Shown here: positions 1-64,000 of the stretch, in pieces
How positions within the stretch are numbered: the stretch's first letter is position 1
Layout: every line of letters starts with the position of its first letter
Origin: Thioclava electrotropha
GTDB taxonomy: Bacteria; Pseudomonadota; Alphaproteobacteria; Rhodobacterales; Rhodobacteraceae
Length of the DNA: 64,000 bases
Assembly: GCF_002085925.2 (NCBI RefSeq)
Contig: NZ_CP053562.1
Span: 786,001 to 850,000, forward strand
Reading direction: 5' to 3'
Translations under genes and position numbers: made by a program
Notes under the pieces: model-generated
Seen by the model: only the letters and a program-made list of their open reading frames with translations
Told to the model about the DNA's origin: nothing
The model's database searches: none

Positions 1-83
1 GCGGCCAGGCTGGTCGCGGTGCGGTGTGCCTTCAGGTAGGTTGCGTCGATCATCACGGTCTTTTTCTCTCCGTTTTCGGAGCC
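1..83 (-). mobile_element. IS5-family transposase fragment, cut by the window edge
   Basis: Reading the minus strand from about 83 to 1 gives a frame containing TVMIDATYLKAHRTATSLA, the strongly conserved segment around the first catalytic Asp of IS5-type DDE transposases. The frame runs off the left edge, so the C-terminal part lies outside the window. Upstream (83 to about 115) the frame stays open, with a possible ATG at 113-111, but similarity to the family is no longer obvious. In two-ORF IS5 subgroups the second ORF starts close to this motif, so an intact element is possible. No terminal inverted repeat was recognised. Confidence 0.7.
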
Positions 84-196
84 GTGAATCACGCGACGCA
101 ACACAAATCGATGCATCCTGACCCTAGGCCTCGGTCGCGCTCGACCGGCAGCGCGCAACGAATGTCGGCTTCGTTCCATATCGCTTCGACCGAACG

Positions 197-237
197 AAAA
201 GACAAAAGCCGGGTGGCGCAAGACGCGCGCACCCGGC
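197..237 (-). terminator. Rho-independent terminator of the pxp/ABC operon
   Basis: On the minus strand, just past the stop of the permease gene at 250, an inverted repeat with GCCGGGTG and CACCCGGC arms encloses a GC-rich loop. It is followed directly by TTTTGTCTTTT. Position, stem and T-run fit an intrinsic terminator ending the eight-gene operon that starts at 8254. Confidence 0.8.
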
Positions 238-249
238 CAGGTTGGTCTC

Positions 250-1257
250 TTAGCCCTTCACGATCATCCGGTAGCGCAGCTGGTCGAAGATCACGGCGCA
301 GATGAGCAACAGACCGATGAGCACCATCTGCATGTAGGAGCTGACCTGCGCGAGGTTCATCCCGTTTTGCATAAGAATGATGAAGAAGGCGCCGAGCACG
401 ACATTCTCCACCCGGCCGATCCCGCCGCGCAGCGAGACCCCGGCGATGACGCAGGCCGCGATGCTCTCCATTGCGATCGTGCCGCCAAGGTTCGCATCGC
501 CGCTCTCGACGCGCGCGGTCAGCAACAGACCGGTCAGGGCCGCGATCACGGCGCAAAGCCCATAGACGAGGATCAGCGTGCCGCGGGTGTTGATCGCCGA
601 CAGATGCGCCGCCTTTATATTGCCGCCGACGGCATAGATCCGGGCGCCGACGCGGGTGCGGGCCATCAGCACCCACATCACGATGATGGCGATCACGGCG
701 ATCACCACGGGCACGGGCACCCCGAACACCCTACCGAAGCCGAACGTGTCACCGAAGGCGAAGGGCAGGCCCGAAACCGGCACGCCCCCGGTCAGGAACA
801 GCGCAAGCCCGGTGCCGACAGACGAGACGCCCAGCGTCATGATGAAGGGCGAGACGTCGAATAGCGCGACGCCGATCCCGTTCACCGCACCCACGATCAG
901 CGCGACCGCGAAGCCTGCGAAGGCCCCGATCAGGATCACGAGCCAGATCGCATCGGGGAAGATCTGTGCGGCCCATGTCATCGCCAGCGCCGAGACGACG
1001 GAGCTGAGCGCGATCACCGTGCCCACAGAGAGGTCGAAGCCCCCCGAGATCAGCACCAGCATCTGGCCCAGCGACACGAGCACCAGATAGACCGATTGCC
1101 TTGCCACGTTGATCAGGTTCTGCGGCGACAGGAAGTTCGGCGCGGCGAGGGTGAAGATCACGACGGCCGCGATGAGGAAGAACGGCAGCACGCCGAGCTT
1201 GATGAAGATACGCAGCGGCAGCGCCGCCAGCGAAGGCTTGGAATTGGCCTGCATCAT
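250..1257 (-). CDS. ABC transporter permease, RbsC/sugar type
   Basis: This 335-residue polytopic membrane protein belongs to the branched-chain amino acid/ribose permease family (BPD_transp_2). About nine hydrophobic segments are visible, beginning with one at residues 18-40. The central segment with SGGFDLSVGTVIALSS is the family hallmark. It should form the membrane channel with the ATPase encoded just upstream; the genes overlap by four bases (ATGA), which implies translational coupling. It is the last gene of the operon and is followed by a strong terminator. Substrate is not readable from the sequence; the operon context suggests a 5-oxoproline-like or amide compound rather than a sugar. 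Confidence 0.9.
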   Translation of the reverse strand: MMQANSKPSLAALPLRIFIKLGVLPFFLIAAVVIFTLAAPNFLSPQNLINVARQSVYLVLVSLGQMLVLISGGFDLSVGTVIALSSVVSALAMTWAAQIFPDAIWLVILIGAFAGFAVALIVGAVNGIGVALFDVSPFIMTLGVSSVGTGLALFLTGGVPVSGLPFAFGDTFGFGRVFGVPVPVVIAVIAIIVMWVLMARTRVGARIYAVGGNIKAAHLSAINTRGTLILVYGLCAVIAALTGLLLTARVESGDANLGGTIAMESIAACVIAGVSLRGGIGRVENVVLGAFFIILMQNGMNLAQVSSYMQMVLIGLLLICAVIFDQLRYRMIVKG

Positions 1258-2780
1258 GCGGGGCTTCCTTCTGTGTCTTTTTGTGTCTGTTGGGAGGCGC
1301 CGGGCTGGTCGAAGAAATAGCGCAGGACGATGTCCTCGCGCAGATCCTCGCGCGGCAGCTCGGCGGTGATCTTGCCATTGGCGAGCACGATGGCGCGGTG
1401 GGCGAGGTTCATCACCTCGGGCAGATCCGACGAGATCACCACCACGGCCTTTCCGGCCTCGGCCAGTTCCGCGATCAGCCGGTAGAGCGCCGCGCGGGTG
1501 CCCATGTCGACGCCCACGGTCGGCTCGTCGAAGATGTAGAGATCGGCCTCATGCCCGAAGGCCTTGCCGAACAGCACCTTCTGCTGATTGCCGCCCGAGA
1601 GCTTGCCGACGACGCGGCTGCGGTAGCTCTCATGCAGTTCGACATGGCCGAAGATTTCCGCCGCGCGGGTGCTCAGCTGACGCGAGCGCAGCAGCGGGCC
1701 GCCCTCGGCCATCAGGTCCATCACCAGATTGCCGCGCGGCGTCTCGGCGAGGATCAGGCCCTCGTGCTTGCGGTCGGGCGAGAGATACCACGCGCCCGCC
1801 TTCACCAGCTTGCGGGTCTGTGCGCCGGTGACGTCCCGGCCCTTGAAGCGGACCTGTCCGGTATGGGTCGGATTGAGCCCCATCACCGAGCGGAACAGCC
1901 GCGACTTGCCCGAGCCCACGAGGCCCGCGACGCCGAGCACCTCGCCCCGGCGCACCCCGAAGGAGGCATGATCTATGCCGGGGGCGCTGAGGTTTTGCAC
2001 GTCGAGGACGACTTCGCCGGGCGTATGGGCGATGGTCGGGTAGATGTCGCGAATTTCGCGTCCGGCCATCATGTCCACGAGCGACTGCTCGGTCATCTCG
2101 GCCATCGGCGCGGTGCCGATATGCGCGCCGTCGCGCAGCACCGTCACACGCTCTGCGATGCGCTCGAATTCATGCACGCGGTGCGAGATATAGATGATCC
2201 CCACACCCTCGGATTTGAGCCGCCCGATCACCTCGAAGAGCTGATCGACCTCGCGATCGGTCAGCGAGGCGGTGGGCTCGTCGAGGATCAGGACCGACAG
2301 ATCGCCCTGCATCGCCTTCGCGATCTCGACCATCTGCTGTTGCGCCCGCGACAGGCGCGCCACGGTCAGGTCCGGGTCGATGTCGAAGTTCAGATCGGTC
2401 AGGATCTGCTTTGCCCGCTGGCGCATCGCGCGCGGCGACAGGAAGGGGCCGACGCCCGGCTCGTGACCCAGAAACATGTTCTGCGCCACGCTCATCGTCG
2501 GGATCAGCGAGAATTCTTGAAAAACGGTATGGATGCCTTTGGCCTGCGCATCGGCCACCGAGGCGAACTGGACCGGCTCGCCGCGCATCTCGATCGTGCC
2601 GGAAGTCGGGGTATTGGCGCCCGCCAGCAGCGAGATCATCGTCGATTTCCCCGCGCCGTTCTCACCGAACAGCACATGCAGCTCACCCGCATAGAGGTCG
2701 AAATCGACGGCATCGAGGGCGAGGACACCCGGATAGGCCTTGCTCAGCCCATGCGCCTGTAGAAGCGGTTTGCTCGTCAT
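1254..2780 (-). CDS. Sugar-type ABC transporter ATPase with two nucleotide-binding domains (RbsA/XylG family)
   Basis: This 508-residue protein carries two ABC domains in tandem. The first has Walker A GENGAGKST (about residues 39-47), a degenerate signature LSRAQQQ and Walker B LILDEPTASLT. The second has an atypical P-loop GLVGSGKSR, signature LSGGNQQKV and Walker B YIFDEPTVGVD. This asymmetric pattern is usual for RbsA/MglA-type importers, so it is not damage. It energises the neighbouring permease and works with the periplasmic binding protein encoded upstream. It is separated from that gene by 65 bases containing a perfect GC-rich hairpin. Confidence 0.92.
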   Translation of the reverse strand: MTSKPLLQAHGLSKAYPGVLALDAVDFDLYAGELHVLFGENGAGKSTMISLLAGANTPTSGTIEMRGEPVQFASVADAQAKGIHTVFQEFSLIPTMSVAQNMFLGHEPGVGPFLSPRAMRQRAKQILTDLNFDIDPDLTVARLSRAQQQMVEIAKAMQGDLSVLILDEPTASLTDREVDQLFEVIGRLKSEGVGIIYISHRVHEFERIAERVTVLRDGAHIGTAPMAEMTEQSLVDMMAGREIRDIYPTIAHTPGEVVLDVQNLSAPGIDHASFGVRRGEVLGVAGLVGSGKSRLFRSVMGLNPTHTGQVRFKGRDVTGAQTRKLVKAGAWYLSPDRKHEGLILAETPRGNLVMDLMAEGGPLLRSRQLSTRAAEIFGHVELHESYRSRVVGKLSGGNQQKVLFGKAFGHEADLYIFDEPTVGVDMGTRAALYRLIAELAEAGKAVVVISSDLPEVMNLAHRAIVLANGKITAELPREDLREDIVLRYFFDQPGASQQTQKDTEGSPA

Positions 2781-2805
2781 TTGCTGTCTCCCAGGGCAGG
2801 AATTG

Positions 2806-2839
2806 GCGGCGCCGGCGGAAGGGGGAGGGCCGGCGCCGC
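2806..2839 (-). other. Intercistronic GC-rich hairpin after the binding-protein gene
   Basis: A perfect 11-base inverted repeat (2806-2816 and 2829-2839) with a 12-base loop lies between the stop of the binding-protein gene (2846) and the start of the ATPase gene (2780). No T-run follows. It more likely protects the upstream mRNA segment or attenuates transcription than terminates fully. Similar hairpins follow the other two binding-protein genes in this window. Confidence 0.6.
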
Positions 2840-2845
2840 GGGTCG

Positions 2846-3916
2846 TCAGTTCACCGAGAAGACCGGCTGGAAGCCGTCCGGGGGCAGCACCGCGGAACGC
2901 GGCGTGTCTTCGATATTGTCCTTGGTGATGACGAAGATCTTCGGACCGACATGCTTCACGTAGTCCTTGCCTTCGAGGATCCGCACCGCCTGATCGACCG
3001 CGATCCGGCCCTGGATGACCATCGAGTCCGCCGGGGCCGCCTCGATGAAGCCGCGCTGGATGCCGCTATAGACGCCGGGCGTCAGGTAGAAGGCGAGGTT
3101 GCCGACCTTGTCGGTCAGGCCGCGCTCGCGCAGCAGGCCCTGTGCCACTTCCGCGGTCACTGCGGTGCCCGCGATGTAGCTCACTTCCGGGTTCGCCTGC
3201 AGCACGTCTTCAACGAGCTTGAGCTGGGCTTCCTTGCCGGTATCGCCATAGCGCGGCTCGAGCACTTTCACGGCCGAGCCCTTCACGGCTTCCATGAAGC
3301 CCTTGTTCGCGGCTTCGACCCAACCGGCGCCTGCCGGGCCCGGGAACCAGCCGACGGTCACTTCGTCGCTGCCCTCGGGGTGCTTCTGCGCGAGGTAGGA
3401 GCCGATTTCTTTGCCCATCGTCTCGAAGGAGACGAGCGACTTGGCCGCGAGGTCGGGCGAGGACATGCCGTTGACGAGGTCGATGACGGGGATGTCCTTG
3501 TCGGCCAGTTCCTTCACGACCGAGTTCAGGCCGTCATAGGAGATCGCCCCGATGATGACCGCCTGCGCGCCACCGGCGGCACAGTCCTCGATCTGGCTGA
3601 TCTGCTTGGCGAGGTTGGTGTAGCCACCGGCCTCGACCACGTTCAGGCTGACGCCTTCGCGCTTGGCCTCTTCGGTCACGCCGTAATCGACGCCCAGCCA
3701 ATAGGCATCTTTCATATGCGGGAAGGAGACGCAGATCTTGTAATCCTTGTCGGCCTTGGCCAGCGCCTCATATTCGATGGGCTGGGCGGTGCCATCGGCG
3801 GAGAAGGCCGGGACGACCTCTTCGGCGGGGTAGGGGAACCACGCATCCTCGGCCATGGCCGGGAGCGCGGCACACGTAGCGCCCAGAAGCGCGACGGATG
3901 TCAGGACATGTTTCAT
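2846..3916 (-). CDS. Periplasmic substrate-binding protein, TorT-like (sugar-type ABC importer)
   Basis: This 356-residue secreted protein has a clear Sec signal peptide (about residues 1-22, cleavage after AMA). The mature part is a type I periplasmic binding fold. The segment CVSFPHMKDAYWLGVDYG closely resembles TorT, the periplasmic sensor partner of TMAO two-component systems. Here it sits beside a complete RbsA/RbsC-type transporter and no TorS-like kinase is nearby, so an ABC-transport role is more likely. It lies between pxpC (82 bases upstream) and the ATPase, which suggests it captures the compound processed by the Pxp/Acc enzymes. The ligand is inferred, not shown. Confidence 0.85.
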   Translation of the reverse strand: MKHVLTSVALLGATCAALPAMAEDAWFPYPAEEVVPAFSADGTAQPIEYEALAKADKDYKICVSFPHMKDAYWLGVDYGVTEEAKREGVSLNVVEAGGYTNLAKQISQIEDCAAGGAQAVIIGAISYDGLNSVVKELADKDIPVIDLVNGMSSPDLAAKSLVSFETMGKEIGSYLAQKHPEGSDEVTVGWFPGPAGAGWVEAANKGFMEAVKGSAVKVLEPRYGDTGKEAQLKLVEDVLQANPEVSYIAGTAVTAEVAQGLLRERGLTDKVGNLAFYLTPGVYSGIQRGFIEAAPADSMVIQGRIAVDQAVRILEGKDYVKHVGPKIFVITKDNIEDTPRSAVLPPDGFQPVFSVN

Positions 3917-3998
3917 TGTTCAGAGACCTCTCTGTTGCTTGGTTTGATCGCGGGTTGTCCCCGCTTGTGGAATAGCGTCGGCGCGGGGCGCCCGGGGT

Positions 3999-4967
3999 TT
4001 ACCCGAGCGCGGCGCGGATCTTGTCGAGCCGTTCGCGGCGTGCGGTGCGCGCGGCCAGTGCCTGTTCCATGGTCACTTCGACGAAGCGCACCTTGGTGTT
4101 GGGTTGCAGCTGCCCGATCAGGTCCATATCGGCCGAGATCACCGCGCCGAGGGTGAAGTAGCCCCCGCCCGAGACCGCGTCGCGATGGAGCACGATGGGC
4201 TCCTGTCCGCCCGGCACCTGGATCGAGCCGTAGGAATAACAGCCATCGACGATGTTCGACGGGTCGGAGCCCGCGCCGAAGGGCTGTTCACGCTCGACGA
4301 ATTCCATCGGCGCGCCACCGCGGAAGCGATAGCCCATCCGGTCTGCCTCGGGGGCGACGGTCCATTCATCGGCGAAGAACTGCGCCTGCGAGGCCGGGGT
4401 CAGCCGGTGCCAATAAAGGCCCGGGAGAACCCGCAGGCTGACCGGCGTCTCGACCGGGGCGAGCAGCGCCTTGTCGAGCGTGCGCTCGGTCATGTCCTTG
4501 GACTTGCCGACCGGGATCACGTCGTCCGCCGCGATGGCGCGGCCTTCGACCCCGCCAAGCGCGCCGATCGGATAGGTCGAGCGCGAGCCGAGCGCGCTCG
4601 GCGTGTCGATCCCGCCGCCGAAAGCGATGTAGATGCGCGCGCCGGATTTCAGGAAGCCGAAGCTCAGCGTCTGACCGGCCTTCACGACGAAGGAGGACCA
4701 GCTCTCGCGCGGCTCGCCATCGACCATGATCGGCATCTCGCCACCGGTGACGGCCACGAGCGTGTCATCCTCGAACGTCAGTTCCGGGCCCATGAAGACG
4801 GCTTCCAGACCGGCCTCGGCCTCGTCATTGCCGACCAGCATGTTGGCGACCCGCATCGCGAAGCGATCCATCGCACCGCCTTCGGGAATGCCGAGATGGA
4901 AATAGCCCGGACGACCAAGATCCTGGATCGTCGTCGACAGGCCGGGTTTGACAACCTTAAACGCCAT
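3999..4967 (-). CDS. pxpC: 5-oxoprolinase subunit C / biotin-dependent carboxyltransferase-like (PxpC, KipA, AHS2)
   Basis: The 322-residue product belongs to the AHS2/KipA family: the N-terminal stretch with TTIQDLGRPGYFHLGIPEGG is the family hallmark, and the length is normal. PxpC works with PxpA and PxpB to open 5-oxoproline with ATP in bacteria. The same domain forms half of the carboxyltransferase of urea carboxylase. Its start overlaps the end of pxpB by 11 bases, so the two are translationally coupled. Biotin carboxylase and biotin carrier genes in the same operon raise the possibility of a true biotin-dependent carboxyltransferase role. Confidence 0.9.
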   Translation of the reverse strand: MAFKVVKPGLSTTIQDLGRPGYFHLGIPEGGAMDRFAMRVANMLVGNDEAEAGLEAVFMGPELTFEDDTLVAVTGGEMPIMVDGEPRESWSSFVVKAGQTLSFGFLKSGARIYIAFGGGIDTPSALGSRSTYPIGALGGVEGRAIAADDVIPVGKSKDMTERTLDKALLAPVETPVSLRVLPGLYWHRLTPASQAQFFADEWTVAPEADRMGYRFRGGAPMEFVEREQPFGAGSDPSNIVDGCYSYGSIQVPGGQEPIVLHRDAVSGGGYFTLGAVISADMDLIGQLQPNTKVRFVEVTMEQALAARTARRERLDKIRAALG

Positions 4968-5832
4968 TGAGGGCCTCCATCAGTTTCGCATTGGTGCCCG
5001 CCATATCGGCGTTGAACGCTTCGAGATCGAAGGTCACTTCGGCAATGCGGGGGGTATAGGTGCCGTCTTTCACGGCGGCCTCGATCCGGTCGAACTCGGC
5101 GCGGTCGATCGGTTTCCACTTCACGATGTCGCCGGGTTTGAAGAAGACCATGAAGTCTTGCAGATAGGAGACGGTCTGGGTCGGATCGAAGATCGTCATC
5201 GGGGTGATGCCGAACATCTGGTAGCCGCCCGCGCCGCGCACCGAGTAGATGCAGCCGAAGCAGCCGCCGATACCGACCGTATGCTTGGGCGTGTCGGTCC
5301 GGGGGCGCAGGTATTTCGGCACCTCGATCTGCTTCTCGCGCTCGACGAGCTGGTAAAGGAACGGCAAGCCCGCCACGAACCCCACCATCGAGACGAACCA
5401 CGGCTGCGAGTGATAGGCTTCGATGAAGGCTTCCACGCTGTCATAGCCGTTGATCCGCGCGGCATATTCGAGATCGGTCGCCTCCGGATCCTGATGGCGT
5501 TCGCGGAACCGCATCAGGGTCTCGTGGGTCCAGGGGTCCTGGAAATAGACCGGGACCTCGACGATCCTCGTGTCGAGGCGCTTCTCGCCGGCCTCGGCCT
5601 TGTGTTCGAGCTCCTTGATCCGCGCCATCATCTCGTCGGGCGAGATCACGTCGGGGTTGAAGCGCACTTCAAAGCTGGCATTGGCGGGGCAGATCTCGGT
5701 CACGCCGGGAATGTTCGCCTCGGCCACGGCGTTGCGCAGCGACAGTGCTACGAAGAAGGCTTCGAGCGACATCTCCTCGTCGACCTCGACATAGACGTGC
5801 TCGTCGCCGCCAAAGGAATACCTTGTCTTCAT
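4957..5832 (-). CDS. pxpB: 5-oxoprolinase subunit B / carboxyltransferase-like (PxpB, KipI, AHS1)
   Basis: This 291-residue protein of the AHS1/KipI family carries the characteristic GGCFGCIYSVRGAGGYQMFG segment near residues 193-212. It pairs with PxpC; together they correspond to the split carboxyltransferase part of urea carboxylase. The start is set by GGAG seven to ten bases upstream of the ATG. Only nine bases separate it from the biotin carboxylase gene upstream. It is somewhat longer than typical stand-alone KipI proteins (roughly 220-240 residues), with an insert in the middle (about residues 85-165) that has no recognised motif. Confidence 0.88.
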   Translation of the reverse strand: MKTRYSFGGDEHVYVEVDEEMSLEAFFVALSLRNAVAEANIPGVTEICPANASFEVRFNPDVISPDEMMARIKELEHKAEAGEKRLDTRIVEVPVYFQDPWTHETLMRFRERHQDPEATDLEYAARINGYDSVEAFIEAYHSQPWFVSMVGFVAGLPFLYQLVEREKQIEVPKYLRPRTDTPKHTVGIGGCFGCIYSVRGAGGYQMFGITPMTIFDPTQTVSYLQDFMVFFKPGDIVKWKPIDRAEFDRIEAAVKDGTYTPRIAEVTFDLEAFNADMAGTNAKLMEALNGV

Positions 5833-5841
5833 GGGGATCTC

Positions 5842-7215
5842 CTATGCTGCGTCGGTTGCGGTGAGGTTGCCGGCATCGAGCCACGGCTCGAGCCATTGCG
5901 TATGGAAGTCGCCGGCGCGCACGCCCGGATCGGCGGCGAGCGCCAGATGCAGGGGCGTGGTGGTCTTCAGGCCGCCGATTTCCAGGTCTTTCAGCGTCTC
6001 GGCCATCAGATCGATCGCGGCCTCGCGGGTCGGCGCATGAACGATCATCTTGCCCAGAAGCGAGTCGTAGAAGGGCGGGATCTGATAGCCCTCATAGAGG
6101 AAGTGATCGAAGCGCAGACCTTCGCCTTCGGGGATCGACAGCGAGGCCACGTTGCCGGGGAAGGGCATAAACTGCATCAGCGGATCCTCGGCATTGAGGC
6201 GCACCTCGATCGCATGGCCCGTGCAGGTGATCTGATCTTGCGTGACGGGCAGCGTCTCGCCGCCCGCGATGCGCAGCATCATGGCGACCAGATCGAGCCC
6301 GGTGATCATCTCGGTCACGGGATGTTCGACCTGAATACGGGTGTTCATCTCGATGAAGTAGAACTCATCGGCGGCCGCATCGTAGAGGTATTCGATCGTG
6401 CCCGCGCCGCGGTAGTTCACGGCTTCGGCCAAAGCGACGGCCGCGTTGCACATCGCCTCGCGGGTGGCGTCCGGCAGGCCGAAGGCCGGGGCTTCTTCCC
6501 AGACCTTCTGGCGGCGGCGCTGCAGCGAACATTCGCGCTCGTAGCAATGGACCGCGGCCCCCGTGCCGTCACCGAGGATCTGCACCTCGATATGGCGCGG
6601 ATTGACGATCACCTTTTCAAGATAGAGGCCACCGTCGCCGAAAGCCGCTTCGGCCTCGGCGCGGGCCTGCGGGGCGAGACGGGCCAGCTCGGCCGCGTCC
6701 TGCGCGATCCGGATGCCGCGCCCACCGCCACCGGCGGCGGCCTTGATCATCACCGGGTAGCCGATCTCCTCCGCCACGCTCAGCGCCTCGTCTGCCGTGA
6801 TGCGCCCGTCAGAGCCGGGCACCGTCGGCACGCCCGCCTCTTTCGCGGCGATCCGGGCGGCGACCTTGTCGCCCATCCGCTCGATCGTCTCAGCCTTGGG
6901 GCCGACGAAGATCATCCCGGCGTCTTCCACGGCGCGGGCGAAATCGGCGTTCTCGGCGAGAAATCCGTAGCCCGGATGGACCGCATCGGCGCCTGCGTCT
7001 TTCGCGGCCGCCACGACGGATGGGATGTTCAGGTAGGATTTCGCAGCCGGGGCAGGCCCGACGCAGACCGCCTCGTCGGCGAGCCGGACCGCCAGCATCT
7101 CGGCATCGGCCTCGGAATAGGCCTGCACCGTCTTGATGCCGAGCGATTGCGCGGCGCGGATGATCCGCACGGCGATCTCGCCCCGGTTTGCAATGAAGAG
7201 AGTTTCGATCGCCAT
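5842..7215 (-). CDS. accC: Biotin carboxylase subunit (AccC-like)
   Basis: The 457-residue product begins MAIETLFIANRGEIAVRI, the usual biotin carboxylase N-terminus, so the ATG at 7215 is chosen although the frame stays open 63 bases further upstream. It has the ATP-grasp glycine-rich loop KAAAGGGGRGIR and the signature EMNTRIQVEHPVTEM. It would carboxylate biotin on the small carrier encoded four bases upstream. Sitting between carrier and pxpBC genes, it is probably an operon-specific paralogue rather than the housekeeping acetyl-CoA carboxylase subunit. No CoA-carboxyltransferase genes (accA/accD) are nearby. Confidence 0.92.
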   Translation of the reverse strand: MAIETLFIANRGEIAVRIIRAAQSLGIKTVQAYSEADAEMLAVRLADEAVCVGPAPAAKSYLNIPSVVAAAKDAGADAVHPGYGFLAENADFARAVEDAGMIFVGPKAETIERMGDKVAARIAAKEAGVPTVPGSDGRITADEALSVAEEIGYPVMIKAAAGGGGRGIRIAQDAAELARLAPQARAEAEAAFGDGGLYLEKVIVNPRHIEVQILGDGTGAAVHCYERECSLQRRRQKVWEEAPAFGLPDATREAMCNAAVALAEAVNYRGAGTIEYLYDAAADEFYFIEMNTRIQVEHPVTEMITGLDLVAMMLRIAGGETLPVTQDQITCTGHAIEVRLNAEDPLMQFMPFPGNVASLSIPEGEGLRFDHFLYEGYQIPPFYDSLLGKMIVHAPTREAAIDLMAETLKDLEIGGLKTTTPLHLALAADPGVRAGDFHTQWLEPWLDAGNLTATDAA

Positions 7216-7219
7216 TGGA

Positions 7220-7453
7220 TCAGCCCATCTTCGCGAGCACATCGCCCGCCGAAACCGGCGTCGCATCCGCCGCGGCATAGTCCGAGAAGGTGCCCGCGGC
7301 CTCGGCTTTCACCTCGATGAAGGTCTTCATCACCTCGATCAGCCCGATCGTGTCGCCGACCGCGACCGCGTCGCCCGCGGATTTGAACGGCGCCGAATTC
7401 GGGTCAGGCTTGTGGTAGAAAGTTCCGGGAAGCGGGGAAACGATATCCGTCAT
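7220..7453 (-). CDS. accB: Small biotin carboxyl carrier protein (AccB-like biotinyl domain)
   Basis: At 77 residues, this is just the biotinyl/lipoyl domain. The attachment site is IEVMKTFIEV, with Lys at about residue 43. It lacks the N-terminal Pro/Ala-rich arm of the housekeeping AccB. An AGGAGAG site lies just before its ATG. It is 12 bases downstream of pxpA and four bases upstream of accC. As a free-standing carrier it could shuttle carboxybiotin between AccC and the PxpB/PxpC carboxyltransferase-like pair. Confidence 0.9.
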   Translation of the reverse strand: MTDIVSPLPGTFYHKPDPNSAPFKSAGDAVAVGDTIGLIEVMKTFIEVKAEAAGTFSDYAAADATPVSAGDVLAKMG

Positions 7454-7465
7454 GGCTCTCTCCTG

Positions 7466-8254
7466 TCAGGTCTTTTCATTTTCAGCGAGAACCATCGCCG
7501 CGGGGGCAATGGTGACGCCGTTTTCTTGCAGTGCAGTCTTGATCGCGTGGCCGATTTCCAGCGCACCGGGCGTGTCCGAGTGGAAGCAGATCGACTCGAA
7601 CTCCACCGTAATCGTCTTTCCGGTGACCGTCTCGACGGTGTTCTCGAGGCAGGCGCGCACGCATTTCGCCGCGAGCTTCTTGGGGTCGGGCGCGGAGACG
7701 TGGCGGGCGAAGACGATCGAGCCGCTGTCGTCATAGTCACGGTCGGCATAGAACTCGCGCACGACCGGCTGACCGAGGCGCTTGGCGACCGCGTAGGTCT
7801 TTGAGATATCCATGCAGAACAGGATCAGCCCCGGCGCGTAGCGTTGCAGCGTCTCGACCAGATGGCGCGAGAGGTCCTCGTTGCGCGCGGCTTCCATGTA
7901 GAGCGCGCCGTGCGGTTTGACGTGCTGCAGCGGCACCCCGTAGCGGCGGCCGAATTCGCGCATCGCCCCCACCTGGTAAATGATGTCGTTCACCAGCTCC
8001 TCGGAGCTTGCGTTGATGTGGCGGCGCCCGAAACCGACGAGATCGCGATAGCCGGGATGCGCGCCGAGACCAACGGAATGCTGATGGCAGAGCTTCGCGA
8101 CCCGGTTCATCTGCATCGGGTCGCCGGCGTGAAAACCGTTCGCGACATTGGCCGAGGAGATCAGCGGCATCAGCTGATCATCCGGCGCGCCAGCCATGGC
8201 CCAATGGCCGAAGCCTTCTCCGAGGTCACAGTTCAGGTCGATGAGTTTCGGCAT
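7466..8254 (-). CDS. pxpA: 5-oxoprolinase subunit A (PxpA, LamB/YcsF family)
   Basis: This 262-residue cytoplasmic protein of the LamB/YcsF family begins with the diagnostic IDLNCDLGEGFGHW segment and contains SSANVANGFHAGDP and KPHGALY, all conserved. PxpA acts with PxpB/PxpC in ATP-dependent opening of 5-oxoproline (pyroglutamate). It is the first gene of the operon; its promoter must lie in the 225-base gap shared with the divergent LysR gene. The name LamB here refers to the Aspergillus lactam-utilisation protein, not the maltoporin. Confidence 0.92.
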   Translation of the reverse strand: MPKLIDLNCDLGEGFGHWAMAGAPDDQLMPLISSANVANGFHAGDPMQMNRVAKLCHQHSVGLGAHPGYRDLVGFGRRHINASSEELVNDIIYQVGAMREFGRRYGVPLQHVKPHGALYMEAARNEDLSRHLVETLQRYAPGLILFCMDISKTYAVAKRLGQPVVREFYADRDYDDSGSIVFARHVSAPDPKKLAAKCVRACLENTVETVTGKTITVEFESICFHSDTPGALEIGHAIKTALQENGVTIAPAAMVLAENEKT

Positions 8255-8331
8255 GTCTCTTCCCAGATCTCTGTTGCAAGATCAGCTTTCGACAATGTGA
8301 TCGACATGTAAAATTCTAATATCACCGACAG

Positions 8332-8354
8332 CTTTATCGTGTTATCCGATAAAG
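8332..8354. promoter_or_regulatory. LysR-type operator between pxpA and its regulator
   Basis: A perfect inverted repeat, CTTTATC (8332-8338) and GATAAAG (8348-8354), with a nine-base spacer lies in the divergent gap. It contains ATC-N9-GAT, the classic T-N11-A LysR box. It is 78 bases upstream of the pxpA start and 125 bases upstream of the LysR start. This is a strong candidate for the recognition site of the adjacent regulator; binding itself is inferred. Confidence 0.65.
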
Positions 8355-8479
8355 GTGGGTCGCGACGTCATGTGTAACCCATTGAAAAATAGAACTCTGA
8401 TTTTGCGCTGTGCAGATTGCGAACGTTGGGTATCTGAAATGGCGGGATGCCATTATCGGAAAATCCGAAAGGAGACGGC

Positions 8480-9385
8480 ATGAACTTCCGTCAGCTCAAG
8501 TATTTCGTGGCCACCGCCGAGACCGGTCAGGTCAGCCGGGCGGCCAACGAACTCTCGATTTCCCAGTCCTCGGTGACGACCGCGATCCGCGAGCTTGAGG
8601 CCGAAATGGATACCGAGCTTTTCACCCGGACCTCGCACGGGATGGAGCTGACCCAGTCGGGGCGCGAGTTGCTGGGCCTGTCCTACGATATCCTCACCAA
8701 GCTCGACGAGGCGGTGAATATCCGCGAGCGCAGCAGCGGCGTGACCGGGCGGGTTCTCGTCGCGACCACCTACACGGTGATCGGGTATTTCCTGCCCTAT
8801 CATCTGGGGCGGCTGGCGCGGCTGCACCCCAATCTCGATATCCAGCTCCACGAGCTGAACCGCGAGGCGGTGGAGGAAGGACTGCTGTCGAACCGTTTCG
8901 ACATCGCGATCGTGCTGACCTCGAACGTGATGAACCCGGAACTGGAAAGCGAGACGCTGATGCGCTCGCCCCGCAGGCTCTGGTTGCCGCAGGGACACCG
9001 ACTGGCGAACCTGCGCAGCGTCGATTTCAAGGAGATCGCCGACGAGGACTATATCATGCTCACCGTTGACGAGGCGGCGAACACGACGATGAAATACTGG
9101 AACTTCGGCTCGACCCAACCGCGCGTGAAGCTGCGCACCTCATCGATCGAGGCGGTGCGCTCGATCGTGGCGAACGGGCAGGGGGTGACCGTGCTCTCCG
9201 ACATGGTCTATCGGCCCTGGTCTCTCGAGGGAAAACGCATCGTAACGGTCGAAACCGATCCGCCCGTTCCGACAATGGATGTCGGTCTGGCGTGGCGCCG
9301 CGGGGCCGAGCTGTCTCCGGGCGCGGTCGCGCTCTACGACTACTTCCGGCTGACTTTCGACAGCTCGCTGACGTTGAATAGCTGA
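8480..9385 (+). CDS. LysR-family transcriptional regulator of the pxp operon
   Basis: This 301-residue LysR protein has an N-terminal winged helix-turn-helix (residues 1-60, MNFRQLKYFVATAETGQVSRAA onward) and a periplasmic-binding-like effector domain (about 90-295). The ATG at 8480 follows GGAG eight to nine bases upstream and gives the standard LysR N-terminus, so it is preferred to the in-frame ATG 33 bases earlier. It is transcribed away from the eight-gene pxp/ABC operon and a LysR-type box lies between them, so it is probably the pathway regulator responding to the imported compound. Confidence 0.9.
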   Translation: MNFRQLKYFVATAETGQVSRAANELSISQSSVTTAIRELEAEMDTELFTRTSHGMELTQSGRELLGLSYDILTKLDEAVNIRERSSGVTGRVLVATTYTVIGYFLPYHLGRLARLHPNLDIQLHELNREAVEEGLLSNRFDIAIVLTSNVMNPELESETLMRSPRRLWLPQGHRLANLRSVDFKEIADEDYIMLTVDEAANTTMKYWNFGSTQPRVKLRTSSIEAVRSIVANGQGVTVLSDMVYRPWSLEGKRIVTVETDPPVPTMDVGLAWRRGAELSPGAVALYDYFRLTFDSSLTLNS

Positions 9386-9615
9386 GCCAAGGCGAGCGAA
9401 ATTTCCTACCGTCAACGATGCCGGCTGCAAATCTGGGGCGTCAGTTTGCAGTCAGGCTGTGCCTCCAAGCCGCGACTTGGAGCGCAGTCGAAGCCTTAGA
9501 CGCCGGCTCGCATATTTTGAGACAAATCAATGACGCCGCCCGCCCTGTCGGCTGACTGTCAGAAAGAGTCCTGAAGAAACCGTCCTAGAAAACCTCGCCA
9601 CGGAGTTTCGAGCCC

Positions 9616-10923
9616 ATGCCGACTAAGAAAAAAGACGTCGAGGAAAATACGCCCCCGGCGACGGGAATGCTGGCGAAGTCTCGCGAGACGCTGCGGGCAG
9701 CCTGCGAGCGGCTCAACATTCATCCCGACGTTTTCGAAGAGCTCAAAGGGCCCCGTGAAACTCTGGCCGCCACGCTCTTGATCCGGATGGATGACGGGAG
9801 CCGACGCGCGTTCCAGTCGTGGCGGTGCCGCTATAACGACCGGCGAGGTCCGACCAAGGGCGGCGTTCGTTTCCATCCGAACGTCTCGCTCGACGAGATC
9901 GAGACGCTTTCCTTCTGGATGACGTTCAAATGCGCCGTGGCCAACCTGCCATTCGGCGGTGGGAAGGGCGGGGTCTGCGTGGACACGAAGACGCTCTCGG
10001 TGAACGAATTGGAACGATTGAGCCGGGCCTATGTCGAAGCCTTCGCGCCGTTCATCGGCCCTGATCGCGATATTCTGGCGCCGGACATGTATACGAACGG
10101 GATCGTCATCGCGTGGATGGCGGACCAATACAGCTGGATTTCAGGGCAAGCCTCCCCGAGCGCGATTACCGGAAAACCTCTCGCTTTCGGGGGCACGAAT
10201 GGGCGGGTCGATGCGACGGCGCGTGGCGGATACTATGCGCTACGCTATCTGGAAACCGCGCTCGCCCTCGACCCGAACACCGCCACGGTGGCTATCCAGG
10301 GGTTCGGGAATGTCGGCTTCCACTGCGCCAAGCTTCTGCATGCCGACGGGTATAAAATCGTCGCCATTTCGGATTCCGCCGGCGGCATCTACGATCCAAG
10401 CGGGTTGGACCCGCTCGCCGTCATGCAACACAAGCATGAAACCGGCGGCGTGAAAGGCGCGAAGGGGCAAGGTAAGACGAAAGAGATTTCAAACGCCGAG
10501 TTGTTGGAACTCGATTGCGACGTGCTGGTGCCTGCCGCATTGGAGCGTCAGATCACGCTCGAGAATTGCGACAGGGTCAAAGCCCGCATCATTCTGGAAA
10601 TGGCGAACGGACCGGTTTCACCCGAGGCCGACAAGAAGCTGACGGAAGCCGGGCATATCATCGTGCCCGATATCCTCGCGAATTCCGGCGGGGTTACGGT
10701 GTCCCATTTGGAATGGGTCCAGAACAGATCGGGTTTTTATTGGGACAGCTCGCGCGTCCGGGATCATCTGAAGACGACGATGGAAACCGAGACGCAATCG
10801 ATCTGGACCTTGCACAACGAAATGGAGCTTTCGATGCGCGATGCCGCCTATATCCACGGCCTGCGTCGGATCGCGGAATCCGTGGAAGCCCGGGGCACGC
10901 CCGCTTATTTTGAGGGATCATAG
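9616..10923 (+). CDS. Glu/Leu/Phe/Val dehydrogenase (glutamate dehydrogenase type)
   Basis: This 435-residue amino-acid dehydrogenase has the GPTKGGVRF segment, the substrate-binding lysines in MTFKCAVANLPFGGGKGG, the catalytic Asp in APDMYTNG and a Rossmann motif GFGNVGFHCA (about residues 231-240). It would interconvert glutamate and 2-oxoglutarate with NAD(P). The N-terminal ~25 residues are a charged extension absent from many homologues. It is a single gene, 230 bases after the LysR gene. Glutamate is the product of 5-oxoprolinase, so a metabolic link to the preceding operon is possible, but nothing in the sequence shows co-regulation. Confidence 0.9.
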   Translation: MPTKKKDVEENTPPATGMLAKSRETLRAACERLNIHPDVFEELKGPRETLAATLLIRMDDGSRRAFQSWRCRYNDRRGPTKGGVRFHPNVSLDEIETLSFWMTFKCAVANLPFGGGKGGVCVDTKTLSVNELERLSRAYVEAFAPFIGPDRDILAPDMYTNGIVIAWMADQYSWISGQASPSAITGKPLAFGGTNGRVDATARGGYYALRYLETALALDPNTATVAIQGFGNVGFHCAKLLHADGYKIVAISDSAGGIYDPSGLDPLAVMQHKHETGGVKGAKGQGKTKEISNAELLELDCDVLVPAALERQITLENCDRVKARIILEMANGPVSPEADKKLTEAGHIIVPDILANSGGVTVSHLEWVQNRSGFYWDSSRVRDHLKTTMETETQSIWTLHNEMELSMRDAAYIHGLRRIAESVEARGTPAYFEGS

Positions 10924-11114
10924 CGGCTGATCCCGGCTCCGATCGGCACATGGAAAAGCACGATCTCGGGGTCAGCGACCGTCCAAGGTGGCCCTATCCT
11001 CACAAGGATAAGCTTTCAAAGAAGCGTTGCTCGAGAATATGCATTCACAGTGTGAAGCGCCATTTATCGAGCACCAAGGCTTCTCGGACGAATAGGGCGA
11101 TTTCCCGCTCTGGT

Positions 11115-11152
11115 GCGCTGCGCGCGCGTTAGGGGTTTTGCGTGCGCAGCGC
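11115..11152. terminator. Hairpin between convergent genes
   Basis: A 12-base GC-rich inverted repeat (11115-11126 and 11141-11152, one G-T pair) with a 14-base loop lies between the convergent dehydrogenase genes. No T-run follows on either side, so it is at best a weak bidirectional terminator or an mRNA 3'-end stabiliser. Confidence 0.4.
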
Positions 11153-11170
11153 GAAGAGGTTCTGGCTTCT

Positions 11171-12223
11171 TCAGTCTGGCGCTTCGACCAGGATCTTCAC
11201 CTGGGATTTTTCCGCGACGAGCGCTTCGAAGCCTTGCTCCACGATCTGATCGATCTTGATCCGCTTGGTCACCAGCTTGTCGGCACTGAAATAGCCCTGC
11301 ACCATCAGCTCCATCACCGCCGGGTAGACATTGCGGTATGCGATGGTGCCCTGCAGTTGGCGCTCTTTCAGAACGGCCGTATTGGGTTGGAAGGAGGCGT
11401 CTCCCTCCCAGATCGAGACGATCAGCGTCTGACCTTCGTGGCGGGTGCTGTCGATGCATTGCGGCAAAACGCGCGGCACGCCTGTCACCTCGAAAGCAAC
11501 GTGAACACCGCCGGTGGCCGCACGAATTTTCTCGACGGGGTCTTCCGCCATCGGGTCTATGGCGCTGGTGGCGCCGAGTTCGAGCGCTTTCTCGCGGCGT
11601 TCAACTGAGGGTTCTACGACATGGATCTGGGCCGCGCCCGCGACGCGCAGCGCCTCGACGACCAAAAGCCCGATCGGCCCCGCGCCGAAGACCGCAGCCG
11701 TGTCACCCGCCCTGATCTTCGACATGCGCACCGCGTGCAGCGCGACGGCGGCGGGCTCGACCAATGCGCCCTGTTCCATCGACAGCGCGTCGGGCATCTT
11801 GTGAACCATTCGGGCGGGCACAACCGAGGTTGCAGCGAAACCGCCATGTCCCCCAGAGAGCCCGACGAAACCGAGGCTGTCACAGAGGTTGTATTTGCCC
11901 TCAAGGCAGGCGGGGCAGGTGCCGCAGGCGAAGATCGGCTCGATTGCGACACGGTCGCCGATGCTCAGTCCCGTGACGCCTTCTCCCAACTCCGCCACGG
12001 TCCCACAATATTCGTGGCCCATGGTGATCGGCGCCTTGTCGTGGCTGAGCGGATGATCCTGCTCGACCGGGACGAAGATCGGTCCCGCCAGATATTCGTG
12101 CAGATCGGAACCGCAGATCCCGGTCCATGCGACCTTGATCGCGACCTCTCCGGGGCCGGGGGTAGGGGTGTCGATTTCCTCGACGCGAATGTCTTTCACG
12201 CCGTGCCAACGTGCAGCTTTCAT
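11171..12223 (-). CDS. Zinc-dependent alcohol dehydrogenase, 2,3-butanediol dehydrogenase-like
   Basis: This 350-residue medium-chain dehydrogenase has catalytic zinc ligands in GICGSDLHEY and GHEYCGTV, structural zinc cysteines in CGTCPACLEGKYNLC and the NAD-binding motif GAGPIGLLV (about residues 177-185). The closest family by pattern is (R,R)-butanediol/sorbitol-type dehydrogenase. It lies 64 bases downstream of the flavin monooxygenase gene, with a hairpin between, and shares its direction with the AcoR-like regulator. A secondary-alcohol or diol oxidation step is therefore likely; the exact substrate is not determined. Confidence 0.88.
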   Translation of the reverse strand: MKAARWHGVKDIRVEEIDTPTPGPGEVAIKVAWTGICGSDLHEYLAGPIFVPVEQDHPLSHDKAPITMGHEYCGTVAELGEGVTGLSIGDRVAIEPIFACGTCPACLEGKYNLCDSLGFVGLSGGHGGFAATSVVPARMVHKMPDALSMEQGALVEPAAVALHAVRMSKIRAGDTAAVFGAGPIGLLVVEALRVAGAAQIHVVEPSVERREKALELGATSAIDPMAEDPVEKIRAATGGVHVAFEVTGVPRVLPQCIDSTRHEGQTLIVSIWEGDASFQPNTAVLKERQLQGTIAYRNVYPAVMELMVQGYFSADKLVTKRIKIDQIVEQGFEALVAEKSQVKILVEAPD

Positions 12224-12251
12224 GGAATGTCTCCGTTCAATGGGGGAAGTT

Positions 12252-12277
12252 CTCCCGGCCCGTGAAGGGGCCGGGAG
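12252..12277 (-). other. Intercistronic hairpin between monooxygenase and dehydrogenase genes
   Basis: A perfect ten-base inverted repeat (12252-12261 and 12268-12277) with a six-base loop lies in the short gap between two co-directional genes. There is no T-run, so it is probably a processing or stability element that sets different levels for the two genes. Confidence 0.5.
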
Positions 12278-12287
12278 AGGGATGGGG

Positions 12288-14087
12288 TCAGGAGAGGTGG
12301 TGGGCTTCCTGGAGCCCGTAGACCGGGGTCTCCAGCCCCTCCAGTCGCGCTTTCAGTTGCAGCGCGAGATAGAGCGAGTAATGCCGCGATTGGTGCAGGT
12401 TGCCGCCCATGAACCACAAATGTTCCTGTTGGGTCGGCTTCCACATATTGCGCTGCTCGCCTTCCCACGGGCCGGGGTCTTTCGTGGTGTCCGAGCCAAG
12501 CCCCCAGACCTTGCCAACCCTGTCGGCGACCTCTTGGCTGATCAGATCGGCGGCCCAACCGTTCATCGAGCCGTAGCCTGTGGCGAAGACCACCAGATCG
12601 GCGGGCAAGCGCGTGCCGTCGGCGAGCACCACAGCGTCTTCCTCGAAATGGTCGACCTGCCCCTTGGCCAGCTTCACCTCGCCATCGATGATCAGCTGGC
12701 TGGCGCCCACGTCGATGTAATAGCCCGAGCCGCGGCGCAGGTATTTCATGAACAGCCCAGAGCCGTCATCGCCCCAGTCCAGATCGAAGCCGGCCTTTTC
12801 CAGCCCTGCATAGAACTCAGCATCGCGCTCGCGCATCTGATCGTAGAGCGGGATCTGGAACTCGTGCATGATCTTGTAGGGCAGGGAGGCGAAGATCATG
12901 TCCGCCTTCTCGGTTGTGACTCCGCTTGCGAGCGCCTCTTCCGAGTAGAGCGCGCCGAGCCCGATCTCCATCAGCGAGTCCGAGCGCACGATATGGGTGG
13001 AGGATCGCTGCACCATGGTGACATCCGCATCGCCTTCCCAGAGCGCCGCGCAAATGTCGTGAGCGGAGTTGTTCGAGCCGATCACGACCACTTTCTTGCC
13101 AGTCCACGGATCGGGTCCCTCATGCTGCGACGAGTGCTGGATCGTGCCCTTGAAGTCTTCCATGCCCGGGAAATGCGGCATATTCGGCTTGCCAGACATT
13201 CCGGTCGCGAGCACAAGCTGCGTCGGCTCAAGTGTCACCGTCTCTCCGTCACGATTGACCTCGACCGTCCATTTTCCGGAGGCGTCATCGTAGCTGGCAC
13301 CGGTCACTTCGGACCGCGTCCAGTAATTGATCTCCATCACCTTGGTATACATCTCGAGCCAGTCGCCAACCTTGTCCTTGGGCGTGAAGACCGGCCAATT
13401 GTCGGGAAACTTGATGTAGGGCAGGTGGTCATACCAGATCGGGTCATGCAGGCAGAGCGACTTGTAACGGCTCCGCCACTGGTCGCCGGGTCGGTCATGC
13501 TTATCCAGCACGATCGCAGGCACGCCTAGCTGGCGCAGCCGCGCTCCCAGCGCGATCCCACCCTGACCGCCGCCGACGATCAGCACATAGGGCTGCGTGC
13601 GATAGCCCAGATCCGCCTCTTCCGCCTCGCGGTGCTCCTTCCACGAGGTCCGGTTCTTGCGCGCGCCATGTTCAGCGCCCATCGGGCGGCGCGTGCCGCG
13701 GTTTTCCTCGAAACCCTTGAGCTCCTGAAGCGCGGTCAGAAGCGTCCAGATGCGGCCATCTCGGATGCGCATCAAGCCCCAGCCGCGGCCCGAATTCGTC
13801 TCGAAGGTGACCCAGGCGGTGATCACGCCGCCCTCCTCGGCAGGGATCTCGCCCGACTGGATCTCGAACTTGCCGGGGCGGGTGTGCTCGAGCTGGTTTC
13901 TCAGCATGTCGGCGACGCCGTCCGGCCCTTCCACGGTTTTCAGGTTCCAGCTGACCGCAACGAGGTCGCGCCAGTAGCTGTCGGTCGCAAACAGCGCGGC
14001 CGCGCGGTCGATATCGCCGCTCTCCAGCGCGGCGTTCAGGCTGTCCAGCATGTCCTGGGTCTGTGTGTTAATGGTGGTATCAAGCAT
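12288..14087 (-). CDS. Flavin-containing monooxygenase with an N-terminal NTF2/SnoaL-like domain
   Basis: The 599-residue product starts at 14087, where AGGAGGAGA precedes the ATG; the open frame upstream has no such site. Residues about 1-140 resemble an NTF2/SnoaL-like fold (SGDIDRAAALFATDSYWRDL). Residues about 165-599 are a group B flavin monooxygenase: FAD motif VGGGQGGIALG, the fingerprint FKGTIQHSSQH (F-x-G-x-x-x-H) and an NADPH motif VIGSNNSAHD. It probably oxygenates a ketone or heteroatom. It lies between an AcoR-like regulator and a secondary-alcohol dehydrogenase, which fits an alcohol-to-ketone-to-ester route, an inference only. Confidence 0.88.
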   Translation of the reverse strand: MLDTTINTQTQDMLDSLNAALESGDIDRAAALFATDSYWRDLVAVSWNLKTVEGPDGVADMLRNQLEHTRPGKFEIQSGEIPAEEGGVITAWVTFETNSGRGWGLMRIRDGRIWTLLTALQELKGFEENRGTRRPMGAEHGARKNRTSWKEHREAEEADLGYRTQPYVLIVGGGQGGIALGARLRQLGVPAIVLDKHDRPGDQWRSRYKSLCLHDPIWYDHLPYIKFPDNWPVFTPKDKVGDWLEMYTKVMEINYWTRSEVTGASYDDASGKWTVEVNRDGETVTLEPTQLVLATGMSGKPNMPHFPGMEDFKGTIQHSSQHEGPDPWTGKKVVVIGSNNSAHDICAALWEGDADVTMVQRSSTHIVRSDSLMEIGLGALYSEEALASGVTTEKADMIFASLPYKIMHEFQIPLYDQMRERDAEFYAGLEKAGFDLDWGDDGSGLFMKYLRRGSGYYIDVGASQLIIDGEVKLAKGQVDHFEEDAVVLADGTRLPADLVVFATGYGSMNGWAADLISQEVADRVGKVWGLGSDTTKDPGPWEGEQRNMWKPTQQEHLWFMGGNLHQSRHYSLYLALQLKARLEGLETPVYGLQEAHHLS

Positions 14088-14199
14088 CGCGTCTCCTCCT
14101 CTGCGCGTGTCTCTAGGAGGAGTATCGGCGCGTGATCGCTGAGCGATCCATGGTCGCGACGCGTGCAAAGGGAGGAAAAGCGACTGCTGCGGCGCGGCA

Positions 14200-14226
14200 T
14201 GTTGCGTGCGCAACAAGGGCGCAACA
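14200..14226. promoter_or_regulatory. Candidate operator upstream of the monooxygenase gene
   Basis: TGTTGCG-TG-CGCAACA (14200-14215) is a perfect seven-base inverted repeat. A further half-site CGCAACA follows at 14220-14226. It lies 113-139 bases upstream of the monooxygenase ATG, just past the stop of the AcoR-like regulator gene. The position suits an upstream activating site for that regulator's Fis-type helix-turn-helix. Binding is inferred. Confidence 0.5.
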
Positions 14227-14228
14227 TA

Positions 14229-15980
14229 TCACTCGGGCGGACGCAACCCGGCCTTGCGAATCCGGCGCAGGATAGTCGAGCGGTTGACCCCGAGCCGCCG
14301 GGCGGCGCGCGCCATGTTCCACTCGCAGGCGTCCAGAATCTCCTCGAGCATGTCCCAAGGGTCGCTCGGTGCGGGCAGAGCCTTCTCGATTTGCGGGGTT
14401 ACTTCGACGGGGTTAGGCAGATCGAGGAGGTCGATCACCGAGCCGACACAGAGCGCCGCCGCCACGTCGAGAACCTGTTCGAGCTCGCGGATATTGCCGG
14501 GCCAGCTACGTCCCAGCAATTCGGCCCGTGCCGAGGGCGACAGCCGGACCGCGTCGCCCGCGTGGCGGCGCAGATGACGCGACATCAGCCAATCGAGATC
14601 ACGCCGCATCCGCAGGGGCGGGACGCTGAGCGCGCACCCCGCGAGCCGATGGAAAAGCGGACGCGGCAGCGCGATCTGGCTGGGCTCAAAGCAACTCGTC
14701 GCCAGCGTGCGCAATTCGGGGCGCCGGTCGAGTAGCCCGCCGAGCGCGATCGCCGTCTCCGGAGCGATCTCTTCGATCCGGCGCAGCAGGAGTGTCGTCG
14801 GCCCGATCGCCTCGGCGCAGTTTTGCATCAGCGTCTGCGGGTCGAGCCCCGCGCATTCGAGGCTGATGAACCCTTGCGCCTTGCTGCTCATGTGGATCGC
14901 ACGGGCGAGTTTCGTCTTTCCGGTGCCGGTCTCACCACAGATCAACAGGGGCACATTGCCCGGGGCCAGCCGCTCAGCCTGTCCGATCAAACGGTTCATC
15001 TCCGGATCGCCCCCGGTCAGCCCCGCGAGCGGCCCGCCACGACGCATTCCCTGATGAGGGTGACGTGGCGCTTTGGGTGCGATCGCATGGCCAAACAACG
15101 CCCCGCCATCGCGCATCTCGATCACCCGCTCCTCGGTCGGGCGGTCACGCATCAGGTCGGGCAGGTCATCGACGTCGATGCTGAGCACCTCATCGATCCC
15201 GCGCCCGAGGATCGGGGCGCCTTCGGGAAACAACCGCCGCGCGGCGCGGGTATAGCCCAGCACGCGACCGGAGCCATCGAGCCGCACCGCCGCTTCGGGA
15301 TCGACATCGAGGAATTCCGGGCTGGAGGACAGGCGCAGCACCCAGTCGCGCGGGCTCTCGGCCATCAGGTTGGCCATCTCGACCCGTCGTGCCGCTGACG
15401 TCACGAGATTCATCGCGAGGTTCTGGCTACTCTTGGGCGTGGGCGAGCGCAAAAGCGAAATGTCGAGCACCGCTGCCAGTTGTCCGAGACTGTCGAAGAT
15501 CGGCGCGGCGGTGCAGGACAAAACAGTATGGGCGTTTCCGAAATGATCGTCCTGATGCACGGTCACAGGCTCTTGCGTCACGATGCAAGCCCCGACACCA
15601 CAGGTTCCGGCCAGGTCCTCGGACCAGTTCGATCCTAGATAGAGCCCCGCGCTGCGCAGGTCTTCGGTGAAGAGATCGTCGCCGAAGAAATCGACACAGA
15701 CCCCTTTGGCGTCGGTGAGCAGCAAGACGTAATTTTGTCCTGCCACCTGCCGGAAAAGCGACTGCAACCCGGAACGCGCCGCCGCGATCATCCATTCCGC
15801 CTGCTTGCGGTGATCGCGCAGCTCTGCCTCGGTCACGATATAGGCCGGGTCGGAGCGCGTCGGATCCATGCCGTAAAGCTCGACACAACGCCGCCACGAG
15901 GCCGAAACGAAACTGTCTCGCCCGGTCTGGCTGCCGTCCAGCACCCGTCCGATCTCCTCGACATGCCCTGCATCTCTCAT
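14229..15980 (-). CDS. AcoR-like transcriptional regulator with degenerate AAA+ domain
   Basis: This 583-residue regulator has a GAF-like sensor region (about 75-175), a PAS-like segment (about 225-290), an AAA+ core and a C-terminal Fis-type helix-turn-helix (about 548-580, NMARAARRLGVNRSTILRRI). The Walker A GETGTGKT is intact (349-356). The GAFTGA loop that contacts sigma-54 is absent, since residues 374-395 are shortened, and the Walker B position reads TTLLLRRIEEI instead of an LFLDE-type motif. It therefore probably works with sigma-70. GGGAGG precedes the ATG. It likely controls the downstream monooxygenase and dehydrogenase genes. Confidence 0.85.
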   Translation of the reverse strand: MRDAGHVEEIGRVLDGSQTGRDSFVSASWRRCVELYGMDPTRSDPAYIVTEAELRDHRKQAEWMIAAARSGLQSLFRQVAGQNYVLLLTDAKGVCVDFFGDDLFTEDLRSAGLYLGSNWSEDLAGTCGVGACIVTQEPVTVHQDDHFGNAHTVLSCTAAPIFDSLGQLAAVLDISLLRSPTPKSSQNLAMNLVTSAARRVEMANLMAESPRDWVLRLSSSPEFLDVDPEAAVRLDGSGRVLGYTRAARRLFPEGAPILGRGIDEVLSIDVDDLPDLMRDRPTEERVIEMRDGGALFGHAIAPKAPRHPHQGMRRGGPLAGLTGGDPEMNRLIGQAERLAPGNVPLLICGETGTGKTKLARAIHMSSKAQGFISLECAGLDPQTLMQNCAEAIGPTTLLLRRIEEIAPETAIALGGLLDRRPELRTLATSCFEPSQIALPRPLFHRLAGCALSVPPLRMRRDLDWLMSRHLRRHAGDAVRLSPSARAELLGRSWPGNIRELEQVLDVAAALCVGSVIDLLDLPNPVEVTPQIEKALPAPSDPWDMLEEILDACEWNMARAARRLGVNRSTILRRIRKAGLRPPE

Positions 15981-16418
15981 GGCGCGTCGCCTCCCAGAAG
16001 GGACGATAGCACAGACTGCGCTTCAGACCGGAATAGAAATTGATCTTAGAGAATGGTGTGCCGATGCGGAGCTTTTTACTTCTAACTCCAACAAGGTCGC
16101 GCCAAGCTGCAATCGTTTTGCGATTGCCTTTGAAAATTTGAATGCACGAGAAGTGAGAGCTGCGGTGCGATATCCCGACCGACCACGCGGGCCGTCCGGC
16201 TTGGTGGCCCTCTCGGTGATTTTGGCTCGGCCGATGTCGATGTTGGCGGCTCCTGTGCGAACGTCGGCGAACACATCTGCGATATGATCCGGCGCGACAA
16301 GGAGGGGGCGGAGCAGGAGGCAACTCGATCACGTTGTCCGCGGCGCAGCTGTTCCGACTTGAAAGGCCTTCAGACGGGCGCGTAGCTTGAATGCGAAGAC
16401 CCAACCCCCGGAGGCCCC
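15981..16418. other. Intergenic region, no gene recognised
   Basis: This 438-base divergent gap separates the AcoR-like regulator from asmA and must hold both promoters. Part of it (about 16020-16150) is visibly more AT-rich than the surroundings. Short open frames on both strands have no recognisable domain or good ribosome site. No repeat or hairpin stood out. Confidence 0.4.
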
Positions 16419-18395
16419 ATGCGCTGGCTCTTTCGCGCTCTCGCTCTCGTCGTTCTGATCGCCCTGAGCCTCGGGGGGGCGCTCCTGCTGATCCCGTCGA
16501 AGAAGATCGCCCAGATCGCCGAGGCACGGTTCGAGGCCGCAACCGGGCGCAAGATGACGCTGAGCGGGTCGGTCCATGCGACGATCTGGCCGCAGCTTGG
16601 CGTGCGCACGGGGCCGGTCGAGATCGCGAATGCGGATTGGTCCAAGGACGGGCCGATGCTCTCGGCCAAGGGGCTCCAGATCGGTGTCGATCCGGGCGCC
16701 CTGATCGGCGGCGAGATCCGCGTCTCCAAGGTCGACGTGCTCTCGCCGAACATCCTTCTCGAGCGGCGCAAGGACGGGACCGGGAACTGGGAGGTCACGC
16801 CACCGGACGCGGCCACCAGCACCCAGACCGCGCGCCCGGGCACGGGCGAGGGCGGCGGGATGACGGCTTTCAGTCTCGACAAGGCGGAGATCAGCGACGG
16901 ATCGGTGAGGTGGATCGATCATGCGAGTGGCCAGCGCCTTGCGCTCACCGGCCTCGATGCGAGCCTCGCGCTTCCGTCCTTCGACGGTCCGGCGAACCTG
17001 GACCTGACGGGGCAGGCCAACGGTAAGGCGCTGAAGGTCAATGGCACGCTCGGAAGTTTCGCGTCCTTCCTTGCGGGCGATCCGGCCCCCACCGATCTTG
17101 CGCTGACCCTCGACGCGTCGTCGATCGGCTTCAAAGGCACGTTTGGGACGGCACCCTTGGCGGCAAAAGGGGCGCTCACCGCAAGCGTCAAGGATCCAAC
17201 CGCGCTGGCTGCGATCTTCGGACAGACCGCGCGAGATCTGCCGAAGGGGCTGGGGAGTGACACGATTACCGCGAAGGGCGATGTGACACTGGGCGCGGAT
17301 GGCGCGATGCAACTGCGCGGTGGCAAACTCACGCTCGACGGCAATGCGCTGAGCGTGGCGGGCGATCTGTCCTTCGCGAAAGGCAAGCCGCGGATCGATG
17401 CCCAGATCGACGCGGGCGCGCTTGATCTCTCGGCGCTGACCGGGGCGTCGGGCAAGGCTGGCGCAGGCGGGTCCTCCTCCGGCTCTGGCTCTGGCGCCAG
17501 TGGCTGGTCAACCACGCCGATCGACGCCTCGGGCCTGAGAGCGCTGGATGGAAAGATCGCCCTCGATGCGAGTTCCATCGATTTCGGCACTGCCAAGCTG
17601 GGCCCGACCAAAGCGCAGATCACGATCGACAACGGCCGCGCGGTGGCAGATCTGCGTCAGGTCTCGGCCTATGGCGGCAGCGTCACCGGGCAAGTGGTGG
17701 CCAATGCGCGCAACGGCTTCTCGGCCTCCGCCGATCTGGTGGCCAAGGGCGTCTCGATGCAGCCGCTTCTGAGCGATCTGGCCGATTACACGCGGCTGGA
17801 TGCGAAGGCGGATCTTGCGGTGAAACTCCTGGCCTCGGGCAACAGCGAGGCCGCGCTGGCGCGCTCGCTTTCGGGCTCGGGCAATGTCGCCTTCGGCAAG
17901 GGGGCGCTGGAGGGGCTCGATCTTGTGGGGATGCTGCGCACGCTCGATCTGAACTACGTGGGGGAGGGGGCGAAGACGATTTTCGATCAGATCACCGCGA
18001 GCTTCACCATCGCCAAAGGGGTGCTGTCGAATGACGACCTTGCGCTGAAAGCACCGCTTCTGAGTGCTGCGGGCAAGGGGCGGGTCGACATCGGGGCGCA
18101 GAGCCTCGATTACACCGTCACGCCGACCGCGCTCAGCAAGGCCGATGGCACGGGTGGGGTGAAGGTGCCGCTCTCGATCACGGGGCCCTGGGCGAAGCCG
18201 AAATTCGGCCTCGATATGAAGGCGCTCTCGGGCGACAAGGTCGATGCCGCGAAGCAAGACCTGAAGGCGAAAGCGGAGGCCGAGATCGCCAAGAAGCTCG
18301 GGATCACGCCGCAGGAGGGCCAGAGCACCGAGGATGCCGCAAAGCAGAAGCTCAAGGAGGAGGCCGCGAAAGGTCTGCTGAAGCTCTTCAAGTAG
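16419..18395 (+). CDS. AsmA-family protein
   Basis: The 658-residue product has one N-terminal membrane anchor (about residues 3-25) followed by a long repetitive beta-rich periplasmic region. The start of the mature part (IAEARFEAATGRKMTLSGSVHATIWPQLGVRTGPVEIANADW) is typical of AsmA proteins, quoted here only in outline. A Ser/Gly-rich linker lies near residues 347-365. AsmA-like proteins are bridge-like lipid-transfer or outer-membrane biogenesis factors in the envelope. The gene stands alone between divergent and unrelated neighbours. Confidence 0.88.
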   Translation: MRWLFRALALVVLIALSLGGALLLIPSKKIAQIAEARFEAATGRKMTLSGSVHATIWPQLGVRTGPVEIANADWSKDGPMLSAKGLQIGVDPGALIGGEIRVSKVDVLSPNILLERRKDGTGNWEVTPPDAATSTQTARPGTGEGGGMTAFSLDKAEISDGSVRWIDHASGQRLALTGLDASLALPSFDGPANLDLTGQANGKALKVNGTLGSFASFLAGDPAPTDLALTLDASSIGFKGTFGTAPLAAKGALTASVKDPTALAAIFGQTARDLPKGLGSDTITAKGDVTLGADGAMQLRGGKLTLDGNALSVAGDLSFAKGKPRIDAQIDAGALDLSALTGASGKAGAGGSSSGSGSGASGWSTTPIDASGLRALDGKIALDASSIDFGTAKLGPTKAQITIDNGRAVADLRQVSAYGGSVTGQVVANARNGFSASADLVAKGVSMQPLLSDLADYTRLDAKADLAVKLLASGNSEAALARSLSGSGNVAFGKGALEGLDLVGMLRTLDLNYVGEGAKTIFDQITASFTIAKGVLSNDDLALKAPLLSAAGKGRVDIGAQSLDYTVTPTALSKADGTGGVKVPLSITGPWAKPKFGLDMKALSGDKVDAAKQDLKAKAEAEIAKKLGITPQEGQSTEDAAKQKLKEEAAKGLLKLFK

Positions 18396-18783
18396 GGGGC
18401 TTCTATGTTCGTGGCAGTGCTTCGTTCATGACAAGGGGTCTCGAGAGGTTCACCCCGCATGTCTGCTGGATGGGATCGTCTCATCCAGACCGTCGATCGC
18501 TCGCAGTTTCGGCAGGGGGCTGGAGCGATTTGCTTTGAGAAATGCGCAAAATGCCTCCACGCCCCCCTTAACGTCCGCTATCCGAGCCCCATTCCCGACA
18601 GGTTTGACCTGTCCGGATGTGGCGCGCTTGACGCATTCCCCTATCCCGGACTACCGTCTCACCATGAACACGAAAACCACCACGTCGGAGATTACCTGCT
18701 CGATATCGTGAGCTGCGCCCGTAACCGGGTGCCTATCGGTGTCGAGATTTCAATCAGGTAATTTTCAAGCGATGGTGGTCGCC
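18396..18783. other. Intergenic region upstream of the AAA+/phosphoesterase pair
   Basis: About 390 bases between asmA and the AAA+ gene hold no convincing gene. Inverted GACAGGTTTGACCTGTC-like symmetry is visible at about 18597-18613, which could be an operator for the following pair. The last 45 bases are in frame with the AAA+ gene, so a longer N-terminus starting with GTG at 18739 is possible. Confidence 0.35.
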
Positions 18784-19890
18784 ATGACGCAGAAGCGCGT
18801 TCAAGTTCTCCATAAAAAGCCCCTTTCAGCAAGCCTGGCCCGGTCGACGGTCATGAGCAAAACAAATACCGCTTTCGTAAAGCGGTGGGGTCGCATGTTC
18901 CCGAGCGACGAGTCTCGAGATGATTGCGGTGACATTTTCGACGGTCCGTCGAAAGAGTGGCGTGAGCGAAATAAGCGTGAAAATCATCGGATTTTTCGCG
19001 CTGTAGAGCGACTTGTCGATCAGAAATTCAGGAGCACTTTCGAGGTCGACAAGAATATCAGCGACACGTCCGTCAAACGTATGCATCACCTTTATACGCA
19101 TGGCGCTAGACTTGCGGGGCCGGAAGCCGCGGAGTCCGTTTATGATCTCGCGGCGGTGTTGCATGCGCAGGCGCCTTGGCTTGCAGAGGTGTCGACCTCG
19201 ATCATGAACCAGGGGCTCGCGCATATTGCGGCTGGAGGCGTCGGGTTGCGCTTCGACCCGATGATCCTCGTCGGATCGCCAGGATGCGGGAAGACCCATT
19301 TCGCGCGGCTTGTTGCTGAATTTGCGCGCACGCCGCGCGCGATCATCGACGTGGGGGCCGGGGGTGCCGGGTTCCGGATCGCAGGCGTTGAACATGGCTG
19401 GTCCTCTGCCAGGTCAGGAGTCCCGGTCGAGTTGATCTCGGAAACCGCGGTTGCGAACCCGGTGATCGTTGTAGACGAGGTCTGCAAGGCGGGCGGCGCC
19501 ATGCACTCTGCAGACAGGTCGGCAACGTCTCTGACAACATCGCTGCTACAGGTCCTTGAGCGGTCGAGCGCAGAGCACTTCGTCTGCCCGTTCTTGCGCA
19601 CGCGCTTCGACCTTAGCCATGTGAACTGGATCCTGACCGCTAATTACGAGCACCAGATTCCCGCGCCGCTTCTCGACCGGTGTCAGGTGTTTCGTGTCGA
19701 TGTGAGCAAGCCTGAGCACCTCGTGGCGTTCTTCAACCGTGCGGCCGGAGACGATGCCGAGCCGGGAGAGCTGGAACGCGTGGGCGCCTTCATTGAGGAG
19801 ATGTGCGATGCCGGGCGTCCTCCGAGCCTGCGGCAGATCGGGCGCCTTGCGAAAACTCTGCGCGCGACCAGACGCGACATGTTGATGTGA
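18784..19890 (+). CDS. AAA+ ATPase of unknown function (Lon-like core, no protease)
   Basis: The product is about 368 residues from the ATG at 18784 (weak GGTGG upstream); GTG 18739 and ATG 18853 are alternatives. A charged N-terminal helical region (about 1-145) precedes one AAA+ module. This has Walker A GSPGCGKTHFA, Walker B PVIVVDEVCKAGG, sensor-1 WILTANYEHQIP and an arginine-finger-like LLDRC. The layout recalls the Lon ATPase core, but there is no LonB-type protease domain. It lies 38 bases upstream of a metallophosphoesterase gene in the same direction. Base composition is visibly less GC-rich than most neighbours, a possible sign of transfer. Function unknown. Confidence 0.8.
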   Translation: MTQKRVQVLHKKPLSASLARSTVMSKTNTAFVKRWGRMFPSDESRDDCGDIFDGPSKEWRERNKRENHRIFRAVERLVDQKFRSTFEVDKNISDTSVKRMHHLYTHGARLAGPEAAESVYDLAAVLHAQAPWLAEVSTSIMNQGLAHIAAGGVGLRFDPMILVGSPGCGKTHFARLVAEFARTPRAIIDVGAGGAGFRIAGVEHGWSSARSGVPVELISETAVANPVIVVDEVCKAGGAMHSADRSATSLTTSLLQVLERSSAEHFVCPFLRTRFDLSHVNWILTANYEHQIPAPLLDRCQVFRVDVSKPEHLVAFFNRAAGDDAEPGELERVGAFIEEMCDAGRPPSLRQIGRLAKTLRATRRDMLM

Positions 19891-19928
19891 TTGCCGCCAA
19901 TTTCATCGGGAAGTGAGGAGCGGAAAGA

Positions 19929-20735
19929 ATGACGAGAGCTCTGATCGTGGCGGATCTTCACTTGGATATGTGGTCCGAAGCGGGTCGAGATGCCCTTGAG
20001 CGTCTCGATTTTAGCGACGTTGGGCTGATGATTGTCGCCGGGGATCTCACGAATAAACCGAAGGTCAGATGGAAGCAGGCGTTCGAGAGGATCGGGCAGC
20101 GCGTCGATCTCGAGCGCGTGTATGTCGTGCCTGGCAACCACGACTATTATCATCACGCGTTGGACGGTGATGACCGGCTCGAGCAGATCGCGCGCGACGC
20201 TGGGGTAAACTTCGCGCAGAAGCGAGAGATCATCTGCGGGAGCAAGCGATACCTTTGCTGCACGCTCTGGACGGACTTCCAAAAGGGACCTGGAACTCTC
20301 GAGAGTCGGGATCATGATGCCCGGGCGAAGATGAACGATTACCGCTACATTCGCGTGGCCTCAGCGGGCTACCGGAAAGCTCGGCCGGCTGATACGATCG
20401 CGAAACACCGCGAGCATCTCTCTTGGCTGCGCTCAAAGCTGGCCGAGGGTTTTGATGGGGAAACCGCGGTTGTCACGCATCATGCACCGACCTTTGATGT
20501 TCTCCCAGGAGAACAGAAGCTCAGCTGGTGTTATGCGAGTGACCTGACGGATCTCATTCACGAATATCAGCCGGTCGAGTGGTATTTCGGGCATACGCAT
20601 CACCGAACTGAGCTCCTTGTCGGGAAGACGCGGGTCGTGAATGTTTCGATCGGATATCCGATGCAGAACATGGGTGGCGCTGTCGAAGGTAAGAAGCCTC
20701 GGGTCCGACTGTATCCGAAGGGGCGTCGAGTGTGA
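19929..20735 (+). CDS. Calcineurin-like metallophosphoesterase paired with the AAA+ ATPase
   Basis: This 268-residue cytoplasmic metallophosphoesterase has the ordered metal ligands D-x-H (VADLHLD), GD (VAGDLTN), GNHD (VPGNHDYY), a later VVTHHAP and a final FGHTHHR. All five family motifs are intact, so it should be an active di-metal enzyme on a phosphoester. GAGGAGCGGAAAG precedes the ATG. No signal peptide is present. It probably forms a two-gene unit with the upstream AAA+ ATPase. Substrate unknown; nucleotides or nucleic acid ends are possible. Confidence 0.85.
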   Translation: MTRALIVADLHLDMWSEAGRDALERLDFSDVGLMIVAGDLTNKPKVRWKQAFERIGQRVDLERVYVVPGNHDYYHHALDGDDRLEQIARDAGVNFAQKREIICGSKRYLCCTLWTDFQKGPGTLESRDHDARAKMNDYRYIRVASAGYRKARPADTIAKHREHLSWLRSKLAEGFDGETAVVTHHAPTFDVLPGEQKLSWCYASDLTDLIHEYQPVEWYFGHTHHRTELLVGKTRVVNVSIGYPMQNMGGAVEGKKPRVRLYPKGRRV

Positions 20736-20915
20736 GTTCAGCTTTTTCGTGGGAAAGAATGGGGCGCATGGTTTGGTGCCCTTGCGGGTGAAACCTCGCT
20801 TCCAGTGATAAAGCTGATGATTGTGTCGGCGAGATCTATGCGTCTAGACCAGCGAGCCAACCGTCCCGGCGCCTAGCTGTGCTGAAAGGCGCGGGCCCCT
20901 CCCTTTTGCTCGGGC

Positions 20916-21380
20916 CTACGCAATCGCCACCCAGAGAACATGAAGGGCCATGTAGATCACGATCAAAGAACCGATCGTGTAGAAGGTCGCCCGGACTTCG
21001 TGGGTTTGGCGCGTGGCATAAGCCAAGAAATGCGCAAGCCGTGTGGCAACGAACCCATACATCAGAGCCTGCGCGAGCCAAAGTGCGGGGTCGACCATGA
21101 CGAACAGGAAACCCGCGACCCAGAAGGCTGGAATGTTCTCCAGGTCGTTTCGATGCATGCGCCGAGACCGATCAACATAGTCGTTGATCTCAAGCTGGGC
21201 CGGGTCGGGCGCCTTATTGAGAAGGCCACTTTGAACGTCCTCCGGGCTCGCAAGCCCGGAGTTGGTTTTCTGCATCCGGTAGACCGTCATCCAGCCCTGG
21301 CCCATCACTTTGAGCACCATCAGAGCGGCTGCAATCACGTAAGTCGCAAAGACCGGATTTTCCAAGCTCAGTAGGGCCAT
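20916..21380 (-). CDS. MAPEG-family membrane protein
   Basis: This protein of about 154 residues has four hydrophobic segments and the MAPEG signature RRMHRNDLENIPAFWVAGF near residues 75-93, matching microsomal glutathione transferase 1. It probably conjugates or reduces lipophilic compounds with glutathione in the membrane. The ATG at 21380 is preferred because GGAG lies seven bases before it; another in-frame ATG is 12 bases upstream. It is convergent with the phosphoesterase gene, separated by 180 bases without a clear terminator. Confidence 0.85.
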   Translation of the reverse strand: MALLSLENPVFATYVIAAALMVLKVMGQGWMTVYRMQKTNSGLASPEDVQSGLLNKAPDPAQLEINDYVDRSRRMHRNDLENIPAFWVAGFLFVMVDPALWLAQALMYGFVATRLAHFLAYATRQTHEVRATFYTIGSLIVIYMALHVLWVAIA

Positions 21381-21437
21381 CGCATTCTCCATGGACCGCT
21401 CATTCGGGGCGCGTCACGCCGACGGAACGGCGCCTCT

Positions 21438-21773
21438 TCAAGCTGTCAGATCGTCGAGCTTGGCATCTGGTGCATTATTTTTCACCGATGTGATGCCATT
21501 CTCGCGGGCGGCTTCGCTGCTATAGGCTTCGCTGGTCCCGATAACCTGCCCGTTGGTGGCCTTGAGGTTGAACATCGGTTTGCCCGACGTCGTGGCCTTG
21601 CGCTCATAGCGCTCGTCCTGCGGCGCGTTCTTGCGCACGGATGCGATGCCCTGTTCGGCGCTTGCCTTTTGCTTATAACCCTCGCTGGCAAGGATGGTCT
21701 CACCGTTCCCGGCTTTCAGTCGAAAGCGGTATTCGCCCGCCTTGTCCTTATAGAGTTCGAATTTTCCAGCCAC
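21438..21773 (-). CDS. YegP-like DUF1508 protein
   Basis: This 111-residue cytoplasmic protein is made of two similar DUF1508 units (about 3-52 and 55-105), each with a pattern like F-x-L-K-A-x-N-G-x-x-I followed by S-E-x-Y and G-I-x-S-V-x-x-N-A. This matches E. coli YegP. The start is GTG at 21773, supported by AAGGA eight bases upstream. The function of the family is not established. It is co-directional with the MAPEG gene, 57 bases away. Confidence 0.85.
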   Translation of the reverse strand: MAGKFELYKDKAGEYRFRLKAGNGETILASEGYKQKASAEQGIASVRKNAPQDERYERKATTSGKPMFNLKATNGQVIGTSEAYSSEAARENGITSVKNNAPDAKLDDLTA

Positions 21774-21966
21774 CTGTCTGTATCCTTTTGAAAACTGCTT
21801 ACGCGATCAATGTGAAGCGAGCAGTCCTTCGTTGGCAATGCCTTTCGGATACCCCCAATCGCCCACACGGCCAAATTGCAGGGCCATTCGTTCGACGTTG
21901 AGCGCAATCAATGTGGCGATGCGCCATCGCTGTGATGCTGAAGCGTGAACACCGAGGGAGTATGAC

Positions 21967-22497
21967 ATGGTCAAGAAAATTCTCATCGCAACCGACGGTT
22001 CGGACGCGTCAAATCGCGCGGTGGAGCTCGGGGCGGATATTGCCGCGCGCTTCAGCGTGCCGGTCGTGCTGCTCCATGTTCTTTTGCGCGATCACCTTTC
22101 GGAGGGGCTGCGGCACATGGCCGAAGTGGAATACAAACCCGCGGAGGGTGGTCGGACCCTCTTCGAAGCGGTTTCGGCGCTGCCCCATGCCCGCTTCCCC
22201 CTCGCAGATCTCATACCGAAGAACGCCCGGACCGAGGACGAATTGCTGCGCGCCGTGGCAAAGCGCATTCTCGATGTCGCGGAACGCACGCTGCATGATC
22301 ATGGCGTGGAGGGCGTGGAAAGTCTGACCGCGGATGGCGATGCCGCCCGCCGGATCGTCGAAGCTGCCGGGGACACCGGCGCAGACATGATCGTGTTGGG
22401 CGCGCGGGGGCTATCGGACCTCAAGGCGCTGATTGTCGGAAGCGTTTCTCAAAAGGTCCTGCACCTGTCTCCGGTGACCGTCGTGAGCGTCCGCTGA
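21967..22497 (+). CDS. Universal stress protein (UspA fold, ATP-binding type)
   Basis: This 176-residue single-domain USP begins KKILIATDGSDASNRAVELG. Near the C-terminus GARGLSDLKALIVGSVS fits the G-x2-G-x9-G-S/T motif of ATP-binding members. An insert of about 30 residues (roughly 40-75) is longer than in minimal UspA proteins. GGGAG lies eight bases before the ATG. It is divergent from the YegP-like gene, with 193 bases between them holding both promoters. Confidence 0.88.
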   Translation: MVKKILIATDGSDASNRAVELGADIAARFSVPVVLLHVLLRDHLSEGLRHMAEVEYKPAEGGRTLFEAVSALPHARFPLADLIPKNARTEDELLRAVAKRILDVAERTLHDHGVEGVESLTADGDAARRIVEAAGDTGADMIVLGARGLSDLKALIVGSVSQKVLHLSPVTVVSVR

Positions 22498-22667
22498 TCT
22501 CGAGACATGACCTGCGCGGAGGCGGCGGCCTCGATGGGCGTCCGAGCAGAGCTACGATCGCGGGCGCAATCGTCAACTTCTGATTATGCGCTCTGGACCA
22601 TGCCCATGGGCCGACATCAAAATCAGCCCATGGTTATCGTTCTTCGTGGTCGCGAAAGCTCAGTGGA

Positions 22668-22708
22668 CCTTCTGATTTTGTGCCGTTCTGAACTTCGAAA
22701 TCAGAAGG
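22668..22708 (-). terminator. Hairpin at the 3' end of the adhesin gene
   Basis: A perfect 11-base inverted repeat (22668-22678 and 22698-22708) with a 19-base loop overlaps the last codons and the stop of the autotransporter-like gene. The arms are AT-rich relative to the region, and no T-run follows. It could act as a terminator between convergent genes or protect the long mRNA. Confidence 0.45.
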
Positions 22709-25700
22709 AGATATGCATCGACGCTCTTACTTGTTGGCTATGTGCGGAGGCGAGGTCGGAGGTGAACTGATAGCCCAGCTCGAAGTCCATGTTCTGATCG
22801 ACCGTGCCGCGCAGCGACAGCCCGAGGGTCAGGGCATCCTGCGATTGCGTGTCCCCGGCGAAGGAGTAATCCATCGTTCCGAGATCGGCGTAACCGAGAG
22901 TTTGCGTGAAGCCACCATTGAAAGCATGCCGGTATTCCAGCTGCGCGCCGGGTGTCAGGGTCCCCCAGTCGCGACGCATGTCATATTCGGCCGTGATCCC
23001 GATGACGCTCGAAGCTGTCGTGTTTTCGAGCTTTCCGTAGTCTAGCGCCCAAACCGACGAGCCGGTTTCCGAGTAGCTGTCCAGCGACAGTTTCACCACG
23101 TCGAGGCGGCCATAGCTCGACGTGCTCCATCGTCCCAATTGCCCGAGCTGCGATAGGCCGAGCGAGCCGAAGAGCATATGGCCGCCGCGCTCGCCTGAAA
23201 GCATCACGCCGCCATCGGTCGAGTAACGGTTTTCGCGGAAGTCGAGTTTCCCATAACCGCCTGTCGCATCGAGGAAGAGATCAGGCTTCATCTGCCATGT
23301 GGCGTAGAGCGAAACGGTTTTCGCCCGGGAGCGCGACTTGCTTCCATCCGGCCCGAAGGTCGTCCGGTTATACCCGAACCCAAGCGCAGCCCCGGCGGCC
23401 ATCTCGCTGCCGAAGACCCGATCGACCCCGAGCGTGATCCCCTGCGTCGAGAGCTTGTTGGTATAGCCCCCATCGACCTGATCCCTGCCGAAATCGAGCG
23501 TGCCTGTCGCCCAGATACGGTAGGGCAGATCAGAGCCGTTCTGAGCGGGCTGCAAAGCGCGGGAAACGAGATCGATGACCTGCTCCGGCTCCGAGGAGCT
23601 CTCCGAATTGGTGGCGGCCGGATCGAGCAGGTAGTTCGTGGTTGGCGTGGTCGCCCCTTGGGCTGCCGACGCCTCCGGCGCACCGCCTGTCCCCGCAAAG
23701 GCTTGGGATGTCGTTCCCCAACCGGTGCGGTTCCCGCCCGAGCGCAGCATGCCATGAAGCGTGTCGAGACGCCGATGCGTGTTGTCGATCTGGGTTTGCG
23801 CGAAACGATGCGATGTCGAAACCTGCGAGACGATCATGCTCCGCACGGTCGGATCGAGCTCAGGGGCAGGGCGACCGTTGACGGCCAGAGGCTGTGCCGC
23901 CGAGCTTGCGGGCGCATTGGCGGCATCCCCGGAGTAATCCGCGGTGATCGAATGCGAACCCGTCGAGAGCGTGCGCGTGGTATAGCTCGCCGTCGAGCCG
24001 GATAGCGCGACCGTCGCAATCGCGGTGCCACCGTCGCGGAAGATGATGTTGCCGGTCGGCGAGGCACCGCTCGTCACACTCGCCGTCATCGTGACCGGAA
24101 CGCCTTGCAGTGCGCTGCTCGACGAAAGGGTCAGCGATACTCCGGTCGCGGCTTTCGAGACGGTAAAGCCCGCGTAGCTTTGCTGATCGGTATTCCCCGC
24201 GCCATCCTTCACCTGCACCGTGAAATCATAGGAACCGGCGGTTGTCGGCGTTCCGCTCAGGACACCACCACTGCTCAGGCTGATATTGGACGGAAGGGTG
24301 CCCGAGGCGATCGAGAACGTGTAAGGCGCGTTGCCGCTCGTGGCGGTGATCGTCTGGTTGTAGGGCGTGCCGACCATTGCGCCGGGCAGGCTCGTGGTGG
24401 AGATCACCGGCGCGGCAGCCGTCACGTTGAACGCGTAGTTTTGCGTTCCGGTATAGGGTCCCGTGCCGGTCGAGCTGTCAGTGGCGGTGATGGAAAAGTT
24501 GAAGCTGCCATAGCCCGTCGGCGTTCCGGAAAGCACGCCGCCTGACGAGAGGGTCATGCCAGTGGGCAAGGTGCCAGAAACGGAATAGGTGTAGGGGGAG
24601 GTGCCGCCACTCGCTGTGATCGTCTGGCTGTATGCCGTATTCTGCGCCGCATCGGGCAAGGTCGTTGGCGCCACGGAGATCGTCGGTTGGTTTACGGTCA
24701 GCGTGTAGGTTTTCGTGGCGCTCGCCGGTGATCCTGTGCCGGTGCTGCTGTCGGTTGCCTTCGCTGTGAAGGAGAAAGTGCCGCCCGCAGTCGGTGTGCC
24801 CTTGAGGGTCCCGGAGGTCGTGAGGTTCACCCCCGCAGGTAGGGATCCCGATTGAACTGTAAACGTGTAGGGTGCGATGCCGCCACCGGCCTTGATCACC
24901 TGACTATAGGGGCTCCCCACAGTCGCATTGGTAAGAGAGGCTGGCGAGGTAATGCTTATTGTCGCTGAGGCGATCGTCAGCGTGAAGGACTTCGTCACCT
25001 TGAAGGGCCCGTTCCCGGTGCTGGAATCGGTGCCTGCGACAGTTAACTGGAAAGTGCCGCTGACCGTGGGTGTGCCGGAAATCGTGATGGATGTGCTGTT
25101 GAAGGCTGTGACGCTAAGACCAGCGGGGATGCCGAGGATCGAATAGCCGATATAGGGGGCCGTGCCACCCGAGAAGGTGAAGGTCTGGCTGTAGCTCTGT
25201 CCGACGGTTGCGCTAAACGACCCGCTGGCGGCGATGCTCAGGGTGGGATTGCTCACGGTGATCGAGGCGGTCGCCGCGTTCGAAGTTCCGGTGGAATTGG
25301 TGCCGGTATAGGAAAAGCTGTCCGCCCCGGCATAGCCGGCGGTGGGCGTGTAGCTGATCGAGGTGCCGCTGACGCTGGTCGTCCCGTGGGAGGGCTGTGA
25401 GGTCACCGCAACCGATGTCGGGGTGCCGCCGCCGGAAAAATCGAGCGGAATGCTGTTGGCGCTGCTGCCATAGGCAACCGTCTTCGAGACCGCGCCGGCC
25501 ACCGGGGCTGCAGGCCCCGAGCCGGTGTAGGCCACGGTGATGATGCCGCCGCTATAGGTCGCCGATTCGAGCCCATCGACCGTGACGATCGGAATGATTT
25601 CCAAATTCGACGTGTTGCTCGACGTCGTCACATAGCGCGCCGTGCAGGTGACAGTCGCGTTCGTCTGGTTCGTGCCTGGCGGGCAAATGGTCTGAACCGA

Positions 25701-26033
25701 GCCGGCGGGAAACGCCTGAAAGGTGATCGACGCGGAATTGTAGGCCCTCGAGTCGGTGTTGAAGGTGACGCTCAGATCAATGGTCTGGCCTGCGCCGGAG
25801 AAGGTCGTGGGAGATGCGGTCGGCGTGCCCACGAAGGTGACGGCGGCGGCGGCCTGCCCGACGAAGATCAACGCCGTTGCGATCCCGAGGGCACGCAGCG
25901 CTGTGCGCATTTTTTGGTCCAAGCGGCTGGCTGGATTGTCGCTCTGAGTGGAGTTGGCGATTGCCGTAGCGGCAGGTTCACGACATGCGACAAGACGCGC
26001 GAACAGGCGCGCAAGCTTGTTGAAAGCTTCCAT
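22701..26033 (-). CDS. Autotransporter-like adhesin with Ig-like repeats and an outer-membrane barrel
   Basis: The product is about 1110 residues from the ATG at 26033, chosen because GGGGA lies eight bases upstream. The hydrophobic signal core is unusually far in (about residues 42-64, ending AAAAV); ATG 25910 would give a normal-length signal but lacks a ribosome site. The passenger has a cadherin/Big-like domain (about 170-260), four putative Ig (He_PIG) repeats (about 262-625) and a Big_3-like domain (about 628-718). The last ~275 residues look like an autotransporter beta-barrel and end in ISF, the usual C-terminal aromatic. It is probably surface-exposed in adhesion. Confidence 0.82.
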   Translation of the reverse strand: MEAFNKLARLFARLVACREPAATAIANSTQSDNPASRLDQKMRTALRALGIATALIFVGQAAAAVTFVGTPTASPTTFSGAGQTIDLSVTFNTDSRAYNSASITFQAFPAGSVQTICPPGTNQTNATVTCTARYVTTSSNTSNLEIIPIVTVDGLESATYSGGIITVAYTGSGPAAPVAGAVSKTVAYGSSANSIPLDFSGGGTPTSVAVTSQPSHGTTSVSGTSISYTPTAGYAGADSFSYTGTNSTGTSNAATASITVSNPTLSIAASGSFSATVGQSYSQTFTFSGGTAPYIGYSILGIPAGLSVTAFNSTSITISGTPTVSGTFQLTVAGTDSSTGNGPFKVTKSFTLTIASATISITSPASLTNATVGSPYSQVIKAGGGIAPYTFTVQSGSLPAGVNLTTSGTLKGTPTAGGTFSFTAKATDSSTGTGSPASATKTYTLTVNQPTISVAPTTLPDAAQNTAYSQTITASGGTSPYTYSVSGTLPTGMTLSSGGVLSGTPTGYGSFNFSITATDSSTGTGPYTGTQNYAFNVTAAAPVISTTSLPGAMVGTPYNQTITATSGNAPYTFSIASGTLPSNISLSSGGVLSGTPTTAGSYDFTVQVKDGAGNTDQQSYAGFTVSKAATGVSLTLSSSSALQGVPVTMTASVTSGASPTGNIIFRDGGTAIATVALSGSTASYTTRTLSTGSHSITADYSGDAANAPASSAAQPLAVNGRPAPELDPTVRSMIVSQVSTSHRFAQTQIDNTHRRLDTLHGMLRSGGNRTGWGTTSQAFAGTGGAPEASAAQGATTPTTNYLLDPAATNSESSSEPEQVIDLVSRALQPAQNGSDLPYRIWATGTLDFGRDQVDGGYTNKLSTQGITLGVDRVFGSEMAAGAALGFGYNRTTFGPDGSKSRSRAKTVSLYATWQMKPDLFLDATGGYGKLDFRENRYSTDGGVMLSGERGGHMLFGSLGLSQLGQLGRWSTSSYGRLDVVKLSLDSYSETGSSVWALDYGKLENTTASSVIGITAEYDMRRDWGTLTPGAQLEYRHAFNGGFTQTLGYADLGTMDYSFAGDTQSQDALTLGLSLRGTVDQNMDFELGYQFTSDLASAHSQQVRASMHISF
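24158..25250 (-). repeat. Four tandem Ig-like (He_PIG) repeat units inside the adhesin gene
   Basis: Four units of about 90 residues recur, each with Y-S/N-Q-x-x followed by G-x-x-P-Y, then L-P-x-x-x-x-L, then S-G-T-P-T and T-D-S-S-T-G-x-G. The DNA copies are clearly diverged, so they are old domain duplications rather than a recent tandem array. Such repeats usually extend a passenger away from the cell surface. Confidence 0.75.
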
Positions 26034-26284
26034 TTGAAATTGTCCCCGTTTGGCCCCCACAGGCCTGAATTTATTGATTTTCGGCGCGTTGACGTAACGT
26101 GCGTCTCATCCCTGTTTTCAATCAGGTGGATAAGTTCGTGGCTGTCAAATCACTAACGCGATTATCACCGATACGTGAGTCGGGCATTTCTCGCCAAGGC
26201 GGTGTCTTTCCGGTCGGATCGCAGGGTTTCGCTGCGGTTAGACCGGGTGGCCCGATATCCTCTTTCTCGGTGACACAACGCGCT

Positions 26285-27169
26285 TCAGTCGCTGGCCTGT
26301 CTATGCTCGCGGAAGATCGTGAAAACGCCGCTCGCGATGATGATCGCCGCGCCCACGACCGTCATCGCATCGGGGCTCTCACGCCAGATGAGCCAGCCAA
26401 AGAGGGTCGCCCAGAGCAAACCGGTGTAGTCCAAAGGCGCCACGACGACCGCAGGCGCGAAACGGAAGGCTTGCGTGATCATCGTCATCCCGGCGGTTCC
26501 GAATATCGCGAGCCCCGCGAAAAGCCAGAGATCCTCGGACCGCACCGGCACCCAGACGAATGGCACGATCAGCGCACTCAGCAGCGCGCCTGCGCCCGTC
26601 AGGTAAACAAGCAAAGTCCACACGCTCTCGCGGCTGTTCACCCAACGGGCGCTGAGCATCAGCAGGGCATAGACTAGTGCCGTCGCGACTGGCAGCAGTG
26701 ACACCAGCTGAAATGTCGCGCCGCCCGGGCGGATGATCACGAGAACCCCGAGAAACCCGACCAGCACGGCGAGCCAGCGCCGCCAACCGACCTCTTCCCC
26801 GAGGAAAGCGGCTGAAATCACGGTGATGAAGAAGGGGGCGACGAAGATGAGCGCGGTCGCCTCTGCCAGACCGAGATGGATGAAGCTGGTGAAGAACATC
26901 ATTGCGGCCCCGACCCAGAGCGCACCGCGCAGCAAATGCGCAAGCGGCCGGTGCGACCGCAAGGCTTTGGGGCCACCGAAGAGCAGCGCGATCACGATGG
27001 TGGCCGGCAGGGCGATCACGTTGCGCAGGAATAGGATCTGCAGGGGAGAATAGCCGGCGGTCAGTGCTTTCGCGAAGGCGTCATTGGCGCTCAGACAGGC
27101 CACGCCCACGCACATCAGGAAGATGCCCTGCGTGTAAGGTCTCGGCGCGTTGGAAATCGCAGAGCTCAT
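26285..27169 (-). CDS. EamA/DMT-family transporter
   Basis: The 294-residue product has about ten hydrophobic segments arranged as two EamA repeats. The first has SANDAFAKAL and QILFLRNVIALPA; the second ends with a Pro- and Gly-rich GLLWATLFGWLIWRE. The ATG at 27169 follows AGGAAGGT, better than the longer frame. It is a drug/metabolite-type exporter of the inner membrane; substrate unknown. It is the last of several minus-strand genes running from 29755, 128 bases after the acetyltransferase. Confidence 0.85.
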   Translation of the reverse strand: MSSAISNAPRPYTQGIFLMCVGVACLSANDAFAKALTAGYSPLQILFLRNVIALPATIVIALLFGGPKALRSHRPLAHLLRGALWVGAAMMFFTSFIHLGLAEATALIFVAPFFITVISAAFLGEEVGWRRWLAVLVGFLGVLVIIRPGGATFQLVSLLPVATALVYALLMLSARWVNSRESVWTLLVYLTGAGALLSALIVPFVWVPVRSEDLWLFAGLAIFGTAGMTMITQAFRFAPAVVVAPLDYTGLLWATLFGWLIWRESPDAMTVVGAAIIIASGVFTIFREHRQASD

Positions 27170-27297
27170 CGTTACCTTCCTGATTGGACCAGCCCTACGA
27201 GGAGGGTTCAAACGAGCCAGACCTACACTGTCGGAGGGAGCGCGGAAAGCGCGACATGGTTCTTTGGAGTTCGCCTGCGGGATTAGTCGCCTCTCCC

Positions 27298-27762
27298 TCA
27301 GAGCTTCAGCTTGTATCCGACATGGGTCGGTTCAAATCCCAGACGGTCATAGAAGCGGTGCGCGTCCGGACGGGCCTTGTCCGTGGTGAGCTGAACCAAC
27401 GAACACCCGCGCGCCCGGCATTCGTTGATCGCCCAGGCAAACATCGCTTCACCGAGCTTGCCGCCCCGGTGATCGCGCGAGATCCGCACCGCCTCGACCT
27501 GTCCGCGCCAGGCGCCCTGTCTGGCGAGGCCGGGCAGGAAGCTGAGCTGCAATGTTCCGACGACCGCTCCCTTGCGCTCGGCAACGACCAGCAGCTGGTT
27601 AGGGTCGCTTTCGATTGCGGAAAAGGCCGCGTGGTAGGCCTCTGGCAGCGGGTCGCGCAGATCCTCGCGCGTGGCCCCCAGCGGATCGTCGGCCAGCATC
27701 TCGACGATCTCGAACAGATCGGTCTCGCGAGCCGGGCGAATGGTCAGCGCTGTATCGATCAT
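27298..27762 (-). CDS. GNAT-family N-acetyltransferase
   Basis: This 154-residue single GNAT domain has acetyl-CoA-binding segment VRISRDHRGGKLGEAMFAWAI (R/Q-x-x-G-x-G/A pattern, here HRGGKLGE) and the C-terminal ARPDAHRFYDRLGFEPTHVGY typical of the family. The ATG at 27762 follows AAGGAGGA. It lies 59 bases after the DUF1772 gene in the same direction. Acceptor unknown. Confidence 0.85.
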   Translation of the reverse strand: MIDTALTIRPARETDLFEIVEMLADDPLGATREDLRDPLPEAYHAAFSAIESDPNQLLVVAERKGAVVGTLQLSFLPGLARQGAWRGQVEAVRISRDHRGGKLGEAMFAWAINECRARGCSLVQLTTDKARPDAHRFYDRLGFEPTHVGYKLKL

Positions 27763-27821
27763 GGTCTTGTCCTCCTTCAAGCGCGGCAGATTCGAGCGCG
27801 ATCGCCCCCACCCGAACCCCG

Positions 27822-28319
27822 TCACACCTGTCCGGCCACCGTGACGGTCGCGCCGAGGTAGCCGATCGAGGCGGCCAGTGCGGCCACCCAGCGCAGATGG
27901 TTCCAGCGGGTCCAGTCGCGCGTGTAGCTGGACCAATAGGCATGTGCGTCGGGGCTTCGGTGCTCCATGCCGTCAAGACGCTGATTCATCGGCACGTTCT
28001 TGCGGGCGGTGACCGCCACGACACCGACGATGTAGAACCCGGCGGCCGCGGCGAGCCAGAGCGCCACGTCAGGTTCCGCAAGGAATATCCCGACGACGGC
28101 GAGCAGGATCGAGACGAAGGCCAGCCCGAGCAGGAGCGTGGCGAATAGCGACCGATAGACCTCACGGTTTATCATCTGCATCGCTTCGATCCCGGCTGCG
28201 GGTTCGGCGCGTCCAAGCGCGCGCATCACGAAATCGGAGAAGGAGAGAAACACACCTGCGACGAGGCCTGTGGCGAGCGTTGCGGCGACGAGGCTGATTT
28301 CGAAGAGTTGTTGGATCAT
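27822..28319 (-). CDS. DUF1772 (anthrone oxygenase-like) membrane protein
   Basis: This 165-residue membrane protein has four hydrophobic segments (about 5-30, 55-80, 85-105, 140-162). A conserved-looking N-V-P-M-N stretch precedes W-x-x-Y-x-x-x-W-x-x-W-N-H-L-R, typical of DUF1772. AAGGAG precedes the ATG at 28319. Members are sometimes labelled anthrone oxygenase, but bacterial function is unproven. It sits between DUF4345 and GNAT genes, both in the same direction. Confidence 0.8.
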   Translation of the reverse strand: MIQQLFEISLVAATLATGLVAGVFLSFSDFVMRALGRAEPAAGIEAMQMINREVYRSLFATLLLGLAFVSILLAVVGIFLAEPDVALWLAAAAGFYIVGVVAVTARKNVPMNQRLDGMEHRSPDAHAYWSSYTRDWTRWNHLRWVAALAASIGYLGATVTVAGQV

Positions 28320-28473
28320 TGGGGTGTCTCCTTTTGGAGCGTTCAGTTGGGGGTGCCGGCGGCGCTGTGAAGGTGGCAGCGCTCGAGGAAAGTCAGCCTT
28401 TTGGATGTCATGCACGGCAGACTTCCCCGGTCATATCGATCACGCCCGGAAGCGCCGCGCTGGCACGGCAGGC

Positions 28474-28902
28474 TCAGCGCGCGGGCTGCGCCGTGGAGAG
28501 TCCGGGTGCCCGCTGCCAAAGGCGGCGGCGGAATGCGGCGAGGCAGAGCGCGGCGAGGATCAGTTCCACGATGAGGGCACCGATCACGTTACCCGAGGGC
28601 ATCCCGTCCGCGATCAGTCCGACCAGCCGTCCGACCGGAAAGGCGATGAAGACCGTCAGGGTCGCAGCCATGGAGACGGGCAGGGCTGCCTGCCGCCAGA
28701 GGCCGAGCAGCATCAGAAGGCCGAACCCCGCGAGCCCGGCGCCGGGTGCGCGCAGTTCGCTAAGCAGGTTGGCGTCGTCGCCCAACGTGATGCCGTAGCT
28801 GGCGTAGAAGGCGTGCGGCACGAACAGGATCAACGCGCCGATGGTGAACGCGGTAAGGCCGGAGAGGCCGAGCGCGATCTTCTCGAACAGGGTGGGTCTC
28901 AT
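28474..28902 (-). CDS. DUF4345-like membrane protein
   Basis: This 142-residue protein has four hydrophobic segments and a loop SELRAPGAGLAGFGLLMLLG that is characteristic of small DUF4345-type proteins. The ATG at 28902 has AAGGAA upstream. It is 25 bases downstream of the NmrA-like gene, so the two are probably cotranscribed. Function unknown. Confidence 0.75.
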   Translation of the reverse strand: MRPTLFEKIALGLSGLTAFTIGALILFVPHAFYASYGITLGDDANLLSELRAPGAGLAGFGLLMLLGLWRQAALPVSMAATLTVFIAFPVGRLVGLIADGMPSGNVIGALIVELILAALCLAAFRRRLWQRAPGLSTAQPAR

Positions 28903-28927
28903 GTCATGTTCCTTTCGTGGGGCGGTA

Positions 28928-29755
28928 TCAGGCAGCGCTTGTCCAGGCGCCGGTGCGGGCGGCGGCCCGGGCGAAATCCGTAAAGTCGCGGGGCGCACGG
29001 CCGAGCGCGCGCATAACGCCGTCCGTGGTGTGGGCGTTGCGCCCGTCCAGCGTTTCGCGCGCGATGGCCGTGAAGACGTCAGCGACGAAATCGCCGCCCG
29101 CCTGCGCGACGGCCTCGCGGAACGCCTCGAAGCTGATCGGGATGTGCCGGATCTCGCGCCCGGTGGCCCTCGAAAGCTCGCCTGCCATGTCGGCAAATGT
29201 CATCAGCCGCGGGCCTGTCACCTCATAGAGTTCGCCCTTATGGCCGTCTTCGGTCAGCGCGGCGACGACGACCTCGGCAATGTCGTCGATGTCGATGATG
29301 GGCTCGGCGATATCGCCGCCGGGCATCGGAAGGATACCGGCAAGGACCGGATCGCGAAGGTAGCCCTCGGAGAAGTTCTGGGCGAACCAGGCTGCCCGGA
29401 CGATCGTGAAGTCGATGCCGGACTTGCGCACCACCTCTTCGCCCAGACGGGCGTGGTGTTCGCCGCGACCGGAGAGCAGCACGAGGTGTTCGACGCCGAC
29501 GTCGCGGGCCGTCTCGCAGAGGGACTCCAGCTTTTCCACCGCGCCGGGGAAAGCAAGGTCGGGAAAGTAGGTGACGTAGGCTGCGCGCGCTCCGCGCAGG
29601 GCTGGCGCCCACGTCTCCGGCGCGTCCCAGTCGAAGGGCGTTGCAGAACTGCGCGAGCCGCGGCGCACGGGAAGGCCCCGCGCCTCGAGGCGGTTGGCGA
29701 CACGGCGGCCGGTCTTTCCGGTGGCGCCGATGACGAGAATCTCCCGGTCTTGCAT
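28928..29755 (-). CDS. NmrA-like NAD(P)-binding protein
   Basis: This 275-residue atypical short-chain dehydrogenase begins with the NAD(P)-binding motif LVIGATGKTGRRVANRL (G-x-x-G-x-x-G). It has no S-Y-K catalytic set, and the rest resembles NmrA/NAD(P)H:quinone oxidoreductase 2-like proteins. AGGGAGA precedes the ATG. It probably heads a small operon with DUF4345 and perhaps DUF1772. An AraC regulator gene lies just upstream in the same direction. Confidence 0.85.
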   Translation of the reverse strand: MQDREILVIGATGKTGRRVANRLEARGLPVRRGSRSSATPFDWDAPETWAPALRGARAAYVTYFPDLAFPGAVEKLESLCETARDVGVEHLVLLSGRGEHHARLGEEVVRKSGIDFTIVRAAWFAQNFSEGYLRDPVLAGILPMPGGDIAEPIIDIDDIAEVVVAALTEDGHKGELYEVTGPRLMTFADMAGELSRATGREIRHIPISFEAFREAVAQAGGDFVADVFTAIARETLDGRNAHTTDGVMRALGRAPRDFTDFARAAARTGAWTSAA

Positions 29756-29862
29756 GGGCTGTCTCCCTGGTTTCGGTTTCGATAACCAAGGGATAAGCGG
29801 GGGAGGCAGCGCGGTCTTGACCGGTGAGGCCAGCCTTTTGACCGACGTCGCCAGCGCGCCCG

Positions 29863-30867
29863 TCAGCGGTGGGTCAAATCCTTGCGGTAGCTCGCCGGCG
29901 TCGTGCCGACCCAGCGCTTGAACGCGCGGGTAAAGGCGCTCTGCTCGGAAAACCCGGTGAGGAACGCGATTTCTGCCAAAGAATGACTTTCGTCCCGCAA
30001 GAGCCCCTCGGCGAGATCGCGGCGGGTTTCTTCGGTGAGGCTCTGAAAGTTCACCCCGTGCTCGGAGAGGCGCCGGTGAAAGGACCGCGCACTGAGCCCG
30101 AGACTGCGGGCGATCTCGGCCATTTTGGGTGCGCCCTCGCTGAGGGCTTGGGCGATTGCGGTTTTCGCCTGCGAGACGAGCGCGGGCTCCTGCGTGATCT
30201 CGGCCATTTCCGCGTCGAGGTGCTTTGTTAGATATTTTGAAATACCCTCGTCGCCGAGGATATTGGGCCGGGCCAGCGTCTCGTTGTCATAGAAGATCGC
30301 GTCGAGATCGGCTCCGAAGCGCACCGGACAGCCGAACCAGTCTTCGTGGGCAGTAATCGAGCGCGGGGCGGGATGCCGGACCAGCACTTCCACGGGCGCG
30401 AGGGGCACTGGGGAGACCTGCCTTGCGATGGACACGGCGCTCGTAAGGGTCGCCTCGTTCGACAGCCGCATCCCGAGGCGCCGCTCGCCTTCGCGGTGCA
30501 GGATGAAGAGGGTGCCCCCGGCCTCCGGCCGCAACTCGTATTCGACGACGCTGGTCCAGAGGCGCGCATAGCGTTCGACCCGCGCGTAGGACGCCCCGAG
30601 CGTCGTTGCGGCCTTGAAGGCCAGTCCAAGCGCACCGTATTCATCAAGCCGCATCGAGGCGCCCGTGCGCAGCGGAAGATCCGTCACGTCGATCTGATCG
30701 GCAATTTTCTCGAGCATGTCGTAGTAACGCTCGGCGGAAACCATCCGCCCTGCGTTCCAGGGATCGTCAGGAGTAATCCCGACGGTGGCCAGCATCGCGG
30801 CAGCGTCAACGTCACCGCCTGCTGCGGCGACGATCTTGCGTGCGAAGAGAGACGTCACATACCCCAT
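29863..30867 (-). CDS. AraC-family transcriptional regulator (OruR/ArgR-like N-terminus)
   Basis: The 334-residue product has an arabinose-binding-type N-terminal domain (about 15-200). A C-terminal AraC double helix-turn-helix (about 235-330) includes SLAEIAFLTGFSEQSAFTRAF and ends with the usual GTTPASYRK. The ATG at 30867 is preferred: the frame is open 240 bases upstream, but that part is Arg-rich and without domain signal. It lies 107 bases before the NmrA-like gene and probably regulates that group. Confidence 0.83.
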   Translation of the reverse strand: MGYVTSLFARKIVAAAGGDVDAAAMLATVGITPDDPWNAGRMVSAERYYDMLEKIADQIDVTDLPLRTGASMRLDEYGALGLAFKAATTLGASYARVERYARLWTSVVEYELRPEAGGTLFILHREGERRLGMRLSNEATLTSAVSIARQVSPVPLAPVEVLVRHPAPRSITAHEDWFGCPVRFGADLDAIFYDNETLARPNILGDEGISKYLTKHLDAEMAEITQEPALVSQAKTAIAQALSEGAPKMAEIARSLGLSARSFHRRLSEHGVNFQSLTEETRRDLAEGLLRDESHSLAEIAFLTGFSEQSAFTRAFKRWVGTTPASYRKDLTHR

Positions 30868-31137
30868 GCCCCGTATCCTACGGTGCGCGTGGTGAGCCGC
30901 CAAGCTCACGTTGGCCCCGAGCGCGCGGCGGGCAGGGTGGCCTCTTTTCGCCAGCCCTTCCATCCAACAAGAGCGTGCAGGAGGAAGGTCCCGGCCCCAT
31001 CCGGACCTTCGTTGCTGAAGCTGATGTCGCGACGCGGCTTCGTCCGAGCCGACATTCCCGCCTCCGGTTTTGAAGGTCGAATTTTGGCTCGAATTCATGC
31101 AGCGCAAGACGCCCCACCTTGGAGAGATGTGAGCGTC

Positions 31138-32058
31138 TTATATCGCTACATCGAGCCGCAGCTGATCGATGTCCTTCTTGGGAGGATTTCCGAACAGCCG
31201 GGAGTATTCCCGGCTGAACTGCGAGGGGCTTTCATAGCCTACTTGGAAGGCCGCGCTGGCTGCATCGAGATGGTCGTTGAGCATCAATTGGCGCGCCTCG
31301 TTCAGACGGAGCCATTTCTGGTATTTGAGCGGGCTCATCGTGGTGAGCTCGCGGAAATGCTGGTGAAAGGTCGAACTGCTCATCTGTGCGCGGGCCGCGA
31401 GGTCGTCCACCCGGAGGGGCTCGGCATAGTTGAGCTTCATCCAGTTGAGCAGGGCGAGAATGCGTTGGTTCGGGCTACCGGCGGCAACGAAGGACCACAG
31501 ACGGTCCCCCTGATCGCTGCGCAGGAGCCGATAGTGGATTTCCTGCCGGATCAATGGCGCAAGAACGGGGAGGGCCTCGGGATCGTCCAGAAGCGCCACG
31601 AGCCGCTCCAGCGGGGCGAGAAGGTCAGAGGTCATGGTGCCCACCGCGATACTGCTGCGCTCCTTTGCGTGAGAGGGCGGTGGCGTCACGTTGCGCGCGA
31701 CCATCTCGGCCAGCATCCTCTGGTCGAGCTTCAGGACCAGTCCAAGGCAGGGCCGTTCTTCGCTCGCCTCGATGATCTGCGTCTGCCCGGGGATTTCCAG
31801 AGAGGTGATCAGAAAACCGGACGGGTCGTATCGATGCGGCGCGCCGCCCACGAACATCTGCTTGGCCCCTTGCGCCACGACCAGAAGCGCGGGTTCGACC
31901 AGGCAGACATCCGGCTCGGTCGGGCGCGTGCGCCGGAAGAAGCTCAGATCGGGGAGAGGGGTCGAGACATCTTCCGAACCCTCGGCCCATTTCGCGATCA
32001 TCGCGGCGAGGGCGTCGTGCGAATGTCCATATCGGATGGTCTGCTCATTCATCGGCAT
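31138..32058 (-). CDS. AraC-family transcriptional regulator (AraC_N type)
   Basis: This 306-residue regulator has an AraC_N cupin-like domain (about 25-180; VVAQGAKQMFVGG is typical) and a C-terminal helix-turn-helix pair (about 205-300). Two in-frame starts six bases apart (32058, 32052) are equally possible. It lies 51 bases after the alpha/beta hydrolase gene in the same direction, a usual pairing for this regulator type with detoxifying oxidoreductases or hydrolases. Confidence 0.85.
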   Translation of the reverse strand: MPMNEQTIRYGHSHDALAAMIAKWAEGSEDVSTPLPDLSFFRRTRPTEPDVCLVEPALLVVAQGAKQMFVGGAPHRYDPSGFLITSLEIPGQTQIIEASEERPCLGLVLKLDQRMLAEMVARNVTPPPSHAKERSSIAVGTMTSDLLAPLERLVALLDDPEALPVLAPLIRQEIHYRLLRSDQGDRLWSFVAAGSPNQRILALLNWMKLNYAEPLRVDDLAARAQMSSSTFHQHFRELTTMSPLKYQKWLRLNEARQLMLNDHLDAASAAFQVGYESPSQFSREYSRLFGNPPKKDIDQLRLDVAI

Positions 32059-32109
32059 GATGCCCCGTCTACAGGTCGGAGCCGCCCTCAGGCGGCTCCG
32101 AGCATTTTA

Positions 32110-33066
32110 TCACAGGTTCTCGGTGAAGAAGCTGGTGAATTTGTCGAAGGGGATCTTGTCGACCTGATCGTAGAGATCGGTGTGGTTCGCATCTTCGACG
32201 ATGAACAGCTCTTTCGGTTCGGCCGCAGCGGCGTAAGCCGTCTCGCTGAAATAGAGCGAATGCGCCTTGTCGCCGTGAACGAAAAGGCTCGGACGCGGCG
32301 AAATCTCGTCGATATAGGTCAGGAGCGGCATGTTCATGAACGACAGCGGCGTCGTCAGCGTCCAGGACGCGTTCGAGTTGACCGACCGGGGGTGGAAGCC
32401 GCGCTCTTCGGACTTGTAGTAGCTGGCGTATTCCACGACGAATTGCGGCTCGCCGCCCTGAATTTCGAGCGAGACCGGGCCATAGGCCGGAGCGCCGTTT
32501 TCCGCATCGACCCAGCGCTGCTGACCGAGCGCCTCGAGAGCTTCCGCGCGCTGCTCGGGCGTGGTGCTGTCGAAGTAGCCTTTGGCCATCATCCGGCTGA
32601 TGTCATACATCGTGGTGACCGCCACGGCCTTGACCCGCTTGTCCACCGCGGCTGCGTTCAGGCCCATGCCGCCGAAGCCGCAAATCCCGAGGATGCCGAT
32701 GCGCTCGCGATCGACCGCCTCCAGCAGACCGAGATAGTCGACGGCGGCGCTGAAATCCTCGGTGTTGATGTCGGGCGAGGCGACATTGCGCGGGCTGCCG
32801 CCGCTTTCGCCTGTGAAGGACGGGTCGAATGCCAGGGTCACGAAGCCGCGCTCGGCGAGCGTCTGCGCGTGGAAGCCGGAGGATTGCTCTTTCACGGCGC
32901 CGAACGGGCCGCTGATCGCGATTGCGGCAAAGGGGCCGTCGCCCTTGGGAGCATAGAGATCGCCCGCCAGCGTGATGCCGTAGCGGTTGGTGAAGGTGAC
33001 CTTGCTGTGGTCGACCTTGTCGCTTTTCGGGAAGGTTTTGTCCCAGTCTTGCGTGAGTTCCATCAT
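32110..33066 (-). CDS. Alpha/beta hydrolase (dienelactone hydrolase/YcjY-like)
   Basis: This 318-residue cytoplasmic alpha/beta hydrolase has an oxyanion region SGPFGAVKEQSSG, a nucleophile elbow GICGFGGMG in which Cys occupies the place seen in dienelactone-hydrolase relatives, and a late HGDKAHS plus EDANHTDLYD that supply the likely Asp and His. AAGGA precedes a double ATG (33066/33063). Substrate unknown. The gene is divergent from the LuxR-type ligand-binding protein and followed by an AraC regulator. Confidence 0.83.
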   Translation of the reverse strand: MMELTQDWDKTFPKSDKVDHSKVTFTNRYGITLAGDLYAPKGDGPFAAIAISGPFGAVKEQSSGFHAQTLAERGFVTLAFDPSFTGESGGSPRNVASPDINTEDFSAAVDYLGLLEAVDRERIGILGICGFGGMGLNAAAVDKRVKAVAVTTMYDISRMMAKGYFDSTTPEQRAEALEALGQQRWVDAENGAPAYGPVSLEIQGGEPQFVVEYASYYKSEERGFHPRSVNSNASWTLTTPLSFMNMPLLTYIDEISPRPSLFVHGDKAHSLYFSETAYAAAAEPKELFIVEDANHTDLYDQVDKIPFDKFTSFFTENL

Positions 33067-33442
33067 GTGTCCTTTCGAGATCGACGCGCCAATCTGCTTA
33101 GCGGCGTTGCACTCGAAATAAGTCCCGAAGGCCGGAGACAGATATATCATTCCGGGGGTATTCTTGCCTGATCCTCCGAAAGCGCATTTTTTGAGTGCTT
33201 CTGGCTGCGAGGTGTCGTTTCAGGATGCCGATCCCATCGGAACGGCGCTATCGCGCTTTCTGCCCAAGGCACACCCGACCCGAAAACTCCCGCTGCGGAT
33301 GCTCCAGAGTCCTCAGGCACAGCACGGGTTTCATCGGTCTCAGCTCGTTTCCCGAATTTACAAATCGAAGTTTTCAAGAAACTGCCCTAAATACGCCAAA
33401 AGCATCGGCGAAGAGTTGCAAGATGTGGTCAGGAGGCGAGAC
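33067..33442. other. Divergent intergenic region
   Basis: This 376-base gap separates the hydrolase and the LuxR-type ligand-binding gene and must hold both promoters. An open frame runs through it in frame with the latter but has no domain signal. The part near 33355-33415 is more AT-rich. No lux-box-like palindrome was recognised. Confidence 0.35.
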
Positions 33443-33916
33443 ATGGATAATCTGCGGAAGATCGAGGACCTATTGCAACGTCTGAACCGGGTCTGCGATT
33501 GGACATTCGCGTTGGGCCTGCATGTTCGCTTTGCTAGTCCGACCCTTAGCTATCTCACCTACCCAAAAGAGTGGGTCGATTACTACACTGAAAAAGAGCT
33601 CGTTTTTGTGGATCCGACCGTCCGCTGGGCGATCTCCAATCAGGGCATTTGTGACTGGGAAGATCTCGCCGACGGTGACCAGAGTGACGTGTTCGGCGCC
33701 GCCGCGCGTTTCGGATTGCGCTTCGGAAAAGTCATTGCGCTTGGGGAGCTGGACCGCTCGCTCGGTTTCTTTGCCCATCCGTCTCGTCCGATCACGCAGG
33801 AGGAGATCGAGCAGGCTCAAACATTGATGCAGGAGCTTCACGATGTGACCCGCGATGCGCTGGACATGTCCGAGGAGGAGCTTGAGGAATTGCGTCAAAT
33901 TATCGTGCCAGCGTAG
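33443..33916 (+). CDS. LuxR-type autoinducer-binding domain protein lacking a DNA-binding domain
   Basis: The 157-residue product starts at ATG 33443 after AGGAGG. It resembles the N-terminal ligand-binding domain of LuxR/TraR regulators: YPKEWVDYYTEKELVFVDPTVRWA carries the W-x-x-x-Y and D-P ligand-contact pattern, followed by FGLRFGKVIALG. After the domain it ends in an acidic helix (EEELEELRQIIVPA), with no GerE helix-turn-helix and no frameshifted one visible downstream. Such truncated proteins can bind signals or pair with full regulators as antagonists. No luxI-type synthase is in the window. Confidence 0.8.
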   Translation: MDNLRKIEDLLQRLNRVCDWTFALGLHVRFASPTLSYLTYPKEWVDYYTEKELVFVDPTVRWAISNQGICDWEDLADGDQSDVFGAAARFGLRFGKVIALGELDRSLGFFAHPSRPITQEEIEQAQTLMQELHDVTRDALDMSEEELEELRQIIVPA

Positions 33917-34403
33917 CTGGTCGTTTGAAGGCCGGGCACAATACTGTCGGGGCGCGTCGCCCGTCTCGAGCCCGGCGCGGCTATCGTTCTCGTGTCGGTC
34001 TGGGCCGGGCAGCGTGCGAACCGTCCGCGCGTTGCCAATAGCTTCCGCCCCCGACCTCTCGTCGGCTTTCACTCCGGCATATGGGCTGACGATCCTCGCA
34101 GAGACTGCGTTCTCCCTCAGGTTGCTGTCCCGGCGGCGGTGAGGCTGACGGCGCACAAGTGCTGGCAGGGTGAAAGATCCGCGAAGGGAAAGCGATACCT
34201 CAACCGGAAACGGGGTCGGGCGCGACTGCGTTCTCGATAGGGCCGCTCCCTTCGCTCGCAATTGCTTCACGCAAAGGGGAACGGGCGCGACTTCAATGTC
34301 GATGCGGAACACGTATCTTTATAAGTGGTCTGGGGGCAGGCGAGCGACCGTCAAATCGAAGTCACCGGGCCGGGAGCCCGCAAGGAATATCAGGAGGTCC
34401 CCA
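33917..34403. other. Intergenic region before the FMN-binding module
   Basis: The 487 bases contain no convincing gene. A TTATAA-like -10 candidate is at about 34318-34323, roughly 80 bases before the FMN-binding gene. Two GTCA tetramers 11 bases apart (34350, 34361) are weakly reminiscent of the PepSY-gene operators near 43139 but lack the rest of that pattern. Confidence 0.3.
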
Positions 34404-34814
34404 ATGACGAGCAGGAAGTTTACAAGCGCACTTTCAGGCACCGTTCTCGCTGTGCTGCTCAGTTCGACCGCGGCATCGGCAGGCTTTTTCTCGAGCTTTT
34501 CGCCGCCTCGCCAAATCCCCGCGAACGCTCAATTTCAGGATGGCACTTGGACCGGGTCTCCGGTCCGCCAGTATTACGGCTATGTGCAGGTGCAAGCCCA
34601 TGTGAAAAATGGGAAAATCGCCTCCATCGACATCCTGAGATCGCCGACGGATCGCAGGACGAGCCGCTATATCAACAGCAAGGCCCTGCCGATGCTCGAA
34701 CGCGAGATCGTCATGGCGCAGAATACCAACGTCTCTTACATTTCCGGCGCAACGCTCACCAGCCAGGCGTTCCTGAATTCGGCAAATGATGCGCTGCTGA
34801 AATCGCTGAAATAG
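34404..34814 (+). CDS. Secreted FMN-binding domain protein (NqrC/RnfG-like electron carrier)
   Basis: This 136-residue protein has a Sec-type signal peptide (about 1-26, ending ASA) and an FMN-binding domain. The flavinylation motif SGAT is present near residue 117 (YISGATLTSQAF), where ApbE would attach FMN to the Thr. CAGGAGG precedes the ATG; the longer open frame upstream is not supported. Genes for ApbE and a membrane flavoprotein follow at once (7 bases, then a 4-base overlap), so the three form a single module for moving electrons across the inner membrane. Confidence 0.88.
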   Translation: MTSRKFTSALSGTVLAVLLSSTAASAGFFSSFSPPRQIPANAQFQDGTWTGSPVRQYYGYVQVQAHVKNGKIASIDILRSPTDRRTSRYINSKALPMLEREIVMAQNTNVSYISGATLTSQAFLNSANDALLKSLK

Positions 34815-34821
34815 TCCGGCC

Positions 34822-35568
34822 ATGACCGTCGAGACGCGGATTATCATGGGAATGCCGATCACGCTCGACATCCCGAATTCAGAGGGCGCAGACATTCACG
34901 AAAGGGTGTTCGACGTCTTCAATGACGCCGATAAACGCTTCAGCCCCTTCCGCCCCGACAGCGAAGTTTCGCGCTTCAATTCGGGCGAGATCGACGAACC
35001 CGCACTCAGTTCCCAGATGCGCGACGTCCTGAAGATCGCGCATGAGATGCAAGAGATCACCGACGGGTATTTCGACATTAAGCGCGAAGATGGAACCATC
35101 GATCCTTCCGGTGTCGTGAAAGGATGGGCGATCCTCGGTGCGGCCCGACTGCTCGAGAGGGACGGGTTCGGGAATTTCTGCATCGACGCGGGCGGAGACA
35201 TTCAGGTCGGCGGGCGCGATGCGCGCGACAGCGAGTGGTCGATCGGTATTCGCAATCCCTTCGATCCGCGCCAGATCGTCAAGGCGATCGCGCCGAGAGG
35301 GCAGGGCGTGGCGACGTCAGGCAACTACGTCCGTGGCGATCATATCTATGACCCGCATGACCGAACCAGCCGCATCGAAGGCCCCGTCAGCATAACCGTG
35401 ATCGGGCATGACGTTCTCGTCGCGGACCTACACGCCACGGCGGCCTTCGCGATGGGCGACAAGGGCATCTACTACATCGAAGCCCTCGATGGCCTCGAAG
35501 CCTACCAAATCCACCAGGATGGAACGGCCGTGCAAACGACCGGTTTCAAGGAGTTTGTCTTCTCATGA
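34822..35568 (+). CDS. apbE: FAD:protein FMN transferase (ApbE), first copy
   Basis: This 248-residue ApbE is shorter than the usual 300-350. It has the FSPFRPDSEVSRFN segment, SGVVKGWAI, the FAD-binding DAGGDIQVGG and GVATSGNYVRG with a following DP. The N-terminus starts directly with the enzyme (TVETRIIMGMPI) and shows no signal peptide or lipobox. It therefore appears cytoplasmic, although its presumed target FMN-binding protein is exported. It overlaps the next gene by four bases (ATGA). Confidence 0.9.
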   Translation: MTVETRIIMGMPITLDIPNSEGADIHERVFDVFNDADKRFSPFRPDSEVSRFNSGEIDEPALSSQMRDVLKIAHEMQEITDGYFDIKREDGTIDPSGVVKGWAILGAARLLERDGFGNFCIDAGGDIQVGGRDARDSEWSIGIRNPFDPRQIVKAIAPRGQGVATSGNYVRGDHIYDPHDRTSRIEGPVSITVIGHDVLVADLHATAAFAMGDKGIYYIEALDGLEAYQIHQDGTAVQTTGFKEFVFS

Positions 35569-37091
35569 TGAAACTGATCAGGCGCTCGCTGAATGGCGTC
35601 ACGATGTATCGATTGATGGTCTATTACCTCGGGGTCCTGTTTCTGGGCGGGGTTGCGGTCGGCATGATGGGAGCGGCCTTCCTCGACCCTGTCGGGCTTG
35701 TCGTGTCGCTCGTGCTGTCTGTCGCGAGCGCCTGGGTGACAAACCGGCTTTTCAGCTTTTTTCTGAAGCTGCCGACGAACGCGGAGTCCGTTCATATCAC
35801 GGCCCTGATCCTCGCGCTCATCATGCCGCCAGCGGATTTCGCCGATCCGATGACACTGGCTGCAATCGTGCTCGCATCGGTCGCCGCGATCGCGTCGAAA
35901 TTCATCCTGACGCTCGGGCATAAGCACATCTTCAATCCGGTGGCGATCGGCGCGGTCGTCGCAGGGGTAGGGCTCAACACCCCGGCCTTGTGGTGGGTCG
36001 GGGGCACGCCTCAGCTGTTGCCTCTGGTGATCCTCGGAGGGCTGCTCGTCGCCTACAAGATCGAACGCCTTGGCATGATCGCAGTCTACATCCTGTCCAA
36101 CCTTGCCGCCGTTCTGCTGACGACGCCCCCGGGCATGATGGGAATGGCGCTGCAACAGACGCTCCTCTATTCGCCGCTGTTCTTTGCGGGTTTCGCGATG
36201 CTGACGGAGCCGTTGACGGCCGCGCATGGGCGCTGGTCGCGGCATGTCTACGCCGCCATCGTCGGGGTTCTGTCTTCCTCGAATATCCATATCGGGACGA
36301 TGTATTTCTCCCCCGAAATGGCCTTCCTCGTGGCGAATATCTACGCCTGGGCCGCCAGCCCCAAAGGTCGGTTCAAGATGAAGCTGATCGGCGTCGAAGA
36401 GATCGCCGCGAACTGCTACGAATTCGTCTTCCAGTCGGACCGCGCGCTGAAATTCCGGGCGGGCCAGTATCTCGATTGGACGCTGGGGCTGTCGGGATCG
36501 GACAAGCGCGGCAACCGCAGGCCCTTCACCATCGCCTCCGCGCCCGGGGCCTCAGCCGTGCGGGTCGGCGTCAAGTTCAACCCTCAGGGCAGCGCGTTCA
36601 AGCGCGGGCTTTTGCGGATGCAGGAAGGCGACACGATCTATGGCTCGCAGATCGCGGGTACCTTCGTCCTGCCGCGGCAGCGCGAGAAGAAGCTTCTGTT
36701 CATCGCGGGCGGGATCGGAATTACCCCGTTTCGCAGCATGATCGCCGACCTCCTCGAACGCGGTGAGAAACGCGATATCGTTCTGGTCTATGCGAACAGG
36801 TCAGCCGACGAGATCGCCTATCGAGAGCTTCTGACACGCGCGCGCAACGAATTGGGGATGAAGGTGGTCTACGCGGTGTCCGGAGAACCCGGCTCAGCCA
36901 TATATGACGATGTTACGCTGGTGCAGGGCCGGATGGACGAGACGAACTTGCGCGAATGCGTTCCCGATCTGGACGAACGGCGCGTTTATGTTTCCGGCGC
37001 GAGCACCATGGTCTCCGGATTTCTGAAGATGCTGCGCAAATGTGGTGTCCGTCGCAGATGGATTCACACCGACGCCTTCGCCGGGCTGTGA
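35565..37091 (+). CDS. NqrB/RnfD-like membrane domain fused to an FNR-type oxidoreductase
   Basis: The 508-residue fusion has residues about 1-270 as an NqrB/RnfD-like domain with about ten membrane segments (LGHKHIFNPVAIGAV and MLTEPLTAAHGR are typical). Residues about 272-508 are a ferredoxin-NADP reductase module: FRAGQYLDWTL, RPFTIASAP for flavin and FIAGGIGITPFRSMI for NAD(P)H, ending in an aromatic-free GL. The RnfD flavinylation motif was not found in the membrane part. It probably takes electrons from cytoplasmic NAD(P)H and passes them through the membrane to the exported FMN-binding protein. Confidence 0.88.
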   Translation: MMKLIRRSLNGVTMYRLMVYYLGVLFLGGVAVGMMGAAFLDPVGLVVSLVLSVASAWVTNRLFSFFLKLPTNAESVHITALILALIMPPADFADPMTLAAIVLASVAAIASKFILTLGHKHIFNPVAIGAVVAGVGLNTPALWWVGGTPQLLPLVILGGLLVAYKIERLGMIAVYILSNLAAVLLTTPPGMMGMALQQTLLYSPLFFAGFAMLTEPLTAAHGRWSRHVYAAIVGVLSSSNIHIGTMYFSPEMAFLVANIYAWAASPKGRFKMKLIGVEEIAANCYEFVFQSDRALKFRAGQYLDWTLGLSGSDKRGNRRPFTIASAPGASAVRVGVKFNPQGSAFKRGLLRMQEGDTIYGSQIAGTFVLPRQREKKLLFIAGGIGITPFRSMIADLLERGEKRDIVLVYANRSADEIAYRELLTRARNELGMKVVYAVSGEPGSAIYDDVTLVQGRMDETNLRECVPDLDERRVYVSGASTMVSGFLKMLRKCGVRRRWIHTDAFAGL

Positions 37092-37223
37092 TGGCGGCGG
37101 CCTCGTTCTGGAGTGTATGCCGCGCTGTCCTGAAAGCCTCGATGAGAGCGGGATGAGCCGGCGGATGCCGGATCTTCCGGTGCAGATCGGACGGTCACGG
37201 GGACGAGCTTGCGCGCAGGGCCA

Positions 37224-38033
37224 TCAGCCCCATGTCGATGGCTCAAGCTGGAAGAGTATCGAAAGCTGTTCATAGACGGCAGGTTCGGCGTGTTTCAGCT
37301 CTGCCGGTCGCTCGAAGAAGGCCTCGACCAGAACCGCGAAGAACTCCTCCGGCCCCTCGGCACCGTAGGCGTCTATCACAGTGCGCCGCCCGTGTTTGAC
37401 GTGCTGAACATGGCGCTCGTAAGCCTCGGAGAATGGCACTGCCCAGCCAGCGAAGCTCTGCTCTTTGCTCAGCACCGGAATGCCGTCCGTGTGACCTGAA
37501 AGATCGTCGAGCTGGTGGGCGAACTCATGCAGGACGACGTTGTGGCCGTCATGATCGTTGGAGGCGCCCCACCGGGTGTGCTTCCAAGACAGAACGACCG
37601 GACCGCGCGCCCAGCTCTCCCCGGTCCGGATGGTTTCGCGCTCTGTCAGGACATAGCCGCTGCGCTGAGCTTGTCTGGACTTGAAGGCCCCGGGATAGAT
37701 CAGGATGGTGCGAAGGTGATCGTACCAGCTGTCTGAATTCACGACGAGAAGACAGGCTTGGGCGGCGATGGAGAGCCGCATTTCCTCGGTCACTTCCAAG
37801 CCATTGCAGCCGAGGAATTCGACCTGATCCAGAAACAGGCTGATCTTGCCGTCGAGCCGGGCTTGCAGGTCGCTCGGCAGTCTTCGGACCAGCGGAACCT
37901 GCTGCTTCACGACGCGACGCTGACGCTCCGGCAGTGCGGTCATCAGCAGTTGGGCTCGCTTGTGCCGCTTGAGCCAGAAGAACGCTCCAACGGCGCCTGC
38001 GACAATGACCATGAGGATCAGGAAAATCGGCAT
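37224..38033 (-). CDS. MtfA-like zinc peptidase (M90 family)
   Basis: The 269-residue product has an N-terminal membrane segment (about 1-22) and the metallopeptidase motif HEFAHQLD at about residues 171-178; a downstream Glu in EGPEEFFAVLVEAFF completes the usual zinc set. E. coli MtfA is a zinc-dependent peptidase that binds the repressor Mlc. The membrane anchor here is a feature of many alphaproteobacterial relatives. The start at ATG 38033 has only a weak ribosome site. It is convergent with the RnfD-FNR gene. Confidence 0.85.
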   Translation of the reverse strand: MPIFLILMVIVAGAVGAFFWLKRHKRAQLLMTALPERQRRVVKQQVPLVRRLPSDLQARLDGKISLFLDQVEFLGCNGLEVTEEMRLSIAAQACLLVVNSDSWYDHLRTILIYPGAFKSRQAQRSGYVLTERETIRTGESWARGPVVLSWKHTRWGASNDHDGHNVVLHEFAHQLDDLSGHTDGIPVLSKEQSFAGWAVPFSEAYERHVQHVKHGRRTVIDAYGAEGPEEFFAVLVEAFFERPAELKHAEPAVYEQLSILFQLEPSTWG

Positions 38034-38414
38034 TACCGCTGTCCAATCTGGGCTGGTGTATCTGATGGCGTAGATAGTCGCTGAGGACAATGCAACCGGC
38101 GCTCTCGTTGCGGCTCTTTATCAGAACGCTCGGCGCCAGAGCTTTCGCGGAGGGACATGAACGCCCGCATTTCTGCAACGCCACTTCTTTGATCGCGCAG
38201 AGATGTCGCAGGGGACTTGTTGTGCTCTGCGTCCGTGCCTAACTGTCCAACAGGTATGAGGCAGAGACCTCATGCGATGGAGATTTTATGCAAGAGCCCC
38301 GGGCATAAGCCCGTTCCCGATCAAGTGATGCGGGAACGCCAGAACCAAAAGAACACTCACGCGCAACGCTGAGTGCCTCTGTTTCTGCACTCTCATAAAA
38401 TCGAGACTAATCCC
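38034..38414. other. Intergenic region with a small hairpin
   Basis: About 380 bases lie between mtfA-like and yjhX-like genes. GTTCCCG and CGGGAAC (38313-38319, 38331-38337) form a seven-base hairpin. No other structure or gene was recognised. The open frame just before the yjhX-like start has a GTG at 38373 but no good ribosome site. Confidence 0.35.
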
Positions 38415-38672
38415 TTGAATATCTCAAAGCACGAACAGCGTGTTTTGCATGAACTCGCCCTTGGCGGAGCAATCCACCATGAAAGAGGCGAGGGCGGCAA
38501 GATACGCGCCATCACCTGTTACACGCGCGACGGTTACGTCCTTTCGGACTGCACGCTCGACGTGTTTATGCGCCTGAGAAAACGGCGCTTCATCCGCTCG
38601 CAGAACGGCCAGCCTTATCGCGTATCGCGGCAAGGCATCAAAGCCGTGCGCGCACAGCTCAATCAACGATGA
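38415..38672 (+). CDS. YjhX-family protein (UPF0386, proposed toxin)
   Basis: From the TTG at 38415 the product is 85 residues, the same length as E. coli YjhX, and begins NISKHEQRVLHELALGG as in that family; the central ECY-like ITCYTRDGYVLSDCTLDVF and terminal NGQPYRVSRQGIKAVRAQL also match. TTG is therefore preferred to GTG 38373, although the ribosome site is weak. YjhX has been described as a toxin paired with YjhQ, a GNAT protein. No YjhQ-like gene adjoins here, so a toxin role is doubtful. Confidence 0.75.
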   Translation: MNISKHEQRVLHELALGGAIHHERGEGGKIRAITCYTRDGYVLSDCTLDVFMRLRKRRFIRSQNGQPYRVSRQGIKAVRAQLNQR

Positions 38673-38711
38673 CAAACCGGAGGAGCATGATCATGCGAAC
38701 TTCAATCCCCT

Positions 38712-38852
38712 ATGGCGGTCGACGTGCCCATGAAAGGGATCAGGGCGCTCTACGGGCGCATCGGCGACTGGCTCGGCTGATTGTCGGTCGGGCTTGTCGG
38801 GCCGTTCGGCTTGGGTGCCGTGATCTTTGGGCGTCGCGCGCGAATCGACTAG
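38712..38852 (+). pseudogene. Possible broken small membrane-protein ORF with an in-frame TGA
   Basis: From ATG 38712 a codon pattern typical of this genome runs 22 codons to TGA at 38778-38780. It then continues in the same frame for 23 more codons encoding a hydrophobic segment with a basic tail (LVGPFGLGAVIFGRRARID) before TAG. A single base change could have split one 46-residue protein. An alternative overlapping frame from ATG 38687, preceded by GGAGGA, gives a 58-residue Arg-rich product that looks less like real protein. Neither is certain. Confidence 0.3.
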
Positions 38853-38879
38853 GATTTGCATGAAGAGGGGGAGAGACCG

Positions 38880-39068
38880 ATGGGCTTGCGACAGAAGAGA
38901 AAAGAACTGGTCGGACTGGTCGGCGCAATCGGCGTGGTGATAGCGATTGCCGGATTTGTCGGCGGCTACCTGAGCCCCGGCGCCACCATCGTCTGGACCT
39001 TGGGGGTCTGGATCATCGGCACGATGCTGGTCCGTGTGTTCACCGATCCCCCCGGACCCGGCAAATGA
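38880..39068 (+). CDS. Small two-helix membrane protein
   Basis: This 62-residue protein has a basic N-terminus (MGLRQKRKEL) and two hydrophobic helices (about 11-31 and 34-52). GGGGGAGAG precedes the ATG. Its stop overlaps the next gene's start (ATGA), implying translational coupling to the oxidoreductase. No family recognised; a membrane tether or partner for the oxidoreductase is possible. Confidence 0.6.
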   Translation: MGLRQKRKELVGLVGAIGVVIAIAGFVGGYLSPGATIVWTLGVWIIGTMLVRVFTDPPGPGK

Positions 39069-40021
39069 AAGCCATGACCTATCACCGCTACGGCGGGGCC
39101 GAGCAGCTGCGGCTTGCGGACCTGCCGGTGCCCGAGCCGGGCAAGGGCCAGCTTCGGCTCCGGGTAAGTGCCTGCGCGGTGAACCTGTCGGATTGGGAAT
39201 ATCTCACGGGTGCGCCGTTCTACGCGCGAATGGTCGGCGGGTATTGGCGGCCGAAGCAACCGGTGCTGGGCTCGGATGTCGTGGGGATCGTCGACAAGCT
39301 CGGTCCCGACACCCCCGGCTTCGCGATCGGCGACCGGGTCATGGGGGACGTCGTCATGACCCGCGGCGGCTTCGCCGAATATGTCTGCGTGCCCTCTGAA
39401 CTGATGGTGAAGGTGCCCGAGAGCCTGTCCGACGCGGTCGCCGCCTGTCTGCCGCAGGCGGGCGGCATCGCCGTCGCCGGGACTGAAAATGTCACGGCAG
39501 GGGACAGGCTGCTGATCAACGGGGCCGGGGGTGGTTCGGGCACGATGGCGCTGCAACTGGCGAAGCAGGCGGGGGCCTTCGTGAGCGCGGTCGACAATGG
39601 CGGCAAGGTCGACTGGCTGCGCGCGCTCGGTGCCGACGAGGTGATCGACTATCGCGCACAGGACTTTACCGAGACCGGGGCCACCTGGGATCTCATCCTT
39701 GACATGGTGGCGACGCGCGGGCCACGCCGCATTGCGAAGGCGCTTGCGCCGGGTGGCATCTACCGGGCGGTCGGCGGCGAGGTCCGCGTGCTCTTGTCGC
39801 TCCTGCTCGGTGGGGCGATCTACCGGGGGCGGCACAAGTCGATCGGAATGCTGATGGTGCCCTCGGGGCGCGAACTGACCGCGCGCGTGGCGGCGCTGGC
39901 AGAGGCGGGGCGGATCGCGCCGCATCTCGAGGCGGAGCTGCCGCTGGCCGAGCTGCCGGAGGCACTGGCGCGCACCGGTCATGGCGAAGTGAGGGGCAAG
40001 ATCGTGATCCGCCCGTCCTGA
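39065..40021 (+). CDS. Zinc-independent MDR oxidoreductase (quinone oxidoreductase-like)
   Basis: The 318-residue medium-chain dehydrogenase/reductase has a GroES-like N-terminal domain (1-125) and a nucleotide-binding domain with INGAGGGSGTMALQLAK (A-x-x-G-x-x-G-type motif, about 156-172). The cysteines and histidines that bind catalytic and structural zinc in alcohol dehydrogenases are missing, as in quinone oxidoreductases. It probably reduces an activated double bond with NADPH. It is coupled to the small membrane protein upstream and convergent with a second MDR gene. Confidence 0.85.
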   Translation: MKAMTYHRYGGAEQLRLADLPVPEPGKGQLRLRVSACAVNLSDWEYLTGAPFYARMVGGYWRPKQPVLGSDVVGIVDKLGPDTPGFAIGDRVMGDVVMTRGGFAEYVCVPSELMVKVPESLSDAVAACLPQAGGIAVAGTENVTAGDRLLINGAGGGSGTMALQLAKQAGAFVSAVDNGGKVDWLRALGADEVIDYRAQDFTETGATWDLILDMVATRGPRRIAKALAPGGIYRAVGGEVRVLLSLLLGGAIYRGRHKSIGMLMVPSGRELTARVAALAEAGRIAPHLEAELPLAELPEALARTGHGEVRGKIVIRPS

Positions 40022-40034
40022 TCCGCCCGTCCTG
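40007..40034. repeat. Tandem 14-base duplication at the gene end
   Basis: ATCCGCCCGTCCTG occurs twice in a row (40007-40020, 40021-40034), with a partial third copy after it. It spans the stop codon of the 39065 gene and abuts the end of the convergent gene. It is probably a slippage duplication without coding effect. Confidence 0.85.
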
Positions 40035-40037
40035 ATC

Positions 40038-41009
40038 CTAGAGGATGTCGATCCTCACGATCCCGGTCTTCTGCCCGGTCTCGACATAGCGGAAGGCCTC
40101 GACGATCTCGTCCAGCCGATAGCGCCGGTCGAAGACGCCCCGGAACCGCCCCTCCGCCATCAGCCCGGCGAGGCGTCGCACGAAACCGGGGGCATTCTCG
40201 GGAAAGGGGAGCCGCACGCGTTTGCTGCCGGTAAGCGCGCACCAGCCGGAGAGGAACAGGTGCGACCAGCCGGGGCCCAGATCGGTCGCAGTGAAGATGC
40301 CGTCGGGCGTCAGCAGCGGGCGGCAGGCGCGCCACGAGGTCTTGCCCACCGCGTCGATGACAAGATCGAAGCGCTCGCCGAGCGCGGTGAAATCCTCGGT
40401 CTCGTAATTCACCACCCTGTCGGCCCCCAGGCTCTGCGCCAATTCGAGGTGACGGGTTCCGACGACCGCCGTGACATGCGCCCCGCGCGCCTTGGCAAGC
40501 TGAACCGCCGCAGAGCCGATGGCGCCGGAGGCACCGTAGATCAGGCAGCGGGCGCCCTCGGACAGCAGGCTGGTGGTCGCGTCGGCATACCAGGCGCCTT
40601 CGCCCACCACAGCCTCGTCGAAGGCGAGATCGCCCGGAATCCGCGCAATCGGTCCGTCGGCGGGCAGGCAGAGATATTGGGCATGGGCGCCGAACCGCTC
40701 GGGCGACAGGCCGAAGACCCGCTCCCCGGGCCGGAATGCGCTCACGCCATCGCCCAGGGCGTCGACCACGCCGGCGAAATCCATCCCGAGCGTGGGCATC
40801 TTCGGCCGCAAGAGCCCCGTCATCGCCCGCGCGAAGAAGGGATGGCCGCGCAGCGTGGCCGTGTCGGTCCGGTTCACCGTTCCGGCATGCACGCGCACCC
40901 GGATTTCACCCGGTGCGGGCGCCGGGATGGGGACCTCGTCCAGCCAAAGCGTGTCAGGCGCTCCATAGCGGTCGCAAAGCACCGCAGTCATCGTTTCCGC
41001 GTCGGTCAT
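40038..41009 (-). CDS. Zinc-independent MDR oxidoreductase, second copy
   Basis: This 323-residue MDR protein has a GroES-like domain and a nucleotide motif LIYGASGAIGSAAVQLAKARG at about 146-166, again without zinc ligands. It shares domain order and several segments with the convergent neighbour (GADxVxxYxxxDFT, FAGVVD-like core), so the two are distant paralogues. Function likely NAD(P)H-dependent reduction; substrate unknown. The start ATG 41009 is not preceded by a strong ribosome site. Confidence 0.83.
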   Translation of the reverse strand: MTDAETMTAVLCDRYGAPDTLWLDEVPIPAPAPGEIRVRVHAGTVNRTDTATLRGHPFFARAMTGLLRPKMPTLGMDFAGVVDALGDGVSAFRPGERVFGLSPERFGAHAQYLCLPADGPIARIPGDLAFDEAVVGEGAWYADATTSLLSEGARCLIYGASGAIGSAAVQLAKARGAHVTAVVGTRHLELAQSLGADRVVNYETEDFTALGERFDLVIDAVGKTSWRACRPLLTPDGIFTATDLGPGWSHLFLSGWCALTGSKRVRLPFPENAPGFVRRLAGLMAEGRFRGVFDRRYRLDEIVEAFRYVETGQKTGIVRIDIL

Positions 41010-41097
41010 TTTTCCAGACTATCAGCCGAACGAGGTCCGGCAAGTGACGCTGAACAAGGCGCGCTTCGGAACGTGACGGGTTTCGGCGCGGGGCTCG

Positions 41098-42438
41098 TCA
41101 GGATGTCGCCGCACTCAGCGGCAGCTGTAGGCTGACCTCGAGGCCGGAGTCGCGACCGCTCGGCGGGGATGTCAGCGAGAGCGGGCTACCGATCCGCTCC
41201 GCGATGACGGCGACGATGGCGAGGCCCAATCCGCTGCCATCATTCGTGCTGCCGGCGCGCTCGAACCGCGCGGTCAGGCGCGCGAGGGTCTCCTGCGGAA
41301 TGACAGGCCCGGCATTCGTCACGGTGAAAACGCCTTTCGCAGTCAGGCGCACCGTAACCGGTTCGTCCTGCGCCCCATGCTTCAGCGCGTTCTCGATCAG
41401 GTTCCGACACAGGATGCCGAAAGCATCGGGATCGAGATCCGAGATGACAGGCGTCTCCGGCAGCTCCAGAGCGATACGCCCGGGATCGAAGCCGCGCGCG
41501 AGGTCTTCGACGATCAGGCGGGCGGCGACCCGCAGGTCCGAGCTGCGCTCAAGCCGCAAAGGCCCGCCTTCCGCGCGGGCGAGTTGCAGCAGACGTTCCG
41601 AGAGCCGCGTGAGACGTTTGAGCGTCGCCTCGATATCGGCGGCGCGTGTCTTCGCGACAGGGTCGGTGGTTTCCGCGCTCAGACGCTGTGTCTGCGCGAT
41701 GGCGCCCGCAAGGGGCGTGCGCAATTCATGCGCGGCGTTGGAGGCGAAGCTTCGCTCGGCCTCGAACCCTTCGCGCAACCGCCCGAGAAGATTGTTGAGC
41801 GTGGCGGCGACCGGAGAAATTTCGGTCTGCAGATCGTCGGTCGGAATGGGGGTGAGATCGCGGGCGCTGCGCGCCTCTAGACTGGTTCGGAACCGCCGCA
41901 TCGGCCCGAGATTGGTCCGCACCGCCAGCACGACCGCCGCGAAGGCGAGCGGGATCACGATCAGCAGAGGCAGACCAAGGCCAAGCTCCACCTCTCGCGC
42001 GACCTTCGCACGATGCGCGAGCGGTTCCGCGACGGTGATCCGGATCGTGTCCTGAAGGGCGGCATCGCTATAGAGCCGGTGGGTGGCCGTCTGGCTGAAC
42101 CCCCGTCCGTCATAGGCGGGGAAGACGGACGGATCGGCCGCATGGGACTGAAGAAGAATGTGCCCCTCCGCGTCCCGCACGATATAGGTGAAGAATTCCT
42201 CGTGGTTGCGCAGCCTCGCAAGACGCTGTGTCGTGTTGTTGCCGTCGCGGTTCACGATATCCATGACCGCGAGGGGCAGGATCCTCTGCGCCGTTTCCTG
42301 AAGCGTGGAGTCGAAGACCTCGCTCATCTCCTTGCGCACGATCAGCGCGGTGACGGTTGCCGCTGCGATCCACATCAGCGCCAGAACGACCCCGAGCGAA
42401 AGCCCCAGACGGGCCTGAAGGCTTCGCGGCAATCTCAT
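41098..42438 (-). CDS. Sensor histidine kinase of the PepSY/cytochrome locus
   Basis: This 446-residue membrane kinase has two membrane helices (about 9-33 and 145-167) flanking a periplasmic sensor of about 110 residues. A HAMP-like segment (about 170-220), the H-box FASNAAHELRTPLAGAI (His near 240), N-box CRNLIENALKHG and G-box GSGLGLAIV follow. The layout matches QseC/TctE-type kinases. The ATG at 42438 overlaps the stop of the response regulator gene by four bases. It should sense an envelope signal and phosphorylate that regulator. Confidence 0.9.
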   Translation of the reverse strand: MRLPRSLQARLGLSLGVVLALMWIAAATVTALIVRKEMSEVFDSTLQETAQRILPLAVMDIVNRDGNNTTQRLARLRNHEEFFTYIVRDAEGHILLQSHAADPSVFPAYDGRGFSQTATHRLYSDAALQDTIRITVAEPLAHRAKVAREVELGLGLPLLIVIPLAFAAVVLAVRTNLGPMRRFRTSLEARSARDLTPIPTDDLQTEISPVAATLNNLLGRLREGFEAERSFASNAAHELRTPLAGAIAQTQRLSAETTDPVAKTRAADIEATLKRLTRLSERLLQLARAEGGPLRLERSSDLRVAARLIVEDLARGFDPGRIALELPETPVISDLDPDAFGILCRNLIENALKHGAQDEPVTVRLTAKGVFTVTNAGPVIPQETLARLTARFERAGSTNDGSGLGLAIVAVIAERIGSPLSLTSPPSGRDSGLEVSLQLPLSAATS

Positions 42439-43094
42439 GCCTTGCCCAGCCTGTAGCCAAGACCGCGTTCGGTCTCGATCACATGGGCACCGAGTTTCTT
42501 GCGCAGGCGGCTGACATGGACCTCGATCGTGTTGCTCTCCACCTCCGCGTCGAAGGCATAGAGTTTCTCTTCGAGCTGGGCTTTGGACAGCAATTGGCCG
42601 GGGCGCGAGAGGAACGCCTCGAACAGGGCCCATTCGCGTGCGGTCAGTTGCACGGGCTTGCCGTCGCGCAGGATGCTGCGCGCGGCAAGGTCGATCTCGA
42701 GCCCGGCATGGGTCACGATCGGGTTCGGATTGCCGCTGTAGCGTCGCGCGACCGAGCCGATGCGCGCGGAGAGTTCCGCGAGATCGAAGGGCTTCACGAG
42801 ATAGTCGTCGGCGCCCGCGTTCAGCCCCTCGATCCGGTCCGAGACCTGATCGAGCGCGGTCATGATGATCACGGGGGTCACATCGCCCCGGCTGCGCAGC
42901 GACTTCAGAAAGCCGATGCCGCGGCCATCGGGAAGCATGAGATCGAGCAGGACGAGATCATAGCCGGTGCTGCGGACCGACGCACCCGCCTCGTCGAGAC
43001 GCGTGACCCAGTCCACCGAGTGGCCGTCGCTCGCGATCTGGTCGCGCACCGCGGTGCCCAGAATAGTGTCGTCCTCGATCAGCAGGATGCGCAT
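42435..43094 (-). CDS. OmpR-family response regulator
   Basis: This 219-residue protein has a receiver domain (1-115) with acidic pocket EDD and phosphoacceptor Asp in LVLLDLMLPDG (about 51), and Lys in VKPFDLAEL. An OmpR/PhoB winged helix follows (about 125-217, with LTAREWALFEAF). MRILLIEDD at 43094 is the standard N-terminus. It is divergent from the first PepSY gene, and a four-element repeat site begins 45 bases upstream of its start. A matching site precedes the second PepSY gene, so it probably controls both and itself. Confidence 0.92.
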   Translation of the reverse strand: MRILLIEDDTILGTAVRDQIASDGHSVDWVTRLDEAGASVRSTGYDLVLLDLMLPDGRGIGFLKSLRSRGDVTPVIIMTALDQVSDRIEGLNAGADDYLVKPFDLAELSARIGSVARRYSGNPNPIVTHAGLEIDLAARSILRDGKPVQLTAREWALFEAFLSRPGQLLSKAQLEEKLYAFDAEVESNTIEVHVSRLRKKLGAHVIETERGLGYRLGKA

Positions 43095-43138
43095 GTTGGT
43101 CCCATCTCTTATCCGTTGCCCTGTCTTCACCTGCCCGG

Positions 43139-43187
43139 CTGACACCAAGCTGACGTTGCGCGCGATGCGGCTTCAGGTTCCCGTCAG
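43139..43187. promoter_or_regulatory. Candidate response-regulator operator, site 1
   Basis: Two direct CTGAC copies 11 bases apart (43139, 43150) are followed after 17 bases by two NTCAG copies 11 bases apart (TTCAG 43172, GTCAG 43183). This makes an inverted pair of direct-repeat arms. Spacing of 11 suits tandem binding of OmpR-type monomers. It lies 51 bases before the first PepSY gene and 44 bases before the divergent regulator gene. Site 2 at 44305 has exactly the same geometry. Confidence 0.65.
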
Positions 43188-43238
43188 ATTGATCGCCCAT
43201 GAAAGGTGCAGAGTTGGCCACGAACAGGAGTTTGGCCC

Positions 43239-43556
43239 ATGAAGAAGACAGTGACAATTCTCGCCTTTCTCGCGGTGCTTCCGGCTGGAATGGCTCTGGC
43301 CGATGATGACTGTTTCGTGCCGATGGCGGATTGGCAGCCGCGCGATGCCGTGGCCCAACTCGCCGAAGAGAACGGCTGGACGGTGCGCCGCATCAAGATC
43401 GATGACGGCTGCTACGAGATCGACGGCACCGACGCGCAGGGCCGCCAGCTCGAAGTGACGGTTCATCCTTCGACGCTCCAGATTCTCGAGGTCGAATATG
43501 AGGGCGATGAACATGGTCGGTCCCGCGAAGATCGTGAAGGAGACAAACATGACTGA
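43239..43556 (+). CDS. Secreted PepSY-domain protein, first copy
   Basis: This 105-residue protein has a Sec signal peptide (about 1-21, ending ALA) and one PepSY domain (DAVAQLAEENGWTVRRIKIDDGCYEIDG). It has two cysteines, at the mature N-terminus and in DDGCYE, absent from the second copy; they could form a disulfide. CAGGAG precedes the ATG. Its end overlaps the cytochrome b start by eight bases. Divergent from the two-component genes. PepSY proteins near ApbE and cytochrome b genes are typical of extracytoplasmic redox loci, but their exact job is unknown. Confidence 0.83.
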   Translation: MKKTVTILAFLAVLPAGMALADDDCFVPMADWQPRDAVAQLAEENGWTVRRIKIDDGCYEIDGTDAQGRQLEVTVHPSTLQILEVEYEGDEHGRSREDREGDKHD

Positions 43557-44226
43557 AGCAGCATTTCACGACACGACGAATTCCGGCGGTAGCTCCGGAG
43601 GCAAGGTGCGGGTCTGGGATCCGCTGGTGCGGATTTTCCACTGGGGTCTCGTTGCGGCTTTCGCCACGGCTTGGTTCACGGCTGACGAGTTGCAGCCGGT
43701 GCATGAGATCGCAGGCTACACCGTCGCCGGGCTGGTCGCATTCCGGCTGATCTGGGGGCTCGTGGGCGGGCGCTATGCCCGGTTCACCCAGTTCCTCAGA
43801 GGGCCCGGGCAGACGCTGTCCTATCTTGGCGACATGCTCCGCGGCAAAGAGCGTCGCTATCTCGGCCACAACCCTGCGGGGGCGCTGATGATCGTGGCGC
43901 TGCTGATCTCGCTGTCGGGCACCGCCTTTACCGGCTGGCTGATGGCGGAACCCACGCGCGTGGCGATGCTTCCCGCGCTGCCGCAGATCGTGACCCCCGC
44001 CTTCGCGGACGAGGATGGCGAATACGGTGAATACGGCGAGGGCGCGGAAGGCGAAGGCAACGAGGCGCTGGAAGAGCTGCACGAGGTTCTCGCCAATCTG
44101 GTCCTGCTGCTCGTGGCGCTGCATGTCGCCGGTGTGGTTCTGGCCTCCTTCCGGCATCGCGAAAACCTCGCGCGGTCGATGCTGACCGGCGACAAGCGTG
44201 GGCCTGAACCCGGCGATATCGCCTGA
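43549..44226 (+). CDS. Cytochrome b561-type membrane protein
   Basis: This 225-residue di-heme cytochrome b family protein has four membrane helices. Candidate heme ligands are in VRIFHWGL (helix 1), LQPVHEIAGY (helix 2 start) and the late ELHEVLANLVLLLVALHVAG. Between helices 3 and 4 is an acidic, Gly-rich insert (EDGEYGEYGEGAEGEGNE) not usual in the family. AAGGAG precedes the ATG at 43549, which lies inside the end of the PepSY gene. It should exchange electrons between the quinone pool or the flavoprotein and periplasmic partners. Confidence 0.88.
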   Translation: MTEAAFHDTTNSGGSSGGKVRVWDPLVRIFHWGLVAAFATAWFTADELQPVHEIAGYTVAGLVAFRLIWGLVGGRYARFTQFLRGPGQTLSYLGDMLRGKERRYLGHNPAGALMIVALLISLSGTAFTGWLMAEPTRVAMLPALPQIVTPAFADEDGEYGEYGEGAEGEGNEALEELHEVLANLVLLLVALHVAGVVLASFRHRENLARSMLTGDKRGPEPGDIA

Positions 44227-44273
44227 CGATTCCCTTTCACATCGCCAAGGCCGTTTGTCCCGCGGCCTCACCT

Positions 44274-44303
44274 GGCCCCGCCCTCACAAGGCGGGGCCTT
44301 TTT
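44274..44303 (+). terminator. Rho-independent terminator after cytochrome b
   Basis: A perfect nine-base stem GGCCCCGCC/GGCGGGGCC (44274-44282, 44290-44298) with a seven-base loop is followed by TTTTT. It ends the PepSY-cytochrome b transcript. The next operator starts two bases later, so the following genes form a separate transcription unit. Confidence 0.9.
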
Positions 44304-44304
44304 C

Positions 44305-44353
44305 CTGACGCGAAGCTGAAGCGGAAACTCTCTGCCCGTCAGGAAGCGCTCAG
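44305..44353. promoter_or_regulatory. Candidate response-regulator operator, site 2
   Basis: CTGAC (44305) and CTGAA (44316), then 17 bases, then GTCAG (44338) and CTCAG (44349). Spacings of 11, 17 and 11 are identical to site 1, and the left arms CTGACGCGAAGCTGAA and CTGACACCAAGCTGAC agree at 13 of 16 bases. It lies 47 bases before the second PepSY gene, directly after a terminator. Confidence 0.65.
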
Positions 44354-44400
44354 GTCCGCTGCCCAGATTGTCGCTAGCAGATGAAAAAGGAGACCCTGCC

Positions 44401-44799
44401 ATGCGAAAGATCCTGACCGCACTTCCCCTCATCGCCCTGCTGCCTGCGGGGATGGCTCTGGCCGACGACGACTATGAAAAGTCTTCGCGCGGCGAAGGAA
44501 TGTCCCGCGACGCGGTGATGCAGATCGCGCGCGAGAACGGCTGGACTGTCCACGAAATCGAGATGGAAGACGGCCGATACGAGATCGAGGGCCGCGACCG
44601 CGACGGGCGGAAAATCGAAGCCAAGCTCGATCCGGCGACGCAGCGCCTCATCACGTCGGACTATGACGACGATGACGAGGACGACGATGATGACGACTAC
44701 GGCGCATCGGCGCGCAACCCGGCCCCCGCCGGCACGGTCGCCCCGCCGAAAAACGGTCTCTTCGGTGACGGTGCTCCGCCCAAGGTTCAGGTGAACTGA
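44401..44799 (+). CDS. Secreted PepSY-domain protein with an acidic tract, second copy
   Basis: This 132-residue paralogue of the 43239 product shares a near-identical signal peptide core (LLPAGMALADDD) and ARENGWTVHEIEMEDGRYEIEG. After the PepSY domain a run of Asp and Glu (about residues 82-95) could bind cations. The tail is Pro-rich (about 100-132). AAAGGAGA lies upstream of the ATG. It heads the second transcription unit of the locus and is preceded by operator site 2. Confidence 0.83.
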   Translation: MRKILTALPLIALLPAGMALADDDYEKSSRGEGMSRDAVMQIARENGWTVHEIEMEDGRYEIEGRDRDGRKIEAKLDPATQRLITSDYDDDDEDDDDDDYGASARNPAPAGTVAPPKNGLFGDGAPPKVQVN

Positions 44800-44838
44800 G
44801 CCGCCGCCGCATTCCTCCCCAGAACAAGGATTCCCGAA

Positions 44839-45309
44839 ATGAAATCTCTTCTCGCAACATTGGCGCTGAGCACGGCGCTGACTATTCCCGCGCTCGCATC
44901 CGCGCAGCCCGTCACGCTCAAGACCACGCTGAACAACTACGGCGGCGACGGCGCTTATCTCGCGCTCTATGTCACCGACCCGTCGGGCGCCTATGCGGGC
45001 AGCCTCTGGATGGCGGGCGGCAAGTCCAAATATTACGAGCATCTCCGCGACTGGTATCGCGCGACCGGCGGCGATCCGACGCAGATCAACGGCATCACCG
45101 GCGCAAGCGTAGGCGCAGGCCGGACGCTCGAGATCACGCTCGATCTTGCGGATGCGCTCTTCGATGCGGGTTACACGCTGCATATCGACGCCGCGGTCGA
45201 GGACATGCGCGACAGCCCCAACGAGGTCGCCGTGCCGCTCACGACCGAGGGCGCGGGCACGCCGGTTCCGGGGCGTCGCTACGTCTCCGATTTCACCTAC
45301 GACATGTGA
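44839..45309 (+). CDS. Secreted DUF2271 protein with a flavinylation-like motif
   Basis: This 156-residue protein has a signal peptide (about 1-22, ending ASA) and a DUF2271 domain. NGITGAS at about residues 90-96 fits the ApbE target consensus D/N-x-x-S/T-G-A-S/T, so the Ser at its end may carry covalent FMN. The gene lies between a PepSY gene and a PepSY_TM-flavodoxin-FNR fusion, with apbE two genes downstream. A role as periplasmic flavin electron carrier is inferred; the domain's function is not established. Confidence 0.82.
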   Translation: MKSLLATLALSTALTIPALASAQPVTLKTTLNNYGGDGAYLALYVTDPSGAYAGSLWMAGGKSKYYEHLRDWYRATGGDPTQINGITGASVGAGRTLEITLDLADALFDAGYTLHIDAAVEDMRDSPNEVAVPLTTEGAGTPVPGRRYVSDFTYDM

Positions 45310-45320
45310 GGTGACAGGCC

Positions 45321-47528
45321 ATGATCCGCGCGTTTCATCGCTGGCCGGGGCTGATTGCCCTGGCGCTTGTCACGGTGCTGGCGCTCAGTGGCGCGGTGCT
45401 CGCGGTCTTTCCGGTTGCGGAGCGGATCGCGGCACCGCAGGCAGGGGCGGAGCTCAGCGTTGCGACCCTCGCTGAGCGCATCCAGACGATCTATCCGGGT
45501 CTCGAACAAATCCGGCGCGCACCGTCGGGGCGGATCACGGCCTATTGGTTCGAAGCCGGACAGCCCGGCGCGGCGGTGATAGATCCCACCACGGGGCGTG
45601 GCGTCGCATCGGCTGACCCGAATGCCTTTCAGCGTTGGCTGACCAACCTTCACCGCTCCCTCTTTCTCGGCGATCCGGGCCGCGTTGCAAGCGCGCTGGG
45701 CTCCGTCGCGATGCTGGTGCTCTCGGTCTCCGGCGCCCTGCTCGTCGCGCGGCGTGTCGGCGGCTGGCGGAACTGGTTCTCGCGTTTGCGCGGGCCGCTC
45801 GCCGGGCGGCTCCACGTCGAGATCGCGCGCGTCGCGGTGATCGGCCTGCTTCTCTCCTCCGCCACGTCTCTGTGGATGACGGCCTCGACCTTCGAGCTGA
45901 TCCCCGATGGCGGGCCCTCGCTCGGCATCCCCGCCGAGGTGAGCGGCCAAACTGACGTGCCGCTTGCCGGTCTCGCGATGCTCGGCGACACGCCGGTCAA
46001 GGAACTGCGGAGCCTGAGTTTTCCCTATGACGGCGATGCCACCGATGTTTTCACGCTGAAGACCGATCGCGGCACCGGCTATCTCGATCAGGGCACCGGC
46101 GACGTACTCGCCTGGGCGGACCTGACCGCATGGCAACGCATCTCGGAAACCATCTACATGCTGCATACGGGGCAGGGCGCTGCGCTGCTTGGCGCGGTGC
46201 TGGGTCTCATGGCGCTGGGCGTGCCGGTGATGGGGCTCACCGGCCTGATCATTTGGCTGGCCGGACGGCGCGGTCGCCCGCGCATCCGGGCCAACCAACC
46301 AGCCGCGCGGGCGGAGACGATCCTCCTCGTCGGCAGCGAGAGCGGCAGCACCTGGGGTTTTGCCGCGACCCTGCACGCGGCGCTCCGGGCTGCGGGCCAG
46401 AGTGTTCATATCGCGCCGATGTCCTCCTTCGCCCCCGAGCGCTACGCCCGGGCCGATCGGATCATCGTGCTCGCGGCCACTTATGGCGACGGGGCGGAGC
46501 CCAGCTCCGCCAAAGGCTTTCTGACGAAACTCGACGCCTGCTCCGATGTGCTGGATATCCCGATTGCCGTGCTCGGTTTCGGGGACCGGAGTTTCCCTGC
46601 CTATTGCGCCTATGCCCAGACGATTGCCGACACCGTGGAGGCGAAAGGGTGGCCGGTTCTTCTGCCCTATGACACGATCGACCGTCAGTCGCCGCAGGCC
46701 TTCGCGCGCTGGGGGCAGGCGCTGGGCGCAGTGCTCGGGATCGTGCTCGATCTGCATCACCAACCGACGCCCCCTGCCACGACCGAACTCACGCTCCAGT
46801 CGCGGCGCGATTATGGGGCGGACGTGCAGGCGCCGACGTCGATCCTGCGCTTTTCCCTGCCGCGCGCCACGTTCTGGCAGCGCCTGACGGGGGCTGGCTT
46901 CACGCGGTTTGCCGCAGGAGATCTGATCGGGATCCTGCCGGAAGGGGCGCCGACACCGCGCCTCTATTCGCTCGCGTCGTCACGCCGCGACGGGTTTCTG
47001 GAGATCGTGGTCAAGAAACATCCCGGCGGGTTGTGTTCGGGTCAACTGACGGCGCTCGAGCCGGGCGAGAGCGTCCGCGCCTTCGTTCGACGCAACCCCG
47101 CCTTCCGGCCGGACCGTTCGCGCGCGCCGCTGATCCTGATCGGCGCGGGCACGGGGATCGGCCCTCTGGTGGGCTTCGTGCGCGAAAACGAGCAACGGCG
47201 CCCGATCCACCTCTTCTTCGGGATGCGCGATCCGCAAAGCGATTTCCTCTATGCGCAGGAGATCGGCGGGTGGAAGGACGAAGGCCGTCTGTCGCGGCTC
47301 GTGACCTCGGTCTCGCGCGGCCAGCGACCGCGCTATGTTCAGGATGCGATGCGCGCCGATGCCCCCGAACTTGTCCGGCTCGTGCAGAGCGGTGCGCGGA
47401 TCATGGTGTGCGGCGGGCGGGACATGGCGGCGGGTGTCGCAGAGGCTCTGCATGACATCCTCGCCGCGTCGGGCCTGAGTGCGACCAAACTGAAAACGGA
47501 GGGCCGTTATGTCGAAGACATCTTCTGA
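45321..47528 (+). CDS. PepSY-associated TM protein fused to flavodoxin and FNR domains
   Basis: This 735-residue fusion has a PepSY_TM region with about four membrane helices (first at 9-30, the others about 130-155, 170-192 and 285-312). A flavodoxin-like FMN domain (about 333-475, LLVGSESGSTWGFAATL) and an FNR-type domain (about 490-735) follow; the latter has RLYSLASS for FAD and LIGAGTGIGPLVGFV for NADPH. The order resembles sulfite reductase flavoprotein or cytochrome P450 reductase tethered to a membrane anchor. It likely carries electrons from NADPH to periplasmic acceptors. It overlaps the apbE gene by 20 bases. Confidence 0.9.
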   Translation: MIRAFHRWPGLIALALVTVLALSGAVLAVFPVAERIAAPQAGAELSVATLAERIQTIYPGLEQIRRAPSGRITAYWFEAGQPGAAVIDPTTGRGVASADPNAFQRWLTNLHRSLFLGDPGRVASALGSVAMLVLSVSGALLVARRVGGWRNWFSRLRGPLAGRLHVEIARVAVIGLLLSSATSLWMTASTFELIPDGGPSLGIPAEVSGQTDVPLAGLAMLGDTPVKELRSLSFPYDGDATDVFTLKTDRGTGYLDQGTGDVLAWADLTAWQRISETIYMLHTGQGAALLGAVLGLMALGVPVMGLTGLIIWLAGRRGRPRIRANQPAARAETILLVGSESGSTWGFAATLHAALRAAGQSVHIAPMSSFAPERYARADRIIVLAATYGDGAEPSSAKGFLTKLDACSDVLDIPIAVLGFGDRSFPAYCAYAQTIADTVEAKGWPVLLPYDTIDRQSPQAFARWGQALGAVLGIVLDLHHQPTPPATTELTLQSRRDYGADVQAPTSILRFSLPRATFWQRLTGAGFTRFAAGDLIGILPEGAPTPRLYSLASSRRDGFLEIVVKKHPGGLCSGQLTALEPGESVRAFVRRNPAFRPDRSRAPLILIGAGTGIGPLVGFVRENEQRRPIHLFFGMRDPQSDFLYAQEIGGWKDEGRLSRLVTSVSRGQRPRYVQDAMRADAPELVRLVQSGARIMVCGGRDMAAGVAEALHDILAASGLSATKLKTEGRYVEDIF

Positions 47529-48474
47529 TCTGCTGCGCCACGCTTTGCACGGCGCGACCATGGGCACCCGCTGGACCGCCCTGTTCTTCGCACCGCCCGA
47601 GCGCGACCCCGCGCCGATCCAAGCCGCGCTTCAGGCGGCGGTTGCGGCAGTGGATGCGCAGATGTCCACCTGGAAACCGGACAGCGACCTGATGCGGCTC
47701 AACGCGGCTGCGGAAGGCGAGTGGGTGAAGGTGCCCGGGTGTTTGGCCGAAGTGCTCCGTCTCGGGCTGGAGATCGGCAAAGCCTCGGGCGGTGCGTTCG
47801 ATATCGGGCTCGGAGATGCGGTCACGGCTTGGGGCTTCGGTCCCGACGATGCGACTCCCGAGGCGATCCGCGCCGCGATGAGTGTGTCGCGGCAGCCCGC
47901 ATATCAATGGCTCGAGCTCGACCATGACAGCGTGCGCAAGAGCGGCCCCGTGGTGCTGGACCTGAACGGGATCGCGAAAGGCTACGGCGTGGATCGCCTT
48001 GCCGAGACGCTGGCCGCGCAGGGGATCGAGGCCGGTCTTGTCGGGATCGACGGCGAAATGCGGGCCGTGGGGCTCAGGCCCGATGGCAGCCCGTGGACGA
48101 TCGCGGTCGAGAGCCCCGATCCGCTGCGTCGCACGCCGCATTCGATCCTCGCGCTCGAGAACGCATCGGTCGCGACCTCCGGCGATTATCGGCACTGGAT
48201 CGACCTCGGCGCGCGCAGGCTCTCGCATACGATGGATCGTTCGCGTGGTGCGCCCTTGCTGGCATCGCCCGCCTCCGTGACGGTGGTCGCGCGCAGTTGC
48301 GCCGAGGCCGATGGCTGGGCCACCGCGCTCATGGTGCTTGGCCCGGACAAGGGGTTGGAGGTTGCTAGGAAACGCGGCCTCGACGCCCTGTTCCTGATGC
48401 GCGAGGACGACGGGTGCGTGAAAAGCTTCGGGACAGGCGATCTGTTTCCCGAGAGCGTCGCGGCGGCGGTCTAG
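47509..48474 (+). CDS. apbE: FAD:protein FMN transferase (ApbE), second copy
   Basis: This 321-residue ApbE has GATMGTRWTALFF, MSTWKPDSDLMRLN, the DLNGIAKGYGVDRL segment, GLVGIDGEMRAVG and SVATSGDYRHW followed by LSHTMD. Motifs match active ApbE enzymes, with GIDGE in place of the more usual G-x-GG-E. The N-terminus (MSKTSSDLLRHALHGATMGTR) shows no signal peptide. It is the last gene of the second unit and is a different copy from the one at 34822. Likely targets are the DUF2271 protein and perhaps the FMN-binding protein elsewhere. Confidence 0.9.
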   Translation: MSKTSSDLLRHALHGATMGTRWTALFFAPPERDPAPIQAALQAAVAAVDAQMSTWKPDSDLMRLNAAAEGEWVKVPGCLAEVLRLGLEIGKASGGAFDIGLGDAVTAWGFGPDDATPEAIRAAMSVSRQPAYQWLELDHDSVRKSGPVVLDLNGIAKGYGVDRLAETLAAQGIEAGLVGIDGEMRAVGLRPDGSPWTIAVESPDPLRRTPHSILALENASVATSGDYRHWIDLGARRLSHTMDRSRGAPLLASPASVTVVARSCAEADGWATALMVLGPDKGLEVARKRGLDALFLMREDDGCVKSFGTGDLFPESVAAAV

Positions 48475-48500
48475 GCCACGTCGCTTGGGCGTCGGCGCAC

Positions 48501-49433
48501 CTATTCTCGAATGATCTCCGCGCCAGCCGCCCCGGCCGGATCGATCTGGCTGGCGGCGTTGAAGAACAGTTCGATCAACTCGTTCCTTTCGTCCTTCAGG
48601 GCGAACACGACCTCGTCCACCGTTGACCGAATGTCGCGGATCAGCAGCCTGCGCACCGTATCGGTTCGGTAAGTGCCAAAGCGCCACATGAAGCCGACGC
48701 CGATCCCCAAGGCCACCGCCTCATAGACGGCGTCGCGGGTGTCGGCGATCAGCTGCGGCTCGGGGGACAGGCCGGTCGCACGGAAGGCGCGGTCGACGAC
48801 CTTCTGGGTCGAGGACCCCTGCGAGCGGAAGATCAGCGGCAGCCGCGCCAGTTCTTCGAGGGTGACCTCGTCGCGCAATCCGGTCGGGCTGTCGGCGGAG
48901 ACGATCCCCACCACCTCCTGCGACAGCACCCGCGCGGTGCGGAACCGGCGATCGTTCGGCAGATCGGGCAGCACCGCGACATCGACCTCGCGCCGCAGCA
49001 GGGCCGCGAGAATGTCCTGATGCGAGCCGCTTTCCACCGAGACCGTCAGCGAGGGGTGCTGGCGCAGGAGCTGGTGGACAATCGCGATGCCCGGCATGGA
49101 ATTGCCCAGACCGACGCGCAGCCTGCGCCTGCCGGTCGGGCCCCGGCGTTCGAGAATGCGCAACGCGTCATGCTCGGCCTCGCGCATCCGGGCGCCGATG
49201 TCGCAAAGCTGCTCGCACAGGGGCGTGGCACACAGGGTTCCGTTGAGCTTGTCGAACAGCCGCACGCCGAAGGCTCTCTCGAGATCGCGAATCTGCTGCG
49301 CGACTGCGGAATGCGACACCCCCAATCGGCGCGCAGCAGCCGAAAAAGAGCCCTCCTCGGCGACCGCAGTCACCGAGCGCAGGCGGGAAAGCGACAGGGC
49401 GCTCGCCAAAGATCCAACCGAAGCTTTCATCAT
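48501..49433 (-). CDS. LysR-family regulator of the phosphoesterase/ABC operon
   Basis: This 310-residue LysR protein has an N-terminal helix-turn-helix (about 14-73, GSFSAAARRLGVSHSAVAQQI) and an effector domain (about 104-300). Two ATG codons lie side by side (49433, 49430) with weak ribosome sites. It is divergent from a HAD phosphatase gene that starts an import operon, so it probably regulates that. GATGT-A-ACATC (49452-49462) in the gap is a small palindrome that could be part of its binding site. Confidence 0.88.
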   Translation of the reverse strand: MMKASVGSLASALSLSRLRSVTAVAEEGSFSAAARRLGVSHSAVAQQIRDLERAFGVRLFDKLNGTLCATPLCEQLCDIGARMREAEHDALRILERRGPTGRRRLRVGLGNSMPGIAIVHQLLRQHPSLTVSVESGSHQDILAALLRREVDVAVLPDLPNDRRFRTARVLSQEVVGIVSADSPTGLRDEVTLEELARLPLIFRSQGSSTQKVVDRAFRATGLSPEPQLIADTRDAVYEAVALGIGVGFMWRFGTYRTDTVRRLLIRDIRSTVDEVVFALKDERNELIELFFNAASQIDPAGAAGAEIIRE

Positions 49434-49576
49434 CCGACGGCTTAGCTTGCAGATGTAACATCCACGTCACAGAAACTCGTCAAACCGTGAGCAGTCCGGG
49501 GCGACGCCCCATCACCGCATGAACAGACGCGCATCGCGCGAACGGGGCCGAGGCCCCGAACGGAGAGGATTTGCCC

Positions 49577-50338
49577 ATGACCCAGCCTGTCGGATTGTCC
49601 GAGTTCCTGTCAGGGCCGCTCCCCGAACGTGCTGCGGTTCTGGCCGATCTCGATGGCTGTCTGATCGCTGGGGACCGCGTGCTGCCCGGCGTGCCCGAGC
49701 TGATCGAGCGTTGCGGCGAGCGGCTTTGGGTCGTCTCGAACAATTCCACCGACACTGCCGAGCACCTCTCGGCCCGGCTCGGCATGATGGGGCTCGCGGT
49801 AGCTGCCGAGCGCATGGTGCTGGCGGGGGAGGAAACGCTCCGCAATCTGCAGCGCCGTCGCCCCGGCGCGCGGGTCGCACTTTTTGCCGCGCCGCCGCTT
49901 GTCACGCTGGCGCGCAAGCTGGGACTTGTGCCCGACCGGGCGCAGCCCGAGCTGGTGCTTCTGGCGCGCGACACCGGTTTCAGCTTCGCCGACCTGACGG
50001 AACTCACCGCGATGGCCGCACGGGGCCTGCCCGTGCTCCTGAGCAATCCCGACACGTTCCATCCCGGCCCTGACGGCACGCCCCGACCCGAGACCGGCGC
50101 CCTGTGGGCCGCGGCACGCGCCGCAGTGCCCGCCGCGACGGCGTCGAGCCTCGCCAAGCCCGCCCCCGATCTGGTTCACGCCGCGCTGTCGCGCGCCGGG
50201 GTCGCGCCGGGTGCGGCGGTCTTCCTTGGCGACACGCCCGAAACAGATGGCCGCGCGGCTGCCGCCGCCGGGGTCGAGTTCGTCCTGCTCGCCCGGCCGG
50301 GCGGCGTGACCCTCGCCCAGGAGATCGTGACATGCTGA
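49577..50338 (+). CDS. HAD-IIA family phosphatase (NagD-like)
   Basis: This 253-residue HAD-superfamily phosphatase has motif I LADLDGCLIAGD (nucleophile Asp and general acid), motif II WVVSNNST, Lys in SLAKPAPDL and motif IV FLGDTPETDGRAA. The cap arrangement and length fit subclass IIA (NagD, phosphoglycolate or pyridoxal phosphatases). GGAGAGG lies upstream of the ATG. No signal peptide, so cytoplasmic. Its end overlaps the permease start by seven bases. In this operon it may remove phosphate from the monoester left by the metallophosphoesterase. Confidence 0.87.
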   Translation: MTQPVGLSEFLSGPLPERAAVLADLDGCLIAGDRVLPGVPELIERCGERLWVVSNNSTDTAEHLSARLGMMGLAVAAERMVLAGEETLRNLQRRRPGARVALFAAPPLVTLARKLGLVPDRAQPELVLLARDTGFSFADLTELTAMAARGLPVLLSNPDTFHPGPDGTPRPETGALWAAARAAVPAATASSLAKPAPDLVHAALSRAGVAPGAAVFLGDTPETDGRAAAAAGVEFVLLARPGGVTLAQEIVTC

Positions 50339-51261
50339 GCTACACCCTGCGCACCCTCGTCCGGATGGCGCTGACCTTCTTCGTCATCGTCACGCTCGTG
50401 TTCTTCGCCACGCGCCTGTCGGGGAACGCCATCGATTTCCTCGCGGGCGAGGGCATGACCCAAGAAGACCGCGAGATCCTGATCCGCTATTACGAGCTCG
50501 ACCGATCGCTCTGGGACCAGTATTTCGCCTTCCTGCGCGCCTTCCTCGACGGGAATTTCGGCCTGTCCTTCATCGAGCGCCGACCGGTCATCCAGATCGT
50601 GGCGGAGCGGTTGTGGCCCTCGGCGCAGCTTCTCTTGTCGGCGATCGGGCTCACGCTCGTCGTGTCGCTCCCGCTGGGCATGATCGCCGCGATCTGGCGC
50701 AAGCACTGGCTGGGCAGCGCGGCGATGGTCGTGGCCTTCCTCGGCTACGCGGTGCCGAACTTCATCCTCGCCGTGGTGATGGTCTTGGTCTTCGCCTACT
50801 GGCTGAACTGGCTGCCGGTGGTGGGCAATGGAACGCCCTTGCATTTCATCATGCCGACGCTGGCGATGTCGGGCGTGCTGATCGCGGCGCTCACGCGCTT
50901 TACCCGCAACGCCATGCTCGACGTGCTGGGGCAGGACTTCATGCGCACCGCCCGCGCCAAGGGCCTGCCCGAGCGTGCGGTGATCTTGCGCCACGGATTG
51001 CGCAACGCCTCGATCACGCTGCTGTCGGTGATCGGTCTTCAGATCGCGGGGCTCGCCGCCTCCGGTTCGGTGGTGGTGGAATCGATCTTCGCCTGGCCCG
51101 GCATCGGCGACCTGCTCGTCTCCTCGGCGATCCGGCGCGACTACCCGGTGCTCCAGTTCGGGGTCATCACCGTCGCCATCGCCGTCATCCTCATCAACGC
51201 CGCCATCGACCTTGCCTATGCCTGGGCCGATCCGCGCCTGCGCCATCAACTCAAAGGGTGA
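50332..51261 (+). CDS. ABC transporter permease, DppB/OppB type
   Basis: This 309-residue inner-membrane permease has six hydrophobic segments. The EAA-like loop TRNAMLDVLGQDFMRTARAKGLPER and the near-terminal FAWPGIGDLLVSSAIRRDYPVLQ are hallmarks of DppB. The ATG at 50332 overlaps the phosphatase gene end. It pairs with the second permease encoded four bases downstream. Confidence 0.9.
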   Translation: MLSYTLRTLVRMALTFFVIVTLVFFATRLSGNAIDFLAGEGMTQEDREILIRYYELDRSLWDQYFAFLRAFLDGNFGLSFIERRPVIQIVAERLWPSAQLLLSAIGLTLVVSLPLGMIAAIWRKHWLGSAAMVVAFLGYAVPNFILAVVMVLVFAYWLNWLPVVGNGTPLHFIMPTLAMSGVLIAALTRFTRNAMLDVLGQDFMRTARAKGLPERAVILRHGLRNASITLLSVIGLQIAGLAASGSVVVESIFAWPGIGDLLVSSAIRRDYPVLQFGVITVAIAVILINAAIDLAYAWADPRLRHQLKG

Positions 51262-51265
51262 TCCG

Positions 51266-52147
51266 ATGACCATGGCCCTCAACACTCCCGCGCCTTCGGC
51301 CCTTCACCGCCTTTGGACCGGCACCAACGTGATCCAGAAAGTCGCCTTCGCGGTCGGGCTGGCCCTCTTGCTCATGGCTTTCCTCGGCCCGCTGATCGCG
51401 CCGCATGATCCCAATGCGCAGAGCCTGCTCTCGCGGTTGCGCCCGCCGATCGGCTTCGACCGGGCGAAGGTCGCCTATCCGCTGGGTACGGACGAGCTGG
51501 GCCGCGATGTCCTGTCGCGCAGCCTGCACGGTCTGCGCCTGACGCTGATGCTGGCGATCCTCGGCGCGCTGCTGGGCCTTCTCGTCGGCGGGCTGCTCGG
51601 TCTGCTGGCAGGCGTGGTCGGCGGACGCACCGATGCCGCGATCATGTCGGCGGTCGACACCCAGATCGCGGTGCCTTTCACGCTGATCGCGCTGTTCACG
51701 TTGGCGATCTTCGGCAGCTCGCTTCAGGTGATGGTCATCGTCCTCGGCCTCGCCGGCTGGGAGCAATATGCCCGGATCGTGCGCGGCGACGTGCGCCGCC
51801 TGATGCATCTGCCGTTCATCGAGGCCGCCCGTGCCGCAGGCGCCAGTCCGCGGCGGATCGCCTTCACCCACCTGCTGCCCAATATCGTCTCGCCGCTGGT
51901 GGTCCAGTTCACGCTGTCGCTGTCGAATATCGTGCTCCTTGAAAGCACGCTGTCCTTCCTCGGCCTCGGCGTGCAGCCGCCCACCGCGACGCTTGGTTCG
52001 ATGGTCGGCATCGGTCGCGACTACATGCCGACCGCCCCCTGGATCGTCATCGTCCCCGCCGCGCTGATCGTGTTGCTGACCTTCGCCGTCCAGGTGGTCG
52101 GTGACTGGTTACGCGACAGCGTCGACGTGCGCCTGCGCGCACGCTGA
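51266..52147 (+). CDS. ABC transporter permease, DppC/OppC type
   Basis: This 293-residue permease has six hydrophobic segments. It has the DppC-type N-terminal FLGPLIAPHDPNAQ followed by YPLGTDELGRDVLSRSLHGLR, and an EAA loop IEAARAAGASPRRIAFTHLLPN. It forms the import channel with the preceding permease. Four bases separate the two genes. It is followed 63 bases later by the binding-protein gene. Confidence 0.9.
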   Translation: MTMALNTPAPSALHRLWTGTNVIQKVAFAVGLALLLMAFLGPLIAPHDPNAQSLLSRLRPPIGFDRAKVAYPLGTDELGRDVLSRSLHGLRLTLMLAILGALLGLLVGGLLGLLAGVVGGRTDAAIMSAVDTQIAVPFTLIALFTLAIFGSSLQVMVIVLGLAGWEQYARIVRGDVRRLMHLPFIEAARAAGASPRRIAFTHLLPNIVSPLVVQFTLSLSNIVLLESTLSFLGLGVQPPTATLGSMVGIGRDYMPTAPWIVIVPAALIVLLTFAVQVVGDWLRDSVDVRLRAR

Positions 52148-52210
52148 CACCCCGCAACAAGAACAGAAGGCCGCAAGCGCCCGTCGTCAAACCCTGCAAT
52201 GGAGATACCA

Positions 52211-53776
52211 ATGCTCAGACTGCTCGTTTCCACCGCTCTTGCCGCCGGCATCGCTGCCTCTGCCGTCACCGGGGCTCAGGCCCGCGAACTGAAAGTCGGC
52301 GCTGCCAACGTCGCCAAATATCTCGATCCCGGCCGCGACCACTCGAATGTCGGCTCGCAGTTCTACTACAACACCTTCGACACGCTGATCGACAAGGATC
52401 ACGAGAAGATCGGCGGCGAATGGCGCCCCGGTCTGGCGACCGAATGGAACCTCGTTTCGCCCAAGGTCATGGAGTTCAAGCTCCGTCAGGGCGTGACCTT
52501 CCAGAACGGCGAAGCGATGACCGCCGATGACGTGGTCTTCTCGCTCAACCGCATGTATCAGGCCACGTTCCCGCCCTACATGGTGCGCTCGAAGGACCGT
52601 CTGAACAACTTCGAGAAAGCCGAGAAGGTCGACGATTACACCGTCCGCATCACCGTGAAGCGCGAAGAGCCGCTTTGGGAAACGCTCGTGAACCTGCAGC
52701 AGGTCATGATCATCCCCGAAGACTACACCAAGGGCCTGACCGGCGATCCGAACGTGGCCGAGGACAGCGATTACGAAGCCTTTTCGATGGCTCCGGTCGG
52801 CACCGGCCCCTATGCGATCAGCGAGTTCAGCCCCGGCGAGCGCGTGGTCTATACCCGCTTCGACAACTTCTGGGGCGACAAGGCGCCGCTGGAAAAGGTC
52901 TCCGTGATCCATATCCCGGAAACCGCCTCGCGGATCACCGCGCTGAAGACCGGCGAAGTGGATATGATCACCAATGTCGCGCCCGACCAGCTGTCGCTGA
53001 TCGAGGCCGACCCGAGCATCAAGGCCGCGGGCAGCGTCACGCCGCTGTTCCACGTCATGATCATGAACACCAACCATCCCAAGCTGCGCGACCCGCGCAT
53101 CCGTCAGGCGCTCAGCCTCGCGATCGACCGCGACGCGCTGAACGAGGCGCTGTGGCTGGGCAAGGCCGTCGTTCCCTCGACCCACACGATGAAGGAATAC
53201 GGCGATCTCTACATGCCGGAGCTGAAGACCTTCGAGTACAATCCCGAGAAAGCCCGCGAACTGCTGAAGGAAGCTGGCTATGACGGGTTCGAGATCACCT
53301 ATGACACCGACCCGGTCTATTACACCAACGGCCTTCTGGCCGCGCAGGCCATCGTCGAGATGTGGGCGCAGGTCGGCATCAAGGGCAAGGTGAATGTTGC
53401 CGAGAAATGGACCGGCAACAGCAAGGACATGATGACCCGCAACTGGTCGAACCCGATGTATTTCGCGGACCCCTTCGGCTCGTTCGGCGTCATGTGGGCC
53501 CCGGATGCGGCCTCGGAATCGGAAGGCCGATTCACCACCGACGAAGCCTATCGCAAGACCTGGGACAAGTTCCGCTTCTCCAAGGATGTCGCGGATCGTC
53601 GCGCCGCCTATGCCGAGCTGATGGATCGCATCAAGCAGGACCCGCCGGTGCTGCCGCTCTATCGCCCCTATGAGAGCTGGGCGATGCGCAAGGATATCGC
53701 CTGGGCGCCGAAGCCGGGCCACATCCCCTATGTGCTCGATTTCCGCGCCGGGGCGATCTCCTTCGCCTCCAACTAA
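52211..53776 (+). CDS. Periplasmic substrate-binding protein, family 5 (DppA/OppA type)
   Basis: This 521-residue family 5 solute-binding protein has a signal peptide (about 1-25, ending AQA). It carries the family segments LATEWNLVSPKVMEFKLRQG and VTFQNGEAMTADDVVFSLNR. The ATG at 52211 follows GGAGATACCA. Family 5 proteins bind peptides but also nickel, sugars and opines; the phosphoesterase genes in this operon suggest a phosphorylated ligand. A GC-rich hairpin follows the stop codon. Confidence 0.9.
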   Translation: MLRLLVSTALAAGIAASAVTGAQARELKVGAANVAKYLDPGRDHSNVGSQFYYNTFDTLIDKDHEKIGGEWRPGLATEWNLVSPKVMEFKLRQGVTFQNGEAMTADDVVFSLNRMYQATFPPYMVRSKDRLNNFEKAEKVDDYTVRITVKREEPLWETLVNLQQVMIIPEDYTKGLTGDPNVAEDSDYEAFSMAPVGTGPYAISEFSPGERVVYTRFDNFWGDKAPLEKVSVIHIPETASRITALKTGEVDMITNVAPDQLSLIEADPSIKAAGSVTPLFHVMIMNTNHPKLRDPRIRQALSLAIDRDALNEALWLGKAVVPSTHTMKEYGDLYMPELKTFEYNPEKARELLKEAGYDGFEITYDTDPVYYTNGLLAAQAIVEMWAQVGIKGKVNVAEKWTGNSKDMMTRNWSNPMYFADPFGSFGVMWAPDAASESEGRFTTDEAYRKTWDKFRFSKDVADRRAAYAELMDRIKQDPPVLPLYRPYESWAMRKDIAWAPKPGHIPYVLDFRAGAISFASN

Positions 53777-53784
53777 CGCTCCCC

Positions 53785-53814
53785 GCCCGTCGCCGCTTAT
53801 GCGTGGCGGCGGGC
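53785..53814 (+). other. Hairpin after the family 5 binding-protein gene
   Basis: GCCCG-T-CGCCGC (53785-53796) pairs with GTGGCG-G-CGGGC (53803-53814), with one G-T pair and one mismatch, loop TTATGC. It lies eight bases past the stop and before the metallophosphoesterase gene, without a T-run. Probably a stability or attenuation element rather than a full terminator. Confidence 0.55.
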
Positions 53815-53845
53815 ACCTTCCCCCAACTCTTTGGAAAGTTTCAGC

Positions 53846-54721
53846 ATGTCCACCCGTATCGCCATCGTCACTGATATCCACCATGGCAAACCCTCGACCG
53901 CGAAGCGCGGCGACATGGCGCTGCCCCTGATGGAAGACTTCGCCCGTTACGTTCGCGACGGCGGCGCCGATCTGGTGCTCGATCTCGGGGACCGGATCTC
54001 GGATGAGAACCGCGACACCGACCTGCGTCTGGAAGCCGAAGTGGCCGAGGCGTTCCGCGCCGTCGAGGCCCCGATCCTGCATCTCAACGGCAACCATGAT
54101 CGCGATCATCTGGAGGTCTCGGATAACGAAGGGATCCTCGGCCAGACGCTCGATCACGGGGTGGTCGACATCGGTGGCTGGCGGATCGTTTTGTGGCGCG
54201 CCGATACGCGTATCCGCCGGATGCCCGACTATTCCGGCTTCGTGCTGACCGAGCCCGATGTGGTCTGGCTCTCGCGCACCATGCAGGCGAGCGATCGTCC
54301 GACGCTCGTGGTCAGCCATGTGCCGATCTCGGGCCATTCGCAGCTGGGCAACTACTATTTCGAGAACAACCCGGCCAGCTCGACCTATCCGATGGCCGAG
54401 CGCGCCCGTGCCGCCCTGTCTCGCGCGAAGGTGCCGGTCGTCTGTCTCGCCGGTCACGTGCACTGGAACACCGTCACCACGGTCGACGGGATTACCCATC
54501 TGACCCAGCAATCGCTGACCGAGAGCTTCACCACCGAGGGTGAGCCCGCCGGCGCGATGGGGATGATCGAACTGGGCGACAGTTTCCGCTGGGAGGTCGT
54601 GGGCGACGATCCCTTCTCCTTCGAGACCACTCCCCGCCATCGCCGCTGGACGCCCCCGCTGCCGTCCTTCGCCGACCACCCCGAGGCACGCGTCCGCCGC
54701 GCTGCCGCAGCCGCGAGTTGA
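53846..54721 (+). CDS. Cytoplasmic metallophosphoesterase in an ABC-import operon
   Basis: This 291-residue calcineurin-like phosphoesterase has metal ligands in VTDIHHGK (D-x-H), DLGDRIS (GD), NGNHD, VVSHVPISG and LAGHVHWN. It is most like Icc/CpdA-type phosphodiesterases. No signal peptide. GGAAAG precedes the ATG. It lies between the binding protein and the ATPase genes of a Dpp-type importer, so it probably acts on the imported compound, cleaving a phosphodiester. It is not closely similar in sequence to the phosphoesterase at 19929 outside the metal motifs. Confidence 0.87.
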   Translation: MSTRIAIVTDIHHGKPSTAKRGDMALPLMEDFARYVRDGGADLVLDLGDRISDENRDTDLRLEAEVAEAFRAVEAPILHLNGNHDRDHLEVSDNEGILGQTLDHGVVDIGGWRIVLWRADTRIRRMPDYSGFVLTEPDVVWLSRTMQASDRPTLVVSHVPISGHSQLGNYYFENNPASSTYPMAERARAALSRAKVPVVCLAGHVHWNTVTTVDGITHLTQQSLTESFTTEGEPAGAMGMIELGDSFRWEVVGDDPFSFETTPRHRRWTPPLPSFADHPEARVRRAAAAAS

Positions 54722-54724
54722 TCC

Positions 54725-56563
<1,839 letters not shown>

Positions 56564-56595
56564 CCGTCTCGGAGTCGTCGGCGCTGGACGCAGGG

Positions 56596-57411
56596 CTACC
56601 CAGATCGACGCTGCTGCAACTGACCTGCCACTGAACTTTCGTCCAGCGCCTTCAGGAACAGCGAGAAGAGCTGCGCCTGAGACGAGATCGACAGCTTCCG
56701 GTAGGCGTTCTTGCGATGGACTTTCACTGTCTCGTCGCTGATCTCGAGATTTGCGCCGATCGCGGTCGTCGAATACCCACGCAGCACCATCGCGATCACC
56801 TCGGTCTCGCGCGGGGTCAGAACGCCACCGGCAATTCGGTCGAGCAGGACCTGCAGAGGGGGCAGGGCGGTCTCCGCCGCATCGTCGCGCGCCTCGCGCA
56901 CTGCCGTAACGCCCCAATGGCCGCGCATCAGGGCTTCGATGACGGGCCCCACCTCGGCGAGACGCGCCCGCTCTCGCGCACTGAAAACTGGCTGGCCGCG
57001 TTCCCGGGCGAAGCTGATCACCGCGACCCGCTCGGGCCCGATCGCGGCGAAGATGCCGATCTCGTCGCGAATGCCGGTGCGGCTGTAATGCTTGGCGTAA
57101 TATTCCGATTGGAAGAACTTGTCCGGTGCCATCTGTCGAAGACCGGCCATCCCCGAGCGCCGCCGTTCGGTCTCGGCGTAGAACGGGTCGAGCAGATACG
57201 GACCGGTGCAGTAATCCCAGATCACGATCCGAGCCGAGTCCGGCGGCAGGTTGTGGTAGAGCGATTGCGGCGTCGCGTTGCCCTCATAGGCAAAGACCAT
57301 GCAAATCTTGTAGGGAAACAGCGTCTCCGTCGCCCGGTCGAGCGTTCGGGCGAACTCTTCGGTCCCCATCGCAGTGATCGCATCGGCGATGCGCTCATTC
57401 CATCCTGACAT
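56596..57411 (-). CDS. LuxR-family regulator of the amine/amino-alcohol locus
   Basis: The 271-residue product has an N-terminal sensor-like region (about 1-190) without clear autoinducer residues and a C-terminal GerE helix-turn-helix (about 195-255: LTPRETEVIAMVLRGYSTTAI and ISDETVKVHRKNAYRKL). MSGWNER at 57411 follows GGGAACG and is preferred to a longer frame. It is divergent from the glutamine-synthetase-like gene with a perfect palindrome between, so it likely controls the following operon. Confidence 0.87.
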   Translation of the reverse strand: MSGWNERIADAITAMGTEEFARTLDRATETLFPYKICMVFAYEGNATPQSLYHNLPPDSARIVIWDYCTGPYLLDPFYAETERRRSGMAGLRQMAPDKFFQSEYYAKHYSRTGIRDEIGIFAAIGPERVAVISFARERGQPVFSARERARLAEVGPVIEALMRGHWGVTAVREARDDAAETALPPLQVLLDRIAGGVLTPRETEVIAMVLRGYSTTAIGANLEISDETVKVHRKNAYRKLSISSQAQLFSLFLKALDESSVAGQLQQRRSG

Positions 57412-57460
57412 CGTTCCCGCTCTCGCTTCGATCCGCGGCGCCCGTTGCGGGGAACGCGGC

Positions 57461-57478
57461 ATACCCCTTGGGGGGTAT
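57461..57478. promoter_or_regulatory. Palindromic operator for the LuxR regulator
   Basis: ATACCCC (57461-57467) and GGGGTAT (57472-57478) form a perfect seven-base inverted repeat with a four-base TTGG spacer in the 112-base divergent gap. It is 45 bases before the ligase ATG and 49 bases before the regulator ATG. A related half-site ATACCCC follows inside the ligase gene at about 57549. A strong candidate for the adjacent LuxR protein. Confidence 0.6.
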
Positions 57479-57523
57479 TGGTAGGCTCAGCCAAGGCTCT
57501 AAGCTGAACCGGATCAGGAAAAA

Positions 57524-58885
57524 ATGGAATGCTGCGGAATGCAAGCTGATACCCCCAATCATGTCGATATGCACGAAATGCTCGATCGGATCGGCGCGCA
57601 ATATGTGCATATCGGGATTTTCGATCAGGACGGGATGTTCCGCGTCAAACGGGTCGCGCGCGCCAAGGCGGAGAAGCTGGCCCAAGGCGGCTACCCGTTC
57701 TGCGATGTGCTCTACAATTGGGACAGCGCCGAGGAAACCTATGGGAGCGGCGACTATACCGATGTTCCGGCGCAGCTTTTCCCCGAGACGGTGCGCGCCT
57801 GGCCCTTTGAGGGCGATCAGGCGATCTGCATCGCCGATTATGCGATGCCCTTCGGAGAGCGGTCGGGGCGAAATCAGTTGATCCGCCAGCTCGAGAAAGC
57901 GCGGGACATGGGCTTCTCGGTCCATTCGGCTTTCGAGTTCGAGTTCAACCTGCTCGACGAGGACGCGGCGAGCCTGCGCGAAGGCGGCTATGCCGAGCCC
58001 AAGCATTACGCGTTGGGCAATAAGACCTACTCGCTCGAGACGCTGGCGAATGAGCACGAGCTGCTCGATGGGCTCGTGGCGATGATGGAGAGCCTCGGGA
58101 TCGGTCTCGACGCGCTGCATACGGAACTTGGGCCCGGTTGTCTCGAAGTGCCGCTGACCCATGCGCCCGGTGTGAAAGCCGCCGACGATGCCGCCTTGTT
58201 CAAGAACTTCGCGAAGACATACTTCCGGCGCCACGGGCTCACCGCCTGTTTCATGTCGAAGCTGAATGAAAACCTCTCGGGGCAGTCCGGGCACCTGCAT
58301 GTCTCGCTGCGCAACCTGACCGACAATAGCCCCGCCTTCGTCGATCCCGGCGATGCGGACGGGCTGAGCCAGACCGCCCGGCATTTCATCGCAGGATTGG
58401 TCGCTTTGATGCCGGAGATGCTCGCGCTGTGCAGCCAGACCGTGAATGCCTATCGCCGGATGGTTCCGGGGATGTGGGCGCCCACGGCGGCCTCATGGGC
58501 GATCCAGAACCGCACGGTCGCGGCGCGGGTGATGAATGACAGCCCCGATGCGACCCGCGTGGAGTTCCGTGTGCCATCGGCAGATACGAACCCGCATCTG
58601 GCCTTGGCCATGTGCCTCGGAGCCGGGTTGTGGGGGATCGAGAACGAGCTCGATCCGGGCCCGCCTGCCTCCGGTGATCAGTATCTTCTGGACCCGTCGC
58701 CCGACACCCGTTTCCCGAGCGATCTTGGCATGGCCGCCGAGCGGCTGAACGAAAGCAAAGTCGCTCGGGCGATTTTCGGCGACGTGTTCATCGACAGTTT
58801 CGTGCGCGCGCGGCGCCACGAATACGCTTCTTTCCTTCGCCATGTGAGCACGTGGGAACGTGAAAGATACCTAGAGGTCGTCTGA
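57524..58885 (+). CDS. Glutamine-synthetase-like gamma-glutamyl ligase
   Basis: This 453-residue protein of the type I glutamine-synthetase fold has the metal-binding EFEFNLLDED, ELGPGCLEVPLTHAPG, the ATP-site segment GQSGHLHVSL and the RRMVPGMWAPTAASWAIQNRT loop, ending in an RRHE-type motif. It lacks the adenylylation Tyr loop context of GlnA. In this family such proteins join glutamate to an amine (PuuA, IpuC, GlnT-like). Beside Pot-type transport and an alcohol dehydrogenase gene, an amine or amino-alcohol is the likely acceptor. AGGA lies just before the ATG. Confidence 0.88.
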   Translation: MECCGMQADTPNHVDMHEMLDRIGAQYVHIGIFDQDGMFRVKRVARAKAEKLAQGGYPFCDVLYNWDSAEETYGSGDYTDVPAQLFPETVRAWPFEGDQAICIADYAMPFGERSGRNQLIRQLEKARDMGFSVHSAFEFEFNLLDEDAASLREGGYAEPKHYALGNKTYSLETLANEHELLDGLVAMMESLGIGLDALHTELGPGCLEVPLTHAPGVKAADDAALFKNFAKTYFRRHGLTACFMSKLNENLSGQSGHLHVSLRNLTDNSPAFVDPGDADGLSQTARHFIAGLVALMPEMLALCSQTVNAYRRMVPGMWAPTAASWAIQNRTVAARVMNDSPDATRVEFRVPSADTNPHLALAMCLGAGLWGIENELDPGPPASGDQYLLDPSPDTRFPSDLGMAAERLNESKVARAIFGDVFIDSFVRARRHEYASFLRHVSTWERERYLEVV

Positions 58886-58935
58886 AACAAGAAAAGAAAG
58901 CTGGCCTTGATCCAACCAACCGGGAGTAAAGAGAG

Positions 58936-60069
58936 ATGACAAAGTCCAAGGGAATACCGATGTTTTCGCCCAATCGCCGAACCTTCCTGCAAGGCATGGG
59001 GGCGGCAGGGCTCGCGGGGGCAGGGTTGATGCCGCGAAAGGCACATGCCGCCACCTCGATGAAATTCATGTGCTGGGAGGGCTATGACAGCCCCGAGATC
59101 ATCAAGCCCTTCGAGGAGGCGAACGACGTTTCGATCTCGATCGACCTCATCACCGACAGCCCCGGCGGGTTCGCCAAGCTCGCAGCCGGCGCATGGCGCG
59201 ATTTCGACGTCGTGGCCACCGACAGCCCGTGGGTGCAGCGCATGGGCCCGGCCGATATCGGGGAATTCCTCGACGATGCCGAGTTCGCCGATGTCTACGA
59301 GAGCTTCTATCCGCAATTCCGCGCACCTTTCGCGCCGCTGGATTTCGACGGGAAGACGACGGGCCTGCCGACGCGCTGGGGCTGGGTCGGGCCGACCGTC
59401 AATACGAAGTATGACAAGCTTGAGAACTGGAGCAGCTATGCGCCTTGTTTCGATCCGGCCTACAAGGACAAGATCTGTGTGCTCGACTGGGGCGACTGGC
59501 CGATCATGCCGATGGCGCTCTATGCCGGGATCGATCCCTACAAGGAGCTCGACGACGCCGAGCTCAACGAGATCCGCCTCGTGCTGCGCGCGCTCTTCAA
59601 GAACACGCGGGCGATCGTCGGAGACCTTTCGGTCGCGCAGAAGGGTTTGATGGACGGCTCGTTCAGAACCCTGATCGGCGGCGGCACCTACTGCACCTCG
59701 GCGCTGCGCAAGGACGGTCAGAAAGAGATCATGTCGATCGTGCCGGAACCCAAGGACGGCTTGAATCAGGGCATCATCTGGATGGAAGCGGGCGGGATCG
59801 TGAAAGACCCGGTCGACGACGCCAAGGCCAAGGCGCTTCTGCGCGACCTGACCTCGCCGGAAGTGGCCGTGAAACTCGCCTGGACGGAAGCGACCTGCAA
59901 CCTCGTGCCCTCGCAGGAGGCCGAAGCTCTGTTCACCGACGAGCAGAAGGACGTGCTGCAGATGGATTACATGTGGGAGGCCTGGGACAAATCCCACTTC
60001 CACAACGTGGCGCCGAATATCGACCAGATGCTTGAGATCTGGTCTCAGGAACTGGCCGCCGCGCGTTGA
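58936..60069 (+). CDS. Extracellular binding protein, PotD/PotF type, with a Tat signal
   Basis: This 377-residue family 1 solute-binding protein has a twin-arginine signal peptide (NRRTFLQGMGAAGLAGAG, about 13-30; cleavage near AHA, residue 38). The mature start TSMKFMCWEGYDSPE is typical of spermidine/putrescine-type proteins. GGGAG lies upstream of the ATG at 58936. Export by Tat implies folding before secretion. Ligand likely a polyamine or amino-alcohol-like cation. A hairpin follows the gene. Confidence 0.9.
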   Translation: MTKSKGIPMFSPNRRTFLQGMGAAGLAGAGLMPRKAHAATSMKFMCWEGYDSPEIIKPFEEANDVSISIDLITDSPGGFAKLAAGAWRDFDVVATDSPWVQRMGPADIGEFLDDAEFADVYESFYPQFRAPFAPLDFDGKTTGLPTRWGWVGPTVNTKYDKLENWSSYAPCFDPAYKDKICVLDWGDWPIMPMALYAGIDPYKELDDAELNEIRLVLRALFKNTRAIVGDLSVAQKGLMDGSFRTLIGGGTYCTSALRKDGQKEIMSIVPEPKDGLNQGIIWMEAGGIVKDPVDDAKAKALLRDLTSPEVAVKLAWTEATCNLVPSQEAEALFTDEQKDVLQMDYMWEAWDKSHFHNVAPNIDQMLEIWSQELAAAR

Positions 60070-60080
60070 TCTCCCGATTT

Positions 60081-60105
60081 GCAAGGGCGGTTTCGCCGCC
60101 CTTGC
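60081..60105 (+). other. Hairpin after the Pot-type binding-protein gene
   Basis: A perfect ten-base stem GCAAGGGCGG/CCGCCCTTGC (60081-60090, 60096-60105) with a five-base loop, followed by TCCCTTTCT, lies in the gap between the binding-protein stop and the ATPase start. It could partly terminate or stabilise the binding-protein mRNA. Confidence 0.65.
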
Positions 60106-60131
60106 TCCCTTTCTGAGACAGGAAGTCCCCC

Positions 60132-61220
60132 TTGGTTTCTCCCATCATCAAAGCCACCGGAATCGATAAATACTACGGCACCTATCGCGCGCTGACCGAT
60201 ATCTCATTGGAAGTCGCCAACGGTGAGTTTCTGGCGCTCGTCGGGCCTTCGGGCTGCGGCAAAACCACGTTGCTCAAGATCCTGGCCGGTTTCGAGGACC
60301 TGTCGGCGGGCAGTCTCGTGATCGACGGGGAGGATATGACGGAGATCCCAGCCTCGGCCCGACCGACGCGGATGGTGTTCCAGAAGCTCGCGCTTTTCCC
60401 GCATAAGACCGTCGCGCAGAATATCGGCTTCCCGCTGCATCTGGCCAAACGCCCGAAGCCCGAGATCGATGCGGCGGTGCGCCGGATGTTGGAGCTGATG
60501 CATCTCAAGGAGAGCTACCTCAACCGCTATCCGCATGAGCTGTCGGGCGGGGAGCAACAGCGCGTGGCGCTCGCGCGGTCGATGGTGTCGCAGCCGCCGG
60601 TGCTGCTGCTGGACGAACCGATGAGCGCGCTCGATGCGAAGCTCAAGAAATCCCTGCAGGCTGAACTCAAGCACCTGCATCGCCATGTCGGGACGAGCTT
60701 CGTCCATGTCACGCATGACCTAGAAGAGGCGATGATGCTCGCCGACCGGATTTGCGTCATGCGCGCCGGGAAGATCGTGCAACTGGGCGAACCTTCAGAG
60801 ATTTATTATCGCCCCGCGAATGCTTTCGTGGCCGGGTTCATCGGGGATACCAACCTGCTGCCCGCCAAGGTCACGCGAGAAGGCGATGCGTTCCGGTTCA
60901 ACTGCGACGTTCTCGATTGCGCAAACCCGATCATTGCTGCCGATCAGGTCGCGCCCGGTGTTGCGGCGGGGGCCGATGCGGCGCTGATGATCCGTCCGGA
61001 AATGCTGCGCCTGCTTGCGCCGGGCGAAAGCGCCGACTGCACCATTACCGGAACGGTGAACGAGTATTTCATCCGCGGCGCATCGATCCAATATCGGATC
61101 GCGGCGGCCGGAACCGAGATCGTGATGGATATCCCCGGCACCTCCACCTTGCCGGCGAAGCAGGGCGATCCGGTGAAGCTCGGTCTCGCGCTGGGCGATC
61201 TGTTCGCGGTGGAGGCGTAA
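60132..61220 (+). CDS. Spermidine/putrescine-type ABC transporter ATPase (PotA/PotG family)
   Basis: This 362-residue protein has an ABC domain with Walker A GPSGCGKTT, Q-loop VFQKLALFPH, signature LSGGEQQRV and Walker B LLLDEPMSALD, plus a C-terminal TOBE domain (about 275-360). The start is TTG at 60132, supported by AGGAAG eight bases upstream; no in-frame ATG fits. It is three bases before the first permease gene. Confidence 0.92.
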   Translation: MVSPIIKATGIDKYYGTYRALTDISLEVANGEFLALVGPSGCGKTTLLKILAGFEDLSAGSLVIDGEDMTEIPASARPTRMVFQKLALFPHKTVAQNIGFPLHLAKRPKPEIDAAVRRMLELMHLKESYLNRYPHELSGGEQQRVALARSMVSQPPVLLLDEPMSALDAKLKKSLQAELKHLHRHVGTSFVHVTHDLEEAMMLADRICVMRAGKIVQLGEPSEIYYRPANAFVAGFIGDTNLLPAKVTREGDAFRFNCDVLDCANPIIAADQVAPGVAAGADAALMIRPEMLRLLAPGESADCTITGTVNEYFIRGASIQYRIAAAGTEIVMDIPGTSTLPAKQGDPVKLGLALGDLFAVEA

Positions 61221-61223
61221 GCG

Positions 61224-62096
61224 ATGGCCGAGATACAGAAATCCTGGCGGGACGGGGCATTGCGCCTGTCGACCTTGCCTCTCTTGCTGCTGATGGGGCT
61301 GTTCTTCGTGATCCCGCTGATCATGACGGCGCTCCTGAGTTTTCAGGGCACGCAATACTATCGGCTTGTCTGGACCTGGGATCTGAAGGTCTGGACCGAC
61401 GTGTTCAGCCAAGTCCATTACTGGACGATCATGTGGCGCACCTTGACGATGGCGCTGGTTTGCACGGTGCTCTGCACCATCCTCGCGATCCCGATCGCCT
61501 ATGGCATGCTGCATCGCCTGTCGCGCTGGTCCGACCATATCACGCTGCTGATGGTGTTCGCCTTTCTCACCGACGCGGTCCTGAAGACCTTCGGTTGGGT
61601 GCTGTTTCTCGACCGCTCCGGCGTGCTGAACGGCACGCTCGAGGCGATCGGATTCCCACCGGCCGCGGTGAACGTGCTCTTCACGCCGAACGCGACGATG
61701 ATCGGCATGGTCTACAACCTGCTGCCCTATACGATCTTCACCATCGCGCTCTCCATGGCGCGGATCGATGGAGATCTGGTGCTCGCGGCACGTGACGCGG
61801 GCGCGTCCCGGCTGCGCGCCTTCATCGAGGTGACCTTGCCGCTTGCCAAGCCCGGTATCTGGGCCGGGGCGGTTCTGGTGTTCGTCCTCAGCCTCGGCGT
61901 GTTTCTCGAGCCGAAGGTGATGGGGGGCGGGACGTCCCCGCTCGCGGCGGAACTGATCCGCCAGAGTTTCGAGACCCGTGTGAACTGGCCCCTGGGGGCG
62001 GCGCTGACGCTCGTGCTGATCGTAATCGGGGCGGCGGCTTTGACGGTGGCTGGAGCGGTCGCGCTCTGGCAGGCGCGGAGGGGGGCGAATGACTGA
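61224..62096 (+). CDS. ABC transporter permease, PotB/PotH type
   Basis: This 290-residue permease has six hydrophobic segments. The EAA loop DGDLVLAARDAGASRLRAFI is followed by EVTLPLAKPGIWAG, as usual in PotB/PotH. Its end overlaps the next permease gene by eight bases. Forms the import channel with the following permease. Confidence 0.9.
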   Translation: MAEIQKSWRDGALRLSTLPLLLLMGLFFVIPLIMTALLSFQGTQYYRLVWTWDLKVWTDVFSQVHYWTIMWRTLTMALVCTVLCTILAIPIAYGMLHRLSRWSDHITLLMVFAFLTDAVLKTFGWVLFLDRSGVLNGTLEAIGFPPAAVNVLFTPNATMIGMVYNLLPYTIFTIALSMARIDGDLVLAARDAGASRLRAFIEVTLPLAKPGIWAGAVLVFVLSLGVFLEPKVMGGGTSPLAAELIRQSFETRVNWPLGAALTLVLIVIGAAALTVAGAVALWQARRGAND

Positions 62097-62922
62097 TCGC
62101 ATGGAAAAGCGAATTGCGGATGTCCTGCTTTACGGCTCCGTGTTCGCCGCGCTGATTTTCTTCTACATCCCGATCGCCACGCTGGTGCTGTTCTCCTTCA
62201 CCAAGAGCCGCTTCCTGTCCTGGCCGATCCCCGAATTCTCGACCCGTTGGTATGGCGAGTTGCTGGCGGATCGCGACTTCTGGTCCGCGCTTGGCAATTC
62301 GGCGCTTCTCGCGGTGCTCGCGACGGTCTTCGCGACGCTTCTTGGCATCGGAGGCGCCTTCGCCTGGAGCCGCTACAAGTTCCGCTTCCAGTGGGGCTTT
62401 CGTATCCTGACCTTCGCGCCGCTTTTGTTCCCGCAGCTTCTGCTGGGCGTCGTGATGCTCTTGTGGTTCTCGGTTCTGGCCGGCTGGCTGAACATGTCGC
62501 CCGGGCTTTGGTCCGCGGTGATCGGGCATGTCATCTACATCACGCCCTTCTGCATCGTGATCATCTCGGTGCAGATGCAGGGCTATGACAACACGCTCGA
62601 CTATGCCGCCGAGGATGCGGGGGCGACCCGCTGGCAGATCCTGCGGGAGATCACGCTTCCGCTGATCTGGCCGGGGATTTTCTCGGCCGCGATCTTCGCC
62701 TTCCTGCTATCGTGGGGGAATTTCTACATCACCTACAGCCTCTCGGGCTCGACGCGCACGCTTCCGACCTTCGTCTTCTCGGGGATCGCCGTGGGCTCGT
62801 CCCCGATCTACCCGGCCCTCGCCACGCTGACCTTCATCCCCGCCTTGGTATTGATCTTCGCCGTCGACAGGTTGCGCAAACGCGCCGCCCGTCGCCGCCT
62901 GAGCGCGATTGCCGAGAGCTGA
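62089..62922 (+). CDS. ABC transporter permease, PotC/PotI type
   Basis: This 277-residue permease has six hydrophobic segments. The EAA loop LDYAAEDAGATRWQILREITLPLIWPG is characteristic, and the start of the mature chain (VFAALIFFYIPIATLVLFSF) matches PotC. The ATG at 62089 overlaps the preceding gene; ATG 62101 is an alternative. Last transport gene before the alcohol dehydrogenase gene (21 bases). Confidence 0.9.
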   Translation: MTDRMEKRIADVLLYGSVFAALIFFYIPIATLVLFSFTKSRFLSWPIPEFSTRWYGELLADRDFWSALGNSALLAVLATVFATLLGIGGAFAWSRYKFRFQWGFRILTFAPLLFPQLLLGVVMLLWFSVLAGWLNMSPGLWSAVIGHVIYITPFCIVIISVQMQGYDNTLDYAAEDAGATRWQILREITLPLIWPGIFSAAIFAFLLSWGNFYITYSLSGSTRTLPTFVFSGIAVGSSPIYPALATLTFIPALVLIFAVDRLRKRAARRRLSAIAES

Positions 62923-62943
62923 TCACTTCGACAGGACCTTCCC

Positions 62944-64000
62944 ATGAGTGAATTCGATTTTGCGAGCCTCCACGCGCGCTGGAGTTTCCCGACGCAAGTC
63001 TGGTTCGGAGCTTGGCGCCTGTCCGATCTTCCGGCAGGTTTGGCGGAGATCGGTGCGACGGCACCGCTCCTGATCACCGACAGAGGTCTCGCCACGTCTT
63101 CGATCGCAACGCAGGCGCTGGAGATCGTGAAAGCTGCAGGCATGGAGCCCGGGTTTTTCCACGATGTGCAGCCGAACCCCACTGTGGAAAATGTCATGGC
63201 GGGACGGGAGATCTTGCGCAAAGGCGGCCATGATTGCGTCATCGCGCTTGGTGGGGGCTCCGCGATGGATGCTGCCAAGGCGGTCGCGATGATGGCGGGG
63301 CAGTCGCGCCCGCTGATGGATTTCGAAGATGTCGGCGACAACTTCCGGCGCGTTCAGACCGAGGGAATGGTGCCTGTCATCGCGATTCCGACAACGGCAG
63401 GGACGGGCTCCGAATTCGGCAGATCGTCGGTGATCACCGATACCCAGACCCATCGCAAGGTCATCATCTTCCACCCCGAGATGCTGCCGGAGCTGGTCAT
63501 CCTCGATCCCGAGCTGACCGTTGGCCTGCCGCCGACTTTGACGGCCGCAACCGGTATGGATGCGCTTTCGCATGCGCTCGAGGCGCTCTGTGCGCCGGGC
63601 TGGCACCCGATGGCCGATGGCTTGGCCCTGACTGCATTGAAGATGATCGACGGGGCCCTCGCGACGGCCTATTGGGAGCCCGAAAATCTGGAGGCGCGCT
63701 CGAACATGATCGTTGCCTCCGCGATGGCCTGCACGGCCCTGCAAAAGGGGCTCGGGGCGGTTCATGCCTTGGCGCATCCGTTGGGCGCGCGTTACGATGC
63801 GCATCACGGAATGCTCAACGCGGTGCTGATGCCCCATGTGCTCCGCTTCAACCTGCCTGCCGTGAGAGAGCAGATGGCGACGCTCGCGCATGAATTGCGG
63901 CTCGAGGGCGGCGATCCCGGCACGGCGGTTCTTGCCTGGCTCGAGGCGTTGCAGGCGCGCATCGACATGCCTTCGACGCTGAGCGAAATGGGCGTGAAGG
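62944..64000 (+). CDS. Iron-containing alcohol dehydrogenase, cut by the window end
   Basis: The visible 352 residues belong to the Fe-ADH (group III) family: nucleotide-binding GGGSAMDAAKAVA, then PTTAGTGSEFGRSSVITD, and metal ligands in TGMDALSHALEAL (Asp, His) and VHALAHPLGARYDAHHGMLNA (the two His of the C-terminal set). The frame is open at the right edge, so the C-terminal ~30 residues are missing. Following a gamma-glutamyl ligase and Pot-type importer, it likely oxidises the hydroxyl of an imported amino-alcohol, or of its glutamylated form. Confidence 0.9.
   Translation, partial: MSEFDFASLHARWSFPTQVWFGAWRLSDLPAGLAEIGATAPLLITDRGLATSSIATQALEIVKAAGMEPGFFHDVQPNPTVENVMAGREILRKGGHDCVIALGGGSAMDAAKAVAMMAGQSRPLMDFEDVGDNFRRVQTEGMVPVIAIPTTAGTGSEFGRSSVITDTQTHRKVIIFHPEMLPELVILDPELTVGLPPTLTAATGMDALSHALEALCAPGWHPMADGLALTALKMIDGALATAYWEPENLEARSNMIVASAMACTALQKGLGAVHALAHPLGARYDAHHGMLNAVLMPHVLRFNLPAVREQMATLAHELRLEGGDPGTAVLAWLEALQARIDMPSTLSEMGVK

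Follow-up and report, generated by a model that had tools for sequence, protein, structure and literature searches.

The two sites described here are probably operators of the response regulator (RR) encoded beside them, each built as a pair of boxes placed head to head, with a gene-proximal arm for activation and a far arm for cooperative binding. We give this reading a probability of about 0.78. Written with 4-base cores, both sites have the form CTGA-N7-CTGA-N19-TCAG-N7-TCAG, at 43139-43187 (site 1) and 44305-44353 (site 2); positions are those of the window, by which we mean the whole 64,000-nucleotide stretch of DNA that was analysed. The genes around the sites, with the source of each assignment, are as follows.

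41098..42438, minus strand: sensor histidine kinase (HK) with 2CSK_N, QseC-like (Pfam, NCBIfam)
42435..43094, minus strand: OmpR/PhoB-family response regulator (RR), PmrA/QseB-like (Pfam, NCBIfam, PDB search)
43239..43556, plus strand: PepSY_2 protein 1, putatively periplasmic (Pfam; location from an N-terminal signal-like stretch)
43549..44226, plus strand: cytochrome b561 (PF01292; Pfam)
44401..44799, plus strand: PepSY_2 protein 2, with an Asp-rich run (Pfam and translation)
44839..45309, plus strand: DUF2271 protein with a TGAS motif (Pfam; motif in the translation)
45321..47528, plus strand: PepSY_TM-flavodoxin-NAD(P) reductase fusion (Pfam)
47509..48474, plus strand: ApbE flavin transferase (Pfam)

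The regulator and its neighbouring genes

The RR belongs to the OmpR/PhoB family, with a receiver domain (PF00072) and a winged-helix domain (Trans_reg_C, PF00486) above the Pfam cut-off. Its best NCBIfam models were PmrA and then QseB, both under cut-off: it scored 207 bits against a cut-off of 330 for the PmrA equivalog (NF007928) and 194 bits against 345 for the QseB equivalog (NF007663). A PDB search gave PmrA/BasR as its closest relative of solved structure, and it is 97% identical to the RR of Thioclava pacifica.

PepSY_TM, ApbE and a DUF2271 protein with an [S/T]GA[S/T] motif occur together here, as in a PepSY-like flavinylation cluster. The motif is the flavinylation motif of DUF2271 proteins (PMC8238504), and the PepSY/DUF2271/ApbE clusters of that paper have the same gene set, including a PepSY_TM protein with an NAD-binding domain; the available text treats the proteins of the clusters, and we found no operator description in it. 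The targets of the two operators would make up a flavin-dependent system that transfers electrons across the membrane to the periplasm, possibly concerned with iron or redox homeostasis, and a dedicated sensor pair is suggested for such a flavin-based system. A Caulobacter PepSY/DUF2271 locus has been linked to iron and Fur (PMC12004947), which is a lead to the signal that may be sensed here and no more. PepSY protein 2 contains an Asp/Glu run, DYDDDDEDDDDDDYG, at 44658-44700 that could bind cations; an acidic loop is also found in the cytochrome b561.

Sequence and geometry of the two sites

By direct reading, site 1 consists of CTGAC (43139-43143), CTGAC (43150-43154), TTCAG (43172-43176) and GTCAG (43183-43187), and site 2 of CTGAC (44305-44309), CTGAA (44316-44320), GTCAG (44338-44342) and CTCAG (44349-44353). 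In both, the inner 5-mers are separated by 17 bases and the 4-base cores by 19. A sequence-only reading had described these pairs of CTGAN and NTCAG repeats across a 17-base gap, and we found the elements exactly where it placed them. On re-reading, two further measurements of it were confirmed: the left arms of the two sites are identical at 13 of 16 bases, and the sites lie 47-51 bases before an ATG (site 1 ends 51 bases before 43239, site 2 47 bases before 44401). All four arms have direct-repeat half-sites 11 bp apart, as in boxes of the PmrA/QseB/BqsR type; the TTAA half-site core of that type is absent, sites 1 and 2 having TCAG/CTGA in its place. The arms, the hairpin before site 2 and the predicted promoter elements discussed below are located as follows.

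43123..43128, minus strand: predicted -10 of the RR-HK operon, GAAGAC; A at 43127 conserved, with a weak match to any -10 consensus; start predicted near 43116
43139..43154, minus strand: site 1 left arm, CTGAC-N6-CTGAC; promoter-proximal box of the RR-HK operon, read on the minus strand
43172..43187, plus strand: site 1 right arm, TTCAG-N6-GTCAG; promoter-proximal box of the PepSY1 gene
43198..43203, plus strand: predicted -10 of PepSY1, CATGAA; conserved A at 43199; start predicted near 43210
44274..44298, plus strand: terminator-like hairpin directly before site 2
44305..44320, unstranded: site 2 left arm, CTGAC-N6-CTGAA; distal and inverted, with apparently no promoter facing it
44338..44353, plus strand: site 2 right arm, GTCAG-N6-CTCAG; promoter-proximal box of PepSY2
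44364..44369, plus strand: predicted -10 of the PepSY2 operon, CAGATT; start predicted near 44376

The strong terminator that had been claimed ahead of site 2 corresponds to this hairpin, which has 9 pairs, all G-C, followed by TTTTT. It is notable for its strength and not for the number of matches, since terminator-like matches in the window number two, which overlap, against a shuffled mean of 1.0 (sd 0.9), a count no greater than chance.

The same reading had set all elements whole helical turns apart, at 11, 22 and 11 bases. The two steps of 11 stand, but the middle 22 varies with the 5-mer taken: centre to centre, the 4-base inner cores are 23 bp apart at gap 19 and 24 bp apart in the gap-20 sites described below. 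Strict helical turns are also weakened by the coexistence of gaps 19 and 20, by a gap of 9 in a second system and by gaps of 28-44 in distant loci. As the middle value depends on the choice of 5-mer, we rejected 11/22/11 phasing as proof and used a comparison of gap classes instead.

Occurrence of the operator across genomes

A scan of the 4.4 Mb genome for the spaced pattern, the check put forward with the sequence-only reading, gave two exact matches at gap 19, sites 1 and 2, and no others; the reversed-pattern control gave 0. We then searched 394 genomes of the family, from 393 genera, for the exact pattern with gaps of 8-38. This gave 172 exact sites in 101/394 genomes, with the reversed control present in 3 genomes. 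Gaps 19 and 20 alone contributed 139 exact sites in 76/394 genomes. The 33 exact sites at other gaps comprised 20 at gap 9 and 13 that were scattered with at most 2 per gap, one of the latter (G308, gap 30) being a third repeat of a gap-19 operator.

Homologues of the RR at E 1e-60 or better were present in 95/394 genomes (112 matches). Gap-19/20 sites and these homologues occurred together in 76 genomes, the RR only in 19, the site only in 0 and neither in 299. With a threshold of at least 52% identity for the RR, the corresponding numbers were 75, 16, 1 and 302, and the sole genome with only a site (G162) has an RR that is 49% identical. Some genomes with only the RR hold sites with 15/16 matches that the exact pattern misses (e.g. 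G021, G082). The claim that the two sites form one regulon is thus supported: they are the only exact sites of their own genome, and every one of the 76 site genomes has the RR.

To place the sites relative to the regulator gene, we took the upstream DNA of 100 of the 112 RR matches, the 12 omitted having 49-54% identity; the stretches were up to 3.4 kb long, and 8 of the 100 were shortened by contig ends, 5 of them to under 1.6 kb. Within 200 bp of the RR start, an operator with gap 19 was present in 62/100, one with gap 20 in 23, a weak one with gap 35 in 1 and none in 14. Operators upstream of the RR were found in 80/82 stretches at 69-100% identity, 3/9 at 60-68% and 2/9 at 52-59%. Loss of the pattern in close relatives had been named as an observation that would count against the idea, and the 80/82 show it to be kept; the two operator-less RRs in this class are L219, with one arm, and L246, with the weak gap-35 pair. 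Among the fetched RR homologues at 52-68% identity, 13/18 had no operator. Because some of these keep a single arm, one dimer can suffice.

In the 100 stretches, a count of arm pairs with at least 15/16 matches at gaps of 0-60 gave 125 for gap 19 and 23 for gap 20; a further 23 were spread over seven other gaps, and many of these were overlapping repeats of the same operators. Shuffling in two-base blocks gave a mean of 0.05 arm pairs at all those gaps together. Five distant loci (RR identity 56-80%) have the same arms at gaps 28, 30, 33, 37 and 44. Because of these loci, the fixed gap is a property of a clade, and a looser arrangement also exists. At L202, L222 and L232 the second sites extend outwards by a third CTGA repeat, complete or nearly so, at a distance of 11 bp, making five elements in total.

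Constraint on the length of the spacer

Pairwise identity over the inner 13 bp of the spacer was 0.28 in the 62 first sites with gap 19, against 0.29 after shuffling, while the arms had 0.76-0.77. Over the 85 first sites, the gap had an SD of 0.44, compared with 7.2 for the distance to the RR start. Since spacer identity is at the random level and the gap SD is small, what is kept in first sites is the length of the spacer and not its sequence. The 63 second sites, which were sought at gaps 19 and 20 only, all had gap 19, with pairwise identities of 0.87 for the left arm, 0.78 for the right arm and 0.47 for the spacer. In second sites the spacer beside the left arm is conserved (AAGCaGaAAtcgC), unlike in first sites.

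A second PepSY system has the same layout with a shorter spacer. In the genome studied, a four-element operator with gap 9 (G000:C1:4120789-4120827; L086 1501-1539) is flanked by PepSY genes that diverge from it, and one of these genes belongs to a PepSY-RR2-HK operon. We checked 18 gap-9 loci: 17 came from the survey, which had given 20, and G009 supplied the other. A homologue of RR2 (at least 55% identity) lay within 1.5 kb in 16/18 of them, two of these 16 matches being fragments at the locus end, compared with 0/11 loci with other gaps. Thirteen bases outside the operator, the 16 RR2-linked loci have an A on the right side in 14 cases and on the left side in 15. Two different regulators therefore share the four-element layout, with gaps about one helical turn apart (19/20 versus 9), which supports phasing without dependence on the choice of 5-mer. 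The two gap classes also make contact between dimers on DNA directly testable.

The recognition helix and the half-site

The recognition helix of the RR is HVSRLRKK, with His-Val-Ser-Arg at the positions of PmrA His193-Asn196. In a PmrA model, bases are contacted by His193 and His195; the PhoB residue equivalent to PmrA Asn196 is Arg201, which bonds guanine (PMC3973317). We compared the helices of 111 aligned RR loci, some of which represent one species twice. At 54% identity or more there are 37 loci. Arg occupies the Asn196 position in 33 of them, and the 250 bp upstream contain an exact arm in 30 of the 33. The other four of the 37 (L016, L018, L019 and L020, of the same genus as the window and 72-75% identical) have Ser-His; none of the four has a paired operator, and two keep a single arm. 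We found no DUF2271 gene in the genomes of these four Ser-His loci, nor in G014, though the operator is kept there, nor in G002.

Below 54% identity there were 74 loci. The 42 with His at the Ser position had 0 arms and 6 TTAA boxes. Just 3 of the 25 with Arg had an arm, so having Arg in the helix is insufficient to predict TCAG arms. Within the close RR clade, the helix change from His-His/His-Asn to Ser-Arg goes with a change of half-site from TTAA to TCAG. The genome studied also has an RR paralogue with 49% identity (L267 2520-2590, G000:C1:978019 onward) that adjoins a DsbD-like gene; 34 bp from the start of the paralogue lies a single box of the classical form CTTAAG-N5-CTTAAG. This paralogue is one of the six loci counted above with a TTAA box.

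A conserved A outside the arms and predicted promoters

After removal of near-duplicates (leaving 58 gap-19 first sites and 56 second sites), isolated conserved bases stood out 12 bases outside the operator. An A is found 12 bases beyond the outermost TCAG in 83/85 first sites, on the side away from the RR, and downstream of 63/63 second sites. On the RR-facing side of first sites, the A is present in 80/85. The far-side genes of first sites encode PepSY or DUF2271 proteins in most of the loci mapped, which cover part of the 85. Together with adjacent bases the A forms CAGATT in second sites and CAT in first sites; second sites also have a CA step at offsets 22-23, as would be expected of a -10 element and a transcription start. 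The conserved A is accordingly placed by us in a predicted -10 element. The predicted hexamers are weak, strong conservation being confined to their A; the window has 0 consensus sigma-70 promoters against a shuffled mean of 0.2, so that zero is expected by chance.

Activator boxes of the PhoB/PmrA type have a characteristic position relative to the -10. In the PhoB type, a box lies about 10 bp before the -10 and there is no consensus -35; the conserved A fits this distance, the -10 here being a prediction. If the A does belong to the -10, the TCAG repeats would occupy the PhoB/PmrA activator position, and we infer an activator role from this box position. The symmetry of the first site and the asymmetry of the second would then be explained, leaving the far arm of the second site unexplained by any promoter. 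An own promoter for the left arm of second sites was considered and rejected, as base 12 upstream is A in only 6/63. Bidirectional promoters alone were likewise rejected as the explanation of the operator, as they do not cover site 2. The claim of autoregulation gains support from the sequence pattern at the regulator gene itself, where the operators lie within 200 bp upstream of 80/82 RRs at 69-100% identity and the RR-side A recurs. Together with the occurrence of the sites, this pattern supports one regulon with probable autoregulation.

Proposed working of the operators and alternative explanations

We infer binding by the RR, activation, contact between dimers and the kind of signal sensed. 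In each operator, two complete direct-repeat boxes would face each other head to head, with 19 bp of spacer between them, and each box, with its two half-sites 11 bp apart, would seat one RR dimer. The gene-proximal box, which reads [T/G]TCAG-N6-[G/C]TCAG in the direction of its gene, would work as an activator box of the PhoB/PmrA type and end about 10 bp ahead of the -10. Site 1 would be a divergent switch, one box driving PepSY1-cytochrome b561 and the other RR-HK, giving positive autoregulation; site 2 would drive PepSY2-DUF2271-flavoreductase-ApbE. Because apparently no promoter faces the far box of site 2, retention of this box would need a different reason, of which the likeliest is that the two facing dimers touch and bind cooperatively. 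Two facing dimer pairs, as proposed in the sequence-only reading, are favoured by the orientation of the arms, the fixed length of the spacer and the PmrA-like family of the RR.

The arms might instead be independent boxes, each working for its own promoter where promoters diverge, with site 2 a duplicated copy, its far arm an additive booster and the dimers not in contact. Single exact arms that stand partnerless before the RR in L256, L262 and L265 (52-60% identity) would fit this, as would the gaps of 28-44 in distant relatives and the extra upstream pentamers of BqsR promoters, which are additive and not essential (PMC4682146). Nevertheless we think it unlikely: 85/86 paired sites within 200 bp of the RR have gap 19 or 20 around a spacer of random sequence, a fixed gap that boosters acting alone would not need, and the left arm of second sites is the best conserved (0.87 pairwise) though apparently no promoter faces it.

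A repressing RR, with dimers on the far and near arms locking RNA polymerase out in negative autoregulation, has a precedent in that some response regulators both activate and repress (PMC7380067). Given that the near arm is at the PhoB/PmrA activator-box position relative to the predicted -10, we judge this improbable. It is highly improbable that the palindrome is recognised by some regulator other than the adjacent RR. Its size could suit other families, but each of the 76 genomes with sites has the RR (E 1e-60 or better), Arg in the recognition helix accompanies the arms (30/33 for RRs at 54% identity or more), and the sister gap-9 operator is within 1.5 kb of another OmpR-family RR in 16/18 loci.

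Returning to paired operators of the adjacent RR, the rule CTGA-N7-CTGA-N19/20-TCAG-N7-TCAG, with an A 12 bases on, finds the regulon, its predicted promoters and probable starts in 76/394 genomes. It is conceivable, at slightly less than even odds, that a dimer-of-dimers locked head to head at a fixed gap is the working unit, a distinct design within the OmpR/PhoB family. If so, there would be a contact surface between facing dimers, of which we met no description for this family.

Comparison with known operators

The pho box of PhoB has GTCA repeats about 10 bp before the -10, and multiple pho boxes stand in tandem. The sites described here likewise have their repeats about 10 bp before a predicted -10, whereas their boxes are head to head.

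In the PmrA (BasR) box, half-sites CTTAAG/XTTAAT have five bases between them and are bound head to tail (PMC3973317). The RR here is also of the OmpR family, and the half-sites of each arm are also in direct repeat 11 bp apart; unlike PmrA, the core is TCAG and not TTAA, the recognition helix has Ser-Arg instead of His-Asn, and two boxes face each other at a fixed gap. The BqsR (CarR) operator of Pseudomonas, TTAAG-N6-TTAAG, has similar 5-mer repeats with a 6-bp spacer; its most downstream repeat overlaps the -35, and extra upstream repeats raise output (PMC4682146). In contrast to the sites here, the extra pentamers are further 6-bp-spacer repeats, and the available text describes no inverted pair at a fixed gap.

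Inverted or head-to-head binding of half-sites is found in other OmpR-family regulators. For HP1043, a head-to-head model places one dimer on a repeat that can be read either as direct or as inverted (PMC8345958), and AgrR has a single inverted repeat with extra half-sites (PMC7380067). Here, unlike in both, the inversion is between two entire direct-repeat boxes. In a literature search judged mostly by titles and abstract openings and including few subscription journals, we recognised no such operator.
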